DNA of 64,000 nt. Source: Longimicrobiales bacterium (lineage in GTDB: Bacteria > Gemmatimonadota > Gemmatimonadetes > Longimicrobiales > Gaopeijiaceae). Below, one piece after another: positions 1 through 64,000 of this stretch. The notes below the pieces were generated by a model that did no database searches, was not told the origin of the DNA, and worked only from the letters and a program-made list of their open reading frames with translations. The translations under genes and the position numbers were made by a program. The DNA lies in contig OX639991.1 of assembly GCA_951828585.1 (NCBI GenBank), forward strand, positions 1,396,576 to 1,460,575, given 5' to 3'. Position 1 is the stretch's first letter, and each line of letters opens with the position of its first letter.

Positions 1-2
1 CC

Positions 3-947
3 GCCGGCCAGATTGGCACCGAGCTGGCCTCGCGCTTGCGGGACCGCTACGGGCCCGGCGCGACCCTGTCGACGGACATCCGCGATCCCGCCGCCTGGGC
101 GTCCATCGGCCCGGCCGAGCAACTGGACTGTCTGGACCTGGACGCGCTGCGTGGAGCGGTGAAGCGTTTCGGCGCCACCGACATCTTCCATCTGGCCGCC
201 ATCCTGTCGGCGGCCGCCGAGGACAATCCGCTCAGGGCGTACCAGATCAACATGGACGGTCTGGTGAACGTCCTGCAGGTGGCGGCCGAGACCGACTGCC
301 GCGTCTTCACCCCCAGCTCGATCGCCGCCTTCGGCCCCGAGACCCCCCGCGACCCCGCCCCCCAGTCCACGCTGCAGCGCCCCACGACCATGTACGGCGT
401 CACCAAGGTGGCGGGCGAGCTGCTCTGCGACTACTACCACGCGCGCTTCGGCGTCGACGCACGCGGCCTGCGCTTTCCCGGCCTCGTCTCCTACACGGCG
501 CCACCCGGCGGCGGCACCACCGACTATGCCGTCGACATCTTCCACGCCGCCCTCGACCGGGGCCGCTACACCTGCTTCCTGAAGCCGGACACGCGCATGG
601 ACATGATGTACATGCCCGACGCGATCCGCGCGATCATCGAGCTCATGGAGGCGCCTTCCCCGTCGCTGGTGCACCGCAACGCCTTCAACGTGACGGCCAT
701 GCACTTCACCCCGGCCGAGCTGGCGGCGGAGATCCGGGTTCACGTGCCCGGCTTCCAGATTGACTACGACCCCGACCCCGTGCGCCAGGCGATCGCCGAC
801 TCGTGGCCCGAGCGCCTCGACGACTCCGAGGCCCGCGAGCAGTGGGACTGGCACCACGAATACGAGCTTCCGGACATGGTGGCGGACATGTTCCGGGGAC
901 TGAGGACGCACCTCGCCCGGGAAACTGCGGGCGCCGCCGCGAGATAG
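3..947 (+). CDS. tdh: NAD-dependent L-threonine 3-dehydrogenase, epimerase type (5' end cut off)
   Basis: The gene probably oxidises L-threonine to 2-amino-3-ketobutyrate with NAD in the cytoplasm. The frame is open to the left edge and begins inside the Rossmann glycine motif (visible as AGQIGTELASRL), so roughly the first 10 residues lie outside the window. The extended-SDR catalytic pair is seen as YGVTK, and a PGLVSYTAPPGGGTTDYAVD stretch resembles epimerase-type threonine dehydrogenases rather than sugar epimerases. The next gene is kbl, the next step of the same pathway, which supports the assignment. A sugar epimerase is the less likely alternative. Confidence 0.88.
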   Translation, partial: AGQIGTELASRLRDRYGPGATLSTDIRDPAAWASIGPAEQLDCLDLDALRGAVKRFGATDIFHLAAILSAAAEDNPLRAYQINMDGLVNVLQVAAETDCRVFTPSSIAAFGPETPRDPAPQSTLQRPTTMYGVTKVAGELLCDYYHARFGVDARGLRFPGLVSYTAPPGGGTTDYAVDIFHAALDRGRYTCFLKPDTRMDMMYMPDAIRAIIELMEAPSPSLVHRNAFNVTAMHFTPAELAAEIRVHVPGFQIDYDPDPVRQAIADSWPERLDDSEAREQWDWHHEYELPDMVADMFRGLRTHLARETAGAAAR

Positions 948-1033
948 GTGCAGCCCGCGGACAAAGTCCCCGCGGCATTCGAGCGGCGATGCATCCGCGC
1001 TGGGCCGCTTCGCTGTGCCCTGTTGGCAATGTA

Positions 1034-1069
1034 ATGACAACGTTACAATTAGTCATGTATAGTATACAT
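1034..1069 (+). promoter_or_regulatory. Candidate promoter and palindromic operator upstream of kbl
   Basis: This is an AT-rich island in an otherwise GC-rich gap. A -35-like ATGACA (1034-1039) is followed after 18 bases by TATAGT (1058-1063). Overlapping the -10 is a perfect palindrome, ATGTATAGTATACAT (1055-1069, 7-base arms around one base). An outer pair ATGAC/GTCAT brackets the spacer. The layout suggests a repressor-controlled promoter giving a leader of about 135 bases before the kbl start. This is inference from sequence only. Confidence 0.5.
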
Positions 1070-1127
1070 TGTTCCTCTCCAGTGGTTCGCTCTGCGTTGC
1101 TCCTCGGGCGATTAGCTCTGCTATTCA

Positions 1128-1174
1128 CCTCTCGTCGCGCCTTGCCAGCCCGGCGCCTCACCGCTCTCGGTGCT
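1128..1174. repeat. Dispersed intergenic repeat, copy 1
   Basis: A 47-base segment that recurs at 48383-48429 with one mismatch, and in a shorter diverged form near 34773. It contains GCGCC...GGCGC arms able to form a small stem. In both long copies a TCCACGGACT motif follows 10-20 bases later. It sits between the candidate promoter and the start of kbl, so it would be transcribed in the kbl leader. Confidence 0.65.
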
Positions 1175-1203
1175 CGCGCGGATTTGTCCACGGACTGCTG
1201 ACG

Positions 1204-2436
1204 ATGCCGATGGACCGGCTGACCGGCGTGCTGAACGAACTGGTCGCGCGCATGGAGGAGCAGGGCACCGCGAAGGGCGCCGAGGTGGTGGTGCGCGAGG
1301 TGATCCCGGCGGCGGATGGGCAGGGGCCGCGTTTCCTGCTCGAGGGGCAGGGCGACAAGCGGTTCATCCGCATGAACGCGAACTCGTACCTGGGCCTGAG
1401 TCTCCACCCCGAGGTGATCGAGGCGGAGGAGGCTACCGCTCGCGCGATGGGGGCGGGGCCGGGGGCGGTGCGGTTCATCGCGGGGACGCACACGCCGCAT
1501 GTGGCGCTGGAGCGGGATCTGGCCGCGTTTCACGGCCGCGAGGAGGGGATGATCTTTTCGTCGGCCTACGCGGCCGTGGTGAGCGCGCTCGTCTCGCTCA
1601 CCGGCAAGTCGACCTTCGTGATCTCCGACGAGCTCAACCACAACTGCATCATCAACGCGATCCGCATGTCGCGGCCTGCGGGGAAGGCCATCTATCCGCA
1701 CCTGGATCTGGCAGCGCTGGACCGCCATCTGGAAGAGGCGAAGGGGCGAGCGCGGCGGGTGATCGTGGTAACCGACGGGATTTTCTCGATGCGCGGCGAT
1801 CACGCGCCGGTGGACGAGATCATGGCCATCGCCGAGCGTCACGACGGCGACTTCCCGGAGAACGTGGTCGTGGTGGTGGACGATTCGCACGGGGTGGGGT
1901 CGTTCGGGGCGACCGGGCGCGGCACCGAGGAGTACACGAAGAGCCCGCCCTGCGACATTCTGGTGGGCACGCTGGGCAAGGCCTTCGGGGTGAACGGAGG
2001 CTACGTGGTGTCGAGCGCACCGGTGATCCGCTTTCTGCGCGAGTCATCGCCGCTATACATCTATTCGAACCCGATCACCGCGGGTGAGGCCGCGGCCGCT
2101 CGCAAGTCGCTGGAGATCCTGCAGGGTCCGGAAGGGACGGAGCGGCTCCGTCACCTGCGTGCGTTGACGAAGCGGTTCGAGACGGGGTTGGTGGCAAACG
2201 GCTTCGAGATCATCCCGGGCGACCATCCGATCACCCCGATCATGGTGCGCGACACCGACGAGACGCGGCGCCTGGTGGCGGCCCTCTTCGACGCCGGCGT
2301 GCTCGCCACCGGTCTCACATTCCCGGTCGTGCCCCGGGGCGACGAATCGATCCGCTTCCAGATCAACGCTGATCACACCGAAGCGGGGATCGACGAGGTT
2401 CTCGAGGCCCTGGCCACCGCGCGCTTGGCCAGCTGA
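1204..2436 (+). CDS. kbl: 2-amino-3-ketobutyrate CoA ligase (glycine C-acetyltransferase)
   Basis: A PLP enzyme of the alpha-oxoamine synthase family that splits 2-amino-3-ketobutyrate with CoA into glycine and acetyl-CoA. The predicted 410 residues are close to the usual ~398. Visible features are the DELNHNC region, the VVDDSHGVGSFG motif with the PLP-contacting Asp and His, and LVGTLGKAFG containing the Schiff-base lysine. ATG 1204 is preferred because the frame upstream of it is the dispersed repeat and not protein-like; there is no clear Shine-Dalgarno, and ATG 1210 is an alternative. It lies downstream of tdh and probably completes the threonine-to-glycine route. Related AONS/BioF enzymes share the fold, but the tdh neighbour favours Kbl. 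Confidence 0.9.
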   Translation: MPMDRLTGVLNELVARMEEQGTAKGAEVVVREVIPAADGQGPRFLLEGQGDKRFIRMNANSYLGLSLHPEVIEAEEATARAMGAGPGAVRFIAGTHTPHVALERDLAAFHGREEGMIFSSAYAAVVSALVSLTGKSTFVISDELNHNCIINAIRMSRPAGKAIYPHLDLAALDRHLEEAKGRARRVIVVTDGIFSMRGDHAPVDEIMAIAERHDGDFPENVVVVVDDSHGVGSFGATGRGTEEYTKSPPCDILVGTLGKAFGVNGGYVVSSAPVIRFLRESSPLYIYSNPITAGEAAAARKSLEILQGPEGTERLRHLRALTKRFETGLVANGFEIIPGDHPITPIMVRDTDETRRLVAALFDAGVLATGLTFPVVPRGDESIRFQINADHTEAGIDEVLEALATARLAS

Positions 2437-2452
2437 CCCGCTCGGTCCGCCC

Positions 2453-3640
2453 CTACCCCCACGGCCTCACACTCAGGGTAAATCCCCCCCCGAACCGCGT
2501 GTAGAAGGCGCCGCTGAAGTTCGTCTCCACCTTCCGCCACCCGATCCTGAAGGCGCCGTTGACGCGCATCCCCAGAGACCTCGTCACCTCGGCATAGAGA
2601 ACGGATGCGTTGTCCGCTTCCTCCCCTGCCACCAGGGCATCCTGGGTGGGCCGGGTATAGCGCTTTCGGGCCAGGGTCCCGACCAGGCTCAGGTCGGTAT
2701 CGTCCCACAGCCATGTTGCCTGCATGTGAACACGTCCGTGGTTGTACTCGACGCGCGGGGAGGTGGAGCGACTTCGGGTGCCGGCCATGGTGGTGGTGAT
2801 CTCGAGCTGCTCCGTTCTCAGTCCGAAGGTCGCGCCAAGGCGCATGGCATGGTCGACGCGCTGCACTTCGCCGCCCTGCCGCGGGTAGCTGTGGCGGCCG
2901 AAAGCACCGAAGAGACGGAACCTCCAATAGTCCCTCGGGTCCTCGTAGTCCTCCGGATCCCCGGCCAGGTAGAAAACCCTGCTGCCACCCGCCTCGAAGA
3001 CCACGGAGTTGCGGTCCAGGTAATCAAGGTGCTCGAGCTGCGGGGGGGGCTTGTAGTCCGCCTGCTCGCCGGCCACCTTCACATCGACGTTGATCGCACG
3101 CACGCTCTTCGCATACCCTGCCTGCACATTGTAGATGTCGTATCCCGGGAACTTGTACAGCGGCATGGGTGGATGATCGATGATGCGACGGCTTCGAGCC
3201 GTTGCCTCCGCCGTTGCCACTCCGCCGCCGAGGGTGTGCTCGTAGGTCACCGTCAGCCTACCGCTCTGTTCCCGCGGCGCGTAGTTGCGTATCCGGAATC
3301 CTGCCGCCGCGGACTGGCGGATTCCACCGTCGAGGGTAGCCTCCAAGCGGCGGTGTCCGGGCCGGCTGAGCAGTGAGAACACTCCCCGCGCACTCCATTC
3401 CCCGACGCCGGCTTTCACACTCTCGGTGGAATCGAACTCGGGTACGGTGATGGCCGAGAAATCTCCCGACCAGGCCTCGCCCGTCAGCCCGGCTGTAATC
3501 ACGAAATCCCAAGCCCTCGACTGACCGGAGAGTGCGGAAGGCATCGAGAGCAGCGGGAGCAGAGCCAGCGTCGGAACAACCCATCGTGGTCGCCGCCGTG
3601 ACGCGCCGATACCGGTCCCGTGAACGCGTTGTCGTCTCAT
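2453..3640 (-). CDS. Secreted, probable outer-membrane beta-barrel protein of unknown function
   Basis: 395 residues with a basic N-terminus, a hydrophobic stretch (PTLALLPLLSMPSALSG) and a plausible signal-peptidase site near residue 40. The rest is rich in alternating polar and aromatic strands and ends in a glycine/aromatic-rich segment (FTLSVRPWG), as expected of a barrel. No known family is recognised. The start overlaps the stop of the upstream coiled-coil gene by 4 bases, so translation is probably coupled, and the two proteins may work together in the envelope under the adjacent two-component system. The 3' end lies 16 bases from the convergent kbl stop. Confidence 0.6.
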   Translation of the reverse strand: MRRQRVHGTGIGASRRRPRWVVPTLALLPLLSMPSALSGQSRAWDFVITAGLTGEAWSGDFSAITVPEFDSTESVKAGVGEWSARGVFSLLSRPGHRRLEATLDGGIRQSAAAGFRIRNYAPREQSGRLTVTYEHTLGGGVATAEATARSRRIIDHPPMPLYKFPGYDIYNVQAGYAKSVRAINVDVKVAGEQADYKPPPQLEHLDYLDRNSVVFEAGGSRVFYLAGDPEDYEDPRDYWRFRLFGAFGRHSYPRQGGEVQRVDHAMRLGATFGLRTEQLEITTTMAGTRSRSTSPRVEYNHGRVHMQATWLWDDTDLSLVGTLARKRYTRPTQDALVAGEEADNASVLYAEVTRSLGMRVNGAFRIGWRKVETNFSGAFYTRFGGGFTLSVRPWG

Positions 3641-4518
3641 GTTCCACTCACCATGCGTCTGATTTCCTCCGCCCTCGCCTTCAGTCGGCTCAAGTGATCG
3701 TTCACTTCTTCCCGGAACTCCTTCTTCTCCGTGATGCGCACCTCCAGCGGCTTCACCAGGGTCACGACCGTCGTGTCGGTGACTTCCGTGCCGCCCGCCA
3801 CGTCGGTGCCCACCCCGGTTGGATCCGTGTTGTCGTCGAAAATGTCTGGCTTGAGGTTCCGTCTTTCTTCCCGGACCTGGCGCTTGACGAGCCTCTCGAT
3901 CTGCCGATCCAGCGTGGCGAGCAGGTCCTCGGTGTCCTTCACCTTGTCTTCGAGCAGGTTCAACTTGCGCTGGATATCCCTCGGCCCGTCCTCCGGGCGG
4001 ATTTCCACTTCGGGCATGACAAGCTCGGGCAGCTCCCGTGACTCGCTTGCCAACTCCTGCTCCAATTCCCGGAGCTCCTTTTCGTATTCGTCGTACAGCA
4101 TGCTCGCGGTGTCGTCGGACCCCACCTGCGAGCTTCGGATCTGGTCGTCCAGCGTATCGAGGTAGTCGTTCAGGGCATCCATCAGGGAATCACCGGCTGC
4201 GAGCCACTCTTCGTGGCTTGCCCGCCGATCATTCTCGGCCCTGTGCTTGGGCCCGCTTCGTTCCTGAAGCTGGCCGCGGAGCCGCAGCACCTCATCGTCG
4301 TCGTCGCGAGCGAGTGCTGCGGAATGCCGGTCCATCAGCTGGTTCCAATCGTACCGGATGCGTTGAACCTCGGCGTCGTTGGCTTCGTACTGCGCCTTTG
4401 CCTCCGTATACGCGAACCGCAGACGACGGACCTCCTCGCGCGACGACTCCTGTGCTGACAGGCCGGGTGGAGTGAGCGCCGTCGTAAACAGGCCGAGGGC
4501 GAAGAGGAGGCGTCTCAT
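3637..4518 (-). CDS. Exported coiled-coil protein
   Basis: 293 residues with a clear signal peptide (RRLLFALGLFTTALTPPGLSAQ) and then almost wholly charged helix with heptad patterns at about residues 25-110, 140-220 and 255-290. A Thr/Val/Gly-rich linker lies near 225-250. It is probably periplasmic and resembles no family I can name. It overlaps the response-regulator gene before it and the barrel gene after it by 4 bases each (ATGA junctions). That tight coupling suggests a periplasmic partner or adaptor for the barrel protein, or a target of the regulator; this role is inference. Confidence 0.6.
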   Translation of the reverse strand: MRRLLFALGLFTTALTPPGLSAQESSREEVRRLRFAYTEAKAQYEANDAEVQRIRYDWNQLMDRHSAALARDDDDEVLRLRGQLQERSGPKHRAENDRRASHEEWLAAGDSLMDALNDYLDTLDDQIRSSQVGSDDTASMLYDEYEKELRELEQELASESRELPELVMPEVEIRPEDGPRDIQRKLNLLEDKVKDTEDLLATLDRQIERLVKRQVREERRNLKPDIFDDNTDPTGVGTDVAGGTEVTDTTVVTLVKPLEVRITEKKEFREEVNDHLSRLKARAEEIRRMVSGT

Positions 4519-5939
4519 CCCCCGATCCCGTACTTCTTGATCTTGTACAGCAGCTTGCTCTTCGTGATGTTCAGGGTCCGGGCGGCCGCGGCCCTGTTTC
4601 CCCCGGTCCTCTCCAGGACCTGGCGGATCATCCTCTCCTCCATGTCGACAACGGCTCGGTCCAGGTCGATACCCTCTGCGTTGACGCCACCCAACGCCGT
4701 GGAAGTAGCCGAATCGGGGCCGTTGACGTTGACGAGCAGCGGCAGATCGCCCTTCTCGAGCACTTCGCCCTCCGCCAGAACCAGCGCACGTTCGATCACG
4801 TTTTCTAGCTGGCGAACGTTGCCCGGCCAGTCGTACCCCGCGAGCCGCTTCATTGCGGCGGGATCGATGCCGGTCACCGCTGAGCGCGTTCGCCGTTTCA
4901 GCTTGCCCAGGAAGTGGTCGACGAGCAGGGGTATGTCGTCCTTGCGCTCCCTCAGTGGCGGGACCGTGACGGGCACGACGTGAAGGCGGTAGTACAGATC
5001 TTCGCGGAACCCCTCGGCGGCAAGAAGGTCTTCCGCCGACGTGTTCGTGGCGGCCACGATGCGCACGTCGACCGGGATCGTCTCCTCGCCACCCACCCGT
5101 TCGAGCTCCCGTTCCTGGAGCACCCGCAGCAGGCGCACCTGCGTGGCCGCGTTGATCGTAGCGATCTCGTCCAGGAAAAGGGTTCCTCCATCGGCCAGTT
5201 CGAAACGGCCGCGGCGTTGTTTCGCCGCCCCGGTGAAGGCTCCGCGTTCATGGCCGAAGAGTTCGGAGTCCAGCAGGCCTTCTGGCAGAGCGCCGCAGTT
5301 GACCCGGATGAACGGGCCCTCGTGGCGGCTGGAACGGGCGTGGATCGCCCGGGCGACCAGCTCCTTCCCCGTCCCGGATTCGCCGTACACCATGACCGTC
5401 GAATCGGAGGGCGCCACCCGCTCCACGAACCGCTTCACCTGAAGAATGCCTTCCGCCTGCCCGACCATGTCGCCGTACGGGGTGTCGCCGTCTCCGGATT
5501 CGCTCCGCAGATAGGTGTTCTCAACCCGCAGTGCCAGGTTCTCCTGCTCCAATCGCAGGCGCTCGTCCCGTTCGCGCAGGAGGCGGTCCACCTTGATGCC
5601 GAATTCCTCGGGCGAGAACGGCTTCGAGATGAAGTCACGGGCACCGAGCTTCATCGCCTCGACCGCCCTCTCGACCGTTCCGTGCGCCGTGATCACCAGC
5701 ACATCCGTGGTCGGAGAGCTGCGATTGACGCCCTCCAACACTCGGATCCCGTCCTCCTCGGTGGCCATCTTCATGTCCGTAATGACCAGGTCCGCCCCCT
5801 CGTCCTCCAAAATCTGCAGCCCCTCCTTCGCGTCGGTGGCGGCGAGAGTCCTGTGGCCGCGGCGGCGCATGAGGAGCTCGAGGCCCTCCCGCATGGAGTC
5901 GTGGTCGTCGATGATCAGAACCCGCCTCAAGTTGCTCAT
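4515..5939 (-). CDS. NtrC-family sigma-54-dependent response regulator
   Basis: 474 residues in the classic order. A receiver domain (1-120) has the acidic pair D11/D12, the phospho-acceptor D55 in VITDMKM and K106. An AAA+ domain has Walker A GESGTGKE (186-193), the sigma-54 loop GAFTGA (233-238), Walker B GTLFLDE and an R-finger region. A Fis-type helix-turn-helix closes the protein (about 445-472). It should activate RNA polymerase-sigma54 when phosphorylated by the kinase encoded just upstream, with which it overlaps by 4 bases. I found no convincing sigma-54 promoter nearby, so its targets are unknown; the coupled envelope genes are candidates. Confidence 0.95.
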   Translation of the reverse strand: MSNLRRVLIIDDHDSMREGLELLMRRRGHRTLAATDAKEGLQILEDEGADLVITDMKMATEEDGIRVLEGVNRSSPTTDVLVITAHGTVERAVEAMKLGARDFISKPFSPEEFGIKVDRLLRERDERLRLEQENLALRVENTYLRSESGDGDTPYGDMVGQAEGILQVKRFVERVAPSDSTVMVYGESGTGKELVARAIHARSSRHEGPFIRVNCGALPEGLLDSELFGHERGAFTGAAKQRRGRFELADGGTLFLDEIATINAATQVRLLRVLQERELERVGGEETIPVDVRIVAATNTSAEDLLAAEGFREDLYYRLHVVPVTVPPLRERKDDIPLLVDHFLGKLKRRTRSAVTGIDPAAMKRLAGYDWPGNVRQLENVIERALVLAEGEVLEKGDLPLLVNVNGPDSATSTALGGVNAEGIDLDRAVVDMEERMIRQVLERTGGNRAAAARTLNITKSKLLYKIKKYGIGG

Positions 5940-7435
5940 GTGGCCGCGTCCTCCTGAGCCGATCTCCGCCGCGAGCTATCTCCCGGGGGATCTTCCGCGC
6001 CGCTCAAAAAAACGTGAAACTCCGCCCCGCGCCTTGCCTCGCCCTCCCCCTCCGCATCCGCGACCAGCTCCACGCGGCCATGGTTTGCCTCCACCATCTC
6101 CTTGACGATCGCCAACCCCAGTCCCGCGCCCTGCGACTTGTCGCCGACGAAGGGCTCGAAGATTCTCTCCCGGATTTCGCGCGGTATCCCGGGGCCGTTG
6201 TCCCTGACCGCAACCCTGACCTCGCCGTTGACCATCGCGCCCTCCAACCACACCCGGTCCCCGGCGTGGGAGGCGTTTCGGAGCAGGTTGAGGACCAGGC
6301 GCTTCACCTGAAGCGGGTCGGCGATGGCCAGGAGAGGTTTGGTCGGAAAATCCACGTGCAGTCTGCCACCCTTTCTGTCGAGTTCGGCTTCCGCCAGCTC
6401 GGCGGCCTCGCCCAGCGACTCGCGGAGGTCGTGCAGCTGTGGTTCCGTGCGGCCGGGCCTCGCAAACCCGAGGAACTCGTCGATAATCGAGTTCAGGCCC
6501 AGGATTTCCTTCCTCACCCGCTCCAGGATCCGGCGCCGTTCCCCGGGGTCCTCGGTGTCCTGGGCAGCGGCCGCGAAGAGTTCCAGTCCCCCCAGCGGAT
6601 TCCTGATCTCGTGGGCCACTCTGGACAACATGAGGCGCAGCTGTTCGTCCCGGCGCCGAATTCCGGTCCGCATGCGTTCCATGGCCCGGGCCAGCCGGCC
6701 GATCTCGTCCTCCCCTTCCAGATCGAAGGGGCGGTCGACGGCGCCGCGCTGAATCCGCAGTGCCCCGCGGCTCAGGACCTCGAGGCGGGAGGCAATGCCC
6801 CGTGCGAGGCGCCAACCGATCAACGCCGCCACCACCGCCGATGCCGCCGTCAGCACGACGACGGACCACCCCAGCGTGCTGAGCGGCTCCAAGTGGTCCA
6901 CCGGCATGCGTAGGCCAAGAAAGAGGCCCTCCGCCTCCGGGCCCAGGTTCACGATTGCGTATTTGTACAGCGTTTGGCCGTCCAGGCTCGTGAATGGATC
7001 TGTTGTGGCGCCGCCTTGTTCGTGCGCTTCCCTCATCGTCCCGTCGAGAATGTGGGGTTGCACCCAGTTGAGTTCCTGGCCGATGAAGGCGGCGCCAGCC
7101 GAATCCAGGCCCACTACAAGCGTGGCCGTGCTATCGCCCGGCGTCCAGCGAAAGAAGTCGCCATCGACCACATAGTCCCCTTTCGCTAGGCGGCCCAACA
7201 GCTTTTGGTAATCCTCCCAGAGGAATCCACCTTCGTCGCCGACCCTCAGTGTCAGGAGGTCTTTGTTCCCCCCGAAGCTGACTCTGCCGACCACGCCCGC
7301 CACATCCACCGCATTCCGGTCGATTTCGGCCTCCAGCGTCAAACGCGACGCGTAGTAGCTGAGCAACCCCTGGATGGCGCAGACCACCACGGCAAAGGTC
7401 ACGAAGAAAAGGGCGAAGCGGTTGCGCAACCTCAT
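5936..7435 (-). CDS. Membrane-bound sensor histidine kinase
   Basis: 499 residues. TM1 lies at about 8-30, a periplasmic sensor of about 150 residues follows, and TM2 is near 190-212. A HAMP linker leads to a HisKA helix with the phospho-histidine in RVAHEIRNPLGG, then an HATPase domain with N box LLRNASHAG, G1 DNGPGIP and G2 GAGLGLAIVKEM. It should autophosphorylate and pass phosphate to the response regulator whose ATG overlaps its stop by 4 bases. The sensor region matches no domain I recognise, so the signal is unknown. The preceding lipoprotein ends 59 bases upstream and may supply or sense the stimulus. Confidence 0.94.
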   Translation of the reverse strand: MRLRNRFALFFVTFAVVVCAIQGLLSYYASRLTLEAEIDRNAVDVAGVVGRVSFGGNKDLLTLRVGDEGGFLWEDYQKLLGRLAKGDYVVDGDFFRWTPGDSTATLVVGLDSAGAAFIGQELNWVQPHILDGTMREAHEQGGATTDPFTSLDGQTLYKYAIVNLGPEAEGLFLGLRMPVDHLEPLSTLGWSVVVLTAASAVVAALIGWRLARGIASRLEVLSRGALRIQRGAVDRPFDLEGEDEIGRLARAMERMRTGIRRRDEQLRLMLSRVAHEIRNPLGGLELFAAAAQDTEDPGERRRILERVRKEILGLNSIIDEFLGFARPGRTEPQLHDLRESLGEAAELAEAELDRKGGRLHVDFPTKPLLAIADPLQVKRLVLNLLRNASHAGDRVWLEGAMVNGEVRVAVRDNGPGIPREIRERIFEPFVGDKSQGAGLGLAIVKEMVEANHGRVELVADAEGEGEARRGAEFHVFLSGAEDPPGDSSRRRSAQEDAAT

Positions 7436-7494
7436 CGTCCGTCTCCAATGCCGGGAGGGTTATTCACGGGCTGCTCGATCAGGGCCGCCAGGCT

Positions 7495-8496
7495 CTAGGC
7501 CTCGCAGGGGATTCGCTCAGAGCTCGGGGAGCCTACGGGCTGCGGGTGACCCCTCGGCGTCACGACGATATGGTACGGCCATTCGATCCGGCGCGCTGGC
7601 GCGCAGTAGTCCCCGGGGATGAGTTCCACCTTCTCGATCTTGGTACCGGTGACACGGTCTGCGCCCCCGATCTGCAGGACCCGGCGCACCTCCACCGAGA
7701 AACCCAACGTCTCTCGTTTCCCTATGGCCGCGAGGATCACCATCTCCCGGGCCCAGTCGATCTCCGGCAGTGCCCTGTCCCCTCCCGTGTGGTCTTCCCA
7801 GAACCGTTCCCACCCCTCGGGTGCCTCGTGCTCCCCCGCGTCGTCCGCGGACCGGAACACGATTACCGTGTCTTCCAGCTGCCTTCCGGGCTGCGTTCCG
7901 CGCTCGATGGTCGCGAACGGCAGGCTGCCGGTGTACGCATACTGGTTGAAGTCGTCGCCCAGCGTGAAGTCCCTTGCCCTGAGCGCGATCTGGATGACCC
8001 GCGCGGCACCGTCATCCGGCTCGAACCCCACGGTGCTCAGGTTGCCCAGGGCGTTCGCGTTGGCGGCGCAGCGGGCCCATTCCTTCTCCGCGTTGTCCGG
8101 GTTGTCCCGGATCAGGACGCTCACGCGGCTCCTGATGCCGCAATCTTCTACCTGGTCCGGGGGTTCCCATAGCCTGGTGCCCTGGTTGTCGAAGGCGAGC
8201 TTCAGCAGGCTCTCGTAGTTCGCCGCGTACAGGTATGGGAGGCCGGGGTTCCGCATCTGGTTGTCATCCCCTACCACGCTGTCGTAGCCGATCTCCTCGT
8301 GGAGCTTCCACGCACCGTCGGAGTTCCAGGCCACCACCTGTCGCATCCAGCCGATTCCCCCTTGAAGCGGCACCTCGACGGTCACCCGCACCTGACCGTC
8401 CGACCCGAACCATGATTGACCGGGCGTTGGACCCATTGGATCGCAGCCTGTCAATATGCCGTAAATGATGGTCAGACTTAATGTTAGTGACTTCAC
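7495..8496 (-). CDS. Lipoprotein with C-terminal PrcB-like domain
   Basis: From GTG 8496 the protein begins KSLTLSLTIIYGILTGC, an ideal short lipoprotein signal with the lipobox cysteine; a GAGG Shine-Dalgarno lies about 6 bases upstream. ATG 8607 also has a strong GGGAGGT site but would add 37 residues ahead of the signal and coincide with the pyrE start on the other strand, so 8496 is preferred. The C-terminal ~100 residues (WERFWEDH..., ...DWAREMVILAAIGKR..., ...WPYHIVVTP) resemble the PrcB_C protease-complex inhibitor domain. It lies 59 bases upstream of the kinase on the same strand, so it may feed an envelope signal to it. That role is inference. Confidence 0.65.
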   Translation of the reverse strand: MKSLTLSLTIIYGILTGCDPMGPTPGQSWFGSDGQVRVTVEVPLQGGIGWMRQVVAWNSDGAWKLHEEIGYDSVVGDDNQMRNPGLPYLYAANYESLLKLAFDNQGTRLWEPPDQVEDCGIRSRVSVLIRDNPDNAEKEWARCAANANALGNLSTVGFEPDDGAARVIQIALRARDFTLGDDFNQYAYTGSLPFATIERGTQPGRQLEDTVIVFRSADDAGEHEAPEGWERFWEDHTGGDRALPEIDWAREMVILAAIGKRETLGFSVEVRRVLQIGGADRVTGTKIEKVELIPGDYCAPARRIEWPYHIVVTPRGHPQPVGSPSSERIPCEA

Positions 8497-8605
8497 CCAT
8501 GACCTCAAACTTCTTCCGCGCAGCGCCTCGCCAGCCAGCGGACCTGACCCCTCCGGTATTCGCGGGCCTATCCCCGGGTTGTCGGCCGTGTATCTTTCGG
8601 TCGCC

Positions 8606-9151
8606 ATGTCTACCTCCCTTTCTCGCCTCCGCCGGCTTCTCCACGAGAGAAGCATGAAGATCGGCGACTTCACGCTCGCCAGCGGCCGTCGTTCAAGATA
8701 CTACATCGACGCGCGCCTTACGACGATGAGCGGTGCCGGCCAGGTGCTGGTCGGCGAGGTTTGCCACCAGGCCATCGAGGATGCGGGCTGGCAGCCCGAA
8801 TACGTCGGTGGCATGACTCTGGGCGCCGATCCCATCGCATACGCCATCGCCAGTCACGCCACCCGCCTGGGCCACACTCTCGACGCCTTCACGGTCCGCA
8901 AGCGTCCCAAGGGTCACGGCACGGGCAGGCAGGTCGAGGGCGGCCTTCCCGCCGGCGCGCGTGCCGTGGTCATTGAGGATTCGGTCACTTCCGGCGGAAG
9001 CCTCCTCGCCGCGCTGAAGGTCATTGAGGATCACGGCGCGGTCGTCGCAGGAGTGCTGGCCCTCGTTGACAGGCGCGAAGGCGGCACCGAACGCCTCCTC
9101 GAAGCCGGTTACGATTTCCGCGCGGTCTTCAACGCCACCGACCTGTTGTAG
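8606..9151 (+). CDS. pyrE: Orotate phosphoribosyltransferase
   Basis: 181 residues. It joins orotate and PRPP to give orotidine 5'-phosphate in pyrimidine synthesis. Family signs are the N-terminal KIGDFTLASGRRSRYY segment, the FTVRKRPKGHGTG flexible loop, and the PRPP-binding motif VVIEDSVTSGGS. The ATG at 8606 leaves the usual ~15 residues before the conserved segment; the longer upstream frame looks non-coding. It is a lone plus-strand gene between the divergent lipoprotein and the convergent dnaN. The start codon shares the tetranucleotide CATG with a possible minus-strand start at 8607. Confidence 0.92.
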   Translation: MSTSLSRLRRLLHERSMKIGDFTLASGRRSRYYIDARLTTMSGAGQVLVGEVCHQAIEDAGWQPEYVGGMTLGADPIAYAIASHATRLGHTLDAFTVRKRPKGHGTGRQVEGGLPAGARAVVIEDSVTSGGSLLAALKVIEDHGAVVAGVLALVDRREGGTERLLEAGYDFRAVFNATDLL

Positions 9152-9207
9152 CAGTCGGACGCGCGGCAGCGCAGCAGCCATCGGCGCGAAGCGCACCTCA
9201 CCCGCGG

Positions 9208-10317
9208 TCAGTCGACCAGGCGGAGCGGCATGACCAGACACAGGTAGTCCAACTCGCTCTCGGCAGGAACGACCGTGGCGGCCCGCTCCGCCGTTTTGAA
9301 CGCCACCTTCACGTCGCCGGCAGGCATGTTCCTGAGGACCTCGATGAGGTAGTTCGCGTTGAACCCGATCCGAAGCGCTTCCCCCTCATAGTCGAGTTCC
9401 AGCTCGTCGTGCGCCTCGCCCAGGTCGGGCGTCATGACGTCCAGGTGCACCCGGTCCGGCTCGAAGGACATCCTGATACGATGGGTCTGGTCGCTGGCCA
9501 GCACCGCCATGCGCCGCACGGCGGCCTCCATTGCCTCCTTGTCCACGCGCGCCACCTTGTCGTTGTCCTTCGGGATCACCTGCTCGTAGTTCGGATAGCT
9601 CCCCTCGATCAGGCGCGTGTAGACCTCCTGGTTCGTCGAGCGGAACCCCAGATGGTTGCCGCCCCTTCCCACCTCGATTTCCCCATCACCGTCGAAGAGG
9701 CGCTCCACCTGCGCCAGCGCCGCCGGCGGCACAATGAAGGCACCCGACGCTCCCGCCGCACCCCCCGTCCCCACCGCCGCGACCTCCATCTTGGCCAGCC
9801 GGTGCCCGTTGGTGGCCACCATCGTCATGCGGTCTCCAATCTCCCAGTACACCCCGTTGAGAATCGGCCGGCTCTCCTCGGTCGAAACCGCGAAGGCGGT
9901 CCCGCGGATCACCTGGCGCAGAGAGGCTTCCGACACGCTCCAACCCTCCTCGAAGTCCATCGCCGGAACGTTCGGGAACTCCTCGCTTGGCAGCCCGTTC
10001 AACTTGATGCGGCTGTTTCCGCAACCGATCTCGAGCTGGTGGCCGCGGCCGCGCAACTCAACGGGCTGGTCCGGCAACTCCCGGGTAAGCGCGAGTAACT
10101 TACGGCCCGGAGCTGTAATCGCTCCTCCCTGTGTGACTTCGGCCGGCACGCGGACACGGATGGAAACGTCGAGATCGGTGCCGCTGATCCAGACGGAATT
10201 GTCCTCGGACTCGATCAGTACGTTCGAGAGGACGGGAAGGGTGGTCTTGCCCGGAATGCTTGCGGAAACCGCGGCCAGCCCGCGCTGGAGGTTCTGCCGA
10301 GTGATGGTCAGTCTCAT
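9208..10317 (-). CDS. dnaN: DNA polymerase III beta sliding clamp
   Basis: 369 residues, normal length for the ring-shaped clamp that tethers DNA polymerase III to DNA. The N-terminus (MRLTITRQNLQRGLAAVS) and C-terminus (...MPLRLV) match the family, with the LPVLSNVLIE and EESRPILNGV segments expected of domains I and II. The gene follows dnaA on the same strand across a 318-base gap that holds the putative origin. Its promoter probably lies in that gap. Confidence 0.97.
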   Translation of the reverse strand: MRLTITRQNLQRGLAAVSASIPGKTTLPVLSNVLIESEDNSVWISGTDLDVSIRVRVPAEVTQGGAITAPGRKLLALTRELPDQPVELRGRGHQLEIGCGNSRIKLNGLPSEEFPNVPAMDFEEGWSVSEASLRQVIRGTAFAVSTEESRPILNGVYWEIGDRMTMVATNGHRLAKMEVAAVGTGGAAGASGAFIVPPAALAQVERLFDGDGEIEVGRGGNHLGFRSTNQEVYTRLIEGSYPNYEQVIPKDNDKVARVDKEAMEAAVRRMAVLASDQTHRIRMSFEPDRVHLDVMTPDLGEAHDELELDYEGEALRIGFNANYLIEVLRNMPAGDVKVAFKTAERAATVVPAESELDYLCLVMPLRLVD

Positions 10318-10635
10318 GAGTGCCCTGGATGGTCTTGGATTTGAGGACGAAATCCACAGGTGTCGGGGATCCTCTTATGAATTAGTAACAAGTAAATAGA
10401 AGATCGTCATCATAAGGGGTGTGGAAAGGTGGAAACCGACCGTCGGAGGATCGGCGGAGACCCAACGGCAATGCGGCGAACCGGGCCCTCCGGGCGCGAG
10501 TGGAAACCTGGAGGAAAAAATGGCGGCTTGGACATCCCAGGACGGCGGCTGTGGAAAAACCGGTGTGCTGACCCACTTTCCCACGCGGATTTCCACACGG
10601 CCAACCTTCAGCCGCGAGTTCTTCGAACCCGCTGA
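10318..10635. other. Putative chromosomal replication origin (oriC) between dnaA and dnaN
   Basis: The gap carries DnaA-box-like sites: AAATCCACA (10350-10358), CTTTCCACA on the minus strand (10420-10428), TTTTCCACA on the minus strand (10550-10558) and ATTTCCACA (10589-10597), each one or two bases from TTATCCACA. Further GTGGAAA half-matches lie at about 10429 and 10500. A markedly AT-rich stretch at about 10374-10414 is a candidate unwinding element, bounded by 10-base inverted arms CCTCTTATGA and TCATAAGGGG with one mismatch. Neighbouring dnaA, dnaN and the parAB-parS locus fit an origin. DnaA-box assignment is by eye. Confidence 0.75.
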
Positions 10636-12006
10636 TCAGGCACTCTTCTCGAGCGTTTGGCGCAGATCGTTGACCTGGGCCCGGAAGGTATCATCGTCGT
10701 CCATCCGTGCTTGGACCTTGCGGATCGAGTGGATGACCGTGGAGTGGTCGCGGCCGCCGAAGACGCGCCCGATCTGCTTGAGCGGTGTGTCCAGCAGGTC
10801 ACGGATCAGGAACATCGCAACTTGGCGCGGTTCGGTGATCGTTCGGCTTCGCCCACCCGACGCCAGCGCATCACCGGTCACACCCCACACCTTGCCCACC
10901 TCGTCCCGGATGGCTGCCGGATTCAGCAGCGGTGGCTCCTTCGGTTCCCCCAGGCCCGCCAGAGCCACATGCGCGAGGTCGAGCGTGAGCTCCTGGCGGG
11001 TCAGCGATGAGAAGGCGAGCAGCTTGATGATGGCGCCCTCGAGTTCACGCACCGAGACTGTGCAGCGACGCGCGATGAGGTCGAGGATCTCGGGTGCCAT
11101 GAAGACGCTGTCCTCGTCGGCCTTCTTGCGCAGGATGGCGACGCGTGTCTCGTAGTCGGGGCGGTCAACGTCCGCGACGAGGCCCCATTCGAACCGGGAA
11201 ACCAGGCGTTCCTCCAGCCCCTCGAGCTGCTTCGGATGACGATCGCTGGTCAGTACGATCTGGCGGCCTGCGTTGTACAGGACGTTGAATGTGTGAAAGA
11301 ACTCCTCCTGGGTGTGCTCCTTGCGGCGCAGGAACTGCACGTCGTCCACCAAGAGGAGATCATAGGAACGATAACGGGCTCGGAATGCATCGGTGGAATG
11401 CTCGTAAATCGCTGTCACCATTTCGTTTACGAACTGCTCAGCCGGGATGTAGCAGATTCGGGCGGCTTCCCCGTCCGCGAGCATCCGGTTGGCGATCGCC
11501 TGCATGAGGTGGGTCTTGCCGAGGCCGGTGGAGCCGTAGAGGAACAGCGGGTTGTAGAGGCGTGCCGGACGGTCGGCGACGGCAAGGCTAGCGGCATGGG
11601 CGAGCCGGTTATTGTCCCCTACGATGAACCGGTCGAAGGTATAGCGTGCGTTCAGGCCAGCGGGTGGGGGAGGCGGCGAAGAAGGAGCCGAAGCTACGGA
11701 CTCGGGTGCCACCACCTGGGTGACGGTGATCTCGGGTGAGGGCCGCTCCGCCGGTGGTCCTTCGGAGGTGATCCACAGCTCCACCGGCTCGCCCGTAACC
11801 CGCTCGGCGATGTCGTGCACCACGTCGCCGTACTTGTCCTCGAGCCACTCCGCGTGGAACCTGCTGGTGGCGGCGACCTGCAGGACGCCACCGGACCATG
11901 AGACGGCCTTCGCGCTGGAGATCCAGGTGCGAAACGCCTGTTCGGGAAGGCCTGGTCTGGCCTGTTCCAGGATGCGGTTCCAGAGGTCGGTGGCGCCCAG
12001 TGTCAT
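10636..12006 (-). CDS. dnaA: Chromosomal replication initiator protein DnaA
   Basis: 456 residues, usual length. Domain I occupies about 1-80, a proline-rich linker about 85-117, then the AAA+ domain with Walker A GSTGLGKT (158-165) and Walker B LLLVDDVQFL (217-226). The C-terminal domain IV contains the DnaA signature RDHSTVIHSI. It binds DnaA boxes and melts the origin; likely boxes lie just downstream of its stop and ahead of dnaN. No Shine-Dalgarno is visible before ATG 12006, and a strong inverted repeat sits 17 bases upstream in the leader. It is divergent from rpmH. Confidence 0.98.
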   Translation of the reverse strand: MTLGATDLWNRILEQARPGLPEQAFRTWISSAKAVSWSGGVLQVAATSRFHAEWLEDKYGDVVHDIAERVTGEPVELWITSEGPPAERPSPEITVTQVVAPESVASAPSSPPPPPAGLNARYTFDRFIVGDNNRLAHAASLAVADRPARLYNPLFLYGSTGLGKTHLMQAIANRMLADGEAARICYIPAEQFVNEMVTAIYEHSTDAFRARYRSYDLLLVDDVQFLRRKEHTQEEFFHTFNVLYNAGRQIVLTSDRHPKQLEGLEERLVSRFEWGLVADVDRPDYETRVAILRKKADEDSVFMAPEILDLIARRCTVSVRELEGAIIKLLAFSSLTRQELTLDLAHVALAGLGEPKEPPLLNPAAIRDEVGKVWGVTGDALASGGRSRTITEPRQVAMFLIRDLLDTPLKQIGRVFGGRDHSTVIHSIRKVQARMDDDDTFRAQVNDLRQTLEKSA

Positions 12007-12022
12007 GACCGAGTGATGGGGG

Positions 12023-12049
12023 ACGGGGGGCGCGTAGGTTACCCCCCGT
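12023..12049 (-). promoter_or_regulatory. Strong hairpin in the dnaA leader
   Basis: Perfect 8-base arms ACGGGGGG (12023-12030) and CCCCCCGT (12042-12049) enclose an 11-base loop. On the minus strand this stem would end 16 bases before the dnaA start codon, where no Shine-Dalgarno can be seen. It could control dnaA translation or mark an operator in the divergent dnaA/rpmH promoter region. The pairing is seen directly; the function is inferred. Confidence 0.5.
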
Positions 12050-12119
12050 TTCGGTCGAAGTCAAACCGGGAGCGGCGGGGCGGCGACTACGGCGAAAGGG
12101 TCCGGCGAAACCACTGCTG

Positions 12120-12149
12120 TTGACCATCGGAGACCCACGCCGATACGTT
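12120..12149 (+). promoter_or_regulatory. Candidate promoter for the rpmH-rnpA-yidD-yidC run
   Basis: TTGACC (12120-12125) is followed after 18 bases by TACGTT (12144-12149), a weak -10. It lies about 85 bases upstream of rpmH in the divergent dnaA/rpmH spacer, where a promoter is expected. Only the -35 is a good match. Confidence 0.35.
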
Positions 12150-12234
12150 TAAGGGCTACACCGATTCCACTGGTTTGCGTCCACTTCCACCGGCAGACGC
12201 AGACCCGGACCACACTGCTCAGGTATCCCCGAGA

Positions 12235-12393
12235 ATGAAACCGACATACAGGCCCCGGAACCGCAAGCGCGTGAACAAGCACGGATTTCGGGCGCGAATG
12301 AGTACCAGGGCAGGGCGAGCTACACTGAGCCGCCGCCGCCGCCGTGGCCGGCGGTCGCTCGTCGTGCGCATCGGATCGAAGCGGGGCGGTTGA
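12235..12393 (+). CDS. rpmH: 50S ribosomal protein L34
   Basis: 52 residues, typical of bL34. The conserved pattern is visible: [20 protein letters not shown] at the start, then [20 protein letters not shown]. It is extremely basic, as expected for an rRNA-binding protein. ATG 12235 is chosen because the family begins with (M)KxTxxP; the open frame before it has no L34 character. It heads the conserved rpmH-rnpA-yidD-yidC-mnmE-mnmG order, and its stop overlaps a possible TTG start of rnpA. Confidence 0.97.
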
Positions 12394-12401
12394 CACGGCC
12401 G

Positions 12402-12791
12402 ATGGAGGCGGAGCACGAGCGGCTCCCCCGTGCGGCCCGGATCCGCCGGACCCGGGACATCAGGACGGTACTGCGCCGGGGCACGCGAAAGAGGACCCCC
12501 GCGCTGGATGTTTTCGTCCTCCTTCCCCCGTCGGCCGCCGCCGATGTAGAGCAGCGTCTCCCGCGTGTCGGCTGGATCGTGCCGAAACTGGGCAACGCCA
12601 TCGTGGCGCGGAACCGTTTGAAGCGCAGACTCAGGGAGATCGGCCGGCGACGCGTGCTCAACCACCTTCGCGAGTCCGGCTGCGGCGCCGATGTTCTGGT
12701 CCGCGTGCGAAGAACCGGGTACCGAGCTACGTATGGGCAACTCGAGAATCAGTGGATGAGCGTCGTGGAGAAGACATGCTCACAACCTTGA
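12402..12791 (+). CDS. rnpA: Ribonuclease P protein component
   Basis: About 129 residues; the protein subunit that assists the RNase P RNA in trimming tRNA 5' ends. The family core is visible as [20 protein letters not shown] followed by RLREIGRR and [14 protein letters not shown] 12402 is used; TTG 12390, which overlaps the rpmH stop as TTGA, is an equally possible start adding four residues. Its 3' end overlaps yidD by 16 bases. The C-terminal region is the usual variable tail. Confidence 0.93.
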
Positions 12792-13054
12792 TGACCGGGA
12801 CGATCCGGTTTTACCAGCGCTGGCTGGGGACGCTGAAGCCACCGTGCTGCCGGTATCATCCGACGTGTTCGGAGTACACGCGCCTGGCCATTGAGTCGCA
12901 CGGGCCGTTGAAGGGCGTGTGGCTGGGCCTCAGGCGAATCGGCCGCTGCCACCCGTGGGGCGGGTTCGGATACGACCCGGTGCCCGACCTTTCTTCCACA
13001 CCCGGCGGAAATCCACACACGCGCCCCGATTCGCCGGCAGAGGGCGCTCGATAG
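12776..13054 (+). CDS. yidD: Membrane protein insertion efficiency factor YidD
   Basis: 92 residues. The family hallmark is intact: [20 protein letters not shown] and [20 protein letters not shown] with the conserved cysteines and RCHPWGxGGxDPVP-like motif. YidD is a small inner-membrane-associated protein that helps YidC insert proteins. It begins inside rnpA and its stop abuts the yidC ATG, so the three are likely co-translated. The last 20 residues are a variable tail. Confidence 0.95.
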
Positions 13055-14731
13055 ATGAAGACCGGGCTCCGCTTCTTCCTGGCGATGTTGCTCATGCTGG
13101 TGGTCATCATCGTGACCAACATGCTCTTTCCGCCCATCGTGCCGGATCCGCCTCCCGAGCAGACCGAGCCGGTGGAAGCCGGCCAGGTGGAGGTCGAACC
13201 GGAACCCGGGTTCGCGGAGCCGGACCGTGAAGCGGGCGGGTTGCTGGGTGTAGGGGACGAACGGCGCGAGAGCCTGGTGACAGTCGAGACACCGCTCTAC
13301 ACCATCACCTTCTCGAACCACGGTGCGGCGGCCCGCTCCATCCGGCTTTCCGGGCACATGTCGTTCGCGCGCGATGGGGCGGTCGAACTCGTCCCGGATG
13401 GTGCGACGGTGCTTGCAGGCACATGGCGGGTCGGCACGGAGGAGGTCGACCTGACCCGCATCGCCTACGAGATCAGCCCCGCCGACGGGATCCGGCTGAG
13501 CGAAGGCACCGGCCCGCGGACGCTCACCTTCCGCTACGAGAATCCCACCCAGGGCGTCGTCAGCGAGATCCGCTACACCTTTTCGCCGGATTCGTACCTG
13601 GTCACGGTCGAGGGGCGGCTTCCGGCGCGGGAGCGGGCCGCGCTCTTCGTGGACCTGGGGGTGGGACTCGCCATCAACGAGCTGAAGGAGGCCGAAGATC
13701 GCCGCGCGATGGCGTTTTCGGGCAACCATTTCGGCGACGGCATCCGCGCGCGGCCGCTGCGCAGCGTGCGCGAGCGGGAGGCCATGGAAGGCCCGCTCCG
13801 GTGGGCGGCGGTCAAGAGCAAGTACTTCGTCGAAGTGATCCTGCCCGGCACGGGCACGGGCGAACACGGATTCCTTTCGGGGGTGAGGGCCGAGCCGGTC
13901 GCTGAGCGGGACCGGGCCGCGGTAAGTGTCGGAATGCCGATACTGGCGGATGGCAGCTACGCCTACCGTGCCTACCTGGGCCCCATCGAGCCGGAGCTCC
14001 TGGCCGCTGTCGGGGACGATCTGCAGGAGGTGAACCCGGTCGGCTTCGCCTTCCTGCGTCCGATCATCCGGCCCTTCGTGGGGATCATTCACTGGACGGT
14101 GAACACGCTTCACGACCGGTTCAATCTGGGCTATGCCTGGGTGTTGATCGTGATCGGGATCCTGGTGCGGGTCCTTCTGTGGCCGCTGAACCAGAGGGCA
14201 ATGCGCTCGCAGATGAAGATGCAGGCGGTCCAGCCCCTCGCCATGGACATTCGGACTAAGTTCGCCGACAATCCGCAGAAGATGAACCAGGAGACGATGA
14301 AGCTGTACAAGGAACACAAGGTGAACCCCCTGGGGGGGTGTTTGCCGCTGTTGATTCCCTGGCCAGTGCTGATCGCGCTCTTCTTCGTCTTCCAGAACAC
14401 CATTCAGCTGCGGGGCGTGCCGTTCCTGTGGCTGCCGGACCTCTCGGCGCCCGACCCCATCTTCATCCTGCCGATCTTTCTCGGCGCCAGCATGTTCCTG
14501 CTGCAGTTCATCAGCATGAGGGCCATGGCGACGACGAACCCGCAGATGAAGATGATGATGTACATCCTCCCCATCGTCATGGTCGTCATCTTCTGGCGCC
14601 TGGCCTCCGGACTGAACCTGTACTACGCCGCCTTCAACGTGGCGACGATTCCGCAGCAGATCCTGATCGCGCGGGAGCGCAAGAAGGCGGCGCCGGGGGT
14701 GTCGGCGCCAGCGCCCGGGCCGCGCCGCTGA
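13055..14731 (+). CDS. yidC: Membrane protein insertase YidC/Oxa1
   Basis: 558 residues, the long Gram-negative type. An N-terminal TM anchor (FFLAMLLMLVVIIVTNMLF) is followed by a periplasmic beta-sandwich domain to about residue 325. The conserved insertase core follows, with TM segments near IIHWTVNTL...YAWVLIVIGILVRVLLWPL, the NPLGGCLPLLIPWPVLIALF loop/TM and two later helices. The first TM of the core carries the conserved positive residue region NQRAMRSQMKMQ after it. It inserts and folds inner-membrane proteins with or without Sec. It starts directly after the yidD stop. Confidence 0.97.
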   Translation: MKTGLRFFLAMLLMLVVIIVTNMLFPPIVPDPPPEQTEPVEAGQVEVEPEPGFAEPDREAGGLLGVGDERRESLVTVETPLYTITFSNHGAAARSIRLSGHMSFARDGAVELVPDGATVLAGTWRVGTEEVDLTRIAYEISPADGIRLSEGTGPRTLTFRYENPTQGVVSEIRYTFSPDSYLVTVEGRLPARERAALFVDLGVGLAINELKEAEDRRAMAFSGNHFGDGIRARPLRSVREREAMEGPLRWAAVKSKYFVEVILPGTGTGEHGFLSGVRAEPVAERDRAAVSVGMPILADGSYAYRAYLGPIEPELLAAVGDDLQEVNPVGFAFLRPIIRPFVGIIHWTVNTLHDRFNLGYAWVLIVIGILVRVLLWPLNQRAMRSQMKMQAVQPLAMDIRTKFADNPQKMNQETMKLYKEHKVNPLGGCLPLLIPWPVLIALFFVFQNTIQLRGVPFLWLPDLSAPDPIFILPIFLGASMFLLQFISMRAMATTNPQMKMMMYILPIVMVVIFWRLASGLNLYYAAFNVATIPQQILIARERKKAAPGVSAPAPGPRR

Positions 14732-14747
14732 GCCGGCCCGTTTCGAC

Positions 14748-16145
14748 ATGGCGGGACCCGTCGGCAAGCCTTTTCCGGGGCGGGAGCCGCTGCTCGATAC
14801 CATTGTGGCACAGGCGACCCCTCCCGGATTCGGCGCGGTCGCGGTGGTCCGCCTCTCGGGACCGGACGCCCTGGACATCGGCGGCCGGCTCATGGGGCGC
14901 GAGGCCCGGGCGTTGGACGGTTGGGCGAGCCGCTCCAGCCGGTTATGCACGCTCGTTCGTCCCGGCTCGGGGGAGACGCTCGACCAGGCTCTGGTGACGA
15001 TCTTCCACGCGCCGGGGAGCTATACCGGCGAGGACGTGGTGGAGTTCTCGACCCACGGCGGCTACGCGATCCCGGCCGGCGTGGTGGCTGCGTGCGTGGC
15101 CCTGGGGGCGCGGGAGGCGGTGGCCGGCGAGTTCACCCGGCGGGCCTACCTGAACGGCAGGCTCGACCTCACCCAGGCGGAGGCGGTCGCCGATCTTGTG
15201 GCGGCGCGGTCGGCGAAGGGGCGGGAGGTGGCGCTGCACCAGCTTGAGAAGGGGCTGGGGGACCGTATCGCGACGCTTCGCAGCCGGGTGATCGGGCTGT
15301 CGGCGCTCCTTGTCCAGCACATCGATTTTCCCGAGGAGGACGACGCGCCCACACCCTTGGAAGCCATCGCGGACGAGGCGGAAACGGTGGTGGCGGAGGT
15401 GGAGCGCCTCCTGGCGACGGCGCCGGCGGGAGAGATGCTGCGCGAGGGAGCGGTGACCGTGCTGGCAGGGGCGCCGAATTCTGGTAAGTCCAGTCTGTTC
15501 AACGCTTTAGTGGGTGTTGAGCGCGCCATCGTCACCGAGATCCCGGGCACGACGCGGGACGCGATCGAGGCGGTCGTCGAGGTGGACGGGTTTCCCTTCC
15601 GCCTGGTCGACACGGCGGGGCTGCGTGGCGCCTCGGAGCGTGTGGAGAAGCTGGGGATCGAGGTGGCGCGCCGCTACCTTGCCGGGGCCGACCTGGTGCT
15701 CTACTGCCGCGAGGCGGGGCTCGCCGCCACGGGGCAGGAGGGACGCTTTCTGGAGGGTCTGGCGGCACCGGTGGTGCGCGTGCGTACGAAGTGTGATCTT
15801 GCCGGGTGCGACGAAGTCCCCGAGGATGGCGATGTGGCCGTTTCGGTGAAGACCGGCGACGGTCTGGGTGAGCTGAAACGTCAGCTGCGGGAACACGCCT
15901 TTCGGGGCATCGTGGACAACCGCGACGAGGTGCCGGTGGTGACCCGCAGGCGCCAGGCCGATCTCCTGGGGCTGGCCCGCGACGAGGTCGAGGGCTTCCG
16001 GGAAGCGCTGGCCGGGGGCATCCCGCCCGAGGTGGCGTCGGCGCACCTCAAGAGTGCCGAGAGCGCGTTCGAGGAGATCCTCGGGGTCATCTCGACGGAC
16101 GATGTACTGGACCGCGTGTTCAACGACTTCTGCATAGGTAAGTGA
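14748..16145 (+). CDS. mnmE: tRNA uridine-5-carboxymethylaminomethyl(34) synthesis GTPase MnmE
   Basis: 465 residues. The N-terminal folate-binding domain starts DTIVAQATPPGFGAVAVVRL. The inserted G domain has G1 GAPNSGKS (241-248), a GTTRD switch and a DTAGLR motif. The C-terminus ends in the invariant CIGK, whose cysteine is needed for tRNA modification. With MnmG it modifies wobble uridine 34 of certain tRNAs. The mnmG gene starts four bases after the stop. In the G4 region (RTKCDLAG) the usual NKxD reads TKCD. Confidence 0.97.
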   Translation: MAGPVGKPFPGREPLLDTIVAQATPPGFGAVAVVRLSGPDALDIGGRLMGREARALDGWASRSSRLCTLVRPGSGETLDQALVTIFHAPGSYTGEDVVEFSTHGGYAIPAGVVAACVALGAREAVAGEFTRRAYLNGRLDLTQAEAVADLVAARSAKGREVALHQLEKGLGDRIATLRSRVIGLSALLVQHIDFPEEDDAPTPLEAIADEAETVVAEVERLLATAPAGEMLREGAVTVLAGAPNSGKSSLFNALVGVERAIVTEIPGTTRDAIEAVVEVDGFPFRLVDTAGLRGASERVEKLGIEVARRYLAGADLVLYCREAGLAATGQEGRFLEGLAAPVVRVRTKCDLAGCDEVPEDGDVAVSVKTGDGLGELKRQLREHAFRGIVDNRDEVPVVTRRRQADLLGLARDEVEGFREALAGGIPPEVASAHLKSAESAFEEILGVISTDDVLDRVFNDFCIGK

Positions 16146-16149
16146 AGTC

Positions 16150-18054
16150 ATGACAATGACTTACGACATAATCGTCGTGGGCGGCGGACACGCCGGCACG
16201 GAGGCGGCGGCAGCGGCCGCGCGTCTGGGAGCGAAGACCGTGCTCATCACCCCGGACCTGACGCGGATCGCGCAGATGAGCTGCAATCCGGCGATCGGGG
16301 GGGTGGCCAAGGGGACGGTGGCGCGTGAAGTCGGAGCGCTCGGGGGCGTGATGGCGCAAGCCACCGACGCTTCGCGCATCCACTTCCGCATGTTGAACCG
16401 CTCGAAGGGGCCCGCGGTCTGGGGCCCGCGGGCTCAGTGCGACCGGGCGCTGTACCCGATCGCGGTGCGGCGGATTCTCGACGGACTGGAGAACCTCGAC
16501 CTCTTCCAGGAGATGGTGACGGGGCTCCATTTCGACGGTGGGGTTCGGGGCGTGGAGACGCGCGGCGGGATCACATTCGAAGGGCGGGCGGTGGTGGTCA
16601 CGGCCGGGACGTTCCTGCGGGGGCGGATCCATGTGGGTGGCAGCGCGGCGCAGGGGGCGGGGCGGGCGGGGGAGGGGCCTTCGATCGAGCTCGCCGAGGC
16701 GTTGGAGGCGCGCGGGCTGGAGATGGCGCGGTTCAAGACGGGGACGCCGCCGCGCGTCGATGGCCGTTCGGTGGACTTTTCACGGTGTGAGCGCCAGGAC
16801 GGGGACGACGATCCGTTCCGGTTCGCCTTCTATGCGCGGGAACCGCTGCCGAGACAGCTGCCGTGCTGGATCACGTGGTCGGGCAAAGGCCTGAAGGAGA
16901 TCGTGACCGCGAATCTGAGGCGGAGCGCCCTCTACGGCGGGGAGATTGCTGGGCAGGGCCCCAGGTATTGTCCTTCGATTGAGGACAAGGTGGTGCGTTT
17001 CCCGAATGCGCGCCGTCATCAGGTGTTCTTGGAGCCGGAAGGGCTGGACACCACCGAGCTGTACGTGAACGGCCTTTCGACGTCGCTGCCTCCCGGGGTC
17101 CAGCTCGATTTCCTGAGGTCGATTCCGGGGTTGGAAGAGGCGAAGATGACGAAACCCGGATACGCCATCGAGTACGACTACTTCCCGCCCCACCAGCTGC
17201 ACCACACGCTGGAGGTTCGGGGGATGCCGGGGCTGTACTTCGCGGGGCAGATCAACGGCACGACCGGCTACGAGGAGGCTGCGGGCCAGGGACTGGTTGC
17301 CGGTGCCAATGCGGCGCTGGCCGTTCAGGGCAGGGAGCCGTTCGTCATCGAGCGGGACCAGGGATACATCGGGGTCCTCATCGACGACCTGGTCACCAAG
17401 GGTGTGGACGAACCCTACCGGCTCTTCACCTCCCGGGCCGAATTCCGTCTGCTGCTCCGTCAGGACAACGGCCCGAGCCGGCTGGGAACGCTGGCGCGCT
17501 CGGTGGGACTGCTGACGCCCGGACAGGAGGACGCGCTCAAGGAGCGGTTGGGTGAGGAGGAGCGGGCGAGGGCGTGGTTCGGCGGCCATTTGTTGACGCC
17601 CGCCGCGGCCGAACCGGCGTTGCGGGGGACGGGTGGCGGGACTCCTAAGCAACCGCAACGAGCGCGCGAACTCCTACGGCGACCGGGAGTTACGGCGGAG
17701 GGACTTCTTCAGGCGGCCGGAGAGGACGCGCCCGACTTTGATCCGGACGTGCTGGCCACCATCGAAATCGATGTCAAGTACGAGGGGTACGTGCGCCGCG
17801 AAGTGGAGCGGGCGCTGAAATTGCGGGCCCAGGCGGATTTCGCGATCCCCGCCGACGCGCCCTACAGTAACTTTGCGACCCTTTCTTTCGAGGCGCGCCA
17901 GAAGTTGTCCCACATTCGACCGCAGAATCTGGCCCAGGCGGGACGTATTCCGGGTGTGTCCCCGGCGGATCTTCAGAATCTGGTCATGGAGGTGCGGAGA
18001 TTGCGGTCCTCGACGCCCGAAGCGGAAGCAAGGTCGGCGACGGTTTCCAACTGA
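16150..18054 (+). CDS. mnmG: tRNA uridine-5-carboxymethylaminomethyl(34) synthesis enzyme MnmG
   Basis: 634 residues, usual length. The FAD-binding motif VVGGGHAGTEAA is at the N-terminus, with the family segments MSCNPAIGG, KGPAVWGPRAQCDR, FKTGTPPR and NGTTGYEEAAGQG. It is the flavin partner of MnmE in wobble uridine modification. Either ATG 16150 or ATG 16156 could be the start. In many bacteria rsmG/gidB follows; here the next 480 bases are non-coding and hold parS sites before parA. Confidence 0.98.
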   Translation: MTMTYDIIVVGGGHAGTEAAAAAARLGAKTVLITPDLTRIAQMSCNPAIGGVAKGTVAREVGALGGVMAQATDASRIHFRMLNRSKGPAVWGPRAQCDRALYPIAVRRILDGLENLDLFQEMVTGLHFDGGVRGVETRGGITFEGRAVVVTAGTFLRGRIHVGGSAAQGAGRAGEGPSIELAEALEARGLEMARFKTGTPPRVDGRSVDFSRCERQDGDDDPFRFAFYAREPLPRQLPCWITWSGKGLKEIVTANLRRSALYGGEIAGQGPRYCPSIEDKVVRFPNARRHQVFLEPEGLDTTELYVNGLSTSLPPGVQLDFLRSIPGLEEAKMTKPGYAIEYDYFPPHQLHHTLEVRGMPGLYFAGQINGTTGYEEAAGQGLVAGANAALAVQGREPFVIERDQGYIGVLIDDLVTKGVDEPYRLFTSRAEFRLLLRQDNGPSRLGTLARSVGLLTPGQEDALKERLGEEERARAWFGGHLLTPAAAEPALRGTGGGTPKQPQRARELLRRPGVTAEGLLQAAGEDAPDFDPDVLATIEIDVKYEGYVRREVERALKLRAQADFAIPADAPYSNFATLSFEARQKLSHIRPQNLAQAGRIPGVSPADLQNLVMEVRRLRSSTPEAEARSATVSN

Positions 18055-18066
18055 GAACCTGTCCAG

Positions 18067-18125
18067 CCACCGGCCCTCGAAGTTGAGCCACGAACCCACC
18101 GGCTCTCGAAGTTGAAGCCAACGAC
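18067..18125. repeat. Two-unit tandem repeat downstream of mnmG
   Basis: Two imperfect ~30-base units lie head to tail (18067-18095 and 18096-18125). Each starts CCACCGG, continues C(C/T)CTCGAAGTTGA and ends GCC(A)ACGA. They lie directly before the first parS site, in the same non-coding gap, and add to the evidence that this gap has grown by duplication. Confidence 0.7.
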
Positions 18126-18143
18126 CCTCCCGGACCCAGGGCT

Positions 18144-18159
18144 TGTTCCACGTGGAACA
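18144..18159. promoter_or_regulatory. parS site 1
   Basis: A perfect 16-base palindrome TGTTCCACGTGGAACA, the standard bacterial parS form bound by ParB. It lies about 390 bases upstream of parA. The ParB encoded here has the usual HTH and CTP-binding box, so a functional centromere is likely. Confidence 0.92.
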
Positions 18160-18276
18160 CACCGTTGTTTCCCAATTGCGTCAAACCACCCCGCGGGGAA
18201 GCCGAAGAAGAATTCAAGGCCCACAACGGTCCCATGGGATGCCCCCGCCACGGGTCGTCATCGCCTCATCAGCGAC

Positions 18277-18293
18277 TGTTTTCCGTGGAAACA
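18277..18293. promoter_or_regulatory. Degenerate parS-like site 2
   Basis: TGTTTTCCGTGGAAACA at the junction of the two direct repeats keeps the TGTT...AACA ends and the GTGG half but has lost the exact palindrome. It is probably a decayed or weaker ParB site. Confidence 0.6.
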
Positions 18294-18408
18294 CCCTTTT
18301 TCCCAATTGCGTCAAGACCACTGCCGCGGGAAGCCGAAGAAGAATTCGAGGCCCACAACGGCCCCATGGGATGCTCCCGCCACGGGTCGTCATCGCCTCA
18401 TCAGCGAC

Positions 18409-18424
18409 TGTTCCACGTGGAACA
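18409..18424. promoter_or_regulatory. parS site 3
   Basis: A second perfect TGTTCCACGTGGAACA palindrome, at the end of the second direct repeat and about 115 bases before the parA start. Its closeness to parA also allows a role in control of the parAB transcript. Confidence 0.92.
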
Positions 18425-18537
18425 CCTCGTCCGTGTTAGATTCCCAAGAGGAGCAACGCAGCGCGCCGCCCAAGACTGTACGCTGGGCATGGTCACGGGC
18501 GTAGGAGGGTCCCCAATACCTTGAAAGGCCTGACGAT

Positions 18538-19335
18538 TTGACCCGCATCATCGCCCTCGCGAACCAGAAGGGTGGAGTCGGCAAGACGACGACTGCCGTC
18601 AACCTGGGAGCTTCATTGGCCCGGGTTGGCGAACGTGTCCTTCTGGTGGATGTCGACCCGCAGGGCAACGCTTCGAGCGGGCTCGGCGTCGTGGACCGGG
18701 GGAAGATCCCGACCACCTACGATGTGTTGATCAGGGGACTGCCCGCCTTCAGGGCGATCCAGTGCCCCAACGGCCACCCGAACCTCCATCTGCTCCCAGC
18801 CAACCGGGATCTGGTGGGGGCGGAGGTGGAGCTCGTCGGGGTTCGGGACCGGGAGACGATCCTGCGCGAAACCCTCGTCCCCGTCGCGCGGGACTACAAC
18901 TACGTCTTCATCGACTGTCCGCCATCTCTCGGGCTCCTCACGCTCAACACCCTGGCGGCCGCGGACTCGGTGCTCATCCCGATCCAGTGCGAATTCTACG
19001 CGCTCGAGGGGCTGTCCCAGCTCTTGAACACGGTGAAGCTGGTCCAGCGCAGCCTCAACCCGGCGCTCACCATCGAAGGCGTCCTGCTGACCATGTACGA
19101 CCAGCGGTTGAGCCTTTCCCGCCAGGTCGCGACAGAGGCGAAGAGGTACTTCGGCGACCTGGTCTTCCACACCGTCATCCCACGCAATGTGAGCATCGCC
19201 GAGGCGCCGAGCTTCGGGAAGCCGGTGGCGGACTACGCCCCGTCGTCGTCGGGAGCGCGCCGTTACGCCGATCTCGCGAGAGAGCTCAGGTCCCGCAGAA
19301 AGCAGCAAGACCAACAGGAGCAGCAAGAGCCATGA
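18538..19335 (+). CDS. parA: Chromosome-partitioning ATPase ParA (Soj)
   Basis: 265 residues. The deviant Walker A motif KGGVGKTTTAVN is near residue 11, with DVDPQGNASSGLG and FIDCPPSLGLLT as the A' and B motifs. It binds DNA as an ATP dimer and moves ParB-parS complexes. The start is TTG 18538 with a weak GAAAGG upstream; no ATG fits before the conserved N-terminus. Its stop overlaps the parB ATG (ATGA), and parS sites lie directly upstream. Confidence 0.96.
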   Translation: MTRIIALANQKGGVGKTTTAVNLGASLARVGERVLLVDVDPQGNASSGLGVVDRGKIPTTYDVLIRGLPAFRAIQCPNGHPNLHLLPANRDLVGAEVELVGVRDRETILRETLVPVARDYNYVFIDCPPSLGLLTLNTLAAADSVLIPIQCEFYALEGLSQLLNTVKLVQRSLNPALTIEGVLLTMYDQRLSLSRQVATEAKRYFGDLVFHTVIPRNVSIAEAPSFGKPVADYAPSSSGARRYADLARELRSRRKQQDQQEQQEP

Positions 19336-20240
19336 GCCGAACCGACCGCCTGGGCAGGGGTCTCAGCGCCCTTCTCGGAGAGTACGCTGGAGAGCCGCTC
19401 GCCGAGGGCGCCGACAACCCCGCACCCACGAAACTGCCGGTGAGGACGATCGCCTCCAATCCGTTCCAGCCCCGCAGGAGCTTCGTGGCCGCAGAGCTGG
19501 AGGAACTCGCCGCCTCGATCAAAGTCAACGGGCTACTGCAGGCAATCGTGGTCAGGAGGTCGGTGACCGGGCGCACCTTTGAACTGGTCGCCGGCGAGCG
19601 CAGGCTCAGGGCGGTCAAGCAACTCGGCTGGCGAGAGATCCCGGCCCAGATCCGTGACGTCGATGACCAGACCCTCCTGGTGCTCGCGCTGGTGGAGAAC
19701 CTGCAGCGCCAGGACCTGGGACCGCTCGAGGAGGCTCAGGGATACGCATCACTTCGGGATACGTTCGGTTATTCCCAGCGGCAGATCGCCGACTCGGTCG
19801 GGAAGAGCCGCTCCACGGTGGCCAATATGCTCCGCCTCCTGACCCTGCCTCCCTCCGTGCGGCGACTCGTGGAGGAGGGAGATCTTTCGATGGGCCATGG
19901 GAGGGCGATCCTGGCGGTGGATGATCCGGTCAAGGCCGCGGACCTGGCCCGGGAGGCGGTGGCGAAGGGATGGTCGGTGCGCGAGACGGAAAGGCGCATC
20001 CGCGAACTCCAACCGGGTGACTCCGCGGCCGGAGACAAGGAGACGGACGGCACTGCGGCACGGGATCCCGCCATCGATGTTCTCGAGGAGACGCTCGGCG
20101 CTCACCTGGGTGCGCGGGTCGCCATACAATGGAAGGGCAAGGGCACCGGCGCGATCCGGATTGGCTTCCGCGGAGTTCGGGATCTGGAGCGCGTCTTCGA
20201 GGCGGTTACGGGCAAGGAAGCGGCGGAAATCGTCGGGTAG
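19332..20240 (+). CDS. parB: Chromosome-partitioning protein ParB (Spo0J)
   Basis: 302 residues. The order is an N-terminal LGRGLSALLGE motif that contacts ParA, the ParB/Sulfiredoxin domain with the CTP-binding GERRLRA box, an HTH (YSQRQIADSVGKSRSTVANM) that reads parS, and a C-terminal dimerisation domain. It loads at the parS sites found 0.9-1.2 kb upstream and spreads as a CTP-dependent clamp. It is translationally coupled to parA by a 4-base overlap. Confidence 0.96.
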   Translation: MSRTDRLGRGLSALLGEYAGEPLAEGADNPAPTKLPVRTIASNPFQPRRSFVAAELEELAASIKVNGLLQAIVVRRSVTGRTFELVAGERRLRAVKQLGWREIPAQIRDVDDQTLLVLALVENLQRQDLGPLEEAQGYASLRDTFGYSQRQIADSVGKSRSTVANMLRLLTLPPSVRRLVEEGDLSMGHGRAILAVDDPVKAADLAREAVAKGWSVRETERRIRELQPGDSAAGDKETDGTAARDPAIDVLEETLGAHLGARVAIQWKGKGTGAIRIGFRGVRDLERVFEAVTGKEAAEIVG

Positions 20241-20450
20241 CGCCTCGCTTGTGGTGCGGAGAAGTTCGGTTGCAGACAAGTGGCCGGCGTTGGCCGAGCC
20301 CCTTCCGACTTGGCAAGCGGGTACCGCCCAGTGAATATTCCGTCTTCACTTCTGGCGAATGCGAGCGGGGTTTTCGCCTCGATGCCGGCAGCACCTGGCG
20401 GCCAACAGGGTGGCCCGGACCCCGGGGGGGACGAAAGCGGCAAATAGAAG

Positions 20451-21221
20451 ATGTCCAAGCAAAACGAAGGCTTGTCCTTCATGGTAGTCCCCGACGATGG
20501 GGGCGAGGCGCGCGGCGTCCATCTTTCTCGGCGACGCGTTCGCGTGCTGAGTGTCACGGGTGCGCTTCTCTCCGTGGGAATCGTCGTGATGGCCGCGACC
20601 TGGGTGTCCATGGCCAGGCGTGCGGCACGGGCGGACGATCTGGCCCACCAGGTCGACTCCCTGACGACGCATCAGACCAGGATCGAGAACGTCGCGCGGC
20701 GGCTCGCGCAAATGGAAGGCAGGCAGGACACCTACAACCAGCTGCTGGGGCTCTCGGGAGCCGCCGATTCGGCTTTCTGGGTCCCGGCTCCCAGCGGTAC
20801 CGCCCGGGCAAGCGAAGCACTGGCGGCGGGAGAGGCAGGTACGGAACCGACCGCCTGGCCCCTGACCGTGGCTGGAGCCGTGACGCGGGGGCACCTGGGC
20901 GGAGCCGGCGAGGACCATCCCGGAATCGATATCGCGGTCGCGAGTGGGTCCTACGTCAGAGCGTCCGGAGACGGGATCGTGGTGGAAGCGACCGAGCACC
21001 CGGTCTACGGGCTCTTCATCCTTCTCGATCACGGAAACGGCGTACGCACCCGCTACGGTCACACAATGCACCTCATCGCGCAGAGGGGCTGGACGGTGCG
21101 GCAGGGAGAGGTGATCGCGCTGTCGGGATCGACGGGCGCCTCTACCGCGCCGCATCTCCACTTCGAAATATTGAAGGACGGAAGAACGGTTGACCCGTTC
21201 TCCATGGTCACGCCACCGTAA
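20451..21221 (+). CDS. M23 (LytM-type) peptidase, membrane anchored
   Basis: 256 residues. A cytoplasmic N-terminus is followed by one TM segment (about 38-57), a short coiled-coil region (about 60-100) and a C-terminal M23 domain. The zinc/catalytic signatures are HPGIDIAVASGS, YGHT and HLHFEI. It should cut or bind peptidoglycan cross-links. The neighbour is a bactofilin 43 bases downstream, a pairing commonly linked to local cell-wall remodelling and cell shape. Both lie downstream of parAB, across a 210-base gap in which I recognise no feature. Confidence 0.88.
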   Translation: MSKQNEGLSFMVVPDDGGEARGVHLSRRRVRVLSVTGALLSVGIVVMAATWVSMARRAARADDLAHQVDSLTTHQTRIENVARRLAQMEGRQDTYNQLLGLSGAADSAFWVPAPSGTARASEALAAGEAGTEPTAWPLTVAGAVTRGHLGGAGEDHPGIDIAVASGSYVRASGDGIVVEATEHPVYGLFILLDHGNGVRTRYGHTMHLIAQRGWTVRQGEVIALSGSTGASTAPHLHFEILKDGRTVDPFSMVTPP

Positions 21222-21264
21222 TTCGGACGGACGAAATCACAACGAGAGAAAGGCAGGGCAGTTC

Positions 21265-21753
21265 ATGTCCAAAGGTCGCGTCACCCCGGCCGCTTCGGCG
21301 GACAAGATCATTTCCATCATCGGGCCGGGCATGCACATTGTCGGCGACTGCGACACCACGGACACGATTCGCATCGAGGGCAGGGTCGAAGGATCCGTCC
21401 GCGCTGAGAAGGCGGTGGTGATCGGCAAGGGAGGCCGCGTCAACGGAGACATCCAGACCCAGGACGCCGTGATCGCAGGAACGGTCAGGGGCGCGCTGGA
21501 CGTGGATTCCCGGCTCGAGCTCCAGGCGACGTGCGTGATCGACGGAGAGATCCGGGCGACGCGCCTCAAGCTGGACGAAGGAGGCGTGGTGAACGGGACG
21601 GTCAGCATTGGGAGGAAGGATGTCGGCGGGGGAGCTCCGGCGGGTGCGGTGCCGGGAGGTCAGGCGATGTCTCCGCAGGCCAATGAAAACCCGGCTGGCC
21701 GTCTGCGCGGAGGCAAGGCCAAGGCCAAGGCCAAGGCGAGAGCTGCCAGGTAG
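21265..21753 (+). CDS. Bactofilin
   Basis: 162 residues. The DUF583/bactofilin core is visible as repeated beta-helix rungs (GDCDTTDTIRIEGRVEGSVRAEK.., GKGGRVNGDIQTQDAVIAG.., GALDVDSRLELQATCVIDGEI). It ends in an Ala/Lys-rich tail (KAKAKAKARAA) that may touch membrane or DNA. Bactofilins polymerise into cytoskeletal filaments that place wall enzymes; the adjacent M23 peptidase is the likely client. ATG 21265 is preferred over the upstream frame, which lacks family similarity. Confidence 0.92.
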   Translation: MSKGRVTPAASADKIISIIGPGMHIVGDCDTTDTIRIEGRVEGSVRAEKAVVIGKGGRVNGDIQTQDAVIAGTVRGALDVDSRLELQATCVIDGEIRATRLKLDEGGVVNGTVSIGRKDVGGGAPAGAVPGGQAMSPQANENPAGRLRGGKAKAKAKARAAR

Positions 21754-21864
21754 GCGCTTCGAATTGCCGAAAGCCCCTCGACAGGATGAGTATGGAGATG
21801 TCTAGCGCCAGCGTCGAAGGGGCGCCCGGAGTGGGTTTGCGGCAGGACACCGGCTGAGACGGCG

Positions 21865-22641
21865 ATGTCATCATCGGCCACGCCCGAAGTCGCCCTGGCG
21901 GAGATCGTCGGGTTCCTTGACGAATACCTCGATGTCGAGAGCTTTCCGGACTATTCGAACGCGCTGAACGGCCTGCAGGTGGAGGGCCCCGAGCGGGTCA
22001 GGGGTTTTGCGGTGGCGGTGGACGCCAGCGAAGCGGTCATCGATTCGGTTCGCGGCTGGGCCGATCTCCTCATCGTCCACCACGGGCTCTTCTGGAGTGG
22101 GCTGCAACCGCTTGCGGGGCCGCACTTCCGCCGCGTCAAGCTGCTCGTCGAGAGCGAAACGGGGTTGTACAGCGCGCACCTTCCCCTGGACGGCCACCCC
22201 GAGGTGGGCAACGCCGTGGTCCTCGCCCACAGACTGGGGCTCGCGTCACTGGAGCCGTTCGGCGAATACCAGGGGACGCACATCGGCTGGAGGGGTACCG
22301 TTGCCCCAACGCCCCTCGCCGACCTCGCGGCAGCCCTCTCCGCGCTGACCGGCGACCGGGTGCAGACGCTGCCGGGTGGGCCGGATGCGGTCACCGGCGT
22401 GGGTATCGTGACCGGGGGCGGCGCATCGATGCTGCACGAGGCGGCGGCGCGGGGACTCGATGTCCTGATCACGGGAGAAGCGTTGCATCATCACGCGATC
22501 GATGCGGCCGAAACGGGGGTGAGCGTGCTGCTCGGCGGCCACTACGCGACGGAAGTCTGGGGGGTGAAGGCGGTCATGGATCTTCTGGAGGACCGTTTCG
22601 GAATCGGGGGCCGTTTCGTAGACTCGCCTACGGGATTGTAA
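21865..22641 (+). CDS. Nif3-like dinuclear metal-centre protein (YbgI/YqfO family)
   Basis: 258 residues, typical for the short form. Metal-binding signatures include LLIVHHGLFWSG near the first third and LGGHYATEVWGV near the C-terminus, with NGLQVEG at the N-terminus. Family members are annotated as GTP cyclohydrolase I type 2 or Nif3 homologues; the reaction here is uncertain. It stands 111 bases after the bactofilin gene. Confidence 0.9.
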   Translation: MSSSATPEVALAEIVGFLDEYLDVESFPDYSNALNGLQVEGPERVRGFAVAVDASEAVIDSVRGWADLLIVHHGLFWSGLQPLAGPHFRRVKLLVESETGLYSAHLPLDGHPEVGNAVVLAHRLGLASLEPFGEYQGTHIGWRGTVAPTPLADLAAALSALTGDRVQTLPGGPDAVTGVGIVTGGGASMLHEAAARGLDVLITGEALHHHAIDAAETGVSVLLGGHYATEVWGVKAVMDLLEDRFGIGGRFVDSPTGL

Positions 22642-22703
22642 AGCTGGGCGGGCGGCGAGCGGTCCGCGCCGGCACGAAACGACAACGACTTCCGGGAAAC
22701 GAC

Positions 22704-25010
22704 ATGCGACGTTCATTCCTTGCAGTGGCCGCCACGCTGGCCACCGCGCTGCCAGCCGCTCTGCCGGCCCAGGTCCCCACCCCAACCGACCATTTCGGCT
22801 TCCCCATGGGCGCCGCCGGCAAGCTCGCCAACTGGGACGGCCTAACCGCCTACTACGAGGCCCTCGCGCGCACCAGCGACCGCGTCGCGGTGGACACCCT
22901 GGGCCCCACCACCATGGGCCGCCCCTTCGTCATGCTCACCATCACCAGCCCGGCGAACCATGCGCGCCTCGACGAGCTCCACCGCATGCAGCGTCAGCTG
23001 GCCGACCCCCGCACGGTGAGCAACGCCGGCGAACTCGAACGCCTCCTGGACGAGGGCCGCACGATCGTCATGATCACCCACGCGATCCACTCCACCGAGG
23101 TGGGGAGCGCGCAGGTGGCCGCCAGACTGGCCCATCACCTCGCCTCGTCGGACGACGAACGGGTCCGCGAAATCCTCGACAACGTCGTCCTGCTCCAGAT
23201 CCCGTCGCTCAACCCCGACGGCACGCAGTGGGTCAACGACTTCTACAACGAGCACGTGGGCACCGAGTTCGAGGGGCGTTCCCCGCCCTGGCTGTACCAC
23301 TTCTACACGGGCCACGACAACAACCGCGACTGGTTCACCTTCTACCAGAAGGAGACGCAGCACACGGTGCGGGCCCAGAACGACTGGCACCCCCAGATCG
23401 TGCACGACATCCACCAGATGGGGGGCAGCGGCGCGCGCATCTTCTTCCCGCCGTACATCGACCCGATCGAGCCGAACGTCGATCCGGGGCTTGTGACCGC
23501 GGTCAACCAGTTGGGCGCGTACATGGCGGCGGAGCTGACCTCGCAGGGAAAGCAGGGCGTGGTGATCAACGCGATCTACGACGGATACCACCCCGGGCGC
23601 GCCTACATGCATTACCACGGTGGAGCGCGCATCCTGAGCGAGACGGCGTCGGCGCAGCTTGCGACCACCGTGAACGTGCCGCGGGGGCTGGTGCGCGGGG
23701 GACGCGAGTACGAGGCTTCGCAGGCGGCGTGGAACTTTCCCTGGCCGTGGCGAGGGGGTGAGTGGGGGCTGCCGGATATTGTCGAGTACCAGTTCTCGGG
23801 GGCGGTGGCGCTGCTTGTCAACGCGGCGAAGAACCGGCGTTTCTGGCTCGAGAACTTCTACCGCGTGAACGAGCGGGCGGTGGCGGGGTGGGAGAGCTGG
23901 CCGGCGGCGTGGGTGATTCCGGGGGGTCAGGAGAACGAGGTCGGGGTCCAGAGCGTGTTGCGGATTCTGACGATGGGGGATGTGGAGGTGCGGCGGGCCG
24001 AGGGTGAATTCAGCGCGGGGGGCGTGACGTATCCGGCCGGGTCGCATGTGGTGGTGATGCGGCAGCCGTACGCGGCCTTTGCGCAGACCATGCTGACGGT
24101 GCAGGAATACCCCGACATGCGCGAGTATCCGGGTGGGCCGCCGAAGCGGCCGTACGATGTGACGGCGCACACGCTGCCGTCGCTGATGGGGGTCGAGGCG
24201 TTGGCGATGGAGGACGAGCCGGAAGTGGCGCTGAGCGATCCGATCGAGGTGCCCGCGGTGGAGTACCGGCTGCCCGAGGCGCTTTCCGGGCCGAACGCGC
24301 CGCGCGTGGGGCTCTACAAGGGGTACCAGGAGCCGATGATCGCGGGGTGGACGCGGTGGATGTTCGACACGCATGGCATGCGCTACGACTCGCTGCACGA
24401 TGTGCGGATCCGGGCCGGGTCGCTGGGCGACGACTACGATGTGATGATCTTCCAGAGCCAGTCGGAGCGTTCGATCAGCGAGGGGAATGCGCTGGGGTCG
24501 CTGCCGGAACGATATACGGGGGGACTGGGGGAGGAGGGGCGCGCGGCGGTGCGTGAATTCGTGGAGGCGGGGGGGCGGCTGGTGGTGATGGAGGAGGCGG
24601 CAGAGTTCGCGATCGGGCTCTTCGGGCTGGATGTGGGCAGTCCGACCGAGGGGCTGTCGACGACCGAGTTCTATGTGCCGGGGTCGATCCTGCGGGTGGA
24701 TCTGGAGGCGGGGCCGCTTTCGTCTGGATATGACGGGTCGACGGCCGCGTGGTACTGGCGGAGCAGCCGCGCCTTTACGGTGGATGACGAGCGTGTGGAG
24801 GTGTTGGGGAGGTATGGGCAGGCCAACCCCGTGATCGCAGGGTGGATTCTGGGGCCGGAAAAGCTGGCCGGGCAGCCGGCGCTGCTGCGGGCGCGGGTGG
24901 GGCGGGGGGAGGTCATCTTCTTCGGGTTCCAGCCGAACTACCGGGGGCAGAGCATCGTGACGTGGCCGCTGTTCTTCAACGCCATCGCGGGCGAAAGGCT
25001 GATCGGATGA
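22704..25010 (+). CDS. Secreted M14-family zinc carboxypeptidase
   Basis: 768 residues with a signal peptide (MRRSFLAVAATLATALPAALPAQ). The M14 domain spans about 40-400; the first zinc pair is in THAIHSTEVGS, with the later His/Glu region in FYQKETQHTVRAQNDWHPQI and HDIHQMGG. The C-terminal half (about 520-760) resembles a class-I-glutaminase-like fold without a clear catalytic triad, as in other large gemmatimonadal M14 proteins. It probably trims peptides outside the inner membrane. The stop overlaps the next gene by 4 bases. Confidence 0.88.
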   Translation: MRRSFLAVAATLATALPAALPAQVPTPTDHFGFPMGAAGKLANWDGLTAYYEALARTSDRVAVDTLGPTTMGRPFVMLTITSPANHARLDELHRMQRQLADPRTVSNAGELERLLDEGRTIVMITHAIHSTEVGSAQVAARLAHHLASSDDERVREILDNVVLLQIPSLNPDGTQWVNDFYNEHVGTEFEGRSPPWLYHFYTGHDNNRDWFTFYQKETQHTVRAQNDWHPQIVHDIHQMGGSGARIFFPPYIDPIEPNVDPGLVTAVNQLGAYMAAELTSQGKQGVVINAIYDGYHPGRAYMHYHGGARILSETASAQLATTVNVPRGLVRGGREYEASQAAWNFPWPWRGGEWGLPDIVEYQFSGAVALLVNAAKNRRFWLENFYRVNERAVAGWESWPAAWVIPGGQENEVGVQSVLRILTMGDVEVRRAEGEFSAGGVTYPAGSHVVVMRQPYAAFAQTMLTVQEYPDMREYPGGPPKRPYDVTAHTLPSLMGVEALAMEDEPEVALSDPIEVPAVEYRLPEALSGPNAPRVGLYKGYQEPMIAGWTRWMFDTHGMRYDSLHDVRIRAGSLGDDYDVMIFQSQSERSISEGNALGSLPERYTGGLGEEGRAAVREFVEAGGRLVVMEEAAEFAIGLFGLDVGSPTEGLSTTEFYVPGSILRVDLEAGPLSSGYDGSTAAWYWRSSRAFTVDDERVEVLGRYGQANPVIAGWILGPEKLAGQPALLRARVGRGEVIFFGFQPNYRGQSIVTWPLFFNAIAGERLIG

Positions 25011-25828
25011 CGGCGGCGACCGAGGTGACCTGTCCGAATTGCCGGTACCCGGAGAACACGAGCGGGGCGAATTTCTGCTCGCGTTGCGGGGGAGCGTTGC
25101 GGGGACCGCCGTGTCCCGCCTGCTCGGCGCCTGCGGAGGTGGGGGACAGGTTCTGCACGGAGTGTGGTGAGGGGCTGCGGGCGAAGAGGCGCAAGGTCGC
25201 TCTCCCGGGTGTGCGTTCTCCGCTGACATGGGTAAGTGCTCTTGTATTACTTGTTACTATCGTGCTAGTTGTCCAGCAAACTAGCAAGTCGGATGATCCT
25301 GCTGCAACCACCCCCTCCACCCCACCCGGCACCCTCGGCCCCACTTCGACTGTCAACCTCGACGCCATGACCCCCCGGGAGGCCGCCGACCGCCTTTTCG
25401 CTCGCGTCATGACGACCCTCGAGAGCGGTGACTCGGTGCAAGCGGAACTGTTCCTGCCCATGGCCATCGCCTCCTACGACAGGATCACCGCCCTGACGCT
25501 GGACGATCGCTTCCACCTCTCACTGCTCCATGCCCTGGGTGGCGACGGGGCTGCGGCTCTGGCCGTGGCGGACGCGGGACTGGCGGTCAGGCCCACTCAC
25601 CTCCTGTGCCTCGCCGCGGCCGCGGAAGCCGCGCTCATGCTGGCCGACGAAGCAAAGGCGCGCGCCCACTACCAGACCCTTGTGGATGTCTACGAGACAG
25701 AGATCGAAGCCGGCCTGGTGGAGTACGCTCCGCAGGATGCCGGTGGCCATGCCAACCTGCTGCCGCTGCTTCGCGAGGAGGCGCGGGCGTATCTGGCCGA
25801 TTCGCAGCCGGAGAACCCAGGACCATGA
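25007..25828 (+). CDS. Membrane protein with two N-terminal zinc ribbons and a TPR-like C-terminus
   Basis: 273 residues. Four CxxC pairs (CPNC, CSRC, CPAC, CTEC) within the first 50 residues form two zinc ribbons. A TM segment (about 73-90, VSALVLLVTIVLVV) follows, then a proline/threonine linker and a helical TPR-like region. The codon and base use around the TM (about 25230-25310) is more AT-rich than its surroundings. It overlaps the M14 peptidase before it and the DUF819 gene after it by 4 bases. Function unknown. Confidence 0.75.
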   Translation: MTAATEVTCPNCRYPENTSGANFCSRCGGALRGPPCPACSAPAEVGDRFCTECGEGLRAKRRKVALPGVRSPLTWVSALVLLVTIVLVVQQTSKSDDPAATTPSTPPGTLGPTSTVNLDAMTPREAADRLFARVMTTLESGDSVQAELFLPMAIASYDRITALTLDDRFHLSLLHALGGDGAAALAVADAGLAVRPTHLLCLAAAAEAALMLADEAKARAHYQTLVDVYETEIEAGLVEYAPQDAGGHANLLPLLREEARAYLADSQPENPGP

Positions 25829-26988
25829 TCGAATCCCCACTGGCCCTCCCCACCACCATCGCGGCCGCCACCGCGCTCGCCTTCTGGCTCGACTACCGCG
25901 TCCCCGCGCTGGGCAAGGTCGGCGCCTCCATGCTGGCCCTCATCTTCGGCGCGATCCTCTCCAACACGGGCCTGGTGCCCGTCGAATCGGGGGTCTACGA
26001 CGCGGTATTCGGCCCGGTCACCTCGGTGGCGATCGCGTGGCTGCTGCTGTCGGTGAACCTGCGCGACCTCAGGAAGGCCGGCCCCAGGATGGTCGGCGCG
26101 TTCGGGGTGGCCGTGGCCGGGACGGTCCTGGGCGCCTTCGTGGCCGCCGCCGTGTACGGGGCCCACTTCGGCGAGGACACCATGCCCATGGCGGGCGCGC
26201 TGACCGGCACGTATTCGGGCGGCTCCGTGAACTTCGTATCGGTGGGCCGCGAGCTGGGCCTGTCGGGTGCCCTCTTCGCGGGGCTGAACGCCGCCGACGC
26301 GGTGGTGACCGGCCTCTGGCTCGCGGCCTGCCTGGTGCTCCCGCTCTGGATCGGGCGGTTCTACGCGCCGGTGGAGAGTGCGGACGACGCGACCGGCTCG
26401 CCCCCTGCGGAAACGGAGTCAACCACACCCGCCACCGAATCAGAACGCCACGCCCGCCACCCCTACTTCGCGCGGGAAGGGCTCTCGGCGCTGTCCATCG
26501 CCAACCTGGTCGCCGCCGGCCTGGTCCTCGTCTTCGCGGCGGAGTGGCTCGGCGAAGTCTGGCCCGCGGTCCCCTCGATCCTCTGGCTCACCACTCTGGC
26601 CCTGGCGCTCGGCCATTCGCCCCTCTTCCGTGACGCCCGGGGCGCGATGCAGCTGGGTTCGGTGGGACTGCACTTCTTCTTCGTGCTGATCGGCATCGTG
26701 TCCCGATGGTCGGAGATCGCCGCGGTGGGTGTGGAGGTCTTCCTCTTCACGCTGATCGTGGTGGCGGTGCACGCGGTGTTCGTCCTGGGGATGGGGAGGC
26801 TGCTGCGTCTGGATATGGGGACCGTGGCGGTGGCTTCGCAGGCGGCGGTGGGCGGGCCCTCGAGTGCGCTGGCGGTGGCGATTTCGCGGCAGTGGCGGCA
26901 CCTGGTGTTGCCGGGGGTGGTGGTGGGGCTGCTGGGGTACGCGGTGGGGACGTACCTGGGGTTCGGGGTGGCGGCGGTGTTGCGGTAG
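25825..26988 (+). CDS. DUF819 family multi-pass membrane protein (YjcL-like)
   Basis: 387 residues with about ten TM segments. The family pattern is seen in TGTYSGGSVNFVSVGRELGL, LNAADAVVTGLWLAACL and, near the end, ASQAAVGGPSSALAVAI. A hydrophilic loop near residue 185-210 divides the protein. DUF819 proteins are thought to be transporters but substrates are not established. The tight coupling to a secreted carboxypeptidase and a zinc-ribbon/TPR protein suggests a link to peptide or amino-acid movement, which is inference. Confidence 0.85.
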   Translation: MIESPLALPTTIAAATALAFWLDYRVPALGKVGASMLALIFGAILSNTGLVPVESGVYDAVFGPVTSVAIAWLLLSVNLRDLRKAGPRMVGAFGVAVAGTVLGAFVAAAVYGAHFGEDTMPMAGALTGTYSGGSVNFVSVGRELGLSGALFAGLNAADAVVTGLWLAACLVLPLWIGRFYAPVESADDATGSPPAETESTTPATESERHARHPYFAREGLSALSIANLVAAGLVLVFAAEWLGEVWPAVPSILWLTTLALALGHSPLFRDARGAMQLGSVGLHFFFVLIGIVSRWSEIAAVGVEVFLFTLIVVAVHAVFVLGMGRLLRLDMGTVAVASQAAVGGPSSALAVAISRQWRHLVLPGVVVGLLGYAVGTYLGFGVAAVLR

Positions 26989-27043
26989 GGCCACGGATCG
27001 GACAACCAACACATGGCGAAATGAGTCATTAGGAGTGTAGCGC

Positions 27044-28300
27044 GTGACCTCCCCAATCGACTGGGTACCACCTGTGACCGCTTTCTCGTTTCGTCCGCTG
27101 AATCCGATCGCTGGCCGGCGCCCCCATTGGCCGCGAGTCCACGGGTGCGCGCTGGTCCTTCTATGTGTGGCCGCCTGCGATCGCGCCCCCGCTCCGTCCG
27201 ACGAGGATAGAGCCCGGCGCGATGCCGCGACGGACGTGCGGTTGTCGGAAAAACCGACACTCTCGATCGGAGTCGCCAGCGGCCAGGAAGAATACGAACT
27301 GTTCGAGGTCTCCGGGGCCGCCCGCCTTGCCGACGGCAGCATTGTCGTCTACGAGAGCGGGGCCTTTCGTGTGCAGAGGTTCGGCCCTGACGGTGAACAC
27401 CTGTGGAGGCGGGGGCAGGAGGGAGAGGGGCCGGGCGACTTCCGGGACTTCGCCCAGTTGCTTATCCCGTGCACCGGCGAGCGCTCGATCATGATCTACG
27501 ACCGGTACAACAGGCGCATGACGGTTTTCGGCGGCGACGGCGAACTGCTTCGCACGTACCCCTTCGTGTTTCAGCAGGTTCAGCCCCGTGACATCACGTG
27601 TGCTTCCGGCGGGCGGTTGGTGGTGTCGGGCTGGAGCATGGAGCACCCCACGGAACCGGGGCCCTACCGCACGACCGTGGACATGGCCTTCGCCGACAGT
27701 TCCGTGGTCACGATCCTGCGGGAAGGCGTCCTTGCCGAAGACCGCTTCGCGACGGCCACCAGCTCGGGTGTGGTAACGGGCAGCGGGCCGGGCATCTGGT
27801 CGCGCAGACTCATGTTCGCGCCGACCGACGCCGGCACGTGGCTCGGCACGGGCGACGACTACAAAATCGAGTTCGTGGACTGGACCGGCGCAACCACGCG
27901 TTGGATCCGGTGGGAAGGGCCGGATCTGGCGGTCTCGCAGGAGCATCTGGACGCCTATCGGGAGAGGCTGCGGGAGTCATTCGCCGCGCGCTCCGATCCT
28001 GACTGGGGGCAGCGCTTCGAAGCCCGCTGGGAAAGCGAGCGCGAGATGCTGCCTGCCGCCTTTCCTGCCTACAGCAAGGCGTTGCCGGGTGACGATGGCA
28101 TACTCTGGATCGAGGATTTCCAGCGGCCGGGGGAACCGAACGAGTGGTTCGGCTTCAATCAGGGCGGGGAGTGGACCTACATATTGGAGTTGCCTCCCGC
28201 GACTACCCTGCTCGACATCGGTGCCGGCTGGGCGCTCGTCAGCTACCGCGATGCGCTGGACATCGAGCGGCTCGCGCTGCACGCCCTGGTCGAGAACTGA
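27044..28300 (+). CDS. Six-bladed beta-propeller lipoprotein
   Basis: 418 residues from GTG 27044. A long basic N-region precedes a lipoprotein signal ending LVLLCVAAC, and the mature part carries propeller-like blades (for example VQRFGPDGEHLWRRGQEGEG). This FGPDGE...GxGEGPGEF pattern is typical of the 6-bladed propeller proteins that are abundant in Gemmatimonadota. The site is likely periplasmic or outer membrane; no enzyme role can be stated. A relative lies in the frameshifted gene at 60365-62496. Confidence 0.75.
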   Translation: MTSPIDWVPPVTAFSFRPLNPIAGRRPHWPRVHGCALVLLCVAACDRAPAPSDEDRARRDAATDVRLSEKPTLSIGVASGQEEYELFEVSGAARLADGSIVVYESGAFRVQRFGPDGEHLWRRGQEGEGPGDFRDFAQLLIPCTGERSIMIYDRYNRRMTVFGGDGELLRTYPFVFQQVQPRDITCASGGRLVVSGWSMEHPTEPGPYRTTVDMAFADSSVVTILREGVLAEDRFATATSSGVVTGSGPGIWSRRLMFAPTDAGTWLGTGDDYKIEFVDWTGATTRWIRWEGPDLAVSQEHLDAYRERLRESFAARSDPDWGQRFEARWESEREMLPAAFPAYSKALPGDDGILWIEDFQRPGEPNEWFGFNQGGEWTYILELPPATTLLDIGAGWALVSYRDALDIERLALHALVEN

Positions 28301-28480
28301 GGGGAAGTCCATTTCGGGCGGCTCCAGCCACGATGTGCGCGCCGCCTGGCACCAGGACAGCCCCCACGCCGCTCCATGGTGCGAAATGCCCGACTTTCTT
28401 ATGATTGACGGCCCCGTGCCCCTTGGCCTCGGCCACTCGCTGGAGTACCGGGGGAACTCGGCCGAACCTGTAGGGAAGCG

Positions 28481-29746
28481 GTGCCGGGGGGACGAAAAGC
28501 GCCATTCGGAGATCCACCGGAAGTGATTCCGTCAGACACAAATAGAGGGCGCGGGTCCGCGAAGACAGGCGGCTACGCGCCCACGGGCAAGGACACCGGC
28601 ACGGTCAAGCCGAAGGGCTCGTCCCGGATCCCGGCCCATTGCGGCATCGACACCATCCCCATCACCTCGCGGAAGCCGTCGTGGCTCAAGGTGCGGTCCC
28701 CCGGGGGGCCCAACTACCTGCGCCTCAAACGCCTCATGCGCAGCCAGTCGCTCCACACCGTCTGCGAGGAGGCCGGCTGTCCCAACATCGGCGAATGCTG
28801 GGAGGACGGCACCGCCACCTTCATGATCCTGGGCGACGTCTGCACCCGCGCCTGCAAGTACTGCGCGGTCGCGCACGGGATGCCCACCGAACTCGACCTG
28901 GACGAGCCCCGCCGCGTCGCCGAGACGATCGCCGCGATGGACCTCGACCATGTTGTCATCACCTCGGTCAACCGGGACGAGCTCGCCGACGGCGGCGCGG
29001 GCATCTACGCGGCGACGATCCGCGAGGTGCGCGACCGGCTGCCGCACTGTTCCGTCGAGGTGCTGATCCCCGACTTCAAGGGCGACGAGGACGCGCTCCG
29101 CGCGGTGATGGAGGCGCGGCCCGCCATCCTGGGCCACAACCTCGAGACGGTCGAGAGGCTCCACCCGGAGGTGCGGCCCGGCGGCCGCTACTGGCGCTCG
29201 ATCTCGTACCTGGGAAGCGCCAAACGGATCGACCCCGCGATGCTGACCAAGACGGGCATCATTCTGGGGATGGGGGAGCGGGCGGGCGAGATCCGCCAGG
29301 CGATGGCCGACCTGCGCGAGGCCGCGGTCGACATCCTGACGCTGGGGCAGTATCTGCGGCCCTCGAAGCAGCACATTCCGGTGGCCCGCTGGGTGACCCC
29401 CGGCGAGTTCCGCGACTGGAAGCGGCTCGGCGAGGAGGAGTACGGGTTCCGGCATGTGGAATCGGGGCCGCTGGTGCGTTCCAGCTACCACGCGAAGGAA
29501 CAGGCGCGGGAGGTGGAGGCGGGGGGGCCGGGGAACATCCGCGAGGTGATGGAGGCGGATGTGCCGGCGCCGGCGGAGGTGGTGGGGCTACAGGCCGGTT
29601 CCACGGCGTCCGCCGAAGGCACGAAGCAGCTGCGTTCCGGGGTCACGGGCGACGTCGCTACGGTACCGGCGACTGCGCGCCACGGCGGCCCCCTGGTTCA
29701 GCTCCGCGACGGCCGCGGGCCGCGTGCAGCCGGGGCGGGAGGCTGA
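28481..29746 (+). CDS. lipA: Lipoyl synthase
   Basis: 421 residues from GTG 28481, far longer than the usual ~300. The auxiliary cluster cysteines C95, C100 and C106 (CEEAGCPNIGEC) and the radical-SAM triad C121, C125, C128 (CTRACKYC) are intact, as is the closing RSSYHA with the serine ligand. It inserts sulfur into octanoyl groups on E2/GcvH proteins. The core ends near residue 345; about 75 extra low-complexity residues follow, and about 60 precede the core. It stands four bases before pdhA, so cofactor synthesis is joined to its main client complex. The true start could lie downstream. Confidence 0.9.
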   Translation: MPGGRKAPFGDPPEVIPSDTNRGRGSAKTGGYAPTGKDTGTVKPKGSSRIPAHCGIDTIPITSRKPSWLKVRSPGGPNYLRLKRLMRSQSLHTVCEEAGCPNIGECWEDGTATFMILGDVCTRACKYCAVAHGMPTELDLDEPRRVAETIAAMDLDHVVITSVNRDELADGGAGIYAATIREVRDRLPHCSVEVLIPDFKGDEDALRAVMEARPAILGHNLETVERLHPEVRPGGRYWRSISYLGSAKRIDPAMLTKTGIILGMGERAGEIRQAMADLREAAVDILTLGQYLRPSKQHIPVARWVTPGEFRDWKRLGEEEYGFRHVESGPLVRSSYHAKEQAREVEAGGPGNIREVMEADVPAPAEVVGLQAGSTASAEGTKQLRSGVTGDVATVPATARHGGPLVQLRDGRGPRAAGAGG

Positions 29747-29750
29747 GGCT

Positions 29751-30866
29751 ATGGCCCAGGCGACGCGCGAGATGGGGGCCGGAGTGAAGAACGGCGAAGC
29801 TCCCGGGTCCGGCGAAGGCGGGGACCCCGCGGTCGCCGACCTTGTCCAGGGCTTCTCCGCAGAACAGCTTGCCGGGCTGCTGGCCGACATGCTCCTCTAC
29901 CGCCGTTTCGAGGAGAAGGCGGAGGAGGCGTACGCGATCGGCAGGATCGGCGGCTTCTGTCACCTGCACATCGGGCAGGAGGGACTGGCCGCCGGCGGGA
30001 TCAAGCCGCTCCGCGCGGACGACCTGGCTCTTACCGCTTATCGTGACCACACGATGGCCATCGCGAAGGGGATGGCTCCGCGGGCGGCGATGGCGGAACT
30101 GTACGGCCGCGTGGACGGTTGCTCGGGGGGACGGGGCGGCTCCATGCACCTCTTCGACACCACGGTGGGCTTCTACGGCGGGCACGGGATCGTCGGCGGG
30201 CAGATTCCGCTGGGCGCGGGGCTCGCGTGGGCGATCCGGTACCGCGGCGGCGACCAGATCTGCGTCTGTTTCATGGGCGACGCGGCGGTCAACCAGGGCG
30301 TGTTCCTGGAGACGCTGAACATGTCGGCGATCTGGCAGCTTCCGGTCATCTACGTGGTCGAGAACAACGGCTACGGGATGGGGACGGCTTTTTCGCGCGT
30401 CTCGGTCACCGAGATGGAGGCGCGCTCGGGGGCGTACGGTATCCCGGCGCATACGGTCGACGGTCAGGATGTGCTGGAGACGTACCGGTTCTTCGAGGGG
30501 CTGGCGGAGGAGGTGCGGGGCGGGGCGGGTCCACAGTTCGTGAACGCTGTCACCTACCGTTTCCGCGGCCACTCCATGTCCGATCCGGTCTCCGGGACCT
30601 ACCGGTCGAAGGAAGAGGTGGAGACGCACGTCCGGCAGGAAGACCCGATCACGATCCTGCGCGACCGCATGATGAAGGCCGGACTGCTGACGCAGGAGGA
30701 GCTGGAAGCGATCGACGCTGAGGCGCGTGCGGTCTGCGAGGATGCGGCGGAATTCTCCGACGCATCGGCGCTGCCCGACCCGTCCACGTTGTACGACCAC
30801 GTGTACGCCGAGATCAACCCGAACGGTCGGCTGTTCCTGGATGGGCGGGGGACCCCTGGTGGCTGA
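29751..30866 (+). CDS. pdhA: Pyruvate dehydrogenase E1 component, alpha subunit
   Basis: 371 residues. The thiamine diphosphate motif is visible as GDAAVNQGVFLETLNMSAIW ending near the ENNGYGMGT stretch. The FYGGHGIVGGQIPLGAGLA and RFRGHSMSDP segments are typical of the pyruvate enzyme. With PdhB it decarboxylates pyruvate and reductively acetylates the lipoyl group of E2. The start is ATG 29751; the N-terminal 40 residues are variable. Its stop overlaps pdhB by 8 bases. Confidence 0.95.
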   Translation: MAQATREMGAGVKNGEAPGSGEGGDPAVADLVQGFSAEQLAGLLADMLLYRRFEEKAEEAYAIGRIGGFCHLHIGQEGLAAGGIKPLRADDLALTAYRDHTMAIAKGMAPRAAMAELYGRVDGCSGGRGGSMHLFDTTVGFYGGHGIVGGQIPLGAGLAWAIRYRGGDQICVCFMGDAAVNQGVFLETLNMSAIWQLPVIYVVENNGYGMGTAFSRVSVTEMEARSGAYGIPAHTVDGQDVLETYRFFEGLAEEVRGGAGPQFVNAVTYRFRGHSMSDPVSGTYRSKEEVETHVRQEDPITILRDRMMKAGLLTQEELEAIDAEARAVCEDAAEFSDASALPDPSTLYDHVYAEINPNGRLFLDGRGTPGG

Positions 30867-31851
30867 ACTCACCTACCGGGACGCCCTCAACGCCGCCATG
30901 TGCCAGGAGATGGACCGGGACGACTCGGTGTTCCTGATGGGCGAGGAGGTGGCCGAATACGATGGCGCCTACAAGGTCTCGCGGGGAATGCTGGCCCGGT
31001 ACGGAGACCGGCGCGTGGTCGATTCGCCGATCAGCGAGCTGGGATTCGCCGGCCTTTGCGTGGGCGCGGCCATGTCCGGACTTCGCCCGATCTGTGAATT
31101 CATGACCTTCAACTTCTCCTTCCTCGCCCTGGACCAGGTCATCAACAGCGCCTCCAAGATGCTATACATGACCAACGGCCAGGCCCCGATACCCATCGTC
31201 TTCCGTGGTCCCAGCGGGGCGGCGCTGCAACTCTCGGCGCAGCACTCCCAGGCCTGCGAGACCTATTACGTGCACGCGCCCGGCGTGAAGCTGGTCACGC
31301 CCGCGACCCCGGCCGACGCCAAGGGCCTCCTCGCCGCGGCCATCCGGGACGACGACCCGGTCGCGGTCATGGAGGGCGAGCTGCTCTATAACCTGCGCGG
31401 CGAAGTCCCGGACGAAGAGTACGTGATCCCGCTGGGCGTGGCCGACCTGAAGCGCTCGGGCGACGACGTGAGCATCATCACGCACGGCAAGATGGTGCAC
31501 TTGGCGCTGCAGGCGGCGCGCGCGCTCGAGCGCGATGGGATCGAGGCCGACGTGCTGGACCTGCGTTCGATCCGGCCGCTGGACGTGGATGCGATTCTCG
31601 AGACGGTGGCGCGCACGAACCGTGTGGTTTACGTCGAGGAGGGGTGGCCGTTCGCCGGAGTTGGGGCGCAGATCGTGTCCCTGATCCAGGACGAGGCCTT
31701 CGACGACCTCGACGCCCCGGTGCTGCGGGTGACCCAGGCCGACGTGCCGATGCCGTACGCGAAGAACCTGGAACAGCTGGCCAAGCCGGGCGTGAAGGCG
31801 GTTGTCGAGGCGTGCCGCAAGGTGCTCTACATGCCCGACACCATCACCTGA
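30859..31851 (+). CDS. pdhB: Pyruvate dehydrogenase E1 component, beta subunit
   Basis: 330 residues from GTG 30859, giving [18 protein letters not shown], the normal N-terminus of E1 beta. Signatures are [33 protein letters not shown] and PFAGVGAQI. It completes the E1 heterotetramer and holds part of the TPP site. It overlaps pdhA by 8 bases and is followed after 14 bases by the E2 gene. Confidence 0.95.
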
Positions 31852-31865
31852 GCGAAGGCGGAGAA

Positions 31866-33242
31866 ATGGCAACCAGGGTCCACATGGAAGCGCTCTCGCC
31901 CACGATGGAGGAGGGGCAGGTCGTCAAGTGGCTGAAGGGTGAAGGGGATGCGGTCGCACAGGGCGATATCCTCGCCGAGATTGAGACGGACAAGGCGACG
32001 ATGGAGCTGGTGGCCCGGGGCGAGGGTGTGCTTCGGAAGGTGCTTGTGGGTGAGGGGGCGGCCGCGCCGGTGGGAGACGTGATCGCGATCATCGCCGCGG
32101 AGGGTGAGGACATTGCGGCGCTGGTGGCGGGGTTGGGGGGTGGGGGGGCGGCGGCGGACGGCAAGGCTGGGACGGATGCCGGTGCGGACGAAGAGGCGGC
32201 GAAGGCCGCTGCGGCGGCGACTCCCGGGACGGAGACGCCGAGTCCGGCGGCTGAGACCCCGGCCACCGCCGGTGCCACTAAGTTGGAGGCGGTGACTTCC
32301 GCGGCCGCGCAGGCGACCTCCCCGGAGGAGATGGCCACTCCTTCGCCGGCCCAGGCGGCCCCCACCCGCGTCAAGGCCTCACCCGTGGCCAGGCGCCTCG
32401 CCCGGGACGCGGGTCTCGACGTGGCTACGCTGCAAGGTTCCGGCCCCGGGGGCCGCGTCATCAAGCGCGACGTGGAGGCAGCGGCCCACGCGGCGGAGTT
32501 GGCGGCGACAGCCCCCGCCCCGCCCGTCACCCCGTGGCCGTCTCCCCCCGACACCGAGTTCGAGGACACCCCTCTCTCGCAGATGCGCAAGACCGTCGCA
32601 CGCCGCCTGACCGAATCGCTCGGCCCCGTCCCCCACTTCTTCCTCACCGTCGACGTGGACATGACCCGGGCCCTGGCCGCGCGCAAACGCGTCAACGAAC
32701 TGCTGGCCGCGCGCGCGGCGAAGGCCTCGATCAACGACCTGGTGATCAAGGCGGCGGCGGTCGCGCTGACCCACCACCCCGAGTGCAACGCCTGGTGGCA
32801 GGGCGACTCCATCCGGCGCTTCCACCGGGTGCACGTCGGCGTGGCGGTCGCGGTGCCCGACGGCCTGATCACCCCGGTCATCCGGGACGCGCACGCCAAG
32901 GGGCTGGGCCAGATCGGCACCGAGATTCGCGAGCTCGCCGGCCGCGCACGCGACAAGAAGCTGCAGCCGCACGAATACACCGGGTCCACCTTCTCCATCT
33001 CCAATCTGGGCATGTTCGGGATCGAGGAGTTCACCGCCGTGATTAACCCGCCCGAGGCCGGGATCATCGCGGTCGGAGCGGTGGAGGAGCGGCCGGTGGC
33101 GGTGGGCGGACAGGTGGTGGTGCAGGCGCGCATGCGCGTCACCATGAGCTGCGATCACCGGGTCATCGACGGCGCCCAGGGGGCCCGCTTCCTGGCCACG
33201 CTGAAGTCGTTCCTGGAGGAGCCCGCGGCGATCCTGATGTAG
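31866..33242 (+). CDS. pdhC: Pyruvate dehydrogenase E2, dihydrolipoamide acetyltransferase
   Basis: 458 residues. One lipoyl domain (1-80) has the lipoyl-lysine K43 in [11 protein letters not shown]. An Ala/Thr/Pro-rich linker leads to a peripheral-subunit-binding domain ([25 protein letters not shown], near 170-205) and a catalytic core from about 230. The active-site histidine is in CDHRVIDGA near the C-terminus. It transfers acetyl to CoA and forms the scaffold. LipA, encoded in the same cluster, would supply its cofactor. Confidence 0.95.
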
Positions 33243-33309
33243 CAGCCCGTGGACCGATGGGCGCAGAGACGCCCCGGCTGGAAGTCACACCCTGAAGAGA
33301 GGTCTTCCC

Positions 33310-34728
<1,419 letters not shown>

Positions 34729-34772
34729 GGTGGGCCCCGGGGTCGGGATCGGGCCATTGAGAGCGCGTGGAA

Positions 34773-34817
34773 GCGCCTTGCCAGGCCGGCGCCTCGCCGT
34801 TCACGCGGACTTGTCCA
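34773..34817. repeat. Dispersed intergenic repeat, diverged copy
   Basis: The GCGCCTTGCCAG, CCGGCGCCTC and CCG blocks match the copies at 1128 and 48383 with about two changes over 26 bases; the middle GCTCTCGG part is missing, and a GCGGACTTGTCCA block follows, as in copy 1. It lies between the convergent ends of lpdA and the M20 deacylase. Confidence 0.55.
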
Positions 34818-34830
34818 GGTATTGCCAGGG

Positions 34831-34853
34831 CTAACGCCAACGCTAACGCTAAC
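34831..34853. repeat. Six-base tandem microrepeat
   Basis: CTAACGC, CAACGC, TAACGC and TAAC run in tandem. The stop codon of the minus-strand M20 gene (34849-34851) lies in it, so slippage here could alter the very C-terminus of that protein. Confidence 0.6.
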
Positions 34854-36153
34854 CGGCCTCGAACCCCGCCAGCTCGAGCACGGCGAGCGCGAGGACCTGG
34901 GTGCACGCCACGAGGTCGTCCACGGCACAGGACTCGTCCGGTTGATGCGCCTGGGCCAGATCCCCCGGGCCGTAGGCCACGCAGTGCTGGACCCCCCCGA
35001 TGAGGGCGAAGTGCTTCTGGTCGTAGGTGCCGGGACTTGCGACCAGCACCGGGTCACCGCCCCTGAGCTCGCGGATTGCGTTCGAGAAGGCCGCGACGAG
35101 CGGTGAGCGGGGAGGTGCCTGTACCGGATGCACCACCATGCGGTCCACGACCGTCAGGTGCCGCCCGGGGTCCTCCGCCTCCACTCGGGCGATCAGGCGT
35201 TCAACCTCTTCGCGTACGTCGCCGAAGTTCTCCTCTGGAATGAAGCGGCGGTCGAAGGTGGCCGTGCAGCGATCTGCGACACAGGGTGACTGCACGGCCT
35301 CGCCCGCCTGCCCTCCGGTGATGGCGTTGACGTTGAGCGATGGCCGGCGCGAGTCCTCGGGGACCACCGGCAGCGCGGAAAGGCGGGACGCCAGGGCGGG
35401 GGCGAGCCCGGTGCGGAACGCCTCCAGCACGGCGCCCATGTCCTCGATGGCATTGTGGCCCAGGTAGGGCATGCTGCCGTGTGCGGTCCGGCCGCGAGCG
35501 ACCACGTCGAACCAGTAGACGCCCCGGTGTCCGACGCACACCCGATCAGGCCCGAAGGGCTCGGGGATGATCGTGTAGTCAGTGTTTCGCGCCGAGATGA
35601 GCCCGGTCCGGCACAGGTGCGCCACGCCCGCGAAACCGCCGCTCTCCTCGTCCACGGTTCCACTGATGTCGACGGCGCCTTCCAGATCGACGCCTGCGCG
35701 CCGGAGCGACTCGACCGCGAAGACGGCCGCTGCGATCCCGGATTTCATGTCGGAAGCGCCCCTGCCGTATATGCGCCCGCCCTTGACCACACCCCCGAAC
35801 GGGTCGACCGTCCAGCCCTCGCCCGGCGGCACCACGTCGAAGTGGCCGTTGAGGTGAATACGCTTGCGGGCGCCCGTCCCCCCTCCCCACCCCACCACAT
35901 TCACGCGCGGGTGCTCGGCCGTATGCTCGGGCAGGCCCTCAGCCTCGACGTACTGCACGTCAAAGCCGGCTTCCCGCAGCAGCCTCCCCATCAGCTCGGC
36001 GCAGTCGCGGTATGCTTCGCCGGGTGGGTTGACCGTCGGAACCCGGATGAGTTCGGCCGTGAAGGCCACGATTTCCTCGCGGGCGGCCTCGACCTGGGCC
36101 AGGACCCGCTCAGCCCGCTTGGGGGGCCTTGCGCGATTGGGGCGGTTCGGCAT
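34849..36153 (-). CDS. M20 family ArgE/DapE-type deacylase or peptidase
   Basis: 434 residues. Two-metal M20 signatures are GHFDVVPPGEGWTVDPF, RGASDMKSGIAA and TVDEESGG, then a late ligand histidine in the C-terminal AQAHQPDESC segment. Proteins of this form remove acyl groups from N-acyl amino acids or split small peptides; the substrate cannot be told. It is divergent from the SDR gene with only 52 bases between starts, so their promoters must be close or overlapping. Confidence 0.88.
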   Translation of the reverse strand: MPNRPNRARPPKRAERVLAQVEAAREEIVAFTAELIRVPTVNPPGEAYRDCAELMGRLLREAGFDVQYVEAEGLPEHTAEHPRVNVVGWGGGTGARKRIHLNGHFDVVPPGEGWTVDPFGGVVKGGRIYGRGASDMKSGIAAAVFAVESLRRAGVDLEGAVDISGTVDEESGGFAGVAHLCRTGLISARNTDYTIIPEPFGPDRVCVGHRGVYWFDVVARGRTAHGSMPYLGHNAIEDMGAVLEAFRTGLAPALASRLSALPVVPEDSRRPSLNVNAITGGQAGEAVQSPCVADRCTATFDRRFIPEENFGDVREEVERLIARVEAEDPGRHLTVVDRMVVHPVQAPPRSPLVAAFSNAIRELRGGDPVLVASPGTYDQKHFALIGGVQHCVAYGPGDLAQAHQPDESCAVDDLVACTQVLALAVLELAGFEAG

Positions 36154-36205
36154 AGTAAACCCCAGATTACTTTATGTCATCTGCACTTTACAAGAGGGAG
36201 GCCGT

Positions 36206-36994
36206 GTGACCTCGATGTTCAGTCTGGAGGGCCGCTCTGCCGCCGTGGTGGGTGCCGGTTCGGGGATCGGCGAGGCGGTCGCGGTTGGATGCGCCGAGGC
36301 GGGAGCATGGGTATACTGTCTCGACGTGAACCCGGAAGCCGCGGGCAGAGCCGCCGCCGCGATCCGGGAGGGCGGGGGCGAGGCGGTGGCCGCCCCCCTC
36401 GATATCCTGGACGGCGCGGCCGTCACCGCCGCCTTCGAGAAGATCGCGGCCGTGCGGGGATCGCTGGACGTAGTCGTCTCCACCCCGGGCATCAATGTGC
36501 GCAAGCCGCTGCTCGACTACACCGACGCCGAGATCGACCTGGTCCTGGGCCTCAACCTCAAGGGCGGCGCGCACGTCATCCAGTCCGCGGGGCGCATCAT
36601 GCGGGCGCAGCGCTCCGGGTCGATCGTGCTCTTCAGCTCGATCCGCTCCGTGGTGGTCGAGCCGGGCCAGGGCATCTACGCGGCCACCAAGGCGGGCATC
36701 GTGCAGATGGTGCGGGCGGCCGCTGCGGAACTGGGGCCATGTGGCGTGCGCGTCAACGCCATCGCCCCCGGCGTGATCGACACGCCTCTGACCGCGCCCA
36801 TCAAGGAACGGCCCGAGTGGTACGGAGCCTACGCACGGCGGAACATCTTCGGCAGGTGGGGGACGGCGCGCGAGATGGCGGGCCCGACCGTCTTCCTCGC
36901 CTCCGACGCGGCGAGCTACGTCACCGGAACCGTGCTCTTCGCGGACGGGGGCTGGACGGCGATCGACGGGCGGTTTACGCCTCCGGGGATGTAG
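36206..36994 (+). CDS. Short-chain dehydrogenase/reductase
   Basis: 262 residues from GTG 36206, chosen because GAGGGAGG lies just upstream; ATG 36215 is possible. The NAD(P) motif is GAGSGIGEA, with NAG-equivalent STPGINV, catalytic Ser in FSSIRS, and YAATKAG holding the YxxxK pair. Classical SDR order is complete. Substrate unknown; SDRs of this type often act on sugars, acyl or keto groups. It stands alone between the divergent M20 gene and convergent ispH. Confidence 0.88.
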   Translation: MTSMFSLEGRSAAVVGAGSGIGEAVAVGCAEAGAWVYCLDVNPEAAGRAAAAIREGGGEAVAAPLDILDGAAVTAAFEKIAAVRGSLDVVVSTPGINVRKPLLDYTDAEIDLVLGLNLKGGAHVIQSAGRIMRAQRSGSIVLFSSIRSVVVEPGQGIYAATKAGIVQMVRAAAAELGPCGVRVNAIAPGVIDTPLTAPIKERPEWYGAYARRNIFGRWGTAREMAGPTVFLASDAASYVTGTVLFADGGWTAIDGRFTPPGM

Positions 36995-37023
36995 CGGGAC
37001 CGTAGGACCTGCGCGCGGCCGCC

Positions 37024-38235
37024 TTACAGCTCCACATCGATCCCCCTGATCTCCAACACCCGCGCCACCGCTTCGCCGATCTTGTTGTTCGGGGTCGACG
37101 CGCCTGCGGTGATGCCCAGTTCGAAGGGCCCGGCCGGAAGCCAGTCCGTCTCGGCCACCTCGGGAGCGTCGGGATCCAACCTGGGCTTGTGGTGAATCAC
37201 TCCGGTCAGGGTGTCGATGCACGACGCGTCCTTCACGTGGAAGGTCGTTGTGTATTCGCGGCAGAGGTGGGCCAGGTGATTCGTGTTGGACGAGTTGTAG
37301 CCGCCCACCACGATCATCACCTCGGGGGGCGCCTCCATCATCTCGAGGATGGCGTCCTGCCGCTCCTGGGTGGCGGAGCAGATCGTGCCGAAGGAGCGGA
37401 AGTGCCCCTCGGCGTGCTCCTCGCCGAACGCTTCGGCCATCATCTCGCGCAGGCGGGCGCCGATCGCGAGCGATTCGGTCGCAAGCATGGTGGTCTGGTT
37501 GGCCACGCCGATCCTCGCGAGGTCCCGGTCGGGGTCGAACCCGTCCGAGCTGCGCACCGCAAAATGGCGAACGAACGCTTCGCGGCCGGGGGCGTCCGTG
37601 CACCCGGTCATATAGGCACCCACCGCCTCTGCTTCGGCCATGTCGCGCACGATGATGTACTTGCCCCCCTCGTAGCGCTCCACCTGGCTGGCCGTGGCCC
37701 GTGACTCCTCGTGGGTGTACTTGCCGTGGATGACTGCGGTGAATCCATCCTTGGCATAGCTGTTTACCCGCTTCCAGACCAGCAGGACGGAGCCGCAGGT
37801 GGTGTCGACCAGGATGCAACCAATGTCCTGGAGCTTCTTCAGATCGGAGAGGGTGACGCCGAACGCCGGGATGATCACCACCTCGTCCGCGGTGATCTGC
37901 CCGAAGTCGAACCCGGCGTCTTCGCCCGGCAGGATCGATTCGATGCCCATCTCGTCGAGCCGGGTGTTCACATGGGGGTTGTGGATGATCTCACCCACCA
38001 GGTAGATGCGCTTGTCGGGGAACTTGTGCCGTGTTTCGTAGGCGTAGTCGACCGCGCGGTCCACCCCGTAGCAGAAGCCGAAGTGTTTGGCCAGGCGCAC
38101 CGTGATGTCGCCGAAACGGTCGGTGTACGCATGCGAACGGATCCGTTCCACGATGGCCGAGTGGTACTCCAACTCGATGATGGGCCTGACCGTGGTCTTG
38201 AGCCCGAAACCCTTGCGGAAGTATGTCTGCTGCAT
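37024..38235 (-). CDS. ispH: 4-hydroxy-3-methylbut-2-enyl diphosphate reductase (long type)
   Basis: 403 residues, the long form known from cyanobacteria and plastids rather than the ~310-residue common form. The N-terminal YFRKGFG segment supports ATG 38235. Three cluster cysteines are visible in FGFCYGVDRAV, DTTCGSV and ICSATQERQ. It performs the last step of the MEP pathway, giving IPP and DMAPP. The spacer to the divergent fxsA gene (198 bases) is rich in G-runs, with one AT-rich patch (GAATATACATTG) that may be a promoter. Confidence 0.95.
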   Translation of the reverse strand: MQQTYFRKGFGLKTTVRPIIELEYHSAIVERIRSHAYTDRFGDITVRLAKHFGFCYGVDRAVDYAYETRHKFPDKRIYLVGEIIHNPHVNTRLDEMGIESILPGEDAGFDFGQITADEVVIIPAFGVTLSDLKKLQDIGCILVDTTCGSVLLVWKRVNSYAKDGFTAVIHGKYTHEESRATASQVERYEGGKYIIVRDMAEAEAVGAYMTGCTDAPGREAFVRHFAVRSSDGFDPDRDLARIGVANQTTMLATESLAIGARLREMMAEAFGEEHAEGHFRSFGTICSATQERQDAILEMMEAPPEVMIVVGGYNSSNTNHLAHLCREYTTTFHVKDASCIDTLTGVIHHKPRLDPDAPEVAETDWLPAGPFELGITAGASTPNNKIGEAVARVLEIRGIDVEL

Positions 38236-38433
38236 GGTGGCTGGCGCCCTGGTATTGGGGGGTGGGGAGGTGAAGGCCGACCGGCTGGCGGGGACACCGG
38301 GGCCCCCGGCTGGTGGGGAAGAATATACATTGCAGGGCGGGCCGGGGGTACTATTGCTTTCCCTGGCGACTGTCGCCGCACGAATGACCGCGGGCAGCCA
38401 CCCACCGCCGGGCCCACGAAAGGAGCCGAAGCC

Positions 38434-38898
38434 TTGCTGAGCAGGTTGATCTTCATCTTTGTCGCCGTTCCAGTGCTGGAACTCGTCATTCTGCTTCGCA
38501 TCGGCCAGTGGATCGGGCCGATGCCCACCGTGGCGCTGGTCGTCACGACCGGGGTGGCCGGGGCGGCACTGGCCCGTCAGCAGGGGGTCAGGGCGTTTCT
38601 GGCCGTTCAGCAGGAATTGGCGGCCGGCCGGTTGCCGGGGCGGTCGCTGCTGGACGGGCTTTCGATCCTCGTGGGGGGTGCGTTTCTGCTCACGCCGGGC
38701 GTGCTGACCGACCTCCTGGGGTTCAGTCTCCTGATTCCGGCGTCGCGGCGGTGGCTTCAGCGCCTGATGCGCCGCAGGCTGGAGCGGCGCATTCGGGAAG
38801 GGACCGTCGAGTTCCAGGTCTACGGCGCCGACGGGGCCGCCACCACCCGCCGCGCGGAGGTACACACGCGCGAACCGAGCAAGGAAGATCGCTCATGA
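38434..38898 (+). CDS. fxsA: FxsA family membrane protein
   Basis: 154 residues from TTG 38434, with AGGAG nine bases before. It has an N-terminal TM (IFVAVPVLELVILLRIG), an ALVVTTGVAGAALARQQG segment, and a pair of helices around LSILVGGAFLLTPGVLTDLLG that is the FxsA hallmark. The C-terminus is basic and cytoplasmic. FxsA was first described as a suppressor of phage-exclusion; its normal role is unclear. The stop overlaps the M42 peptidase start by 4 bases. Confidence 0.88.
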   Translation: MLSRLIFIFVAVPVLELVILLRIGQWIGPMPTVALVVTTGVAGAALARQQGVRAFLAVQQELAAGRLPGRSLLDGLSILVGGAFLLTPGVLTDLLGFSLLIPASRRWLQRLMRRRLERRIREGTVEFQVYGADGAATTRRAEVHTREPSKEDRS

Positions 38899-39959
38899 GC
38901 CCCGACATCTCCTTTCTGGAACGCCTGCTCGACGCGCCCGGCCCTTCGGGCTTCGAGGCCCGTGCGGCGCGGGTCTGGCGGCGTGAGGCGGAGGTCTTCG
39001 CCGAATCCTGGGCCGACGTGGTGGGCAACAGCTATGCAGCCGTTCGACCCGACGCGCGGCCCCTCATCCTGCTGGCGGGGCACATTGACGAGATCGGGCT
39101 GCAGGTGACCCACGCCGACAAGTCGGGGCTTCTCTACTTTGGCGGAATCGGTGGCTGGGACCCGCAGGTTCTGGTGGGACAGCGCGTGCGGGTACTGGGC
39201 GCTAAGGGTGATGTGCCCGGGGTGATCGGGCGCAAGGCCATTCACCTGATCGAGCCGAAGGAGCGCGCCAAGGCCGCGAAGGTGAAGAAGTTGTGGATCG
39301 ATGTGGGGGCCGGATCGAGGGACGAGCTGAAGGAGCTGGGGGTGCGCGTGGGGGATCCGGCCGTGCTGGACGCGGGGATGGTGCGGCTGGCGGGGGACAA
39401 GGTGGCGAGCCGCGCGATCGACAACCGGGTGGGGGCGTTTGTGGTGTTGGAGGCGCTCCGAATGGTGGTCGAGGGGGAGGGGCGGGCGGGGGTGGTGGCG
39501 GTGGCCACCGCCCAGGAGGAGATCGGGTACTCGGGGGGCGGGGCGCGGGCCAGTGCATTCGGTCTCTCGCCGGATGTGGCGCTCGTCGTGGACGTGACGC
39601 ACGCGACTGACGTGCCCGAGGTGGACAAGAGCGAAGTGGGCGAGCACTCGCTGGGTGGGGGGCCCGTGCTGACGAGGGGATCGGCGACGCACCCGGTGGT
39701 CTTCGAAATGCTGGCCGAGCTTGCCGAGGACCGGGACATCCCCTTTTCGATCCAGGCCGCGCCGCTGCGCACCAGCACGGACGCGGACGCGATTCATCTT
39801 GCCCGCGGCGGGGTTCCCACGGGTCTCGTGTCGGTGCCGAACCGCTACATGCACTCGCCGAGCGAGATGGTAGCCGTGTCGGATCTCTTCCACACGGCGA
39901 AGCTGCTGGCCGCCTTCGTGGGGCGGCTGGACGAGGGAGTGGACTTCAGCCGGGGATAG
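38895..39959 (+). CDS. M42 family aminopeptidase/endoglucanase-like metallopeptidase
   Basis: 354 residues. Zinc ligands appear in LAGHIDEIGL, SRAIDNRVGAFVVLEAL, ATAQEEIGYSGGG and VVDVTHATDVP, with a final histidine in RYMHSPSE. M42 enzymes are cytoplasmic aminopeptidases, often tetrahedral dodecamers. It is translationally coupled to fxsA. The long plus-strand run that continues to 46.6 kb may be one transcript. Confidence 0.92.
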   Translation: MSPDISFLERLLDAPGPSGFEARAARVWRREAEVFAESWADVVGNSYAAVRPDARPLILLAGHIDEIGLQVTHADKSGLLYFGGIGGWDPQVLVGQRVRVLGAKGDVPGVIGRKAIHLIEPKERAKAAKVKKLWIDVGAGSRDELKELGVRVGDPAVLDAGMVRLAGDKVASRAIDNRVGAFVVLEALRMVVEGEGRAGVVAVATAQEEIGYSGGGARASAFGLSPDVALVVDVTHATDVPEVDKSEVGEHSLGGGPVLTRGSATHPVVFEMLAELAEDRDIPFSIQAAPLRTSTDADAIHLARGGVPTGLVSVPNRYMHSPSEMVAVSDLFHTAKLLAAFVGRLDEGVDFSRG

Positions 39960-40047
39960 GCAGGCGGGTGGCCAGGCCACGATATTGACGCCCCCCCCGT
40001 CATCCGTTCCATTGGTCGAAGAACCAACCCCAACAGCAAGGAGCTTC

Positions 40048-40518
40048 ATGGTCGACGCCCGCGCCGTCATCACAGATCTGCAGGAGATGCGCGAGGAGGG
40101 CCATCTCTCGGACGCCCTTCTCCGTCACGCTGCCAAGACCCTGTTCCGGGTCGACGAACGCTTCGACTGGGTAGGCGTCTATCTGCTCGACGACGAGGGG
40201 GCCGAGCTCTGGCTCCACAACTACTTCGGCACCCCGACCGAACACGCGAGGATCCCGGTCGGCGAGGGCGTCTGCGGCACCGCCGTTGCGCATGGGGCCA
40301 ACCAGAATGTGCCCGACGTCACCGAGTTCGAGGGTTACCTGTCGTGCAACCCCGGCGTGAAATCCGAACTTGTGGTGCTGATCCGCGCCGGCAGCGAGAT
40401 CTACGGCCAGTTCGACATCGATTCCCACCGCCCCGCCGCATTCGAGAACCAGGATGAAGTGGCGGTCCAGATGGTCGCCGACAAGCTGGCGGAACAGATC
40501 GCACGCGAGCGTCGCTGA
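40048..40518 (+). CDS. GAF-domain protein, free methionine-R-sulfoxide reductase-like
   Basis: 156 residues from ATG 40048, which has AAGGAG at a good distance; an in-frame start at 39985 is possible. The single GAF domain resembles MsrC/fRMsr: RIPVGEGVCGTAVAHG, PDVTEF and LSCNPGVKSELVV carry two of the three cysteines. The first family cysteine (before RIPVG) is replaced by histidine, so activity, if any, would use the two remaining ones. The TGA stop (40516-40518) is followed in the same frame by the MBL-fold ORF, with no other start. Confidence 0.75.
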   Translation: MVDARAVITDLQEMREEGHLSDALLRHAAKTLFRVDERFDWVGVYLLDDEGAELWLHNYFGTPTEHARIPVGEGVCGTAVAHGANQNVPDVTEFEGYLSCNPGVKSELVVLIRAGSEIYGQFDIDSHRPAAFENQDEVAVQMVADKLAEQIARERR

Positions 40519-40521
40519 GAA

Positions 40522-41250
40522 CTGGGACAAGTCCGCCCGTTCCTGGCCCCGAACCCGGGTCCGCTCACCCTTGACGGCACTCGCGCCTACATCGTCGGAG
40601 AACGGCGCGCGGCGGTCATCGACCCGGGTCCGCGCCTTGACGGCCACCTTCGCCGGCTGGCGGCTGCGGTCGATTCGGCCGAAGCCGTGGTGGTGCTCGT
40701 CACGCATGGTCACGGCGACCATGCGGCGGGCGCGAAGGAGCTGGGGCGACTGATCGGTGCCGAGGTGTGGGGTCCCGGCGAAGAGCACGACCTCAGCCAC
40801 GGCCAGGCCTTCGCCACCGACACCGGCGCCATCGTCGCGATTTCCACCCCGGGACATTCGCGGCGGCACTTCTGCTTCCACATTCCGGATCCGGGCGTGG
40901 TCTTCACCGGAGACATGATCCTGGGAGAAGGCGACACGACCTGGGTGGGAGAGTACCCGGGCGGCGTCGCCGACTACCTGGACTCGCTGGACCGCCTGGA
41001 GGCGCTGGAAGCGAGCATCCTCTACCCGGGACACGGACAACCGCTCCGGGACCCGGCCGCGGCCATCGCGCGCTTTCGCCGCCATCGGCTGTCGCGGATC
41101 GACCAGGTGCGGCGCGCGGTCGCGCACACGGGGAGCACCGACGCCCGCACCCTCACCCGGCACGTCTACGGTCCCCTGTCTCCCGACATCTTCGAGATGG
41201 CCGCGTCCGGCGTGGAGGGGATTCTGGACTACCTTTCCGGCTCCGGGTAA
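40522..41250 (+). CDS. Metallo-beta-lactamase-fold hydrolase, probable CTG start
   Basis: About 242 residues if CTG 40522 is used. The frame from there reads LGQVRPFLAPNPGPLTLDGT, the normal beginning of LACTB2-like MBL proteins, so the first ~55 residues before GTG 40687 are real. The zinc motif is THGHGDHAAG, with GHSRRHFCFH, FTGDMIL and a late histidine in YPGHG. No ATG, GTG or TTG exists between the GAF stop and GTG 40687. CTG initiation or readthrough of the TGA would both make a complete protein. The C-terminal winged-helix-like part is also present. Confidence 0.8.
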   Translation: MGQVRPFLAPNPGPLTLDGTRAYIVGERRAAVIDPGPRLDGHLRRLAAAVDSAEAVVVLVTHGHGDHAAGAKELGRLIGAEVWGPGEEHDLSHGQAFATDTGAIVAISTPGHSRRHFCFHIPDPGVVFTGDMILGEGDTTWVGEYPGGVADYLDSLDRLEALEASILYPGHGQPLRDPAAAIARFRRHRLSRIDQVRRAVAHTGSTDARTLTRHVYGPLSPDIFEMAASGVEGILDYLSGSG

Positions 41251-41259
41251 GCTTCCCCC

Positions 41260-42720
41260 ATGATTCCGGACACCCTCGCAAAGTCGCTCGTCAAGATCTG
41301 CGGGCAGAGCGCCGTCATCGTCGACGAAGACCGTCTCCTCGTCTACGAGTCCGATGCGCTGACCGCCTACCGGCACCGGCCCGGCGCCGTCGTTCTGCCG
41401 CGCACCACGGCCCAGGTCCAGGGTGCCGTCACCGCCATCGCCCGCCACGGCCTCCCGATCGTGCCCAGAGGGGCCGGCACCGGACTGTCGGGTGGCGCGG
41501 TAGCGCTCGACGGAGCGGTCGTGGTGGGAACCGCGCGCATGAACCGCATCCTCGCGATCGATGTCGCGAACCGCCGTGCGGTGCTGCAACCGGGGGTCAT
41601 CAACGCCGAACTCTCGGCCGCGGCCCGTCCCCACGGACTCTACTACGCCCCCGACCCGTCCTCGCAGACCGCCTGCACGATCGGTGGCAACGTGGCCGAG
41701 AACTCGGGCGGGCCCCACTGCCTCAAATACGGCGTGACGTCCCGCTACGTGACCGGCCTGACCGTGGTGCTGCCCGACGGGTCCGTGGCGAAGCTGGGGG
41801 GCCAGGGCCGCGACGCGCCCGGGTACGACCTCGTCGGTCTCTTTGTGGGCTCGGAGGGGTGCTTCGGGATCGCGACCGAGATCGAGGTCGGGCTTCTGCC
41901 CCTTCCCGAGGGTGTCCGCACTCTGCTGGGGATCTTCGACCGCATCGAGGACGCGGGCCGGGCGGTTTCCGACATCGTGAGCGCGGGCCTGCTCCCCGCC
42001 GCCATGGAGATCATCGACGGGCCCACGATCCGGGCCGTCGAGGACAGCGTCTTCGCCGCGGGGTATCCGACGGACGCCGAAGCGGCGCTGGTGATCGAAT
42101 TCGACGGGGTGGAAGCCGGGTTGGACGCGGAGGCCGAGCGGGCGGCGGAGTTCTGCAAGCGTGCGGGTGCCCGCGAGGTGCGAAGCGCCCGCGACGAGCA
42201 CGAGCGCATGGCGCTCTGGAAGGGGCGGAAGAAGGCCTTCGGCGCCATGGGGCGAATCGCCCCCGACCTGCTGGTGCAGGACGCTACGGTTCCCCGGACG
42301 ACCCTGCCGTCGATCCTGAAGGGGATTTCGGAAATCGGGAAGCGGTACGACCTCGTCGTGGCCAACGTCTTTCACGCCGGCGACGGAAACCTGCACCCCA
42401 ACATCCTCTTCGACCGCCGCGACGAAGACGAGCTGGAGCGGGTCGAGCGGGCCTCGAAGGAGATCATGCAGCTCTGCGTCGACTCGGGCGGCACGATTAC
42501 CGGCGAACACGGTGTCGGCCTCGACAAGAAGCACCACATGCCGCTCATCTACGGCCCGGCCGAACTGGATGCCATGTGGGGTGTACGGCGCGTCTTCGAT
42601 CCCGCCGCCACGATGAATCCGGGCAAGGTGCTGCCGGAGGAAACGGCGCCCGGGTGGCCGGTGGAGGGAGATGCGCGGGAGACGGGAGAACCGATGGCGA
42701 CGGTGGGCGCGGCGCCATGA
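41260..42720 (+). CDS. glcD: Glycolate oxidase subunit GlcD (FAD-linked)
   Basis: 486 residues. The FAD_binding_4 domain shows PRGAGTGLSGGAV and TIGGNVAENSGGPHCLKYGV; the C-terminal domain shows VFHAGDGNLHPNI and TGEHGVGLDKKH. It oxidises glycolate or D-lactate-type 2-hydroxy acids. With glcE and glcF it makes a membrane-associated complex. The stop overlaps glcE by 4 bases. D-lactate dehydrogenase is the alternative, but the three-subunit order favours Glc. Confidence 0.92.
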   Translation: MIPDTLAKSLVKICGQSAVIVDEDRLLVYESDALTAYRHRPGAVVLPRTTAQVQGAVTAIARHGLPIVPRGAGTGLSGGAVALDGAVVVGTARMNRILAIDVANRRAVLQPGVINAELSAAARPHGLYYAPDPSSQTACTIGGNVAENSGGPHCLKYGVTSRYVTGLTVVLPDGSVAKLGGQGRDAPGYDLVGLFVGSEGCFGIATEIEVGLLPLPEGVRTLLGIFDRIEDAGRAVSDIVSAGLLPAAMEIIDGPTIRAVEDSVFAAGYPTDAEAALVIEFDGVEAGLDAEAERAAEFCKRAGAREVRSARDEHERMALWKGRKKAFGAMGRIAPDLLVQDATVPRTTLPSILKGISEIGKRYDLVVANVFHAGDGNLHPNILFDRRDEDELERVERASKEIMQLCVDSGGTITGEHGVGLDKKHHMPLIYGPAELDAMWGVRRVFDPAATMNPGKVLPEETAPGWPVEGDARETGEPMATVGAAP

Positions 42721-43988
42721 GCATTGCAACCGCTCCCACGGCGCTGTCGGGCGTGCTTCCGGAGAGCCGGGTGCTGACCGGGTCGGCCGCATCCGGGTGG
42801 ACGGGGGGGATGCCGGCCGAAGCCGTCGTGTTTCCCGCCGACACGGACGAGGTGCAGGCACTGGTGCGCGCGGCCAACGAGACCGGAACGCGACTTCTGC
42901 CCGCGGGCGCCGGAAGCTGGCTGGGCGCCGGCGGGTGGACACGCGTCGGCGGCGTGATCGTCTCGACGGCGCGCCTGGACTCGGTTCTCCACTACGAACC
43001 CGCCGACCTGACGCTCACGGCGGGGGCCGGACTCGGATGGCGGAAGCTGGCGGCCTTGCTGGAACCCAACGGGCAGTGGCTGCCGGTGGACGGCCCCGGT
43101 GTCGGGGTGGGGACGCTGGGTGGCGCGGCCGCGTGCGGTGTGCCGGGGCCGCTCAGGGCGCGTTATGGAGCCGTCCGCGACAACGTGCTCGGGCTCGAGG
43201 TGGTGACGGGCGACGGCCGCCTGCTGCGGATCGGCGGTCGCGTGGTGAAGAACGTGGCCGGCTACGATCTCGTGCGCCTCTTCACGGGCAGCCGGGGCAG
43301 CCTGGGGGTGATCACGAGGGTGTCGGTGCGGCTGTTTCCGCGTCCGGAGGCGGACGTGACGATGGTGTTCGAGGGTGGGGTGGAGGAGGTGCTGGAGGTT
43401 GCACGGGTGGTGCGCGCGAGTCCGCTTCCGGTGGCGGCGGCCGAGCTGGTTGTCCGGGGGGCGGGGGTGGCCGATGGAGAAGCGGAGCTGGCGGTGCGCG
43501 TGCTTGGGGGCCGGGAGGAGGCGGAAGATGTTTGCTCGCGTCTGGTGGCCGGGATCGGTGCCGCGCCGGGGGGGACGATGCGGGGTGGGGAGAGCGAGGT
43601 CTTTCACCGCCGCCGCATCGAGTGGGAGGGACGGTTGCCCCTTGTGGTGCGCTTGGCCGCTCTGCCTGGCCAGCTGGCCGCGACCATGGAGTGGGCGCGC
43701 GGGGTGGCTGGGTGGACCGGTGGGGAGGTCGCGGGCGATGTGTTTGGCGGGGTGGTGCGGGTGAAGGGATCGCCGGGGGACGATGGGGCTGCCGAGCTGG
43801 CCGAAACCCTGACGCGCGTGAGGCGGGAAATGGAGGCGGCGGGTGGCACGATGACGCTGAGTCAGGCGCCCCGCGAGGTGGCCGCGAGGGTGGGGTGGAC
43901 GGGGGCCGGGGGGGGTGGTGGAGGACTCGCGGAGAAGCTCAAATCCCTGTTCGACCCTCGCCCGGTTCTGCAATCCAGGTGCCCGTGA
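42717..43988 (+). CDS. glcE: Glycolate oxidase subunit GlcE (FAD-binding)
   Basis: 423 residues. A single FAD_binding_4 domain shows LLPAGAGSWLGAGG and GVGTLGGAAACGVPGPLRARYG; the rest matches the shorter second flavin subunit, including RVVKNVAGYDLVRLFTGS. The C-terminal part is glycine-rich (TGAGGGGGG). It is coupled to glcD by ATGA and to glcF by GTGA. Confidence 0.9.
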   Translation: MSIATAPTALSGVLPESRVLTGSAASGWTGGMPAEAVVFPADTDEVQALVRAANETGTRLLPAGAGSWLGAGGWTRVGGVIVSTARLDSVLHYEPADLTLTAGAGLGWRKLAALLEPNGQWLPVDGPGVGVGTLGGAAACGVPGPLRARYGAVRDNVLGLEVVTGDGRLLRIGGRVVKNVAGYDLVRLFTGSRGSLGVITRVSVRLFPRPEADVTMVFEGGVEEVLEVARVVRASPLPVAAAELVVRGAGVADGEAELAVRVLGGREEAEDVCSRLVAGIGAAPGGTMRGGESEVFHRRRIEWEGRLPLVVRLAALPGQLAATMEWARGVAGWTGGEVAGDVFGGVVRVKGSPGDDGAAELAETLTRVRREMEAAGGTMTLSQAPREVAARVGWTGAGGGGGGLAEKLKSLFDPRPVLQSRCP

Positions 43989-45430
43989 ACGTCGGGCAAG
44001 GTACCCTGGCCAGGGCGATCGAGGAGCAGGAGGAACGGCTTCTCAACTGCGTCCACTGCGGGTTCTGCCTGCCCGCCTGCCCGACCTACCGGCGCCTGGG
44101 CGATGAAGCGGATTCACCCCGGGGACGGCTCTACCTGATGCAGGCGGTCGTCGAAGGCAGGCTCGATGCGGGCTCCGACGCCTTCCAGGCCCACATCGGC
44201 CGCTGTCTCGGGTGCCGGGCGTGCGAACCGGTGTGTCCGTCGGGGGTCGAGTACGGCCACCTTCTGGAACTCGCCCGGCAAGTGGGCGCTGACGCCCGCA
44301 AGCCGACGCTGCTCGCCCGGCTCCTCCTGCGCGTCTTCGGCACGGGCTGGCTGGCCCGCCCGGCCATGCTCGCGGGCCGCATGGTGCGCGCCACGGGATT
44401 GCCGGGCTTCGCTGTCGGAGTGCTTTCGCGGCGAAGCGGCGCTGGCGCTTGTGAGCGCGACATGAGCCGGGATGAAGGGAAAGAGACCGGTCCCCTGGCG
44501 CGGATCGCCACCGGTGTGCGCCTGGGCCTGGCGATGCTGGCGGCCTCGTCGCCCGCTTGTGAATTGTTTCACAAGAAGCCCGCGGGGCGCGCGCACAAGG
44601 AGCGGCGCGTGTCGGGGCACGGCCACGGCACGACCGCGACAGCCTCGCCGGCACCGGTGGCGGCCAGTGGGAACGCGCCCACCGTCGCACTGCTGAACGG
44701 ATGCGTCCAGGCGGGGCTCTTCTCGCGCGTCAACGAGGCCACGGCACGCGTTCTGGCCGCCAACGGATACCGAGTCATCACCGTGCCGGGACAGGGATGC
44801 TGCGGTGCGCTCCACGCGCACGGCGGCGATCTCGAAAGCGCCCGAAGAATGGCCCACCGCAACGTCAAGGCCTTCGAGGCCGCCCGGGTGGATTTCATCG
44901 CCATGAATGCGTCCGGCTGCGGCGCGGCGATGGCGGAGTACGGAACACTCCTGGCGAACGACGAGACCATGGGGCGCCGGGCCCGACAGCTCGCTGCGCG
45001 CGTCCGCGATGTGTCCCAGCTGTTGGCGGATCGCGGCCCCGTCACGGGCGCGCCCGTTCCCCTGCGCGCCACCTACGACGCCCCCTGTCACCTCCTGCAC
45101 GCCCAGGGCGTCGGAGACCCGCCGCTCGCCGTCCTGGAGTCGGTGCCGGAGGTGGAAGTCGTCACCCTGGCCGGTTCGGCGGAGTGTTGTGGCGGCGCGG
45201 GAATCTACGGAATCACGCACCCGGATCTGGGTGGTTGGATCGGGTCGGACAAGGTCCGCGCCGTCCTCGAAACGGGAGCGGACGCGCTGGTCACCGGCAA
45301 TCCCGGATGCATGATGCAGATCGGGGCCGGTCTGGCGCTGGCCGGGAGCCCGGTTCCCGTCCTTCACCTGGTGGAACTGGTCGACGAGAGCTATCGCCGC
45401 GCCGGGTTGTACGGAGGGCGAGCACCTTGA
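43985..45430 (+). CDS. glcF: Glycolate oxidase iron-sulfur subunit GlcF
   Basis: 481 residues from GTG 43985. Two ferredoxin-type clusters are seen as CVHCGFCLPACPTYR and CLGCRACEPVCPSGVEYG. Two CCG repeats follow (GQGCCGALHAHGGD and ECCGGAGIYG). A long variable region with SGHGHGTTATASPAP lies in between. It carries electrons from the flavin subunits to the quinone pool. Its stop overlaps the downstream M20 gene as TTGA. Confidence 0.92.
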   Translation: MNVGQGTLARAIEEQEERLLNCVHCGFCLPACPTYRRLGDEADSPRGRLYLMQAVVEGRLDAGSDAFQAHIGRCLGCRACEPVCPSGVEYGHLLELARQVGADARKPTLLARLLLRVFGTGWLARPAMLAGRMVRATGLPGFAVGVLSRRSGAGACERDMSRDEGKETGPLARIATGVRLGLAMLAASSPACELFHKKPAGRAHKERRVSGHGHGTTATASPAPVAASGNAPTVALLNGCVQAGLFSRVNEATARVLAANGYRVITVPGQGCCGALHAHGGDLESARRMAHRNVKAFEAARVDFIAMNASGCGAAMAEYGTLLANDETMGRRARQLAARVRDVSQLLADRGPVTGAPVPLRATYDAPCHLLHAQGVGDPPLAVLESVPEVEVVTLAGSAECCGGAGIYGITHPDLGGWIGSDKVRAVLETGADALVTGNPGCMMQIGAGLALAGSPVPVLHLVELVDESYRRAGLYGGRAP

Positions 45431-46572
45431 CCGTGCCCTCGTTGACCGTCGCCGACGCGAAGCGGCACACGGACGAGTGCCTGGCGTTGCTGCGGGCGCT
45501 CGTCGAGTGCGAGTCCCCAACCGGCGACCGGGACGGCAACCTCCGGGTGGCCGGCTTGCTGGAAGACGCGATGATCCGGGCCGGCGGCAAGGTGGAGAGA
45601 ATACCCGCGCCCGGCCTGGGGGTGCATCTTCTCGGCCGCTTCCGGGGGGTGAAGCGAGACCGGGGCCCCATCCTGGTCATGGGCCATATGGATACGGTTC
45701 ACCCGGTCGGCACGCTGCGGCGTCTTCCCTTTGCGGTCGCCGATGGCAAGGCGCAGGGTCCGGGCATCTACGACATGAAGAGCGGCCTCGCGGTTGTACT
45801 GACGGCCCTGCGAATCCTGGCCGGGATGGACCGCGGCCCTGCTTCGGATGTCACATTTCTGGTCACCTGCGACGAGGAGCGGGGATCACCCGACTCGCGT
45901 GCGCGGATCGAGGCGGAGGCACGTGCGCACCGTGCCGCGCTGGTGCCGGAACCCTCGGCGCTGGGTGGTGCGGTAAAGAGCCGCCGCAAGGGGGTGAGCT
46001 CGTATTTGCTGGAGGTGGCGGGCAGGGCGGCGCACGCTGGAATAGAGCCCGAGGCGGGAGCCAGCGCGATTCACGAACTGGCACGCCAGGTATGCAGGAT
46101 CTACGATCTGGCCGATCCGGCGGTGGGAACGAGTGTAAGCGTCGGGGTCATCAAGGGTGGCACCGGGGAGAACGTCGTTGCGGACGCCGCGAGCTGTAGC
46201 ATCGACGTGAGGTTCTTTGTCAACACGGAATCCGATCGAGTCGATACAGCACTCAGAACTGCCGTGGCCTTTGACAATAGATGCGCTTTGACTTTGAAGG
46301 GTGGTCTCAATCGTGGTGCCCTCGAACAGTCGGAGGCATCGAGCCTGATCTATGACCAGGCTCGCGCTCTGGCAACGACATTGGGGTTCGACCTCGGGGA
46401 AGAATCGACAGGAGGCGCGAGCGACGGCAACCTCATCTCTGCGATGGGGTGCCCCACGCTTGATGGCCTGGGACCTGACGGGAGAGGGGCACATACCCTG
46501 TATGAACATATCCTGGTTGACGATGTGCCCCGGCGGATTGCCCTGATCGCTGCACTTCTCGAATCCCTGTAG
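45427..46572 (+). CDS. M20 family carboxypeptidase G2-like metallopeptidase
   Basis: 381 residues from TTG 45427, overlapping the glcF stop; GTG 45433 is an alternative. Signatures are VMGHMDTVHPVGTL, GIYDMKSGLAV and TCDEERGS, with the dimerisation domain containing GRAAHAG and a C-terminal zinc region ending at AHTLYEHILVDD. Members split C-terminal glutamate or N-acyl amino acids. The coupling to glcDEF is odd functionally and may reflect shared control of carbon scavenging; an N-acyl racemase-like gene lies downstream. Confidence 0.87.
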   Translation: MTVPSLTVADAKRHTDECLALLRALVECESPTGDRDGNLRVAGLLEDAMIRAGGKVERIPAPGLGVHLLGRFRGVKRDRGPILVMGHMDTVHPVGTLRRLPFAVADGKAQGPGIYDMKSGLAVVLTALRILAGMDRGPASDVTFLVTCDEERGSPDSRARIEAEARAHRAALVPEPSALGGAVKSRRKGVSSYLLEVAGRAAHAGIEPEAGASAIHELARQVCRIYDLADPAVGTSVSVGVIKGGTGENVVADAASCSIDVRFFVNTESDRVDTALRTAVAFDNRCALTLKGGLNRGALEQSEASSLIYDQARALATTLGFDLGEESTGGASDGNLISAMGCPTLDGLGPDGRGAHTLYEHILVDDVPRRIALIAALLESL

Positions 46573-46635
46573 AGAATCGTCGGCAAGGGGTATTGCCTGC
46601 GACATCGCCAATGCCTAGTTTGTTCGTGCACGCCC

Positions 46636-46664
46636 CGACCCGGACCAAGAGCAAGTTCGGGTCG
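46636..46664. terminator. Stem-loop after the glc/M20 run
   Basis: Seven-base perfect arms CGACCCG (46636-46642) and CGGGTCG (46658-46664) lie around a 15-base loop, 63 bases after the M20 stop. No U-tract follows, so termination is weakly supported; an operator for the next gene is the other reading. Confidence 0.35.
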
Positions 46665-46690
46665 TCAATGCCCACCAGATCAAGAGGAGG

Positions 46691-47137
46691 ATGCGCGATC
46701 CAATGGATGCGGATGCGAGACGGAACTACAGAACGGCCCTCAAGCAGGCCGAAGCGGAGTTGGCCGCTCACAAGCAGCGCGGGGACGCATTGCAGGCGAC
46801 GGTCGAAGGACTGAAAAGCCTGCTTGTAGTGAAGCCGCGTGGAAGGACGCTCCGGAAGTCGGCCATGGCAAAACGTACCCGTCGTCGCCGGAAGAGTGCG
46901 GGAGCCGGACACCCGGAGGTCCCGCCGGGCACGTTCAGGGGTACCGGCCCCACCGCGGCCTATCGGAAGTTCATCGAGATGTACGGCGACAGTTATACCG
47001 TGCCCCAGATCAGGGACGCCCTGATCCAGGGTGGGGTCAGGTCCAGCTCCGCCACTTCCTTGCTCACGGGGATCCACTCCGTCAGGCGCCGTGACCGGCT
47101 GAAGGCGGAAGCCGAGAGGGCAGCCGAAGGGACCTGA
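46691..47137 (+). CDS. Small basic protein of unknown function
   Basis: 148 residues. An N-terminal coiled-coil helix (about 8-45) is followed by a highly basic stretch (KRTRRRRKSAGAG, about 60-75) and a C-terminal ~65-residue helical region (AYRKFIEMYGDSYTVPQIRDA...) that looks like a helix-turn-helix. It may bind nucleic acid. AGGAGG directly touches ATG 46691, so the real start may be ATG 46703. Family not recognised. It precedes the enolase-superfamily gene by 134 bases. Confidence 0.6.
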   Translation: MRDPMDADARRNYRTALKQAEAELAAHKQRGDALQATVEGLKSLLVVKPRGRTLRKSAMAKRTRRRRKSAGAGHPEVPPGTFRGTGPTAAYRKFIEMYGDSYTVPQIRDALIQGGVRSSSATSLLTGIHSVRRRDRLKAEAERAAEGT

Positions 47138-47271
47138 CAAGGGCAATTGCCCCGCGCGCTAGCTTCCCAACAGAGCCTCGCGATGGGTCCGGCACGGAGC
47201 CGCAGCGGCGCCGGCGCCGGGCCTTGCGTGGCAGCCCGGTTATCGCTCTGCCGGGAAGCAGGCATGCCGGA

Positions 47272-48378
47272 ATGAAGATCCGGAGAGCCGTACTGCGGGA
47301 GTTGCCTCTGCGACTCAAGGAGTTCTTCGAGATCAGCAGCGGCGGCACCCAGGCCCGTCGCATAGTCCTGCTAACCATCGAGGCTGACGGTTGCGAGGGA
47401 TGGTCGGAGTGCGTTGCGGCAGAGACCCCGGGCTATTCCTACGAGACCACCGAAACCGCGTGGCACATGTTGACACGCTGGCTTCTACCGGCGTTGATGG
47501 AGCTTGAAGGCGACGATGCCCGCGCCCTGGTCCCGGTACCGTGGCTCAGGGGTCATCGCATGGCCAGAGCTACGGTCGAAATGGCTCTGTGGGACCTTGA
47601 GGCGAAACGGCGCAACGTGGCGCTTCGGGAGTTGCTGGGTGGGGAGGCCGAGTCGGTTCCCGTGGGCGTCTCGATCGGCATTCAGAGAACGGATGCGGCG
47701 CTGATCGAGAAAGTCGGCCAATACCTCGCTGAGGGTTATCGAAAAATCAAGATCAAGATCAAGCCGGGGCGCGATGTCGATATGTTGGGAGCGGTCAGAG
47801 CTAGCTTCCCGGATGCGCCCGTAATGGCCGATGCGAACTCAGCTTACGCATTGCCCGCCGACCTTGAGCGTCTTTCCGCAATGGACGAATTCGATCTGAT
47901 GATGATCGAGCAACCCCTGGCGCACGACGATCTTCTGGATCACGCCAACCTGCAACGCCGCGTTGAAACACCGGTGTGCCTCGACGAGTCGATCCGTTCC
48001 CATGGTGATGTGCGCCTGGCTTTACATCTCGGTTCGGGCCGGATCGTGAACATCAAGCCGGGGCGGGTGGGGGGGCTTGCCTCGTCGCTGGCCATTCACG
48101 ATGCGTGCCGGGACGCGGGCTGGCCGGTGTGGTGTGGTGGCATGCTGGAATCGGGGATCGGCCGTGCGCACAACGTGGCCCTTGCCACCGTGCCGGGCTT
48201 CACCCTGCCGGGGGACATCTCGAATTCCTGCCGATACTGGGCCGAGGACATCGTCTTTCCCGAATTCCAGATGGCCGATGGCCTCATGCCCGTGCCGGAC
48301 GGACCGGGGATCGGGGTGAACCCGCGCAAGGAGCGCATCGACCGCTTGACGACACGGGTGGAGGTGTTCGAGGCGTAA
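47272..48378 (+). CDS. Enolase-superfamily enzyme (MenC / N-acylamino acid racemase / dipeptide epimerase type)
   Basis: 368 residues. The muconate-lactonising subgroup signature is complete: KIKIKIKPG with the acid/base lysine, MADANSAY, MIEQPL, CLDESI, and the second lysine in NIKPGRVGG, followed by GGMLESGIG. Known members make o-succinylbenzoate, racemise N-acyl amino acids or epimerise dipeptides. With no men genes around, and M20 peptidases nearby, a racemase or epimerase of peptides or N-acyl amino acids seems more likely. It ends 5 bases before a dispersed repeat. Confidence 0.85.
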   Translation: MKIRRAVLRELPLRLKEFFEISSGGTQARRIVLLTIEADGCEGWSECVAAETPGYSYETTETAWHMLTRWLLPALMELEGDDARALVPVPWLRGHRMARATVEMALWDLEAKRRNVALRELLGGEAESVPVGVSIGIQRTDAALIEKVGQYLAEGYRKIKIKIKPGRDVDMLGAVRASFPDAPVMADANSAYALPADLERLSAMDEFDLMMIEQPLAHDDLLDHANLQRRVETPVCLDESIRSHGDVRLALHLGSGRIVNIKPGRVGGLASSLAIHDACRDAGWPVWCGGMLESGIGRAHNVALATVPGFTLPGDISNSCRYWAEDIVFPEFQMADGLMPVPDGPGIGVNPRKERIDRLTTRVEVFEA

Positions 48379-48382
48379 TTGG

Positions 48383-48429
48383 CCTCTCGTCGCGCCTTTC
48401 CAGCCCGGCGCCTCACCGCTCTCGGTGCT
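48383..48429. repeat. Dispersed intergenic repeat, copy 2
   Basis: 47 bases identical to 1128-1174 except one base. It lies directly after the enolase-family stop and ahead of the convergent GspE-type gene; a TCCACGGACT motif follows as in copy 1. The location between convergent genes fits a REP-like or terminator role. Confidence 0.65.
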
Positions 48430-48470
48430 GGCAGGGCTCTATCCACGGACTTCCAGGAGTCCGGCGGTGC

Positions 48471-50243
48471 CTACCCCGAAGGCGACACGGTCCGGACGCA
48501 AGCAGGACAGTAGCGCCAGCGTCGGTCCAGCGGCTCGCCGCACGGGCATATGTTGCCGCGAGGGCGACCGCACATGGGGCAGCCCCTGGCAGCCGGTGGC
48601 ATCGCAGCGTCGCAACCCGGGCATTTCACCGCCGCGCCCCGCGTAAGTGCGATGATCCGCCCCGCCTCGTGGGGCGTGGTGACGTTCTCTGCGACCTGCC
48701 GCATCGCGTCCCGGGCCATCGAGCCCATGCCTCTCTGGCGCGCCAGGGTGCGAAGGGTCGTGATGGACGCTCCGGAAGTGACCGCCGTCCTGATCTCGTC
48801 GTCAACGACAAGGACCTCGAAGACTCCGCTGCGGCCGCGATAGCCGTCGCGGCACACGCCGCAGTCCCCCCCGCCCCGCCCCCCGCACCGCGAGCACACC
48901 CTCCTCACGAGCCTCTGGGCCACCACCCCGGCCAGCCCGCCGGCCACGAGGAATGGGGGCACGCCCATCTCGAGCAGCCGCACGATCGCGCTCGGCGCAT
49001 CGACCGTGTGGATGGTCGAGAGGACCAGGTGACCGGTCACCGCCGCCGACATGGCAATCTCGGCGGTTTCCCGGTCACGCACCTCGCCGACCAGGATCAC
49101 GTCGGGATCCTGTCGCAGAATGGCGCGCAGCCCCGACGGAAAGGTCACGCCCGCCTTCCGGTCGATCTCCATCTGTGCCACACCCGGGAACCGGTATTCG
49201 ACGGGGTCCTCAAGGGTCACGATGTTGACCTTTCCCGCGGCCAGCTCCGCGACCGCCCCGGAGAGCGTGGTCGTCTTGCCGCTCCCCGTGGGCCCGGCGG
49301 CGAGTAGTACGCCCTGGCCGCGGTCCAGGAGCTGGCGCAGGCGGCGGAGATCTTCGGACGACAGTCCCAGCGAGGCCAGGTCGCGGGGCGCGTCGCCCGG
49401 GTCGAGGAGACGCAGCACGGCCTTCTCGCCGCCTAGGGTCGGGATCGTGGAAACCCGCACGGTGAGCTCGGTGTTGCGCCTCTTGAGGGTTAAGCCTCCA
49501 TCCTGGGGGCGCCGCCGGACCGAGATATCCAGTCCCGCCATGATCTTGATGCGTGAGATCGCGGCCTGGTGGGAGCCGGGGGGCAGTTCCATGGCAGTGG
49601 CCAGAAGTCCGTCGACTCGCAGCCGGACCCGCGAACCCCTGCCGCTGGTCTCGATATGGATGTCGCTGGCACGACTGTCAATGGCGGTGGTGAGGAGGTG
49701 GTCGACAACCCTCACGATGGGGGCGGCGCCTGCTTCCTGTTCGAGGACCTGCAGACCGCCCGTGGCCTCCGGCCCCCCCGGGCCCTCGAGACTGTCGAGG
49801 AGCTCCGGGAGCTCGCCGCCGTAGGCCTCCTGGACGGCGCGCGCCACCTCCGATGCCGAAGCCACGACCGCCTCGACCCGGCACCCGGACTGGAAGCACA
49901 GGTCGTCTAGCGTGTCCGTGTCGAGGGCATTCGCCATGGCGACGGTCAGGCGCCGGCCCTTGAGCTCGAGGGGAATGACGCTCTTCCGGCGAGCCAGCCC
50001 GGCCTCGATTCTCTCCAGCGCCCGGGGCTGGGGGCGAAGCGGGGGTGGAACGAATGGAATGTCGAGCTGGGTGGCAAGGGCCCGTCCCAACTGGATTTCG
50101 TCGACCGCTCCCTTGCGCAGCAGAATGTCGCCCAGCGGTCGTCCGGAGCGAAGCTGCTCCTCGCCGGCATTGCGCAGCGCCTCGGCTGTGATCAGGCCGC
50201 TGTCCAGCAACAGCTGACCCAGTAGTTCGTCGTGCCCCGTCAT
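48471..50243 (-). CDS. GspE/PilB-family ATPase with extra C-terminal zinc ribbons
   Basis: 590 residues. The N-terminal MshEN-like domain (1-150, LGQLLLDSGLITAEAL) is followed by the secretion ATPase domain with Walker A GPTGSGKTTT near residue 317, the Asp box, Walker B LRQDPDVILVGEVRD and a His box. The CRDG zinc region of the family is CSRCGGRGGGDCGVC. Beyond the normal end, about 55 residues hold more CxxC pairs (CPGC, CPMC, CPCG, CPAC), an unusual double zinc ribbon. No other type II secretion or type IV pilus genes lie within this window, so its system is elsewhere. Confidence 0.9.
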   Translation of the reverse strand: MTGHDELLGQLLLDSGLITAEALRNAGEEQLRSGRPLGDILLRKGAVDEIQLGRALATQLDIPFVPPPLRPQPRALERIEAGLARRKSVIPLELKGRRLTVAMANALDTDTLDDLCFQSGCRVEAVVASASEVARAVQEAYGGELPELLDSLEGPGGPEATGGLQVLEQEAGAAPIVRVVDHLLTTAIDSRASDIHIETSGRGSRVRLRVDGLLATAMELPPGSHQAAISRIKIMAGLDISVRRRPQDGGLTLKRRNTELTVRVSTIPTLGGEKAVLRLLDPGDAPRDLASLGLSSEDLRRLRQLLDRGQGVLLAAGPTGSGKTTTLSGAVAELAAGKVNIVTLEDPVEYRFPGVAQMEIDRKAGVTFPSGLRAILRQDPDVILVGEVRDRETAEIAMSAAVTGHLVLSTIHTVDAPSAIVRLLEMGVPPFLVAGGLAGVVAQRLVRRVCSRCGGRGGGDCGVCRDGYRGRSGVFEVLVVDDEIRTAVTSGASITTLRTLARQRGMGSMARDAMRQVAENVTTPHEAGRIIALTRGAAVKCPGCDAAMPPAARGCPMCGRPRGNICPCGEPLDRRWRYCPACVRTVSPSG

Positions 50244-50363
50244 AACGGATGAAGAATGGGGCGCGGGGCGGGGCGCCTACATGGCGCAACGGGACTTCCG
50301 CCCTGCGAGCTACAGCCCGTGGCGACCTCCGCGGACTGGTGCGGCGGAGAACCGCCCGCGCGA

Positions 50364-50933
50364 CTACGGCGTCGGTATGGCGGGACGCAGGTCGAGGGTC
50401 ACCTCGGCCGCCACGTGTCCGATGTCGGCCCGGTTCTTGAGCGCGTCCCGCAGACGCGGATCGATCTTCTTGTAGGCGGCCAGCACACCGTCGCGCAGCC
50501 GGAGCCGCAGCACCTTCACGGCGTTGACGTCGGGCCGGCTGGTACGGGTCCGCTTCTTCGCCTCTTCCAGGTCACGCGGGGAGATCTCGAAGGGGACCAC
50601 CCCGACATCGTCGTGGCGCTCATGGTCCAGGTACTGGATCGAGACGCTCACGTCCCCCCGCGCCATCTGGTGCGATATGTCGCCGATGGCTCGAAACCGG
50701 GCCGCAAGCGGGGTGATCGCGGTACTGTGGGCGGCCCTTCGGTAGCCGGAGTCCACGAGCGTGAAGAGTCTGCGCATGCGCTCGGGCGTGGTCGCGTCCG
50801 ATTCGGGAACCGTGGTGTCCATCTCCCTGCCACGCGCCTGCCGATCGTTCAGCGAGAGCGCGCGTTCCATGTCGCGGCTCCGGGCACGGTCGATGTTCTC
50901 GAGGATTCTGTCGGGGTTGGTCCTGTAGCTCAT
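50364..50933 (-). CDS. Conserved-looking protein of unknown function
   Basis: 189 residues, charged, no TM or signal. It has a helical N-terminal half (ILENIDRARSRDMERALSLN...) and a beta-rich C-terminal half (VSVSIQYLDHERHDDVGVVP, VKVLRLRLRDGVLAAYKKID). It ends 120 bases before the GspE-type gene on the same strand and may be co-transcribed. I do not recognise the family. Confidence 0.5.
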   Translation of the reverse strand: MSYRTNPDRILENIDRARSRDMERALSLNDRQARGREMDTTVPESDATTPERMRRLFTLVDSGYRRAAHSTAITPLAARFRAIGDISHQMARGDVSVSIQYLDHERHDDVGVVPFEISPRDLEEAKKRTRTSRPDVNAVKVLRLRLRDGVLAAYKKIDPRLRDALKNRADIGHVAAEVTLDLRPAIPTP

Positions 50934-51085
50934 TTCACCTCATGGCGATCGGTCGTGGAGGTGCGTTGCCCGCGGGCGGCCGCACCGTCCAGCATTGGAT
51001 TCCGCCTGTATTGTCACGGCCTTCCGCGGTCGTGTTCGGGGCCGAGAAGCATAACGACTTCCGTATTGCCCGGCCAGAATAGCGT

Positions 51086-52638
51086 TGTCCAATGAGAAAT
51101 GATCATGAGCGGGGAGCCGGTTTCCAACGGGAAGTGAGCATGAGCGGGGGTGCGAGCAGATCATGGGAGCATGATCGTGACACTCAGCACCGAACGGATT
51201 CGCACCGTCGACGACATCCGCGCCTTCCTCGGCGGGAGCGAGGGGGCGGACATCGCCCCCCACGACCGTGAGGCGGCGTACGCGTTCATTGAGCGGACGC
51301 TGGTCCGGTTCCGCTACCACTTCGGCCTGTCGAGGGCCGGGAAGGGCCTGGTCAGGAAGTACGCCGCCAAGGTCACCGGCTACTCGGACGCCCAGCTGAC
51401 GCGGCTGATCAGGCAGCAGCGCCGCACGGGCCGCATCCGCGACCACCGGCTGCGCCCTCCTTCGCGTCCCTTCGCCACGGTCTACACGACCGCTGACGCG
51501 ATACTGCTGGCGGAGGTGGACGAGGCCTTCGGCCAGCTCTCGGGACCGGCGACGAAGAGGATCCTGTGGCGCATGTACCATGTCTTCGGCGACAAGCGCT
51601 TCGAGCGCCTGGCGGGGATTTCGAACGGCCACATCTACAACCTGCGTGCCCGCCGGGCGTACCGGCGTGCCCGGACCACGTACCGCGCGACGCGGGGCTC
51701 GTCGTCGCCGATCGGGCAGCGGCGCAGGCCCCGGCCGGAGGGCCGCCCGGGCTTCGTGCGGGTCGACACCGTGCACAGCGGCGACCGCGACGGCGAGAAG
51801 GGGGCCTACGTGATCAACATGGTCGACGAAGTGACGCAGTACCAACAACTTGCGTCGGTTCGGCGGATCACCGAGCAGTTCATGGTCCCCGTGCTCGAGG
51901 AGCTCGTCGGCGCGTTCCCCTTCCGCGTCCTGGCCTTCCATTCCGACAACGGGTCGGAGTACATCAACCACCGGGTCGCGGAGATGCTGAACAAGCTGCA
52001 CGTCGAAGAGTTCACGAAGTCGCGGCCCCGGCGCTCGAACGACAACGCGCTGGTCGAGTCCAAGAACGGCAACGTCGTACGCCGGTGGCTGGGGCGCAGC
52101 CACATCCCGGAGTCTCTGGCACCGGATGCCGACGCGTTCCTGCGCGACCATCTCTCGCCCTTTCTCAACCATCACCGCACCTGCCTCTTCGCGGTCGAGG
52201 TCGAGGATGCGAACGGGCACCGCCGCAGGAAGTACCCCCAGGAGCTGGTCATGACCCCGTACGAAAAGCTCGGATCGCTGCCCGGGGCCGACGGCTTTCT
52301 GAAGCCCGGCATCACCTTCGAGCAGATTGACGCCGCGGCGCACGCCGTGGACAGCCTCAAGGCGGGCCAGGAGGTCCAGCGGGCCCGCAAGGCGCTCTTC
52401 CACCTCATCGCCAAGGCGCTGAACCCCGCAGCATGACCGGCCCCGCCCGCCCCTCGGCTCGCTCCGCTCGCCTCGGGGCTGGCGGCCCTTGCGCCGCCCC
52501 CTCCCCCACCCCACCATCCCAACCTCCATCCACCCCTCACCATCACACCCCCCAACCTCGGCCCCTCCCCCCCGGCTCGTTCATGATCATGTCCGGGTTG
52601 GAAAACACTGAATCGGCGGCGTAGCTTGGTGCCGGACA
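51086..52638. mobile_element. Insertion sequence with an rve/DDE transposase
   Basis: A single transposase gene is framed by imperfect terminal inverted repeats. Both ends read TGTCC, then about 33 bases, then TTTCCAAC (left 51086-51128; right, on the other strand, 52638-52597), and each end carries nearby ATGATCATGA motifs. This gives an element of about 1.55 kb. The exact ends are inferred, and I could not see a target duplication. It sits between the unknown gene at 50364 and the YIP1-TRAP run. Confidence 0.72.
51171..52436 (+). CDS. Integrase-core (rve) transposase
   Basis: 421 residues from ATG 51171; GGGAG lies just upstream. An N-terminal helix-turn-helix region (GYSDAQLTRLIRQQ) precedes the catalytic core with the DDE triad: Asp in RVDTVHSGD, Asp in FHSDNGSEY and Glu in NALVESKNG. 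It would cut and join the element's ends. The whole gene appears intact. Family is likely in the IS481/ISNCY-like group; I cannot be more exact. Confidence 0.88.
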   Translation: MIVTLSTERIRTVDDIRAFLGGSEGADIAPHDREAAYAFIERTLVRFRYHFGLSRAGKGLVRKYAAKVTGYSDAQLTRLIRQQRRTGRIRDHRLRPPSRPFATVYTTADAILLAEVDEAFGQLSGPATKRILWRMYHVFGDKRFERLAGISNGHIYNLRARRAYRRARTTYRATRGSSSPIGQRRRPRPEGRPGFVRVDTVHSGDRDGEKGAYVINMVDEVTQYQQLASVRRITEQFMVPVLEELVGAFPFRVLAFHSDNGSEYINHRVAEMLNKLHVEEFTKSRPRRSNDNALVESKNGNVVRRWLGRSHIPESLAPDADAFLRDHLSPFLNHHRTCLFAVEVEDANGHRRRKYPQELVMTPYEKLGSLPGADGFLKPGITFEQIDAAAHAVDSLKAGQEVQRARKALFHLIAKALNPAA

Positions 52639-52733
52639 CCGGGTCCGTTGTTCGCGTTTCGGGCCATCTCCATTGAAATGGAACAGGGAAGAATGACCAT
52701 GGACCAGCGCATCCGGCGGGAGTATTTGATCAC

Positions 52734-53453
52734 ATGATCGACCGATACGATACGACCTGGGACGAGCCCGACGCGACAGACGCCCCCGGCACGGAAGACC
52801 CCCCTCCCCGCCCCAACTTCTTCACGCGGCTGTGGATGGTCTTCGCCCAGCCCGCGGATCTGTTCCGGGCGCTCGCCGCCAACCCCGCCTGGTTCCCGGT
52901 GGCGGCGTTCTCGGGCCTTGTCATCGGCGTGTCGATGGCCGTAGTCCCGGCCGAAGCATTCTACGAGACGGCCACCGCGAACATGCCGCCGGAGCAGGCG
53001 GCGGAGATGCGGGACCTGCCGTTGGCTTTGATCAAGTGGCCCTGGGTCGGAGGCATTATGGTGCTGGGGCCTATCGGGCCGGTCATTCTGAGTCTTGTCA
53101 GCTACGTGATCTTCGTCTTCATGCGGGGAGACCGGGCGACATTCAAACAGCACCTCTGTGTGATGGCCCACGCAGGCATCATCACGGCCGTCGGGTCCCT
53201 CCTGGTGACGCCAATCAGGATTGCCACCATGAATGTCCAGGAAAGCCTGGCCGTCAGCGACCTGACTCCTTTCCTTGATGGCTACCTGTACAACGTGCTG
53301 AACCTGCTCGACCTGTTCGCGCTGTGGGCGACCGTGGTGGCCGGCCTCGGACTGTCGGTGATCGATCCGCGCCGGCGCTGGGCACCCACCGCGGCCGTTC
53401 TGGTCCTGATCTTCCTGGTCCTGGTCATGGTCGTGGCTGTGTTCGTGCCTTGA
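52734..53453 (+). CDS. YIP1 family membrane protein
   Basis: 239 residues with an acidic/proline-rich N-terminus and five TM segments (near 55-75, 100-132, 140-160, 190-210, 215-238). The arrangement and FTRLWMVFAQPADLFRALA start match bacterial Yip1-domain proteins. Function unknown. It is the first gene after the insertion sequence and overlaps the TRAP permease gene as TTGA, which ties it to transport. Confidence 0.72.
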   Translation: MIDRYDTTWDEPDATDAPGTEDPPPRPNFFTRLWMVFAQPADLFRALAANPAWFPVAAFSGLVIGVSMAVVPAEAFYETATANMPPEQAAEMRDLPLALIKWPWVGGIMVLGPIGPVILSLVSYVIFVFMRGDRATFKQHLCVMAHAGIITAVGSLLVTPIRIATMNVQESLAVSDLTPFLDGYLYNVLNLLDLFALWATVVAGLGLSVIDPRRRWAPTAAVLVLIFLVLVMVVAVFVP

Positions 53454-55378
53454 CCGCGGCGCCGTCCGGCACTGAAGAGAGGGGAACCGACGGAAGAAAA
53501 AAGTCCAGCGGCGGACGACGTGGCCAGGCGGTACTGATCGTCGCGGCGGTGGCCGCTGCATTCCACCTTTACGGCGCCGGAATCTCCCCCTTCACCGCGC
53601 TGGTGCAGCGGCCCGTGCACCTCGCGCTCATGGGGACGCTGGCGCTGCTGGGCGTGGGCGTGCGGGCGCTGCCACGATCCCGTGCGGGCTGGGGGTTCAA
53701 CGTCGTGCTGGGGACCCTCCTCGTTTCCAGCGCGCTCTACCTGGTCTCGCAGAACGAGGCGCTGGTGGCCCGTTCCGGGAGTCCGACCGGCGTGGACCTG
53801 GTCGCGGGGGCGGTGGTGGTGGCGGCGGTGCTGCTGCTGGCGTGGCGGGCGACCGGCTGGGGACTGGTCGCGGTGGCGTGCGCCGCGCTGGTCTACGCCC
53901 TGGCGGGACCGTGGCTTCCCGGCGTCCTGGCCCACCGCGGCTACGATCCCGGCCGCCTCATCGAACAGCTCTTCCTGTCGACCGAGGGGATATGGGGCGT
54001 GCCGCTGGGGGTGTCGGCCGACTTCGTCTACCTGTTCGTACTCTTCGGGGCCTTCCTGGACATCGCGGGGGGCGGCGGACTCCTGATCGCGCTCGCCGAC
54101 CGGGTGGCCGGGCGGACCCGGGGCGGCCCCGCGAAGACGGCCGCGGTTGCGAGCGCCTTCATGGGTTCGCTCTCCGGCAGCGCGGTCGCCAACGTGGTCA
54201 CCACGGGCACCTTCACCATCCCCCTCATGCGCAGGTCCGGTTTCCGCCCCTTCTTCGCCGGCGCGATCGAGGCCGCGGCGAGCACGGGCGGACAGCTCAT
54301 GCCGCCGGTCATGGGGGCGGGCGCCTTCATCCTGGCGACGTGGACGAATATTCCCTATGGCCGGGTGGCGCTGGCGGCCGCGATCCCAGCGGTGCTCTAC
54401 TACGCGGCTTTGCTGTGGGCGATCCACTTCCGCGCCGCGAAGGTCGGGATCGAGGGGTCGGCAGGCGCGCGTTCCGAGAGCGTCCTCGACCGAATCCATC
54501 TGCTGCTCCCCGTGCTGATCATCGTGCTGATGCTCGCGCTGGGGCGCTCCCCGATGCGGGCCGCGTTCTGGGGTGTGGTGACGTCGGTGCTGGCGGCGTG
54601 TGCGGTCCAGCACACCCGTCCCGGGCTGGCCGCGGTGGCCAAATCGCTGCGCTCGGCGGCTTCGGGGGCGGTCCAGGTGGCGGCGGCGTGCGCGGCGGCC
54701 GGCATCGTGGTCGGAGTGGCGTCGCTGACCGGGATCGGGCTCAGGATGTCGGAGCTGATCGTGGTGGTGTCGCAGGGCAACCTGCTGGTCGCGCTCATCC
54801 TGACGGCCCTGGGCTCGATCGTGCTGGGAATGGGGCTGCCCACCACTGCTGCGTACGTGGTGCTGGCGGCGCTGGGCGCGCCTGCTCTCGTCGAGCTCGG
54901 GGTGCCGCTGCTGGGGGCGCACCTGTTCATCTTCTACTTCGGGTGCATCTCGAATGTGACGCCGCCCGTCTCGCTGGCCGCGTACGCCGCCGCCGGGATC
55001 GCGGGGTCGCCGCCGCTCAGGACCGCGTGGACCGCCATGGGTCTCGCCTCGGCGGGGTTCCTGGTGCCGTTCATGTTCGTGTATGCGCCGGCGCTTATCC
55101 TGGACGGGACCGCCGGGGCGATCGCGATCACGACGCTCACGGCGCTGGTGGGGGTGGTGGGGCTGGCGGGGGCCGTGATCGGGTATGTGCGGGGGCCGAT
55201 CGGGCTGGTGAGAAGGGTCGTGCTGCTGGGGGCGGCGGTCGCGCTGATCAGCCCGGGGTTCGTGTGGGACGGGATCGGGCTCGCGGCGCTTGTGGGGGCG
55301 GGGCTGGTGGGGGTGCCCCTTGCGGCAGCGCCACGTTCGGACGACACTCGTGCGTCACCCTCACGCTCTTCCGAATGA
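53450..55378 (+). CDS. TRAP transporter fused permease (DctQM type)
   Basis: 642 residues from TTG 53450. It has more than a dozen TM segments. The DctM signature is MGSLSGSAVANVVTTGTFTI, GGQLMPPVMGAGAFILA and GMGLPTTAAYVVLAALGAP; the N-terminal part holds the small Q-like helices in the same chain. It moves an organic acid using a Na+ or H+ gradient with the TAXI binding protein encoded next. The start overlaps the YIP1 stop by 4 bases. Confidence 0.93.
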   Translation: MTAAPSGTEERGTDGRKKSSGGRRGQAVLIVAAVAAAFHLYGAGISPFTALVQRPVHLALMGTLALLGVGVRALPRSRAGWGFNVVLGTLLVSSALYLVSQNEALVARSGSPTGVDLVAGAVVVAAVLLLAWRATGWGLVAVACAALVYALAGPWLPGVLAHRGYDPGRLIEQLFLSTEGIWGVPLGVSADFVYLFVLFGAFLDIAGGGGLLIALADRVAGRTRGGPAKTAAVASAFMGSLSGSAVANVVTTGTFTIPLMRRSGFRPFFAGAIEAAASTGGQLMPPVMGAGAFILATWTNIPYGRVALAAAIPAVLYYAALLWAIHFRAAKVGIEGSAGARSESVLDRIHLLLPVLIIVLMLALGRSPMRAAFWGVVTSVLAACAVQHTRPGLAAVAKSLRSAASGAVQVAAACAAAGIVVGVASLTGIGLRMSELIVVVSQGNLLVALILTALGSIVLGMGLPTTAAYVVLAALGAPALVELGVPLLGAHLFIFYFGCISNVTPPVSLAAYAAAGIAGSPPLRTAWTAMGLASAGFLVPFMFVYAPALILDGTAGAIAITTLTALVGVVGLAGAVIGYVRGPIGLVRRVVLLGAAVALISPGFVWDGIGLAALVGAGLVGVPLAAAPRSDDTRASPSRSSE

Positions 55379-55396
55379 TATTGTGTCATCACAATA
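55379..55396. promoter_or_regulatory. Palindrome between TRAP permease and TAXI genes
   Basis: TATTGTG and CACAATA form perfect 7-base arms with a TCAT loop, starting the base after the permease stop and ending 15 bases before the TAXI ATG. In a GC-rich genome this AT-rich hairpin stands out. It may set the ratio of permease to binding protein by acting on mRNA, or be an operator. Confidence 0.5.
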
Positions 55397-55411
55397 ACGC
55401 CACTAGAAACC

Positions 55412-56371
55412 ATGAAAACATTGATCACATACTATGTTGTCGTGTCAGTAGCAATAGTCACAACGGCCACTTGCTCCGACTCGAGGCCGCAGGAGTTCCT
55501 CAGCCTGGGCACCGCCGGCACCGGCGGGATCTACTATCCGCTGGGCGGTGCGATGGCGGCCCGCCTCTCGGTCATGGATTCGCTGCGGCAGTACACCGCC
55601 GAGGTCAGCGGGGGATCGGTCGAGAACGTCAACCGGCTGCGCGAGCGCCAGACCGATCTGGCCTTCGCCACCGGCAACACCATCTACGAGGCGGCCACCG
55701 GCGGCCAGGACTACGAGCAGGCGGTCGCCGACCTGAGAGTCCTGGCCCCCCTCTACCCGAACATGACCCACATCGTCGTGGCCCGCGGATCCACGGCGAA
55801 CTCGCTCGCCGATCTGGCCGGCGGCACCGTCTCGGTCGGCCCCCCGGGGAGCGGCACCGAACAGATGTCCCGCCAGATTCTCGACGCCTACGGTTTGACC
55901 TACGACGACGTCACGCCCCGTTACCTCACCTTCAACGAGTCGGCCAACGCGCTGCGTGACGGTGCGCTCGACGCCGCGATCATCTCGGTCGGCTACCCGG
56001 CCGCGGCCGTCCTGGAGGCGACCACGACGGGCGGCGCGCGCCTTCTTCCCATGGAGGCGGACCGCGTCGACCACTTGCGCGAGAACTACCCCTACTACAT
56101 CCACGGACAAATCCCGGCCGGCACCTATCCGGGCACGGACGCAGCCGTTCCTACAGCGGGCATCATGAACTGGGTGATCGGGATGGCGGAGCTGCCGGGC
56201 GAGGTCGTGGGCAATGTGGTCCGGATGCTGGCCGACGACCGGGACAGGCTGGCCCAGGTCCACGACATGGTGCGCCAGATCGACATGGCGTCGCTCCTGG
56301 ATGCACCCATCAGTCTGCATCCGGTCACGCAGGAGTGGGTTGCGGCCAACCTTGGAGATTGGACCCGATGA
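55412..56371 (+). CDS. TAXI-family TRAP substrate-binding lipoprotein
   Basis: 319 residues. The N-terminus (YYVVVSVAIVTTATCSDS) is a signal with a likely lipobox cysteine at residue 21. The TAXI pattern FLSLGTAGTGGIYYPLGGAMA and GGSVENVNRLRERQTDLAF and SVGPPGSGTEQM is clear. It catches the substrate outside the inner membrane for the fused permease. The stop overlaps the aminotransferase ATG by 4 bases. Confidence 0.94.
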   Translation: MKTLITYYVVVSVAIVTTATCSDSRPQEFLSLGTAGTGGIYYPLGGAMAARLSVMDSLRQYTAEVSGGSVENVNRLRERQTDLAFATGNTIYEAATGGQDYEQAVADLRVLAPLYPNMTHIVVARGSTANSLADLAGGTVSVGPPGSGTEQMSRQILDAYGLTYDDVTPRYLTFNESANALRDGALDAAIISVGYPAAAVLEATTTGGARLLPMEADRVDHLRENYPYYIHGQIPAGTYPGTDAAVPTAGIMNWVIGMAELPGEVVGNVVRMLADDRDRLAQVHDMVRQIDMASLLDAPISLHPVTQEWVAANLGDWTR

Positions 56372-57534
56372 CTGCAGGTCCCCTCACCTGCCAGCGGCAC
56401 CACTTCTCGCTGCCGGACGACTTCCACTACCTCAACTGCGCGTACATGAGCCCGCTGCCCAGGGTCGCGGAAGAGGCCGGCATCGAGGGCCTCCGGGCGA
56501 AGCGCTTCCCCCAGGCGATCGCGCCCGAGGACTTCTTCCGCCCCGCCGACGAACTCCGCGCCCGCTTCGCCCGCCTCGTCAACGCTCCGGAGCCGAATCG
56601 GATCGCGACCGTGCCATCGGTGTCCTACGCGGTGTCGACGATCACGCGCAATACCGCGGTGGGTCCGGGCCGCAACGTGGTGATCGTGCACGAGCAGTTC
56701 CCGGGCAACGTCTACCCGTGGCGTCGGCTGGTGGACGAGAGGGGCGGCGAACTACGGGTCGTGGAGCCCGCGGGGGAAGGGGTGCGCGGCGAAGGCTGGA
56801 CGGATCGCATCCTCGACCGGATTGGCGGCGGGACGGCGGCGGTGGCCATGGGCACCGTGCACTGGACGGACGGGACGCGCTTCGATCTGCAGGCGGTGCG
56901 CGAGCGAACCCGCGAAGTCGGCGCGGCGATGGTTCTGGACGGGACGCAGACGGTGGGCGCCGTTCCGCTGGATGTGCAGGCGCTGGCGCCGGACGCGCTG
57001 GTGGTGGCGGCGTACAAGTGGCTGCTGGGTCCGTACTCGCTGTCGCTGGCGTGGTTCGGCGAGCGGTACCTGGACGGGGTCCCGCTGGAAGAGACCTGGA
57101 TCGGGCGACGAGACTCGGAGGACTTCGCGGGGCTGGTGGACTATGTGGACGACTACCAGCCGGGGGCGCTGCGCTTCGATGTCGGCCAGCGCAGCAACTT
57201 CGCGCTGATCCCGGCCCTCTCGGCGTCGCTGGACCTGGTGCTGGAGTGGCGGCCGGAAAGGGTCTCCGCGTACTGCCGGGCGCTCATGGCCGACGCGTTT
57301 CCGCGTTTGCGCGAACTGGGACTGAGGGTCGAAGACGACCGGTGGCGTTCTCCGCACCTCTTCGGCCTCGGGCTGCCGCCGGGGGTGGACGCGGCGCGGC
57401 TGAAGGATAGCCTGGCGCGACACCGGGTCGGGGTGTCGTTCAGGGGCAGCAGCGTGCGGGTGTCGCCATACGTTTACAACAATGCGGCAGACGTGGATGC
57501 TCTGGTGGCGGCGTTTGGGGAGGCCATCAATTGA
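56368..57534 (+). CDS. Class V aminotransferase family PLP enzyme
   Basis: 388 residues. The fold is shown by LNCAYMSPLPRVA at the N-terminus, VLDGTQTVGAVPLDVQAL with the PLP-contacting Asp, and VVAAYKWLLGPY with the Schiff-base lysine. Relatives include cysteine desulfurases and kynureninase; the typical desulfurase catalytic Cys loop is not seen, so a different reaction is likely. Being coupled to TRAP-TAXI genes, it may act on the imported compound. Confidence 0.85.
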   Translation: MTAGPLTCQRHHFSLPDDFHYLNCAYMSPLPRVAEEAGIEGLRAKRFPQAIAPEDFFRPADELRARFARLVNAPEPNRIATVPSVSYAVSTITRNTAVGPGRNVVIVHEQFPGNVYPWRRLVDERGGELRVVEPAGEGVRGEGWTDRILDRIGGGTAAVAMGTVHWTDGTRFDLQAVRERTREVGAAMVLDGTQTVGAVPLDVQALAPDALVVAAYKWLLGPYSLSLAWFGERYLDGVPLEETWIGRRDSEDFAGLVDYVDDYQPGALRFDVGQRSNFALIPALSASLDLVLEWRPERVSAYCRALMADAFPRLRELGLRVEDDRWRSPHLFGLGLPPGVDAARLKDSLARHRVGVSFRGSSVRVSPYVYNNAADVDALVAAFGEAIN

Positions 57535-57565
57535 ATGGCACCGGTCCCGCCGGTCCGGCCGCCCC

Positions 57566-58120
57566 TCAGCGCACGGTCATGCCCGGCCCGAAGACCACCT
57601 TCGCGATCCCCCCCGCTTCGATCCCCTGCTCGCCAAACCACCCCTTTCGCACCTCCAGGGCGAAGGCGGTAGGCGCACCGGAGTCGACGATCGTCTCGTC
57701 GAGAGCCTCGAGCTGCTTGATGGCGATGATCTGGTAGGCCTCGTCGAAGAAGGCGACATCGAGGGACACGCGGGTGTCCTTCATCCAGAAGGACCGCTCC
57801 TCGATCGTCGGGAAGACGAAGAGCATGCCGGTTCCGTCCGGGACCGCATCCCGGTTCATGAGGCCCCGAGCGCGCTGGTCGGGGAGACTTGCCACCTCGG
57901 CCAGCACCGTATCGGCCCCGAAGATGACCCAGGCCTTTCCGGGTGCCGGCCGGGGGCCGGGTTCCTGCGCGGCCGCGGCGGCCTCCAGGCCTGCGGTCCG
58001 CCCCGCCCCCCCACCCCCGTTCCCCCCAGCGCATGCGGCCACCATCACCGCCACGGCCAACACCACCACCCCCACCCCACACCCCGCCGACCACCTTCCA
58101 AACGCGTCTGCCATTCTCAT
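57566..58120 (-). CDS. DUF192 lipoprotein
   Basis: 184 residues. A lipoprotein signal ends VMVAACAG, a Gly/Ala-rich spacer follows, then a DUF192 domain (ASLPDQRARGLMNRDAVPDG, SFWMKDTRVSLDVAFFD, ...GWFGEQGIEAG). DUF192 proteins are widespread and poorly understood. It is convergent with the aminotransferase, whose stop is 31 bases away. Confidence 0.88.
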   Translation of the reverse strand: MRMADAFGRWSAGCGVGVVVLAVAVMVAACAGGNGGGGAGRTAGLEAAAAAQEPGPRPAPGKAWVIFGADTVLAEVASLPDQRARGLMNRDAVPDGTGMLFVFPTIEERSFWMKDTRVSLDVAFFDEAYQIIAIKQLEALDETIVDSGAPTAFALEVRKGWFGEQGIEAGGIAKVVFGPGMTVR

Positions 58121-58276
58121 GCGATCACCTTGTCTTCCATGCGGACCGAACCGCCTCCCTCCGTCTCACGCCCTCCCCCCACCCCGCTTCCCCGCCTAAC
58201 TTACGCCTCCGCCCTCACTCCATCCAACCCGACGACCCCTCACCACCGGTCTCCTCCCACCCGCCCACACCGCCTC

Positions 58277-58534
58277 ATGACCCTCGACCCCGCACTTCTC
58301 GACATCCTCGTCTGCCCCGAGAGCAGGCAGCCCGTCGCCGCCGCGTCCGCCGACCTCCTGGCCCGCGTCAACACGGCCATCGAATCCGGTTCCACCGTGA
58401 ACCGAGGCGGCGACCCTGTCACCGACCCTGTCACGGAAGGACTCCTGCGCGAAGACGGCCAGGTCCTCTATCCCATCCGGGACGGTATCCCGATCATGCT
58501 CATCGACGAGTCGATCGAGGTGGCCGGCCTCTGA
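58277..58534 (+). CDS. Trm112-like protein
   Basis: 85 residues. The core LLDILVCPESRQPV and LYPIRDGIPIMLIDES match the Trm112/YcaR family. Only one of the usual zinc cysteines is kept (as in many bacterial members). A 25-residue insertion lies in the middle. Role unknown; the yeast homologue activates methyltransferases. Confidence 0.85.
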   Translation: MTLDPALLDILVCPESRQPVAAASADLLARVNTAIESGSTVNRGGDPVTDPVTEGLLREDGQVLYPIRDGIPIMLIDESIEVAGL

Positions 58535-58978
58535 GGGACTTCACCCCGGGCGCACCATCCGCCCCGCCGCCACCGTCACCGCGTGGCCGAGCAACTCCAC
58601 CCACCGGATCCTCGTCGACGCCGAGCCATGGCGCGAAGAACCGCGATACGAAGTCGACCGCGGGATCATCGCCGTCGATGTCGAGGCAGACCGCCGCCGG
58701 ATTGCCCCGGAACGGGGGTATCGGTGAAGGCGTCCACGGTGTAGTATGGGATTTTTCGACCGGTCATTTCTCTCGGACGGCTGGTGATGAAGTCCCCGTG
58801 TCGCAACGCGCATGCCGCGCCGGGGGTCTTTCAACGGGCCGCCAGTTCTCTGGTGGAGTTGCATGGCTGCTCGAACGGAGCGCGGTTTCAGCGAGGACCG
58901 CAAGGGTCGAAAGGCCGTTAACGCAATGCCAAAATCCACGTTGGCCCGGGAAAGAACCCCCACGGCATTCGGCCAGCG
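58535..58978. other. 444-base gap with no supported gene
   Basis: No full gene is seen. The first ~190 bases stay open in the plus frame and translate to a protein-like stretch ending IIAVDVEADRRRIAPERGYR, but it has no start or family match, so it may be a gene remnant. The rest (58740-58978) shows neither clear coding nor structure; it should contain the promoter of the next gene. Confidence 0.4.
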
Positions 58979-60316
58979 ATGACCAACCCCGGCGGCCTCG
59001 TCACGGCGGGTGGTTTCGCCCGTTTCTACGCCCCTCTGGCGGCCACCAGCCTCCTGCTGACGGCAACCAACCCCATCCTGGCCGCGGCTTTGGCGCGGTC
59101 CGTGGACCCTGTCATCGCCCTGGCCGGATACAGCGTCGCCTTCGCGGTCTGTGGCGTCCTCTACGCCCCCCTCTTCGTGATGCAGCAGGTCGCCGCCGCG
59201 CGCCTCCTCGCCGAGGCGTCGTTCTCACCCGTCAAGCGCTTCGCGTACCTGACCGGCGCGGTCATGTCGATCGCCGGGGCGCTGATCGCCTACACGGCGG
59301 CCGGGGACGTCGTCTTCGCGACGGTGGTCGGGGTCGGGCCCGAGGTGCTGAACGAGGCCGTACGCGCCATGCAGTGGCTGTGGCCGGTCCCGTTCCTGAC
59401 CGCGGTCAGGGCCGCGCACCAGGGGCGGTTGGTCGCGGGGCACCGCACGGTTCCCATCGCGGCCGCGACGGGGGGGCGGACGGGGGTCTTGGCGGTGGTT
59501 TCGTTTGCGCTGCTGGCGACGGGCGGGGGCGCGTGGGTCGGGGCGGCCGCCTTCACCGGAGGGCTGGTCGTCGAGGCCCTCGTGGTCATGTGGTCGCGCA
59601 CCCCCGAACTCCAGCTCGAACGCGAAGACTGCGAGGCCGACAAGGAGAACGTGGCCCGCTTCTCGGCGCCGCTCATGCTCAACGTGCTGCTCTGGTGGGG
59701 CACCCCGCTCATCATCAACGCGGTTCTAGCGCGCACCGCCGACCCGGATCCGGCTCTGGCCGCCTTCGGTGTCGTCGAGGCGATGGCGTGGTTCATCGCG
59801 GCGCCGGTGGGTCAGCTGCAGCACGCCAGCATCGCGCTGGTAGGGTGTTCCGAGACGCATCGCCGCGTGAGGGGGTGGGGAGCCACGGTGGCCCTCTCGA
59901 TGATGGCTGTGCTCCTCGTCCTGTCAGTTCCGGCGATCCGGGAACCGGTGCTGCGCAACGTGTTCGCGCTGGACGCGAACCTGGTGGCGCTGGCCGGGGC
60001 GGCGCTGCCCATCGCGGCGGCGTACCCGCTCCTGTACGCGATCCGCCAGTACTACCAGGGTCTCTTCGTGCGATCGGGGCGGACGGGGGTGGTGGGGGCG
60101 GGGGCGGTGCTGCGGATCTCGGGCCTCGTGGCGGCGGCGCTGGTGATGCAGAACACTGGCGTGACCGGGGCGGTGCTGGGGGTGGGGCTGGCGGTCTTCG
60201 GCCTGACGATCGAGGGGGCTTTTCTGGTGCGCTATTCGCAGCGCGAAGTGATGCCGGAGTTGCGTGCCAGCCGCGCGGCGGCGGTCAATCCGGAGGCGTT
60301 TGAGGGGGTGGCGTAG
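58979..60316 (+). CDS. MATE-like multi-pass membrane protein
   Basis: 445 residues with about 12 TM segments and two similar halves (FYAPLAATSLLLTATNPILAAAL at the start and FSAPLMLNVLLWWGTPLIINAVL mid-way), as in the MOP/MATE superfamily. It may export small molecules or flip lipids; it also resembles ANKH-like members. Alone in the plus strand here, so the substrate is open. Confidence 0.75.
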   Translation: MTNPGGLVTAGGFARFYAPLAATSLLLTATNPILAAALARSVDPVIALAGYSVAFAVCGVLYAPLFVMQQVAAARLLAEASFSPVKRFAYLTGAVMSIAGALIAYTAAGDVVFATVVGVGPEVLNEAVRAMQWLWPVPFLTAVRAAHQGRLVAGHRTVPIAAATGGRTGVLAVVSFALLATGGGAWVGAAAFTGGLVVEALVVMWSRTPELQLEREDCEADKENVARFSAPLMLNVLLWWGTPLIINAVLARTADPDPALAAFGVVEAMAWFIAAPVGQLQHASIALVGCSETHRRVRGWGATVALSMMAVLLVLSVPAIREPVLRNVFALDANLVALAGAALPIAAAYPLLYAIRQYYQGLFVRSGRTGVVGAGAVLRISGLVAAALVMQNTGVTGAVLGVGLAVFGLTIEGAFLVRYSQREVMPELRASRAAAVNPEAFEGVA

Positions 60317-60364
60317 GAGGCTGGGAGAAATCGGTCCCAGGTTGTTTCCTGGGCGAGGCGCGGC

Positions 60365-62131
60365 TTACTCCGGGATCGGTTCAGTGATCGTCCGCGCGAC
60401 GCGAAATCCAATGGTGTTGTCTTCGAAACCACGGTCCCGGGCGAAACGAAGTCCCGCCGAGCGAAGAAACCTGACCAGGTTCCTCCACGAGCCTCCGCGG
60501 ATCACCCGCATGGAACAGTCCCCGGATTCCCGGGCGCTCCCGTCCCTTGGGGCTCTCCGGTAGCTATCGTTCCAGCAGTCCGCCGTCCACTCCCACACAT
60601 TGCCCATCATATCGTAGACCCCGAAGGCGTTCGGTTCGAACGACCCCACCGGGGCCGGATGCACCTGTTCGTCCTGGCAGGGAACCGGCATCCAACCCTG
60701 GTCCAACTCCTCGTTGGCCGTCTCGTCGTAGCCGTTTGCGTACCCGCATTGCTCATCCGGGGTCTCGCCCCAGAACCGTGCGGTCTTCGTGCCGGCGCGC
60801 GCGACGTACTCCCAATCGGCCTCGCTCGGCAGTCGATAGGCCCGTCCCGTCTGTCCGGACAACCACCGCACATAGGACTGTGCGTCATCCCAGCTCACGT
60901 TGATCACCGGCCGATCCCCGCGTCCCCAACCTTCATTGCCCGGAACGTTCCCCACACAGCCTCCTGCCTCGCTGCAGGCGTCCCACTCCGCGAACGTCAC
61001 CTCATGGACGCCCACCGCGAAGGAGTATTCGATCGCAACCGTGCGCTGCGGCCCCTCGTCTTCGTCACGCCCGTTCTCGTCTTTCGGAGAGCCCATGGTG
61101 AAGCTCCCGGCCGGGATCACTACCATCTCGGGGCATGTCGCGCAGTCCTGGAAAACGGGACCGGGGGTTACGCGATCCATCTTAAAATCATCGATCCCGG
61201 AGCCGTCCCTGTTTCCGGATTCGTCCCCCGCAGTCCGTTCAGCCATCCGACGTACCGGCCGTTCCATCAGCTCCGCAACATCCCCCGCCGGCCGCTGAAT
61301 CTCCAGCCGCACCACCTGGTTGACCCCGAACTCATCGGTGTCGATCGCATGGATGTCGGTTGCGGTGATCGACTGGATCCGCATCCCGGCCAGGCCGGCA
61401 AACGTCTCCGGCCGCCCGAGCAGGCGCCCGTTCCAGTCGAAGACGTCGAAGCCGCGACTGCCATCCGCGAACATCCGGGCCACCCAGAGCGTGCCGTCGG
61501 TCGACAGATGGAAGACATCGAATGACGGGTAGTGCCGGGGCAAGATGTCCAGTGTGAGCGTGGCGAGAGTGGCGGGGTCGGCGGCTTCGGCTTCGTCCCG
61601 GAGCGATTCGAGGGCTGCGGTCCGAATCGAGTCCGGAATCTCCGCCGGTGAAAAACGGCGCCGGATCGTCAGCAGTGCATTCCCGCTCTCCAGACTCAGC
61701 TGAACAATCTCGTAGCTGCCGTCCTCGGCGACTCCGTCCGAAAACCAGAAGTCGCGATCGGGCCCGTAGGCGCCCCAGGGTTGAGGGGCGAAAGGAATGG
61801 GCAGCTCGAAGGTGTAGGGTCCGTCCTCGATCGTGATTCCTGTGGGTAGTGGCTCCGGCGGCAGCTCGAGAAAGCGACCGTCGTATTCGAGGGTCCCGTC
61901 CTCCGTCTTCCGGTAGACGCCGAGCACGGCTTCGTCCGCCTCCGGGTGGGGCTCCATCACGAGGAAGAGGCCGTCACGGGTCCACTGCCGCCAACCACCG
62001 CGGAGGGTGGAGGGACTCCGGTGTCCTTCGACCCGGGTACCCGCCGTGTCGAAGACCTCCCATCGTGCGAGGCTGAGATCTTCGACCCAGATCGTTCCGT
62101 CTGGGCCGTGAAACGCCGGACCGACCCGCAT
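60365..62131 (-). CDS. C-terminal part of a frameshifted beta-propeller plus formylglycine-generating-enzyme-like protein
   Basis: 588 residues from an internal ATG; the true gene starts at 62496. The first ~300 residues are propeller blades. The FGE-sulfatase (SUMF1-like) domain covers about 335-585: MVVIPAGSFTMGSP, HEVTFAEWDAC, RPVINVSWDDAQSYVRWLSG, RLPSEADWEYVARAG, GVYDMMGNVWEWTADCW and IRGGSW. The copper-binding Cys pair of true FGE is not evident, so it may be a structural or other-activity member. A single missing base near 62180-62186 cuts this part from its lipoprotein N-terminus. Confidence 0.75.
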   Translation of the reverse strand: MRVGPAFHGPDGTIWVEDLSLARWEVFDTAGTRVEGHRSPSTLRGGWRQWTRDGLFLVMEPHPEADEAVLGVYRKTEDGTLEYDGRFLELPPEPLPTGITIEDGPYTFELPIPFAPQPWGAYGPDRDFWFSDGVAEDGSYEIVQLSLESGNALLTIRRRFSPAEIPDSIRTAALESLRDEAEAADPATLATLTLDILPRHYPSFDVFHLSTDGTLWVARMFADGSRGFDVFDWNGRLLGRPETFAGLAGMRIQSITATDIHAIDTDEFGVNQVVRLEIQRPAGDVAELMERPVRRMAERTAGDESGNRDGSGIDDFKMDRVTPGPVFQDCATCPEMVVIPAGSFTMGSPKDENGRDEDEGPQRTVAIEYSFAVGVHEVTFAEWDACSEAGGCVGNVPGNEGWGRGDRPVINVSWDDAQSYVRWLSGQTGRAYRLPSEADWEYVARAGTKTARFWGETPDEQCGYANGYDETANEELDQGWMPVPCQDEQVHPAPVGSFEPNAFGVYDMMGNVWEWTADCWNDSYRRAPRDGSARESGDCSMRVIRGGSWRNLVRFLRSAGLRFARDRGFEDNTIGFRVARTITEPIPE

Positions 62132-62496
62132 GAATTCCGACGGTCCTTCGCCGGTCCGGCCGATGGTGCGGACAAAGTCGGCCCCGCGTCGAAGACTCTA
62201 AGTTCATTCGACTGCGCATCGACGATCCACATGCGGTCCAGGTCATCCACCACAACCGCGCGGACGCTACCGAACAACTCCGGGCCCTCACCGTCGTGGC
62301 GCCCGATGCGGACGCGCTCCACGACACTCCAGCGGGCGTCCGGATCCGCGTCCCACAAACCCTGTTCGGAATTGCTGACGACGATTGAACCGCCTGGGCG
62401 CGTGTCAACCATCGGTCCATGGTGACTCGTCCCATCGCCCCCGCACGCCCCCAGGAGCAGAGCGCCGCCAACGCTCCCGATTCGCACTCGGTTCAT
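61957..62496 (-). CDS. N-terminal part of the frameshifted propeller/FGE-like lipoprotein
   Basis: ATG 62496 has GGAGG six bases upstream. The protein starts MNRVRIGSVGGALLLGACGG, a lipoprotein signal, followed by one propeller blade ending MWIVDAQSNELRVFDAG. After that the frame runs into unlike sequence until a stop at 61957. The neighbouring frame continues the family pattern (DFVRTIGRTGEGPSEF), so the reading frame shift occurs at about 62180-62186. Real coding is only 62187-62496 here. Confidence 0.7.
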   Translation of the reverse strand: MNRVRIGSVGGALLLGACGGDGTSHHGPMVDTRPGGSIVVSNSEQGLWDADPDARWSVVERVRIGRHDGEGPELFGSVRAVVVDDLDRMWIVDAQSNELRVFDAGPTLSAPSAGPAKDRRNSCGSVRRFTAQTERSGSKISASHDGRSSTRRVPGSKDTGVPPPSAVVGGSGPVTASSS

Positions 62497-62617
62497 CTTT
62501 ACCTCCGCGCCTTGGCAGTCCTTGACCGCTTCGCTCATCTACTCACGATGTAATGACAAGTTTCCATGATGTCATCTGTAGTTTTCATCAGCACTTGCGG
62601 GAGGTCTCCACGGATTG

Positions 62618-63958
62618 CTAACCCGCCGCTCGCTTCCCCTTCAGAAAGTCCATCATGATGTACTGCCCCAGCGTCATCGTTGACGTGAAGTACGCCTTCC
62701 CCCGCGCGATCTTGCTCACCTCACGCACAAACCGCACCAGGTACGGGTCGTTGGCCAGCATGAAGGTGTTGATGGGGATCCCCGCGCGCCGGCACGCCGA
62801 CGCCTCGCGATAGGTCGCGCGCAGGATGTGGCGGTCCAGCCCGGCGGAATTCTTGTAGATCCGGCCACGGTCCACCGTGATTGCACTCGGCTTCCCGTCG
62901 GTGATCATGATGATCTGGCGCATGTCCTTCTTCTGCGCCTTCAGCAGCCTGCGCGACAGCTCGAAGCCCTCGGCCGTGTTGGTGTGGAACGGTCCCACCT
63001 GCGCCTTGGCCAGCTGTCCCAGCGGGATCTCCTGCGCTCGGTCGCCAAAGGTGACGACCCTGAGCGAGTCCCCCGGAAACTCCGTGCGGATGAGGTGTGA
63101 GAGGGCCAGCGCCACCTTCTTGGCCGGCGAGAACCGGTCCTCGCCGTAGAGGATCATGGAGTGCGAGATGTCCAGCATGAGGACGGTGGCGCACGAGGAG
63201 CGGTAGTCGGTCTGGTGGACCATGAGGTCCTTGTAGTCCAGGTTGAGCAGCGGGGCCCCCGGAGTCGGTTCGCCCGCGGCGCCGGGAGCGGTCTTGCCCC
63301 AGCCCTGCGGCGGGACCTGGAGTCCCTCGCGCGCGATCGTCTTCTTGAGCGTCTCGGGGAGGTCCAGGTTGAGGGTTTCGCCGAATTCGTAGGGCTTGCT
63401 CCCCGCGTCGGATTCCACGCCGGTGGCGTACTCGCTGGTCTCGTGGGAACCGATGCTGGACTTGCCCATCGATGACAGCAGGTTCCGGAGCGCGCGGTAC
63501 CCCAGGAAGTCGAGTCCCTTCCTGGTGAGGTTGAAGTTGACCAGTTGCGCCGCCTCGCGCGCTTCGTCGACCTGGCCCTCGCCGGCGGCTTCCTCCACCG
63601 ATCCCCCCAGCCCCCCCGCCTGCCCGTCCAGCGTGATGTACCCCTCTTCGACCATCTTGCGAATGATCTCGTCGAGCAGGTCGGCGATCTCCTTTTGGAC
63701 TTCGGGATTGCCGGGACCCTCGCCGCGCAGCTCCTCGATCATCTCCTCCGTCAGCTGGCCGCTCTGGGCGAGCGCGCGCAGCAGTGCCTGTTTCAGCGCC
63801 TCGAGCGAAGAAGTATCCTCAGTCCCGGACCAGCCCCAGTAGGGGTGGAAGTGCGGCCCTCCGGCGAAGCCGCCGTCAAGGAGGAATTCGGAGAGCTTCT
63901 CGAGGTTGAGGGCGTCGAGCCAGCTCTTCCGATACTTGGTGTAAGTGGTGAATCGCAT
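62618..63958 (-). CDS. von Willebrand factor A domain protein
   Basis: 446 residues from ATG 63958; the frame is open to the right edge, but RFTTYTKYRKSW looks like a natural N-terminus. A helical N-terminal half (to about 230) precedes a VWA domain with MIDAS motif DISHS and the later ITDGKPS. Such proteins often pair with a MoxR-type AAA+ ATPase; that gene would lie beyond the edge. It is separated by 121 bases from the lipoprotein gene. Confidence 0.82.
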   Translation of the reverse strand: MRFTTYTKYRKSWLDALNLEKLSEFLLDGGFAGGPHFHPYWGWSGTEDTSSLEALKQALLRALAQSGQLTEEMIEELRGEGPGNPEVQKEIADLLDEIIRKMVEEGYITLDGQAGGLGGSVEEAAGEGQVDEAREAAQLVNFNLTRKGLDFLGYRALRNLLSSMGKSSIGSHETSEYATGVESDAGSKPYEFGETLNLDLPETLKKTIAREGLQVPPQGWGKTAPGAAGEPTPGAPLLNLDYKDLMVHQTDYRSSCATVLMLDISHSMILYGEDRFSPAKKVALALSHLIRTEFPGDSLRVVTFGDRAQEIPLGQLAKAQVGPFHTNTAEGFELSRRLLKAQKKDMRQIIMITDGKPSAITVDRGRIYKNSAGLDRHILRATYREASACRRAGIPINTFMLANDPYLVRFVREVSKIARGKAYFTSTMTLGQYIMMDFLKGKRAAG

Positions 63959-64000
63959 GATGAACAATGGACGGTTGAAGGCCTTGGCGCCATGAACGAC

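Follow-up and report, generated by a model that had tools for sequence, protein, structure and literature searches.

A Tandem Duplication of a parS-Bearing Segment Upstream of parA in an Uncultured Gemmatimonadota Bacterium

The parS locus upstream of parA in an uncultured Gemmatimonadota bacterium is, in our judgment, likely to be a chromosomal ParABS centromere of the ordinary kind: two sites would be functional, a duplicate is decaying, and neither the spacing of the sites nor the spacer itself would have a function of its own. The locus lies in a 64-kb window, the whole stretch of DNA analysed here, on a complete contig of 4.47 Mb. The perfect 16-bp parS palindrome TGTTCCACGTGGAACA occurs in the window at 18144-18159 (site A, distal) and at 18409-18424 (site B, proximal), and a degenerate copy of 17 nt, TGTTTTCCGTGGAAACA, occupies 18277-18293 in the middle. 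Sites A and B match the parS consensus TGTTYCACGTGRAACA, which the middle site fails to do. Site starts are 133 bp apart from first to middle and 132 bp apart from middle to last, and the arrangement of two perfect sites and one degenerate site given in a preliminary description of this DNA is thus borne out by the sequence.

The repeated element is a 133-bp unit, composed of spacer plus parS, that has been duplicated in tandem. By alignment of the copies, spacer copy 1 extends over 18160-18276 and copy 2 over 18294-18408 (neither sites nor spacers are assigned a strand). The earlier proposal that the whole segment was duplicated is supported by a TRF score of 462, the next best repeat in the window scoring 58, and by a self-BLAST match of 155 bp (E 3e-43). 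The array amounts to approximately 2.1 units, and the outer sites alone are intact.

Setting of the locus and the proximal site

The downstream gene, parA (18538..19335, plus strand), encodes a ParA of 265 aa of the chromosomal type, in which the AAA_31 ATPase domain begins at residue 2 and the N-terminal HTH of type Ia plasmid proteins is absent. It is followed by parB (19332..20240, plus strand), whose product contains ParB_N, HTH_ParB, and ParB_C domains and has Caulobacter ParB (6t1f) as its closest solved chain. The locus therefore has the composition of a chromosomal ParABS system, namely a ParA with a Walker ATPase adjoining a ParB with ParB_N, HTH, and dimerisation domains, with oriC nearby. 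The genes dnaN (9208-10317) and dnaA (10636..12006) lie on the minus strand and are followed on the plus strand by yidC-mnmE-mnmG-[parS]-parA-parB-M23 peptidase-bactofilin, mnmG (16150..18054) being the upstream neighbour of the sites. Marked by dnaA, dnaN, and a turn in GC skew at approximately 10 kb in the window, oriC is located some 6-8 kb from the parS cluster. The dnaN-dnaA intergenic region at the skew turn (10318-10635), the probable oriC, contains a DnaA-box-like element, TTTTCCACA, at 10550 on the minus strand. Just past mnmG, a 20-bp segment, CCACCGGCYCTCGAAGTTGA, recurs at a spacing of 29 bp (18067-18115).

A search of the entire 4.47-Mb genome found no further parS with two or fewer mismatches, and matches with three mismatches occurred at the rate of a reversed-pattern control. 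One identical 16-mer with three mismatches to parS, AGGTCCACGGGGAACA, is present in 7 copies (G000:C1 positions 642759, 1961218, 2399513, 2466097, 2469047, 2741000, and 4350197) and is probably a piece of a dispersed repeat.

Site B stands 11 bp upstream of the -10-like element of parA, an extended element, TGTTAGATT, at 18434..18442 (plus strand). In 20 of 23 congeners an element of this kind (TTAGATT, TTAGGTT, TTAGCTT, or TATATT, often with an extended TG) stands 8-22 bp past the proximal parS, as against a mean of 0.2 and a maximum of 2 of 23 in mononucleotide shuffles. Because the -10-like element beyond the proximal parS is conserved, and the site is thus at the promoter in a conserved position relative to the -10, site B probably doubles as the parAB operator while also serving as a loading site. 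A comparable placement is that of P1gidB in Mycobacterium bovis BCG, where parS is positioned at a promoter of the par region and repression by ParB has been proposed (PMC2346475), although the BCG parS overlaps the gidB -10, whereas site B lies upstream of its element. Ahead of the proximal parS (18385-18408) is a CATCATC/GATCATC-like motif, which has the same position in several congeners and is also found within the tandem units of the relative G005; it may be the site of a second regulator.

Origin of the duplication and decay of the middle site

When the copies were aligned, 18 of 145 columns differed: 3 in the flank to the left of the first site, 4 in the site itself, and 11 in the spacer. 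The spacer differences (11/116) are unevenly distributed, with 8/41 in columns 24-64 and 3/75 in columns 65-139 (Fisher p 0.016), and so the near-identity earlier ascribed to the spacers is not uniform along their length. Both boundaries of the repeat fall at parS or within a few bp of it, exactly the pattern expected from exchange between the sites of a two-site ancestor. Sites 2 and 3 share a left flank, TCATCGCCTCATCAGCGAC, and site 1 has a different one, which indicates that the copied unit was the spacer plus the proximal site. In the sister genome G019, the sequence to the left of the proximal site agrees with the last 20-35 bp of this flank, and that in G013 and G007 resembles it; within spacer copy 2, the final ~20 bp are all that G019 has in common with it. 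The -10-like element is missing after the middle copy because the copied unit stops at parS.

We propose an ancestor with two parS sites, A and B, of which B adjoined the promoter of parAB. Through unequal exchange between these identical 16-bp sites, or through slippage during replication, this arrangement would have become A-spacer-B'-spacer-B; against the model, 16 bp is short for RecA-dependent exchange, so that slippage must be assumed. B', being redundant, would then have decayed, leaving A and B to load ParB and B probably to repress parAB through its overlap with the promoter region on the upstream side of the -10, with the 132-bp spacing and the spacer presumably neutral. A further counterpoint is the uneven distribution of differences between the copies, for which gene conversion, or constraint acting on the right two-thirds, could be responsible. 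Four-fold sites of parA have diverged by 28.9% (0.289) between this genome (G000) and G019. The divergence of the spacers is well below this value, and the duplication is thus probably lineage-specific and younger than the G000/G019 split; G019 is without the spacer.

Three substitutions and an inserted A separate the middle site from the perfect parS, and it retains neither GTTCCAC nor GTTTCAC, the half-parS motifs to which Pseudomonas ParB binds (PMC10419367). With four differing columns and no half-site, its decay, as originally described, is evident, and specific loading of ParB at this position is predicted from the half-site loss to be absent. One oriC-proximal parS, whichever it is, is enough in P. 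aeruginosa (PMC4368675), so that decay of a redundant third site is to be expected. The 17-mer of the middle site was found in none of the other loci compared and is, in that comparison, unique to this species.

It is unlikely, in our view, that the middle site has been altered rather than lost, either to bind ParB more weakly or to terminate mnmG transcripts by means of a hairpin (TGTTTTCC-GTG-GAAACA, with CCCTTTTT after it). The site has changed faster than the spacer (4 changes in 17 columns), and it can still form a weak hairpin (-1.9 kcal/mol) with a T run behind it, as such a role would allow. However, this hairpin is weaker than those of the intact sites, a terminator scan gave no call there, and both the lack of a GTTYCAC half-site and the confinement of the altered form to one species argue against such an alteration.

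Spacing and number of sites in relatives

In about 110 genomes surveyed from the family and order, the commonest state is two parS sites upstream of parA. The spacing of sites in these relatives ranges from 29 to >1,000 bp. A Rayleigh test at 10.5 bp (p 0.90) gave no sign of phasing, and helical phase was therefore rejected as the sense of the spacing. Two sites are also the state of the sister genome G019 and of most congeners, which lack the spacer described here; in 22 congeners nothing of it was found except approximately 35 bp directly left of the proximal site of G019. These comparisons bear on the idea that the spacer or the 132-bp spacing is itself selected, whether because the spacer carries sites for another factor or because ParB clamps require a working distance. 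The right 75 columns, with their low number of differences, favour such selection, as does the folding of the region's RNA, which is more stable than that of shuffled sequences (z -3.3), an effect due in part to the two distant palindromic parS copies pairing with each other. The absence of the spacer from the 22 congeners, the broad and unphased spacings, and the lack of an Rfam match nonetheless make a selected spacer or spacing quite improbable, and the suggestions that the spacer is under selection with a conserved unit length and that regular spacing is the key feature are not supported. The spacer as a known RNA was set aside on the Rfam result. As coding sequence it was likewise rejected, since the frames of 92-130 aa that cross it have no counterpart where the spacer is absent.

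The regular spacing of parS sites before parA was called unusual in the preliminary description, but to have two of them there is the commonest state in this family. Close pairs occur throughout the phylum, with zero control matches, and clusters with sites tens to hundreds of bp apart are present in loci from Clostridia, Alphaproteobacteria, and Myxococcota. That parS is carried by a mobile element or a dispersed intergenic repeat, although suggested by a repeated non-coding unit within intergenic space, is scarcely credible and for this genome is refuted: the unit was found at a single place in a search of the whole genome, one locus where a REP- or MITE-like element should have many copies, and the whole unit is present in 0/58 relatives.

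The ordinary-centromere reading has a close parallel in the chromosomal parS clusters of Myxococcus xanthus, which has 22 putative parS in a 3-kb cluster approximately 4 kb upstream of parA (PMC3899335), and with which the locus shares the type of 16-bp palindrome, several sites near parA and oriC, and a canonical chromosomal ParA and ParB. In the Myxococcota locus compared (Corallococcus, L143), however, similarity between sites hardly extends beyond the palindrome, whereas here a 133-bp segment was duplicated and one copy decayed. The F-plasmid centromere sopC (parS-F), which consists of twelve tandem repeats of 43 bp containing ten 16-bp inverted repeats (PMC6238139), is similar in that a centromere site is multiplied as a tandem unit with its flanks. 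It differs in being on a plasmid and in its ParB site and ParA type; a sopC-type array was rejected because the middle site is degenerate, the units number only about 2.1 with the outer sites intact, and a type Ia ParA is absent. Direct repeats upstream of parAB are also found in cisII/cisMP of Deinococcus radiodurans, 18-bp iteron arrays (PMC7671480) that are bound by ParB, but these lack a conserved parS palindrome, belong to secondary replicons, and have an origin function.

Other parS-bearing duplications in the family

The absence of this repeat from relatives leans toward a neutral duplication, as had been anticipated for that outcome, although parS-bearing duplications of other kinds occur in the relatives themselves. 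G013 contains 46-bp modules of 93% identity, in which intact sites are mixed with at least 5 decayed ones, and G005 contains 54-bp modules in which intact sites enclose two decayed ones; both are MAG contigs. Four parS at an exact 29-bp period in G323 (L203:758-860) form a small, chromosomal tandem centromere array that matches sopC in form. In G351, 78 bp at 85% identity recur in copies 115 bp apart; the repeats of genus g12 are 47-50 bp apart (31 bp at 100% in G122); and in G032 14 of 15 left-flank bases are common to the paired sites. Weaker cases in G023, G141, G142, G200, and G405, of 24-41 bp including the 16-bp site, may be due to chance. The units are unlike in length and sequence, for which independent events are the simplest explanation, and in the ParA tree G005 groups with G008, apart from G000, G019, G013, and G007. 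Flank similarity of the paired sites is at the null level for most pairs in relatives, so that an origin by duplication is not demonstrable for every pair. Within the genus, 8 degenerate parS matches were counted and 0 with the reversed pattern, 2 of the 8 being a single G005 site that appears at both contig ends. Beyond the genus no clear excess was found (18 vs 11 in the control).

These comparisons suggest that local copying of the same kind, with different units in different relatives, is a route by which bacterial centromeres gain and lose sites. A broader reading, which we advance tentatively and hold somewhat short of an even chance, is that the centromere of this family turns over in a satellite-like manner, with parS sites acting as recombination points that multiply segments, extra copies decaying, and selection keeping about two sites intact, one of them at the parAB promoter. 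Gain of parS by local tandem duplication and loss by decay, with a unit that differs among species of one family, is of more interest than the locus itself. The family-wide pattern is worth following because how bacterial centromeres expand is a stated open question (Tran et al.; PMC5815017), and the differing units within one family render that question testable by strain comparison. We found no paper on tandem parS duplication on chromosomes among the open papers searched, which does not prove that none exists.

Several features of the relatives' arrays may be recorded here. The contigs of G013 (L020 end, L071) and G005 (L028 end, L074) break inside the arrays of parS modules, which comprise intact and decayed sites. 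Both copies of the 115-bp repeat in G351 (L223:100-300) have a second palindrome-like element, CGTTTCCGCGGAAACG or CGTTTCCGCAGAAACG, beside parS. In genus g12 (L066, L181-L187), parS has the form TGTTTCACGGGAAACA and is followed by the half-site TGACGGTGAAACA, and it is this pair that has been duplicated.
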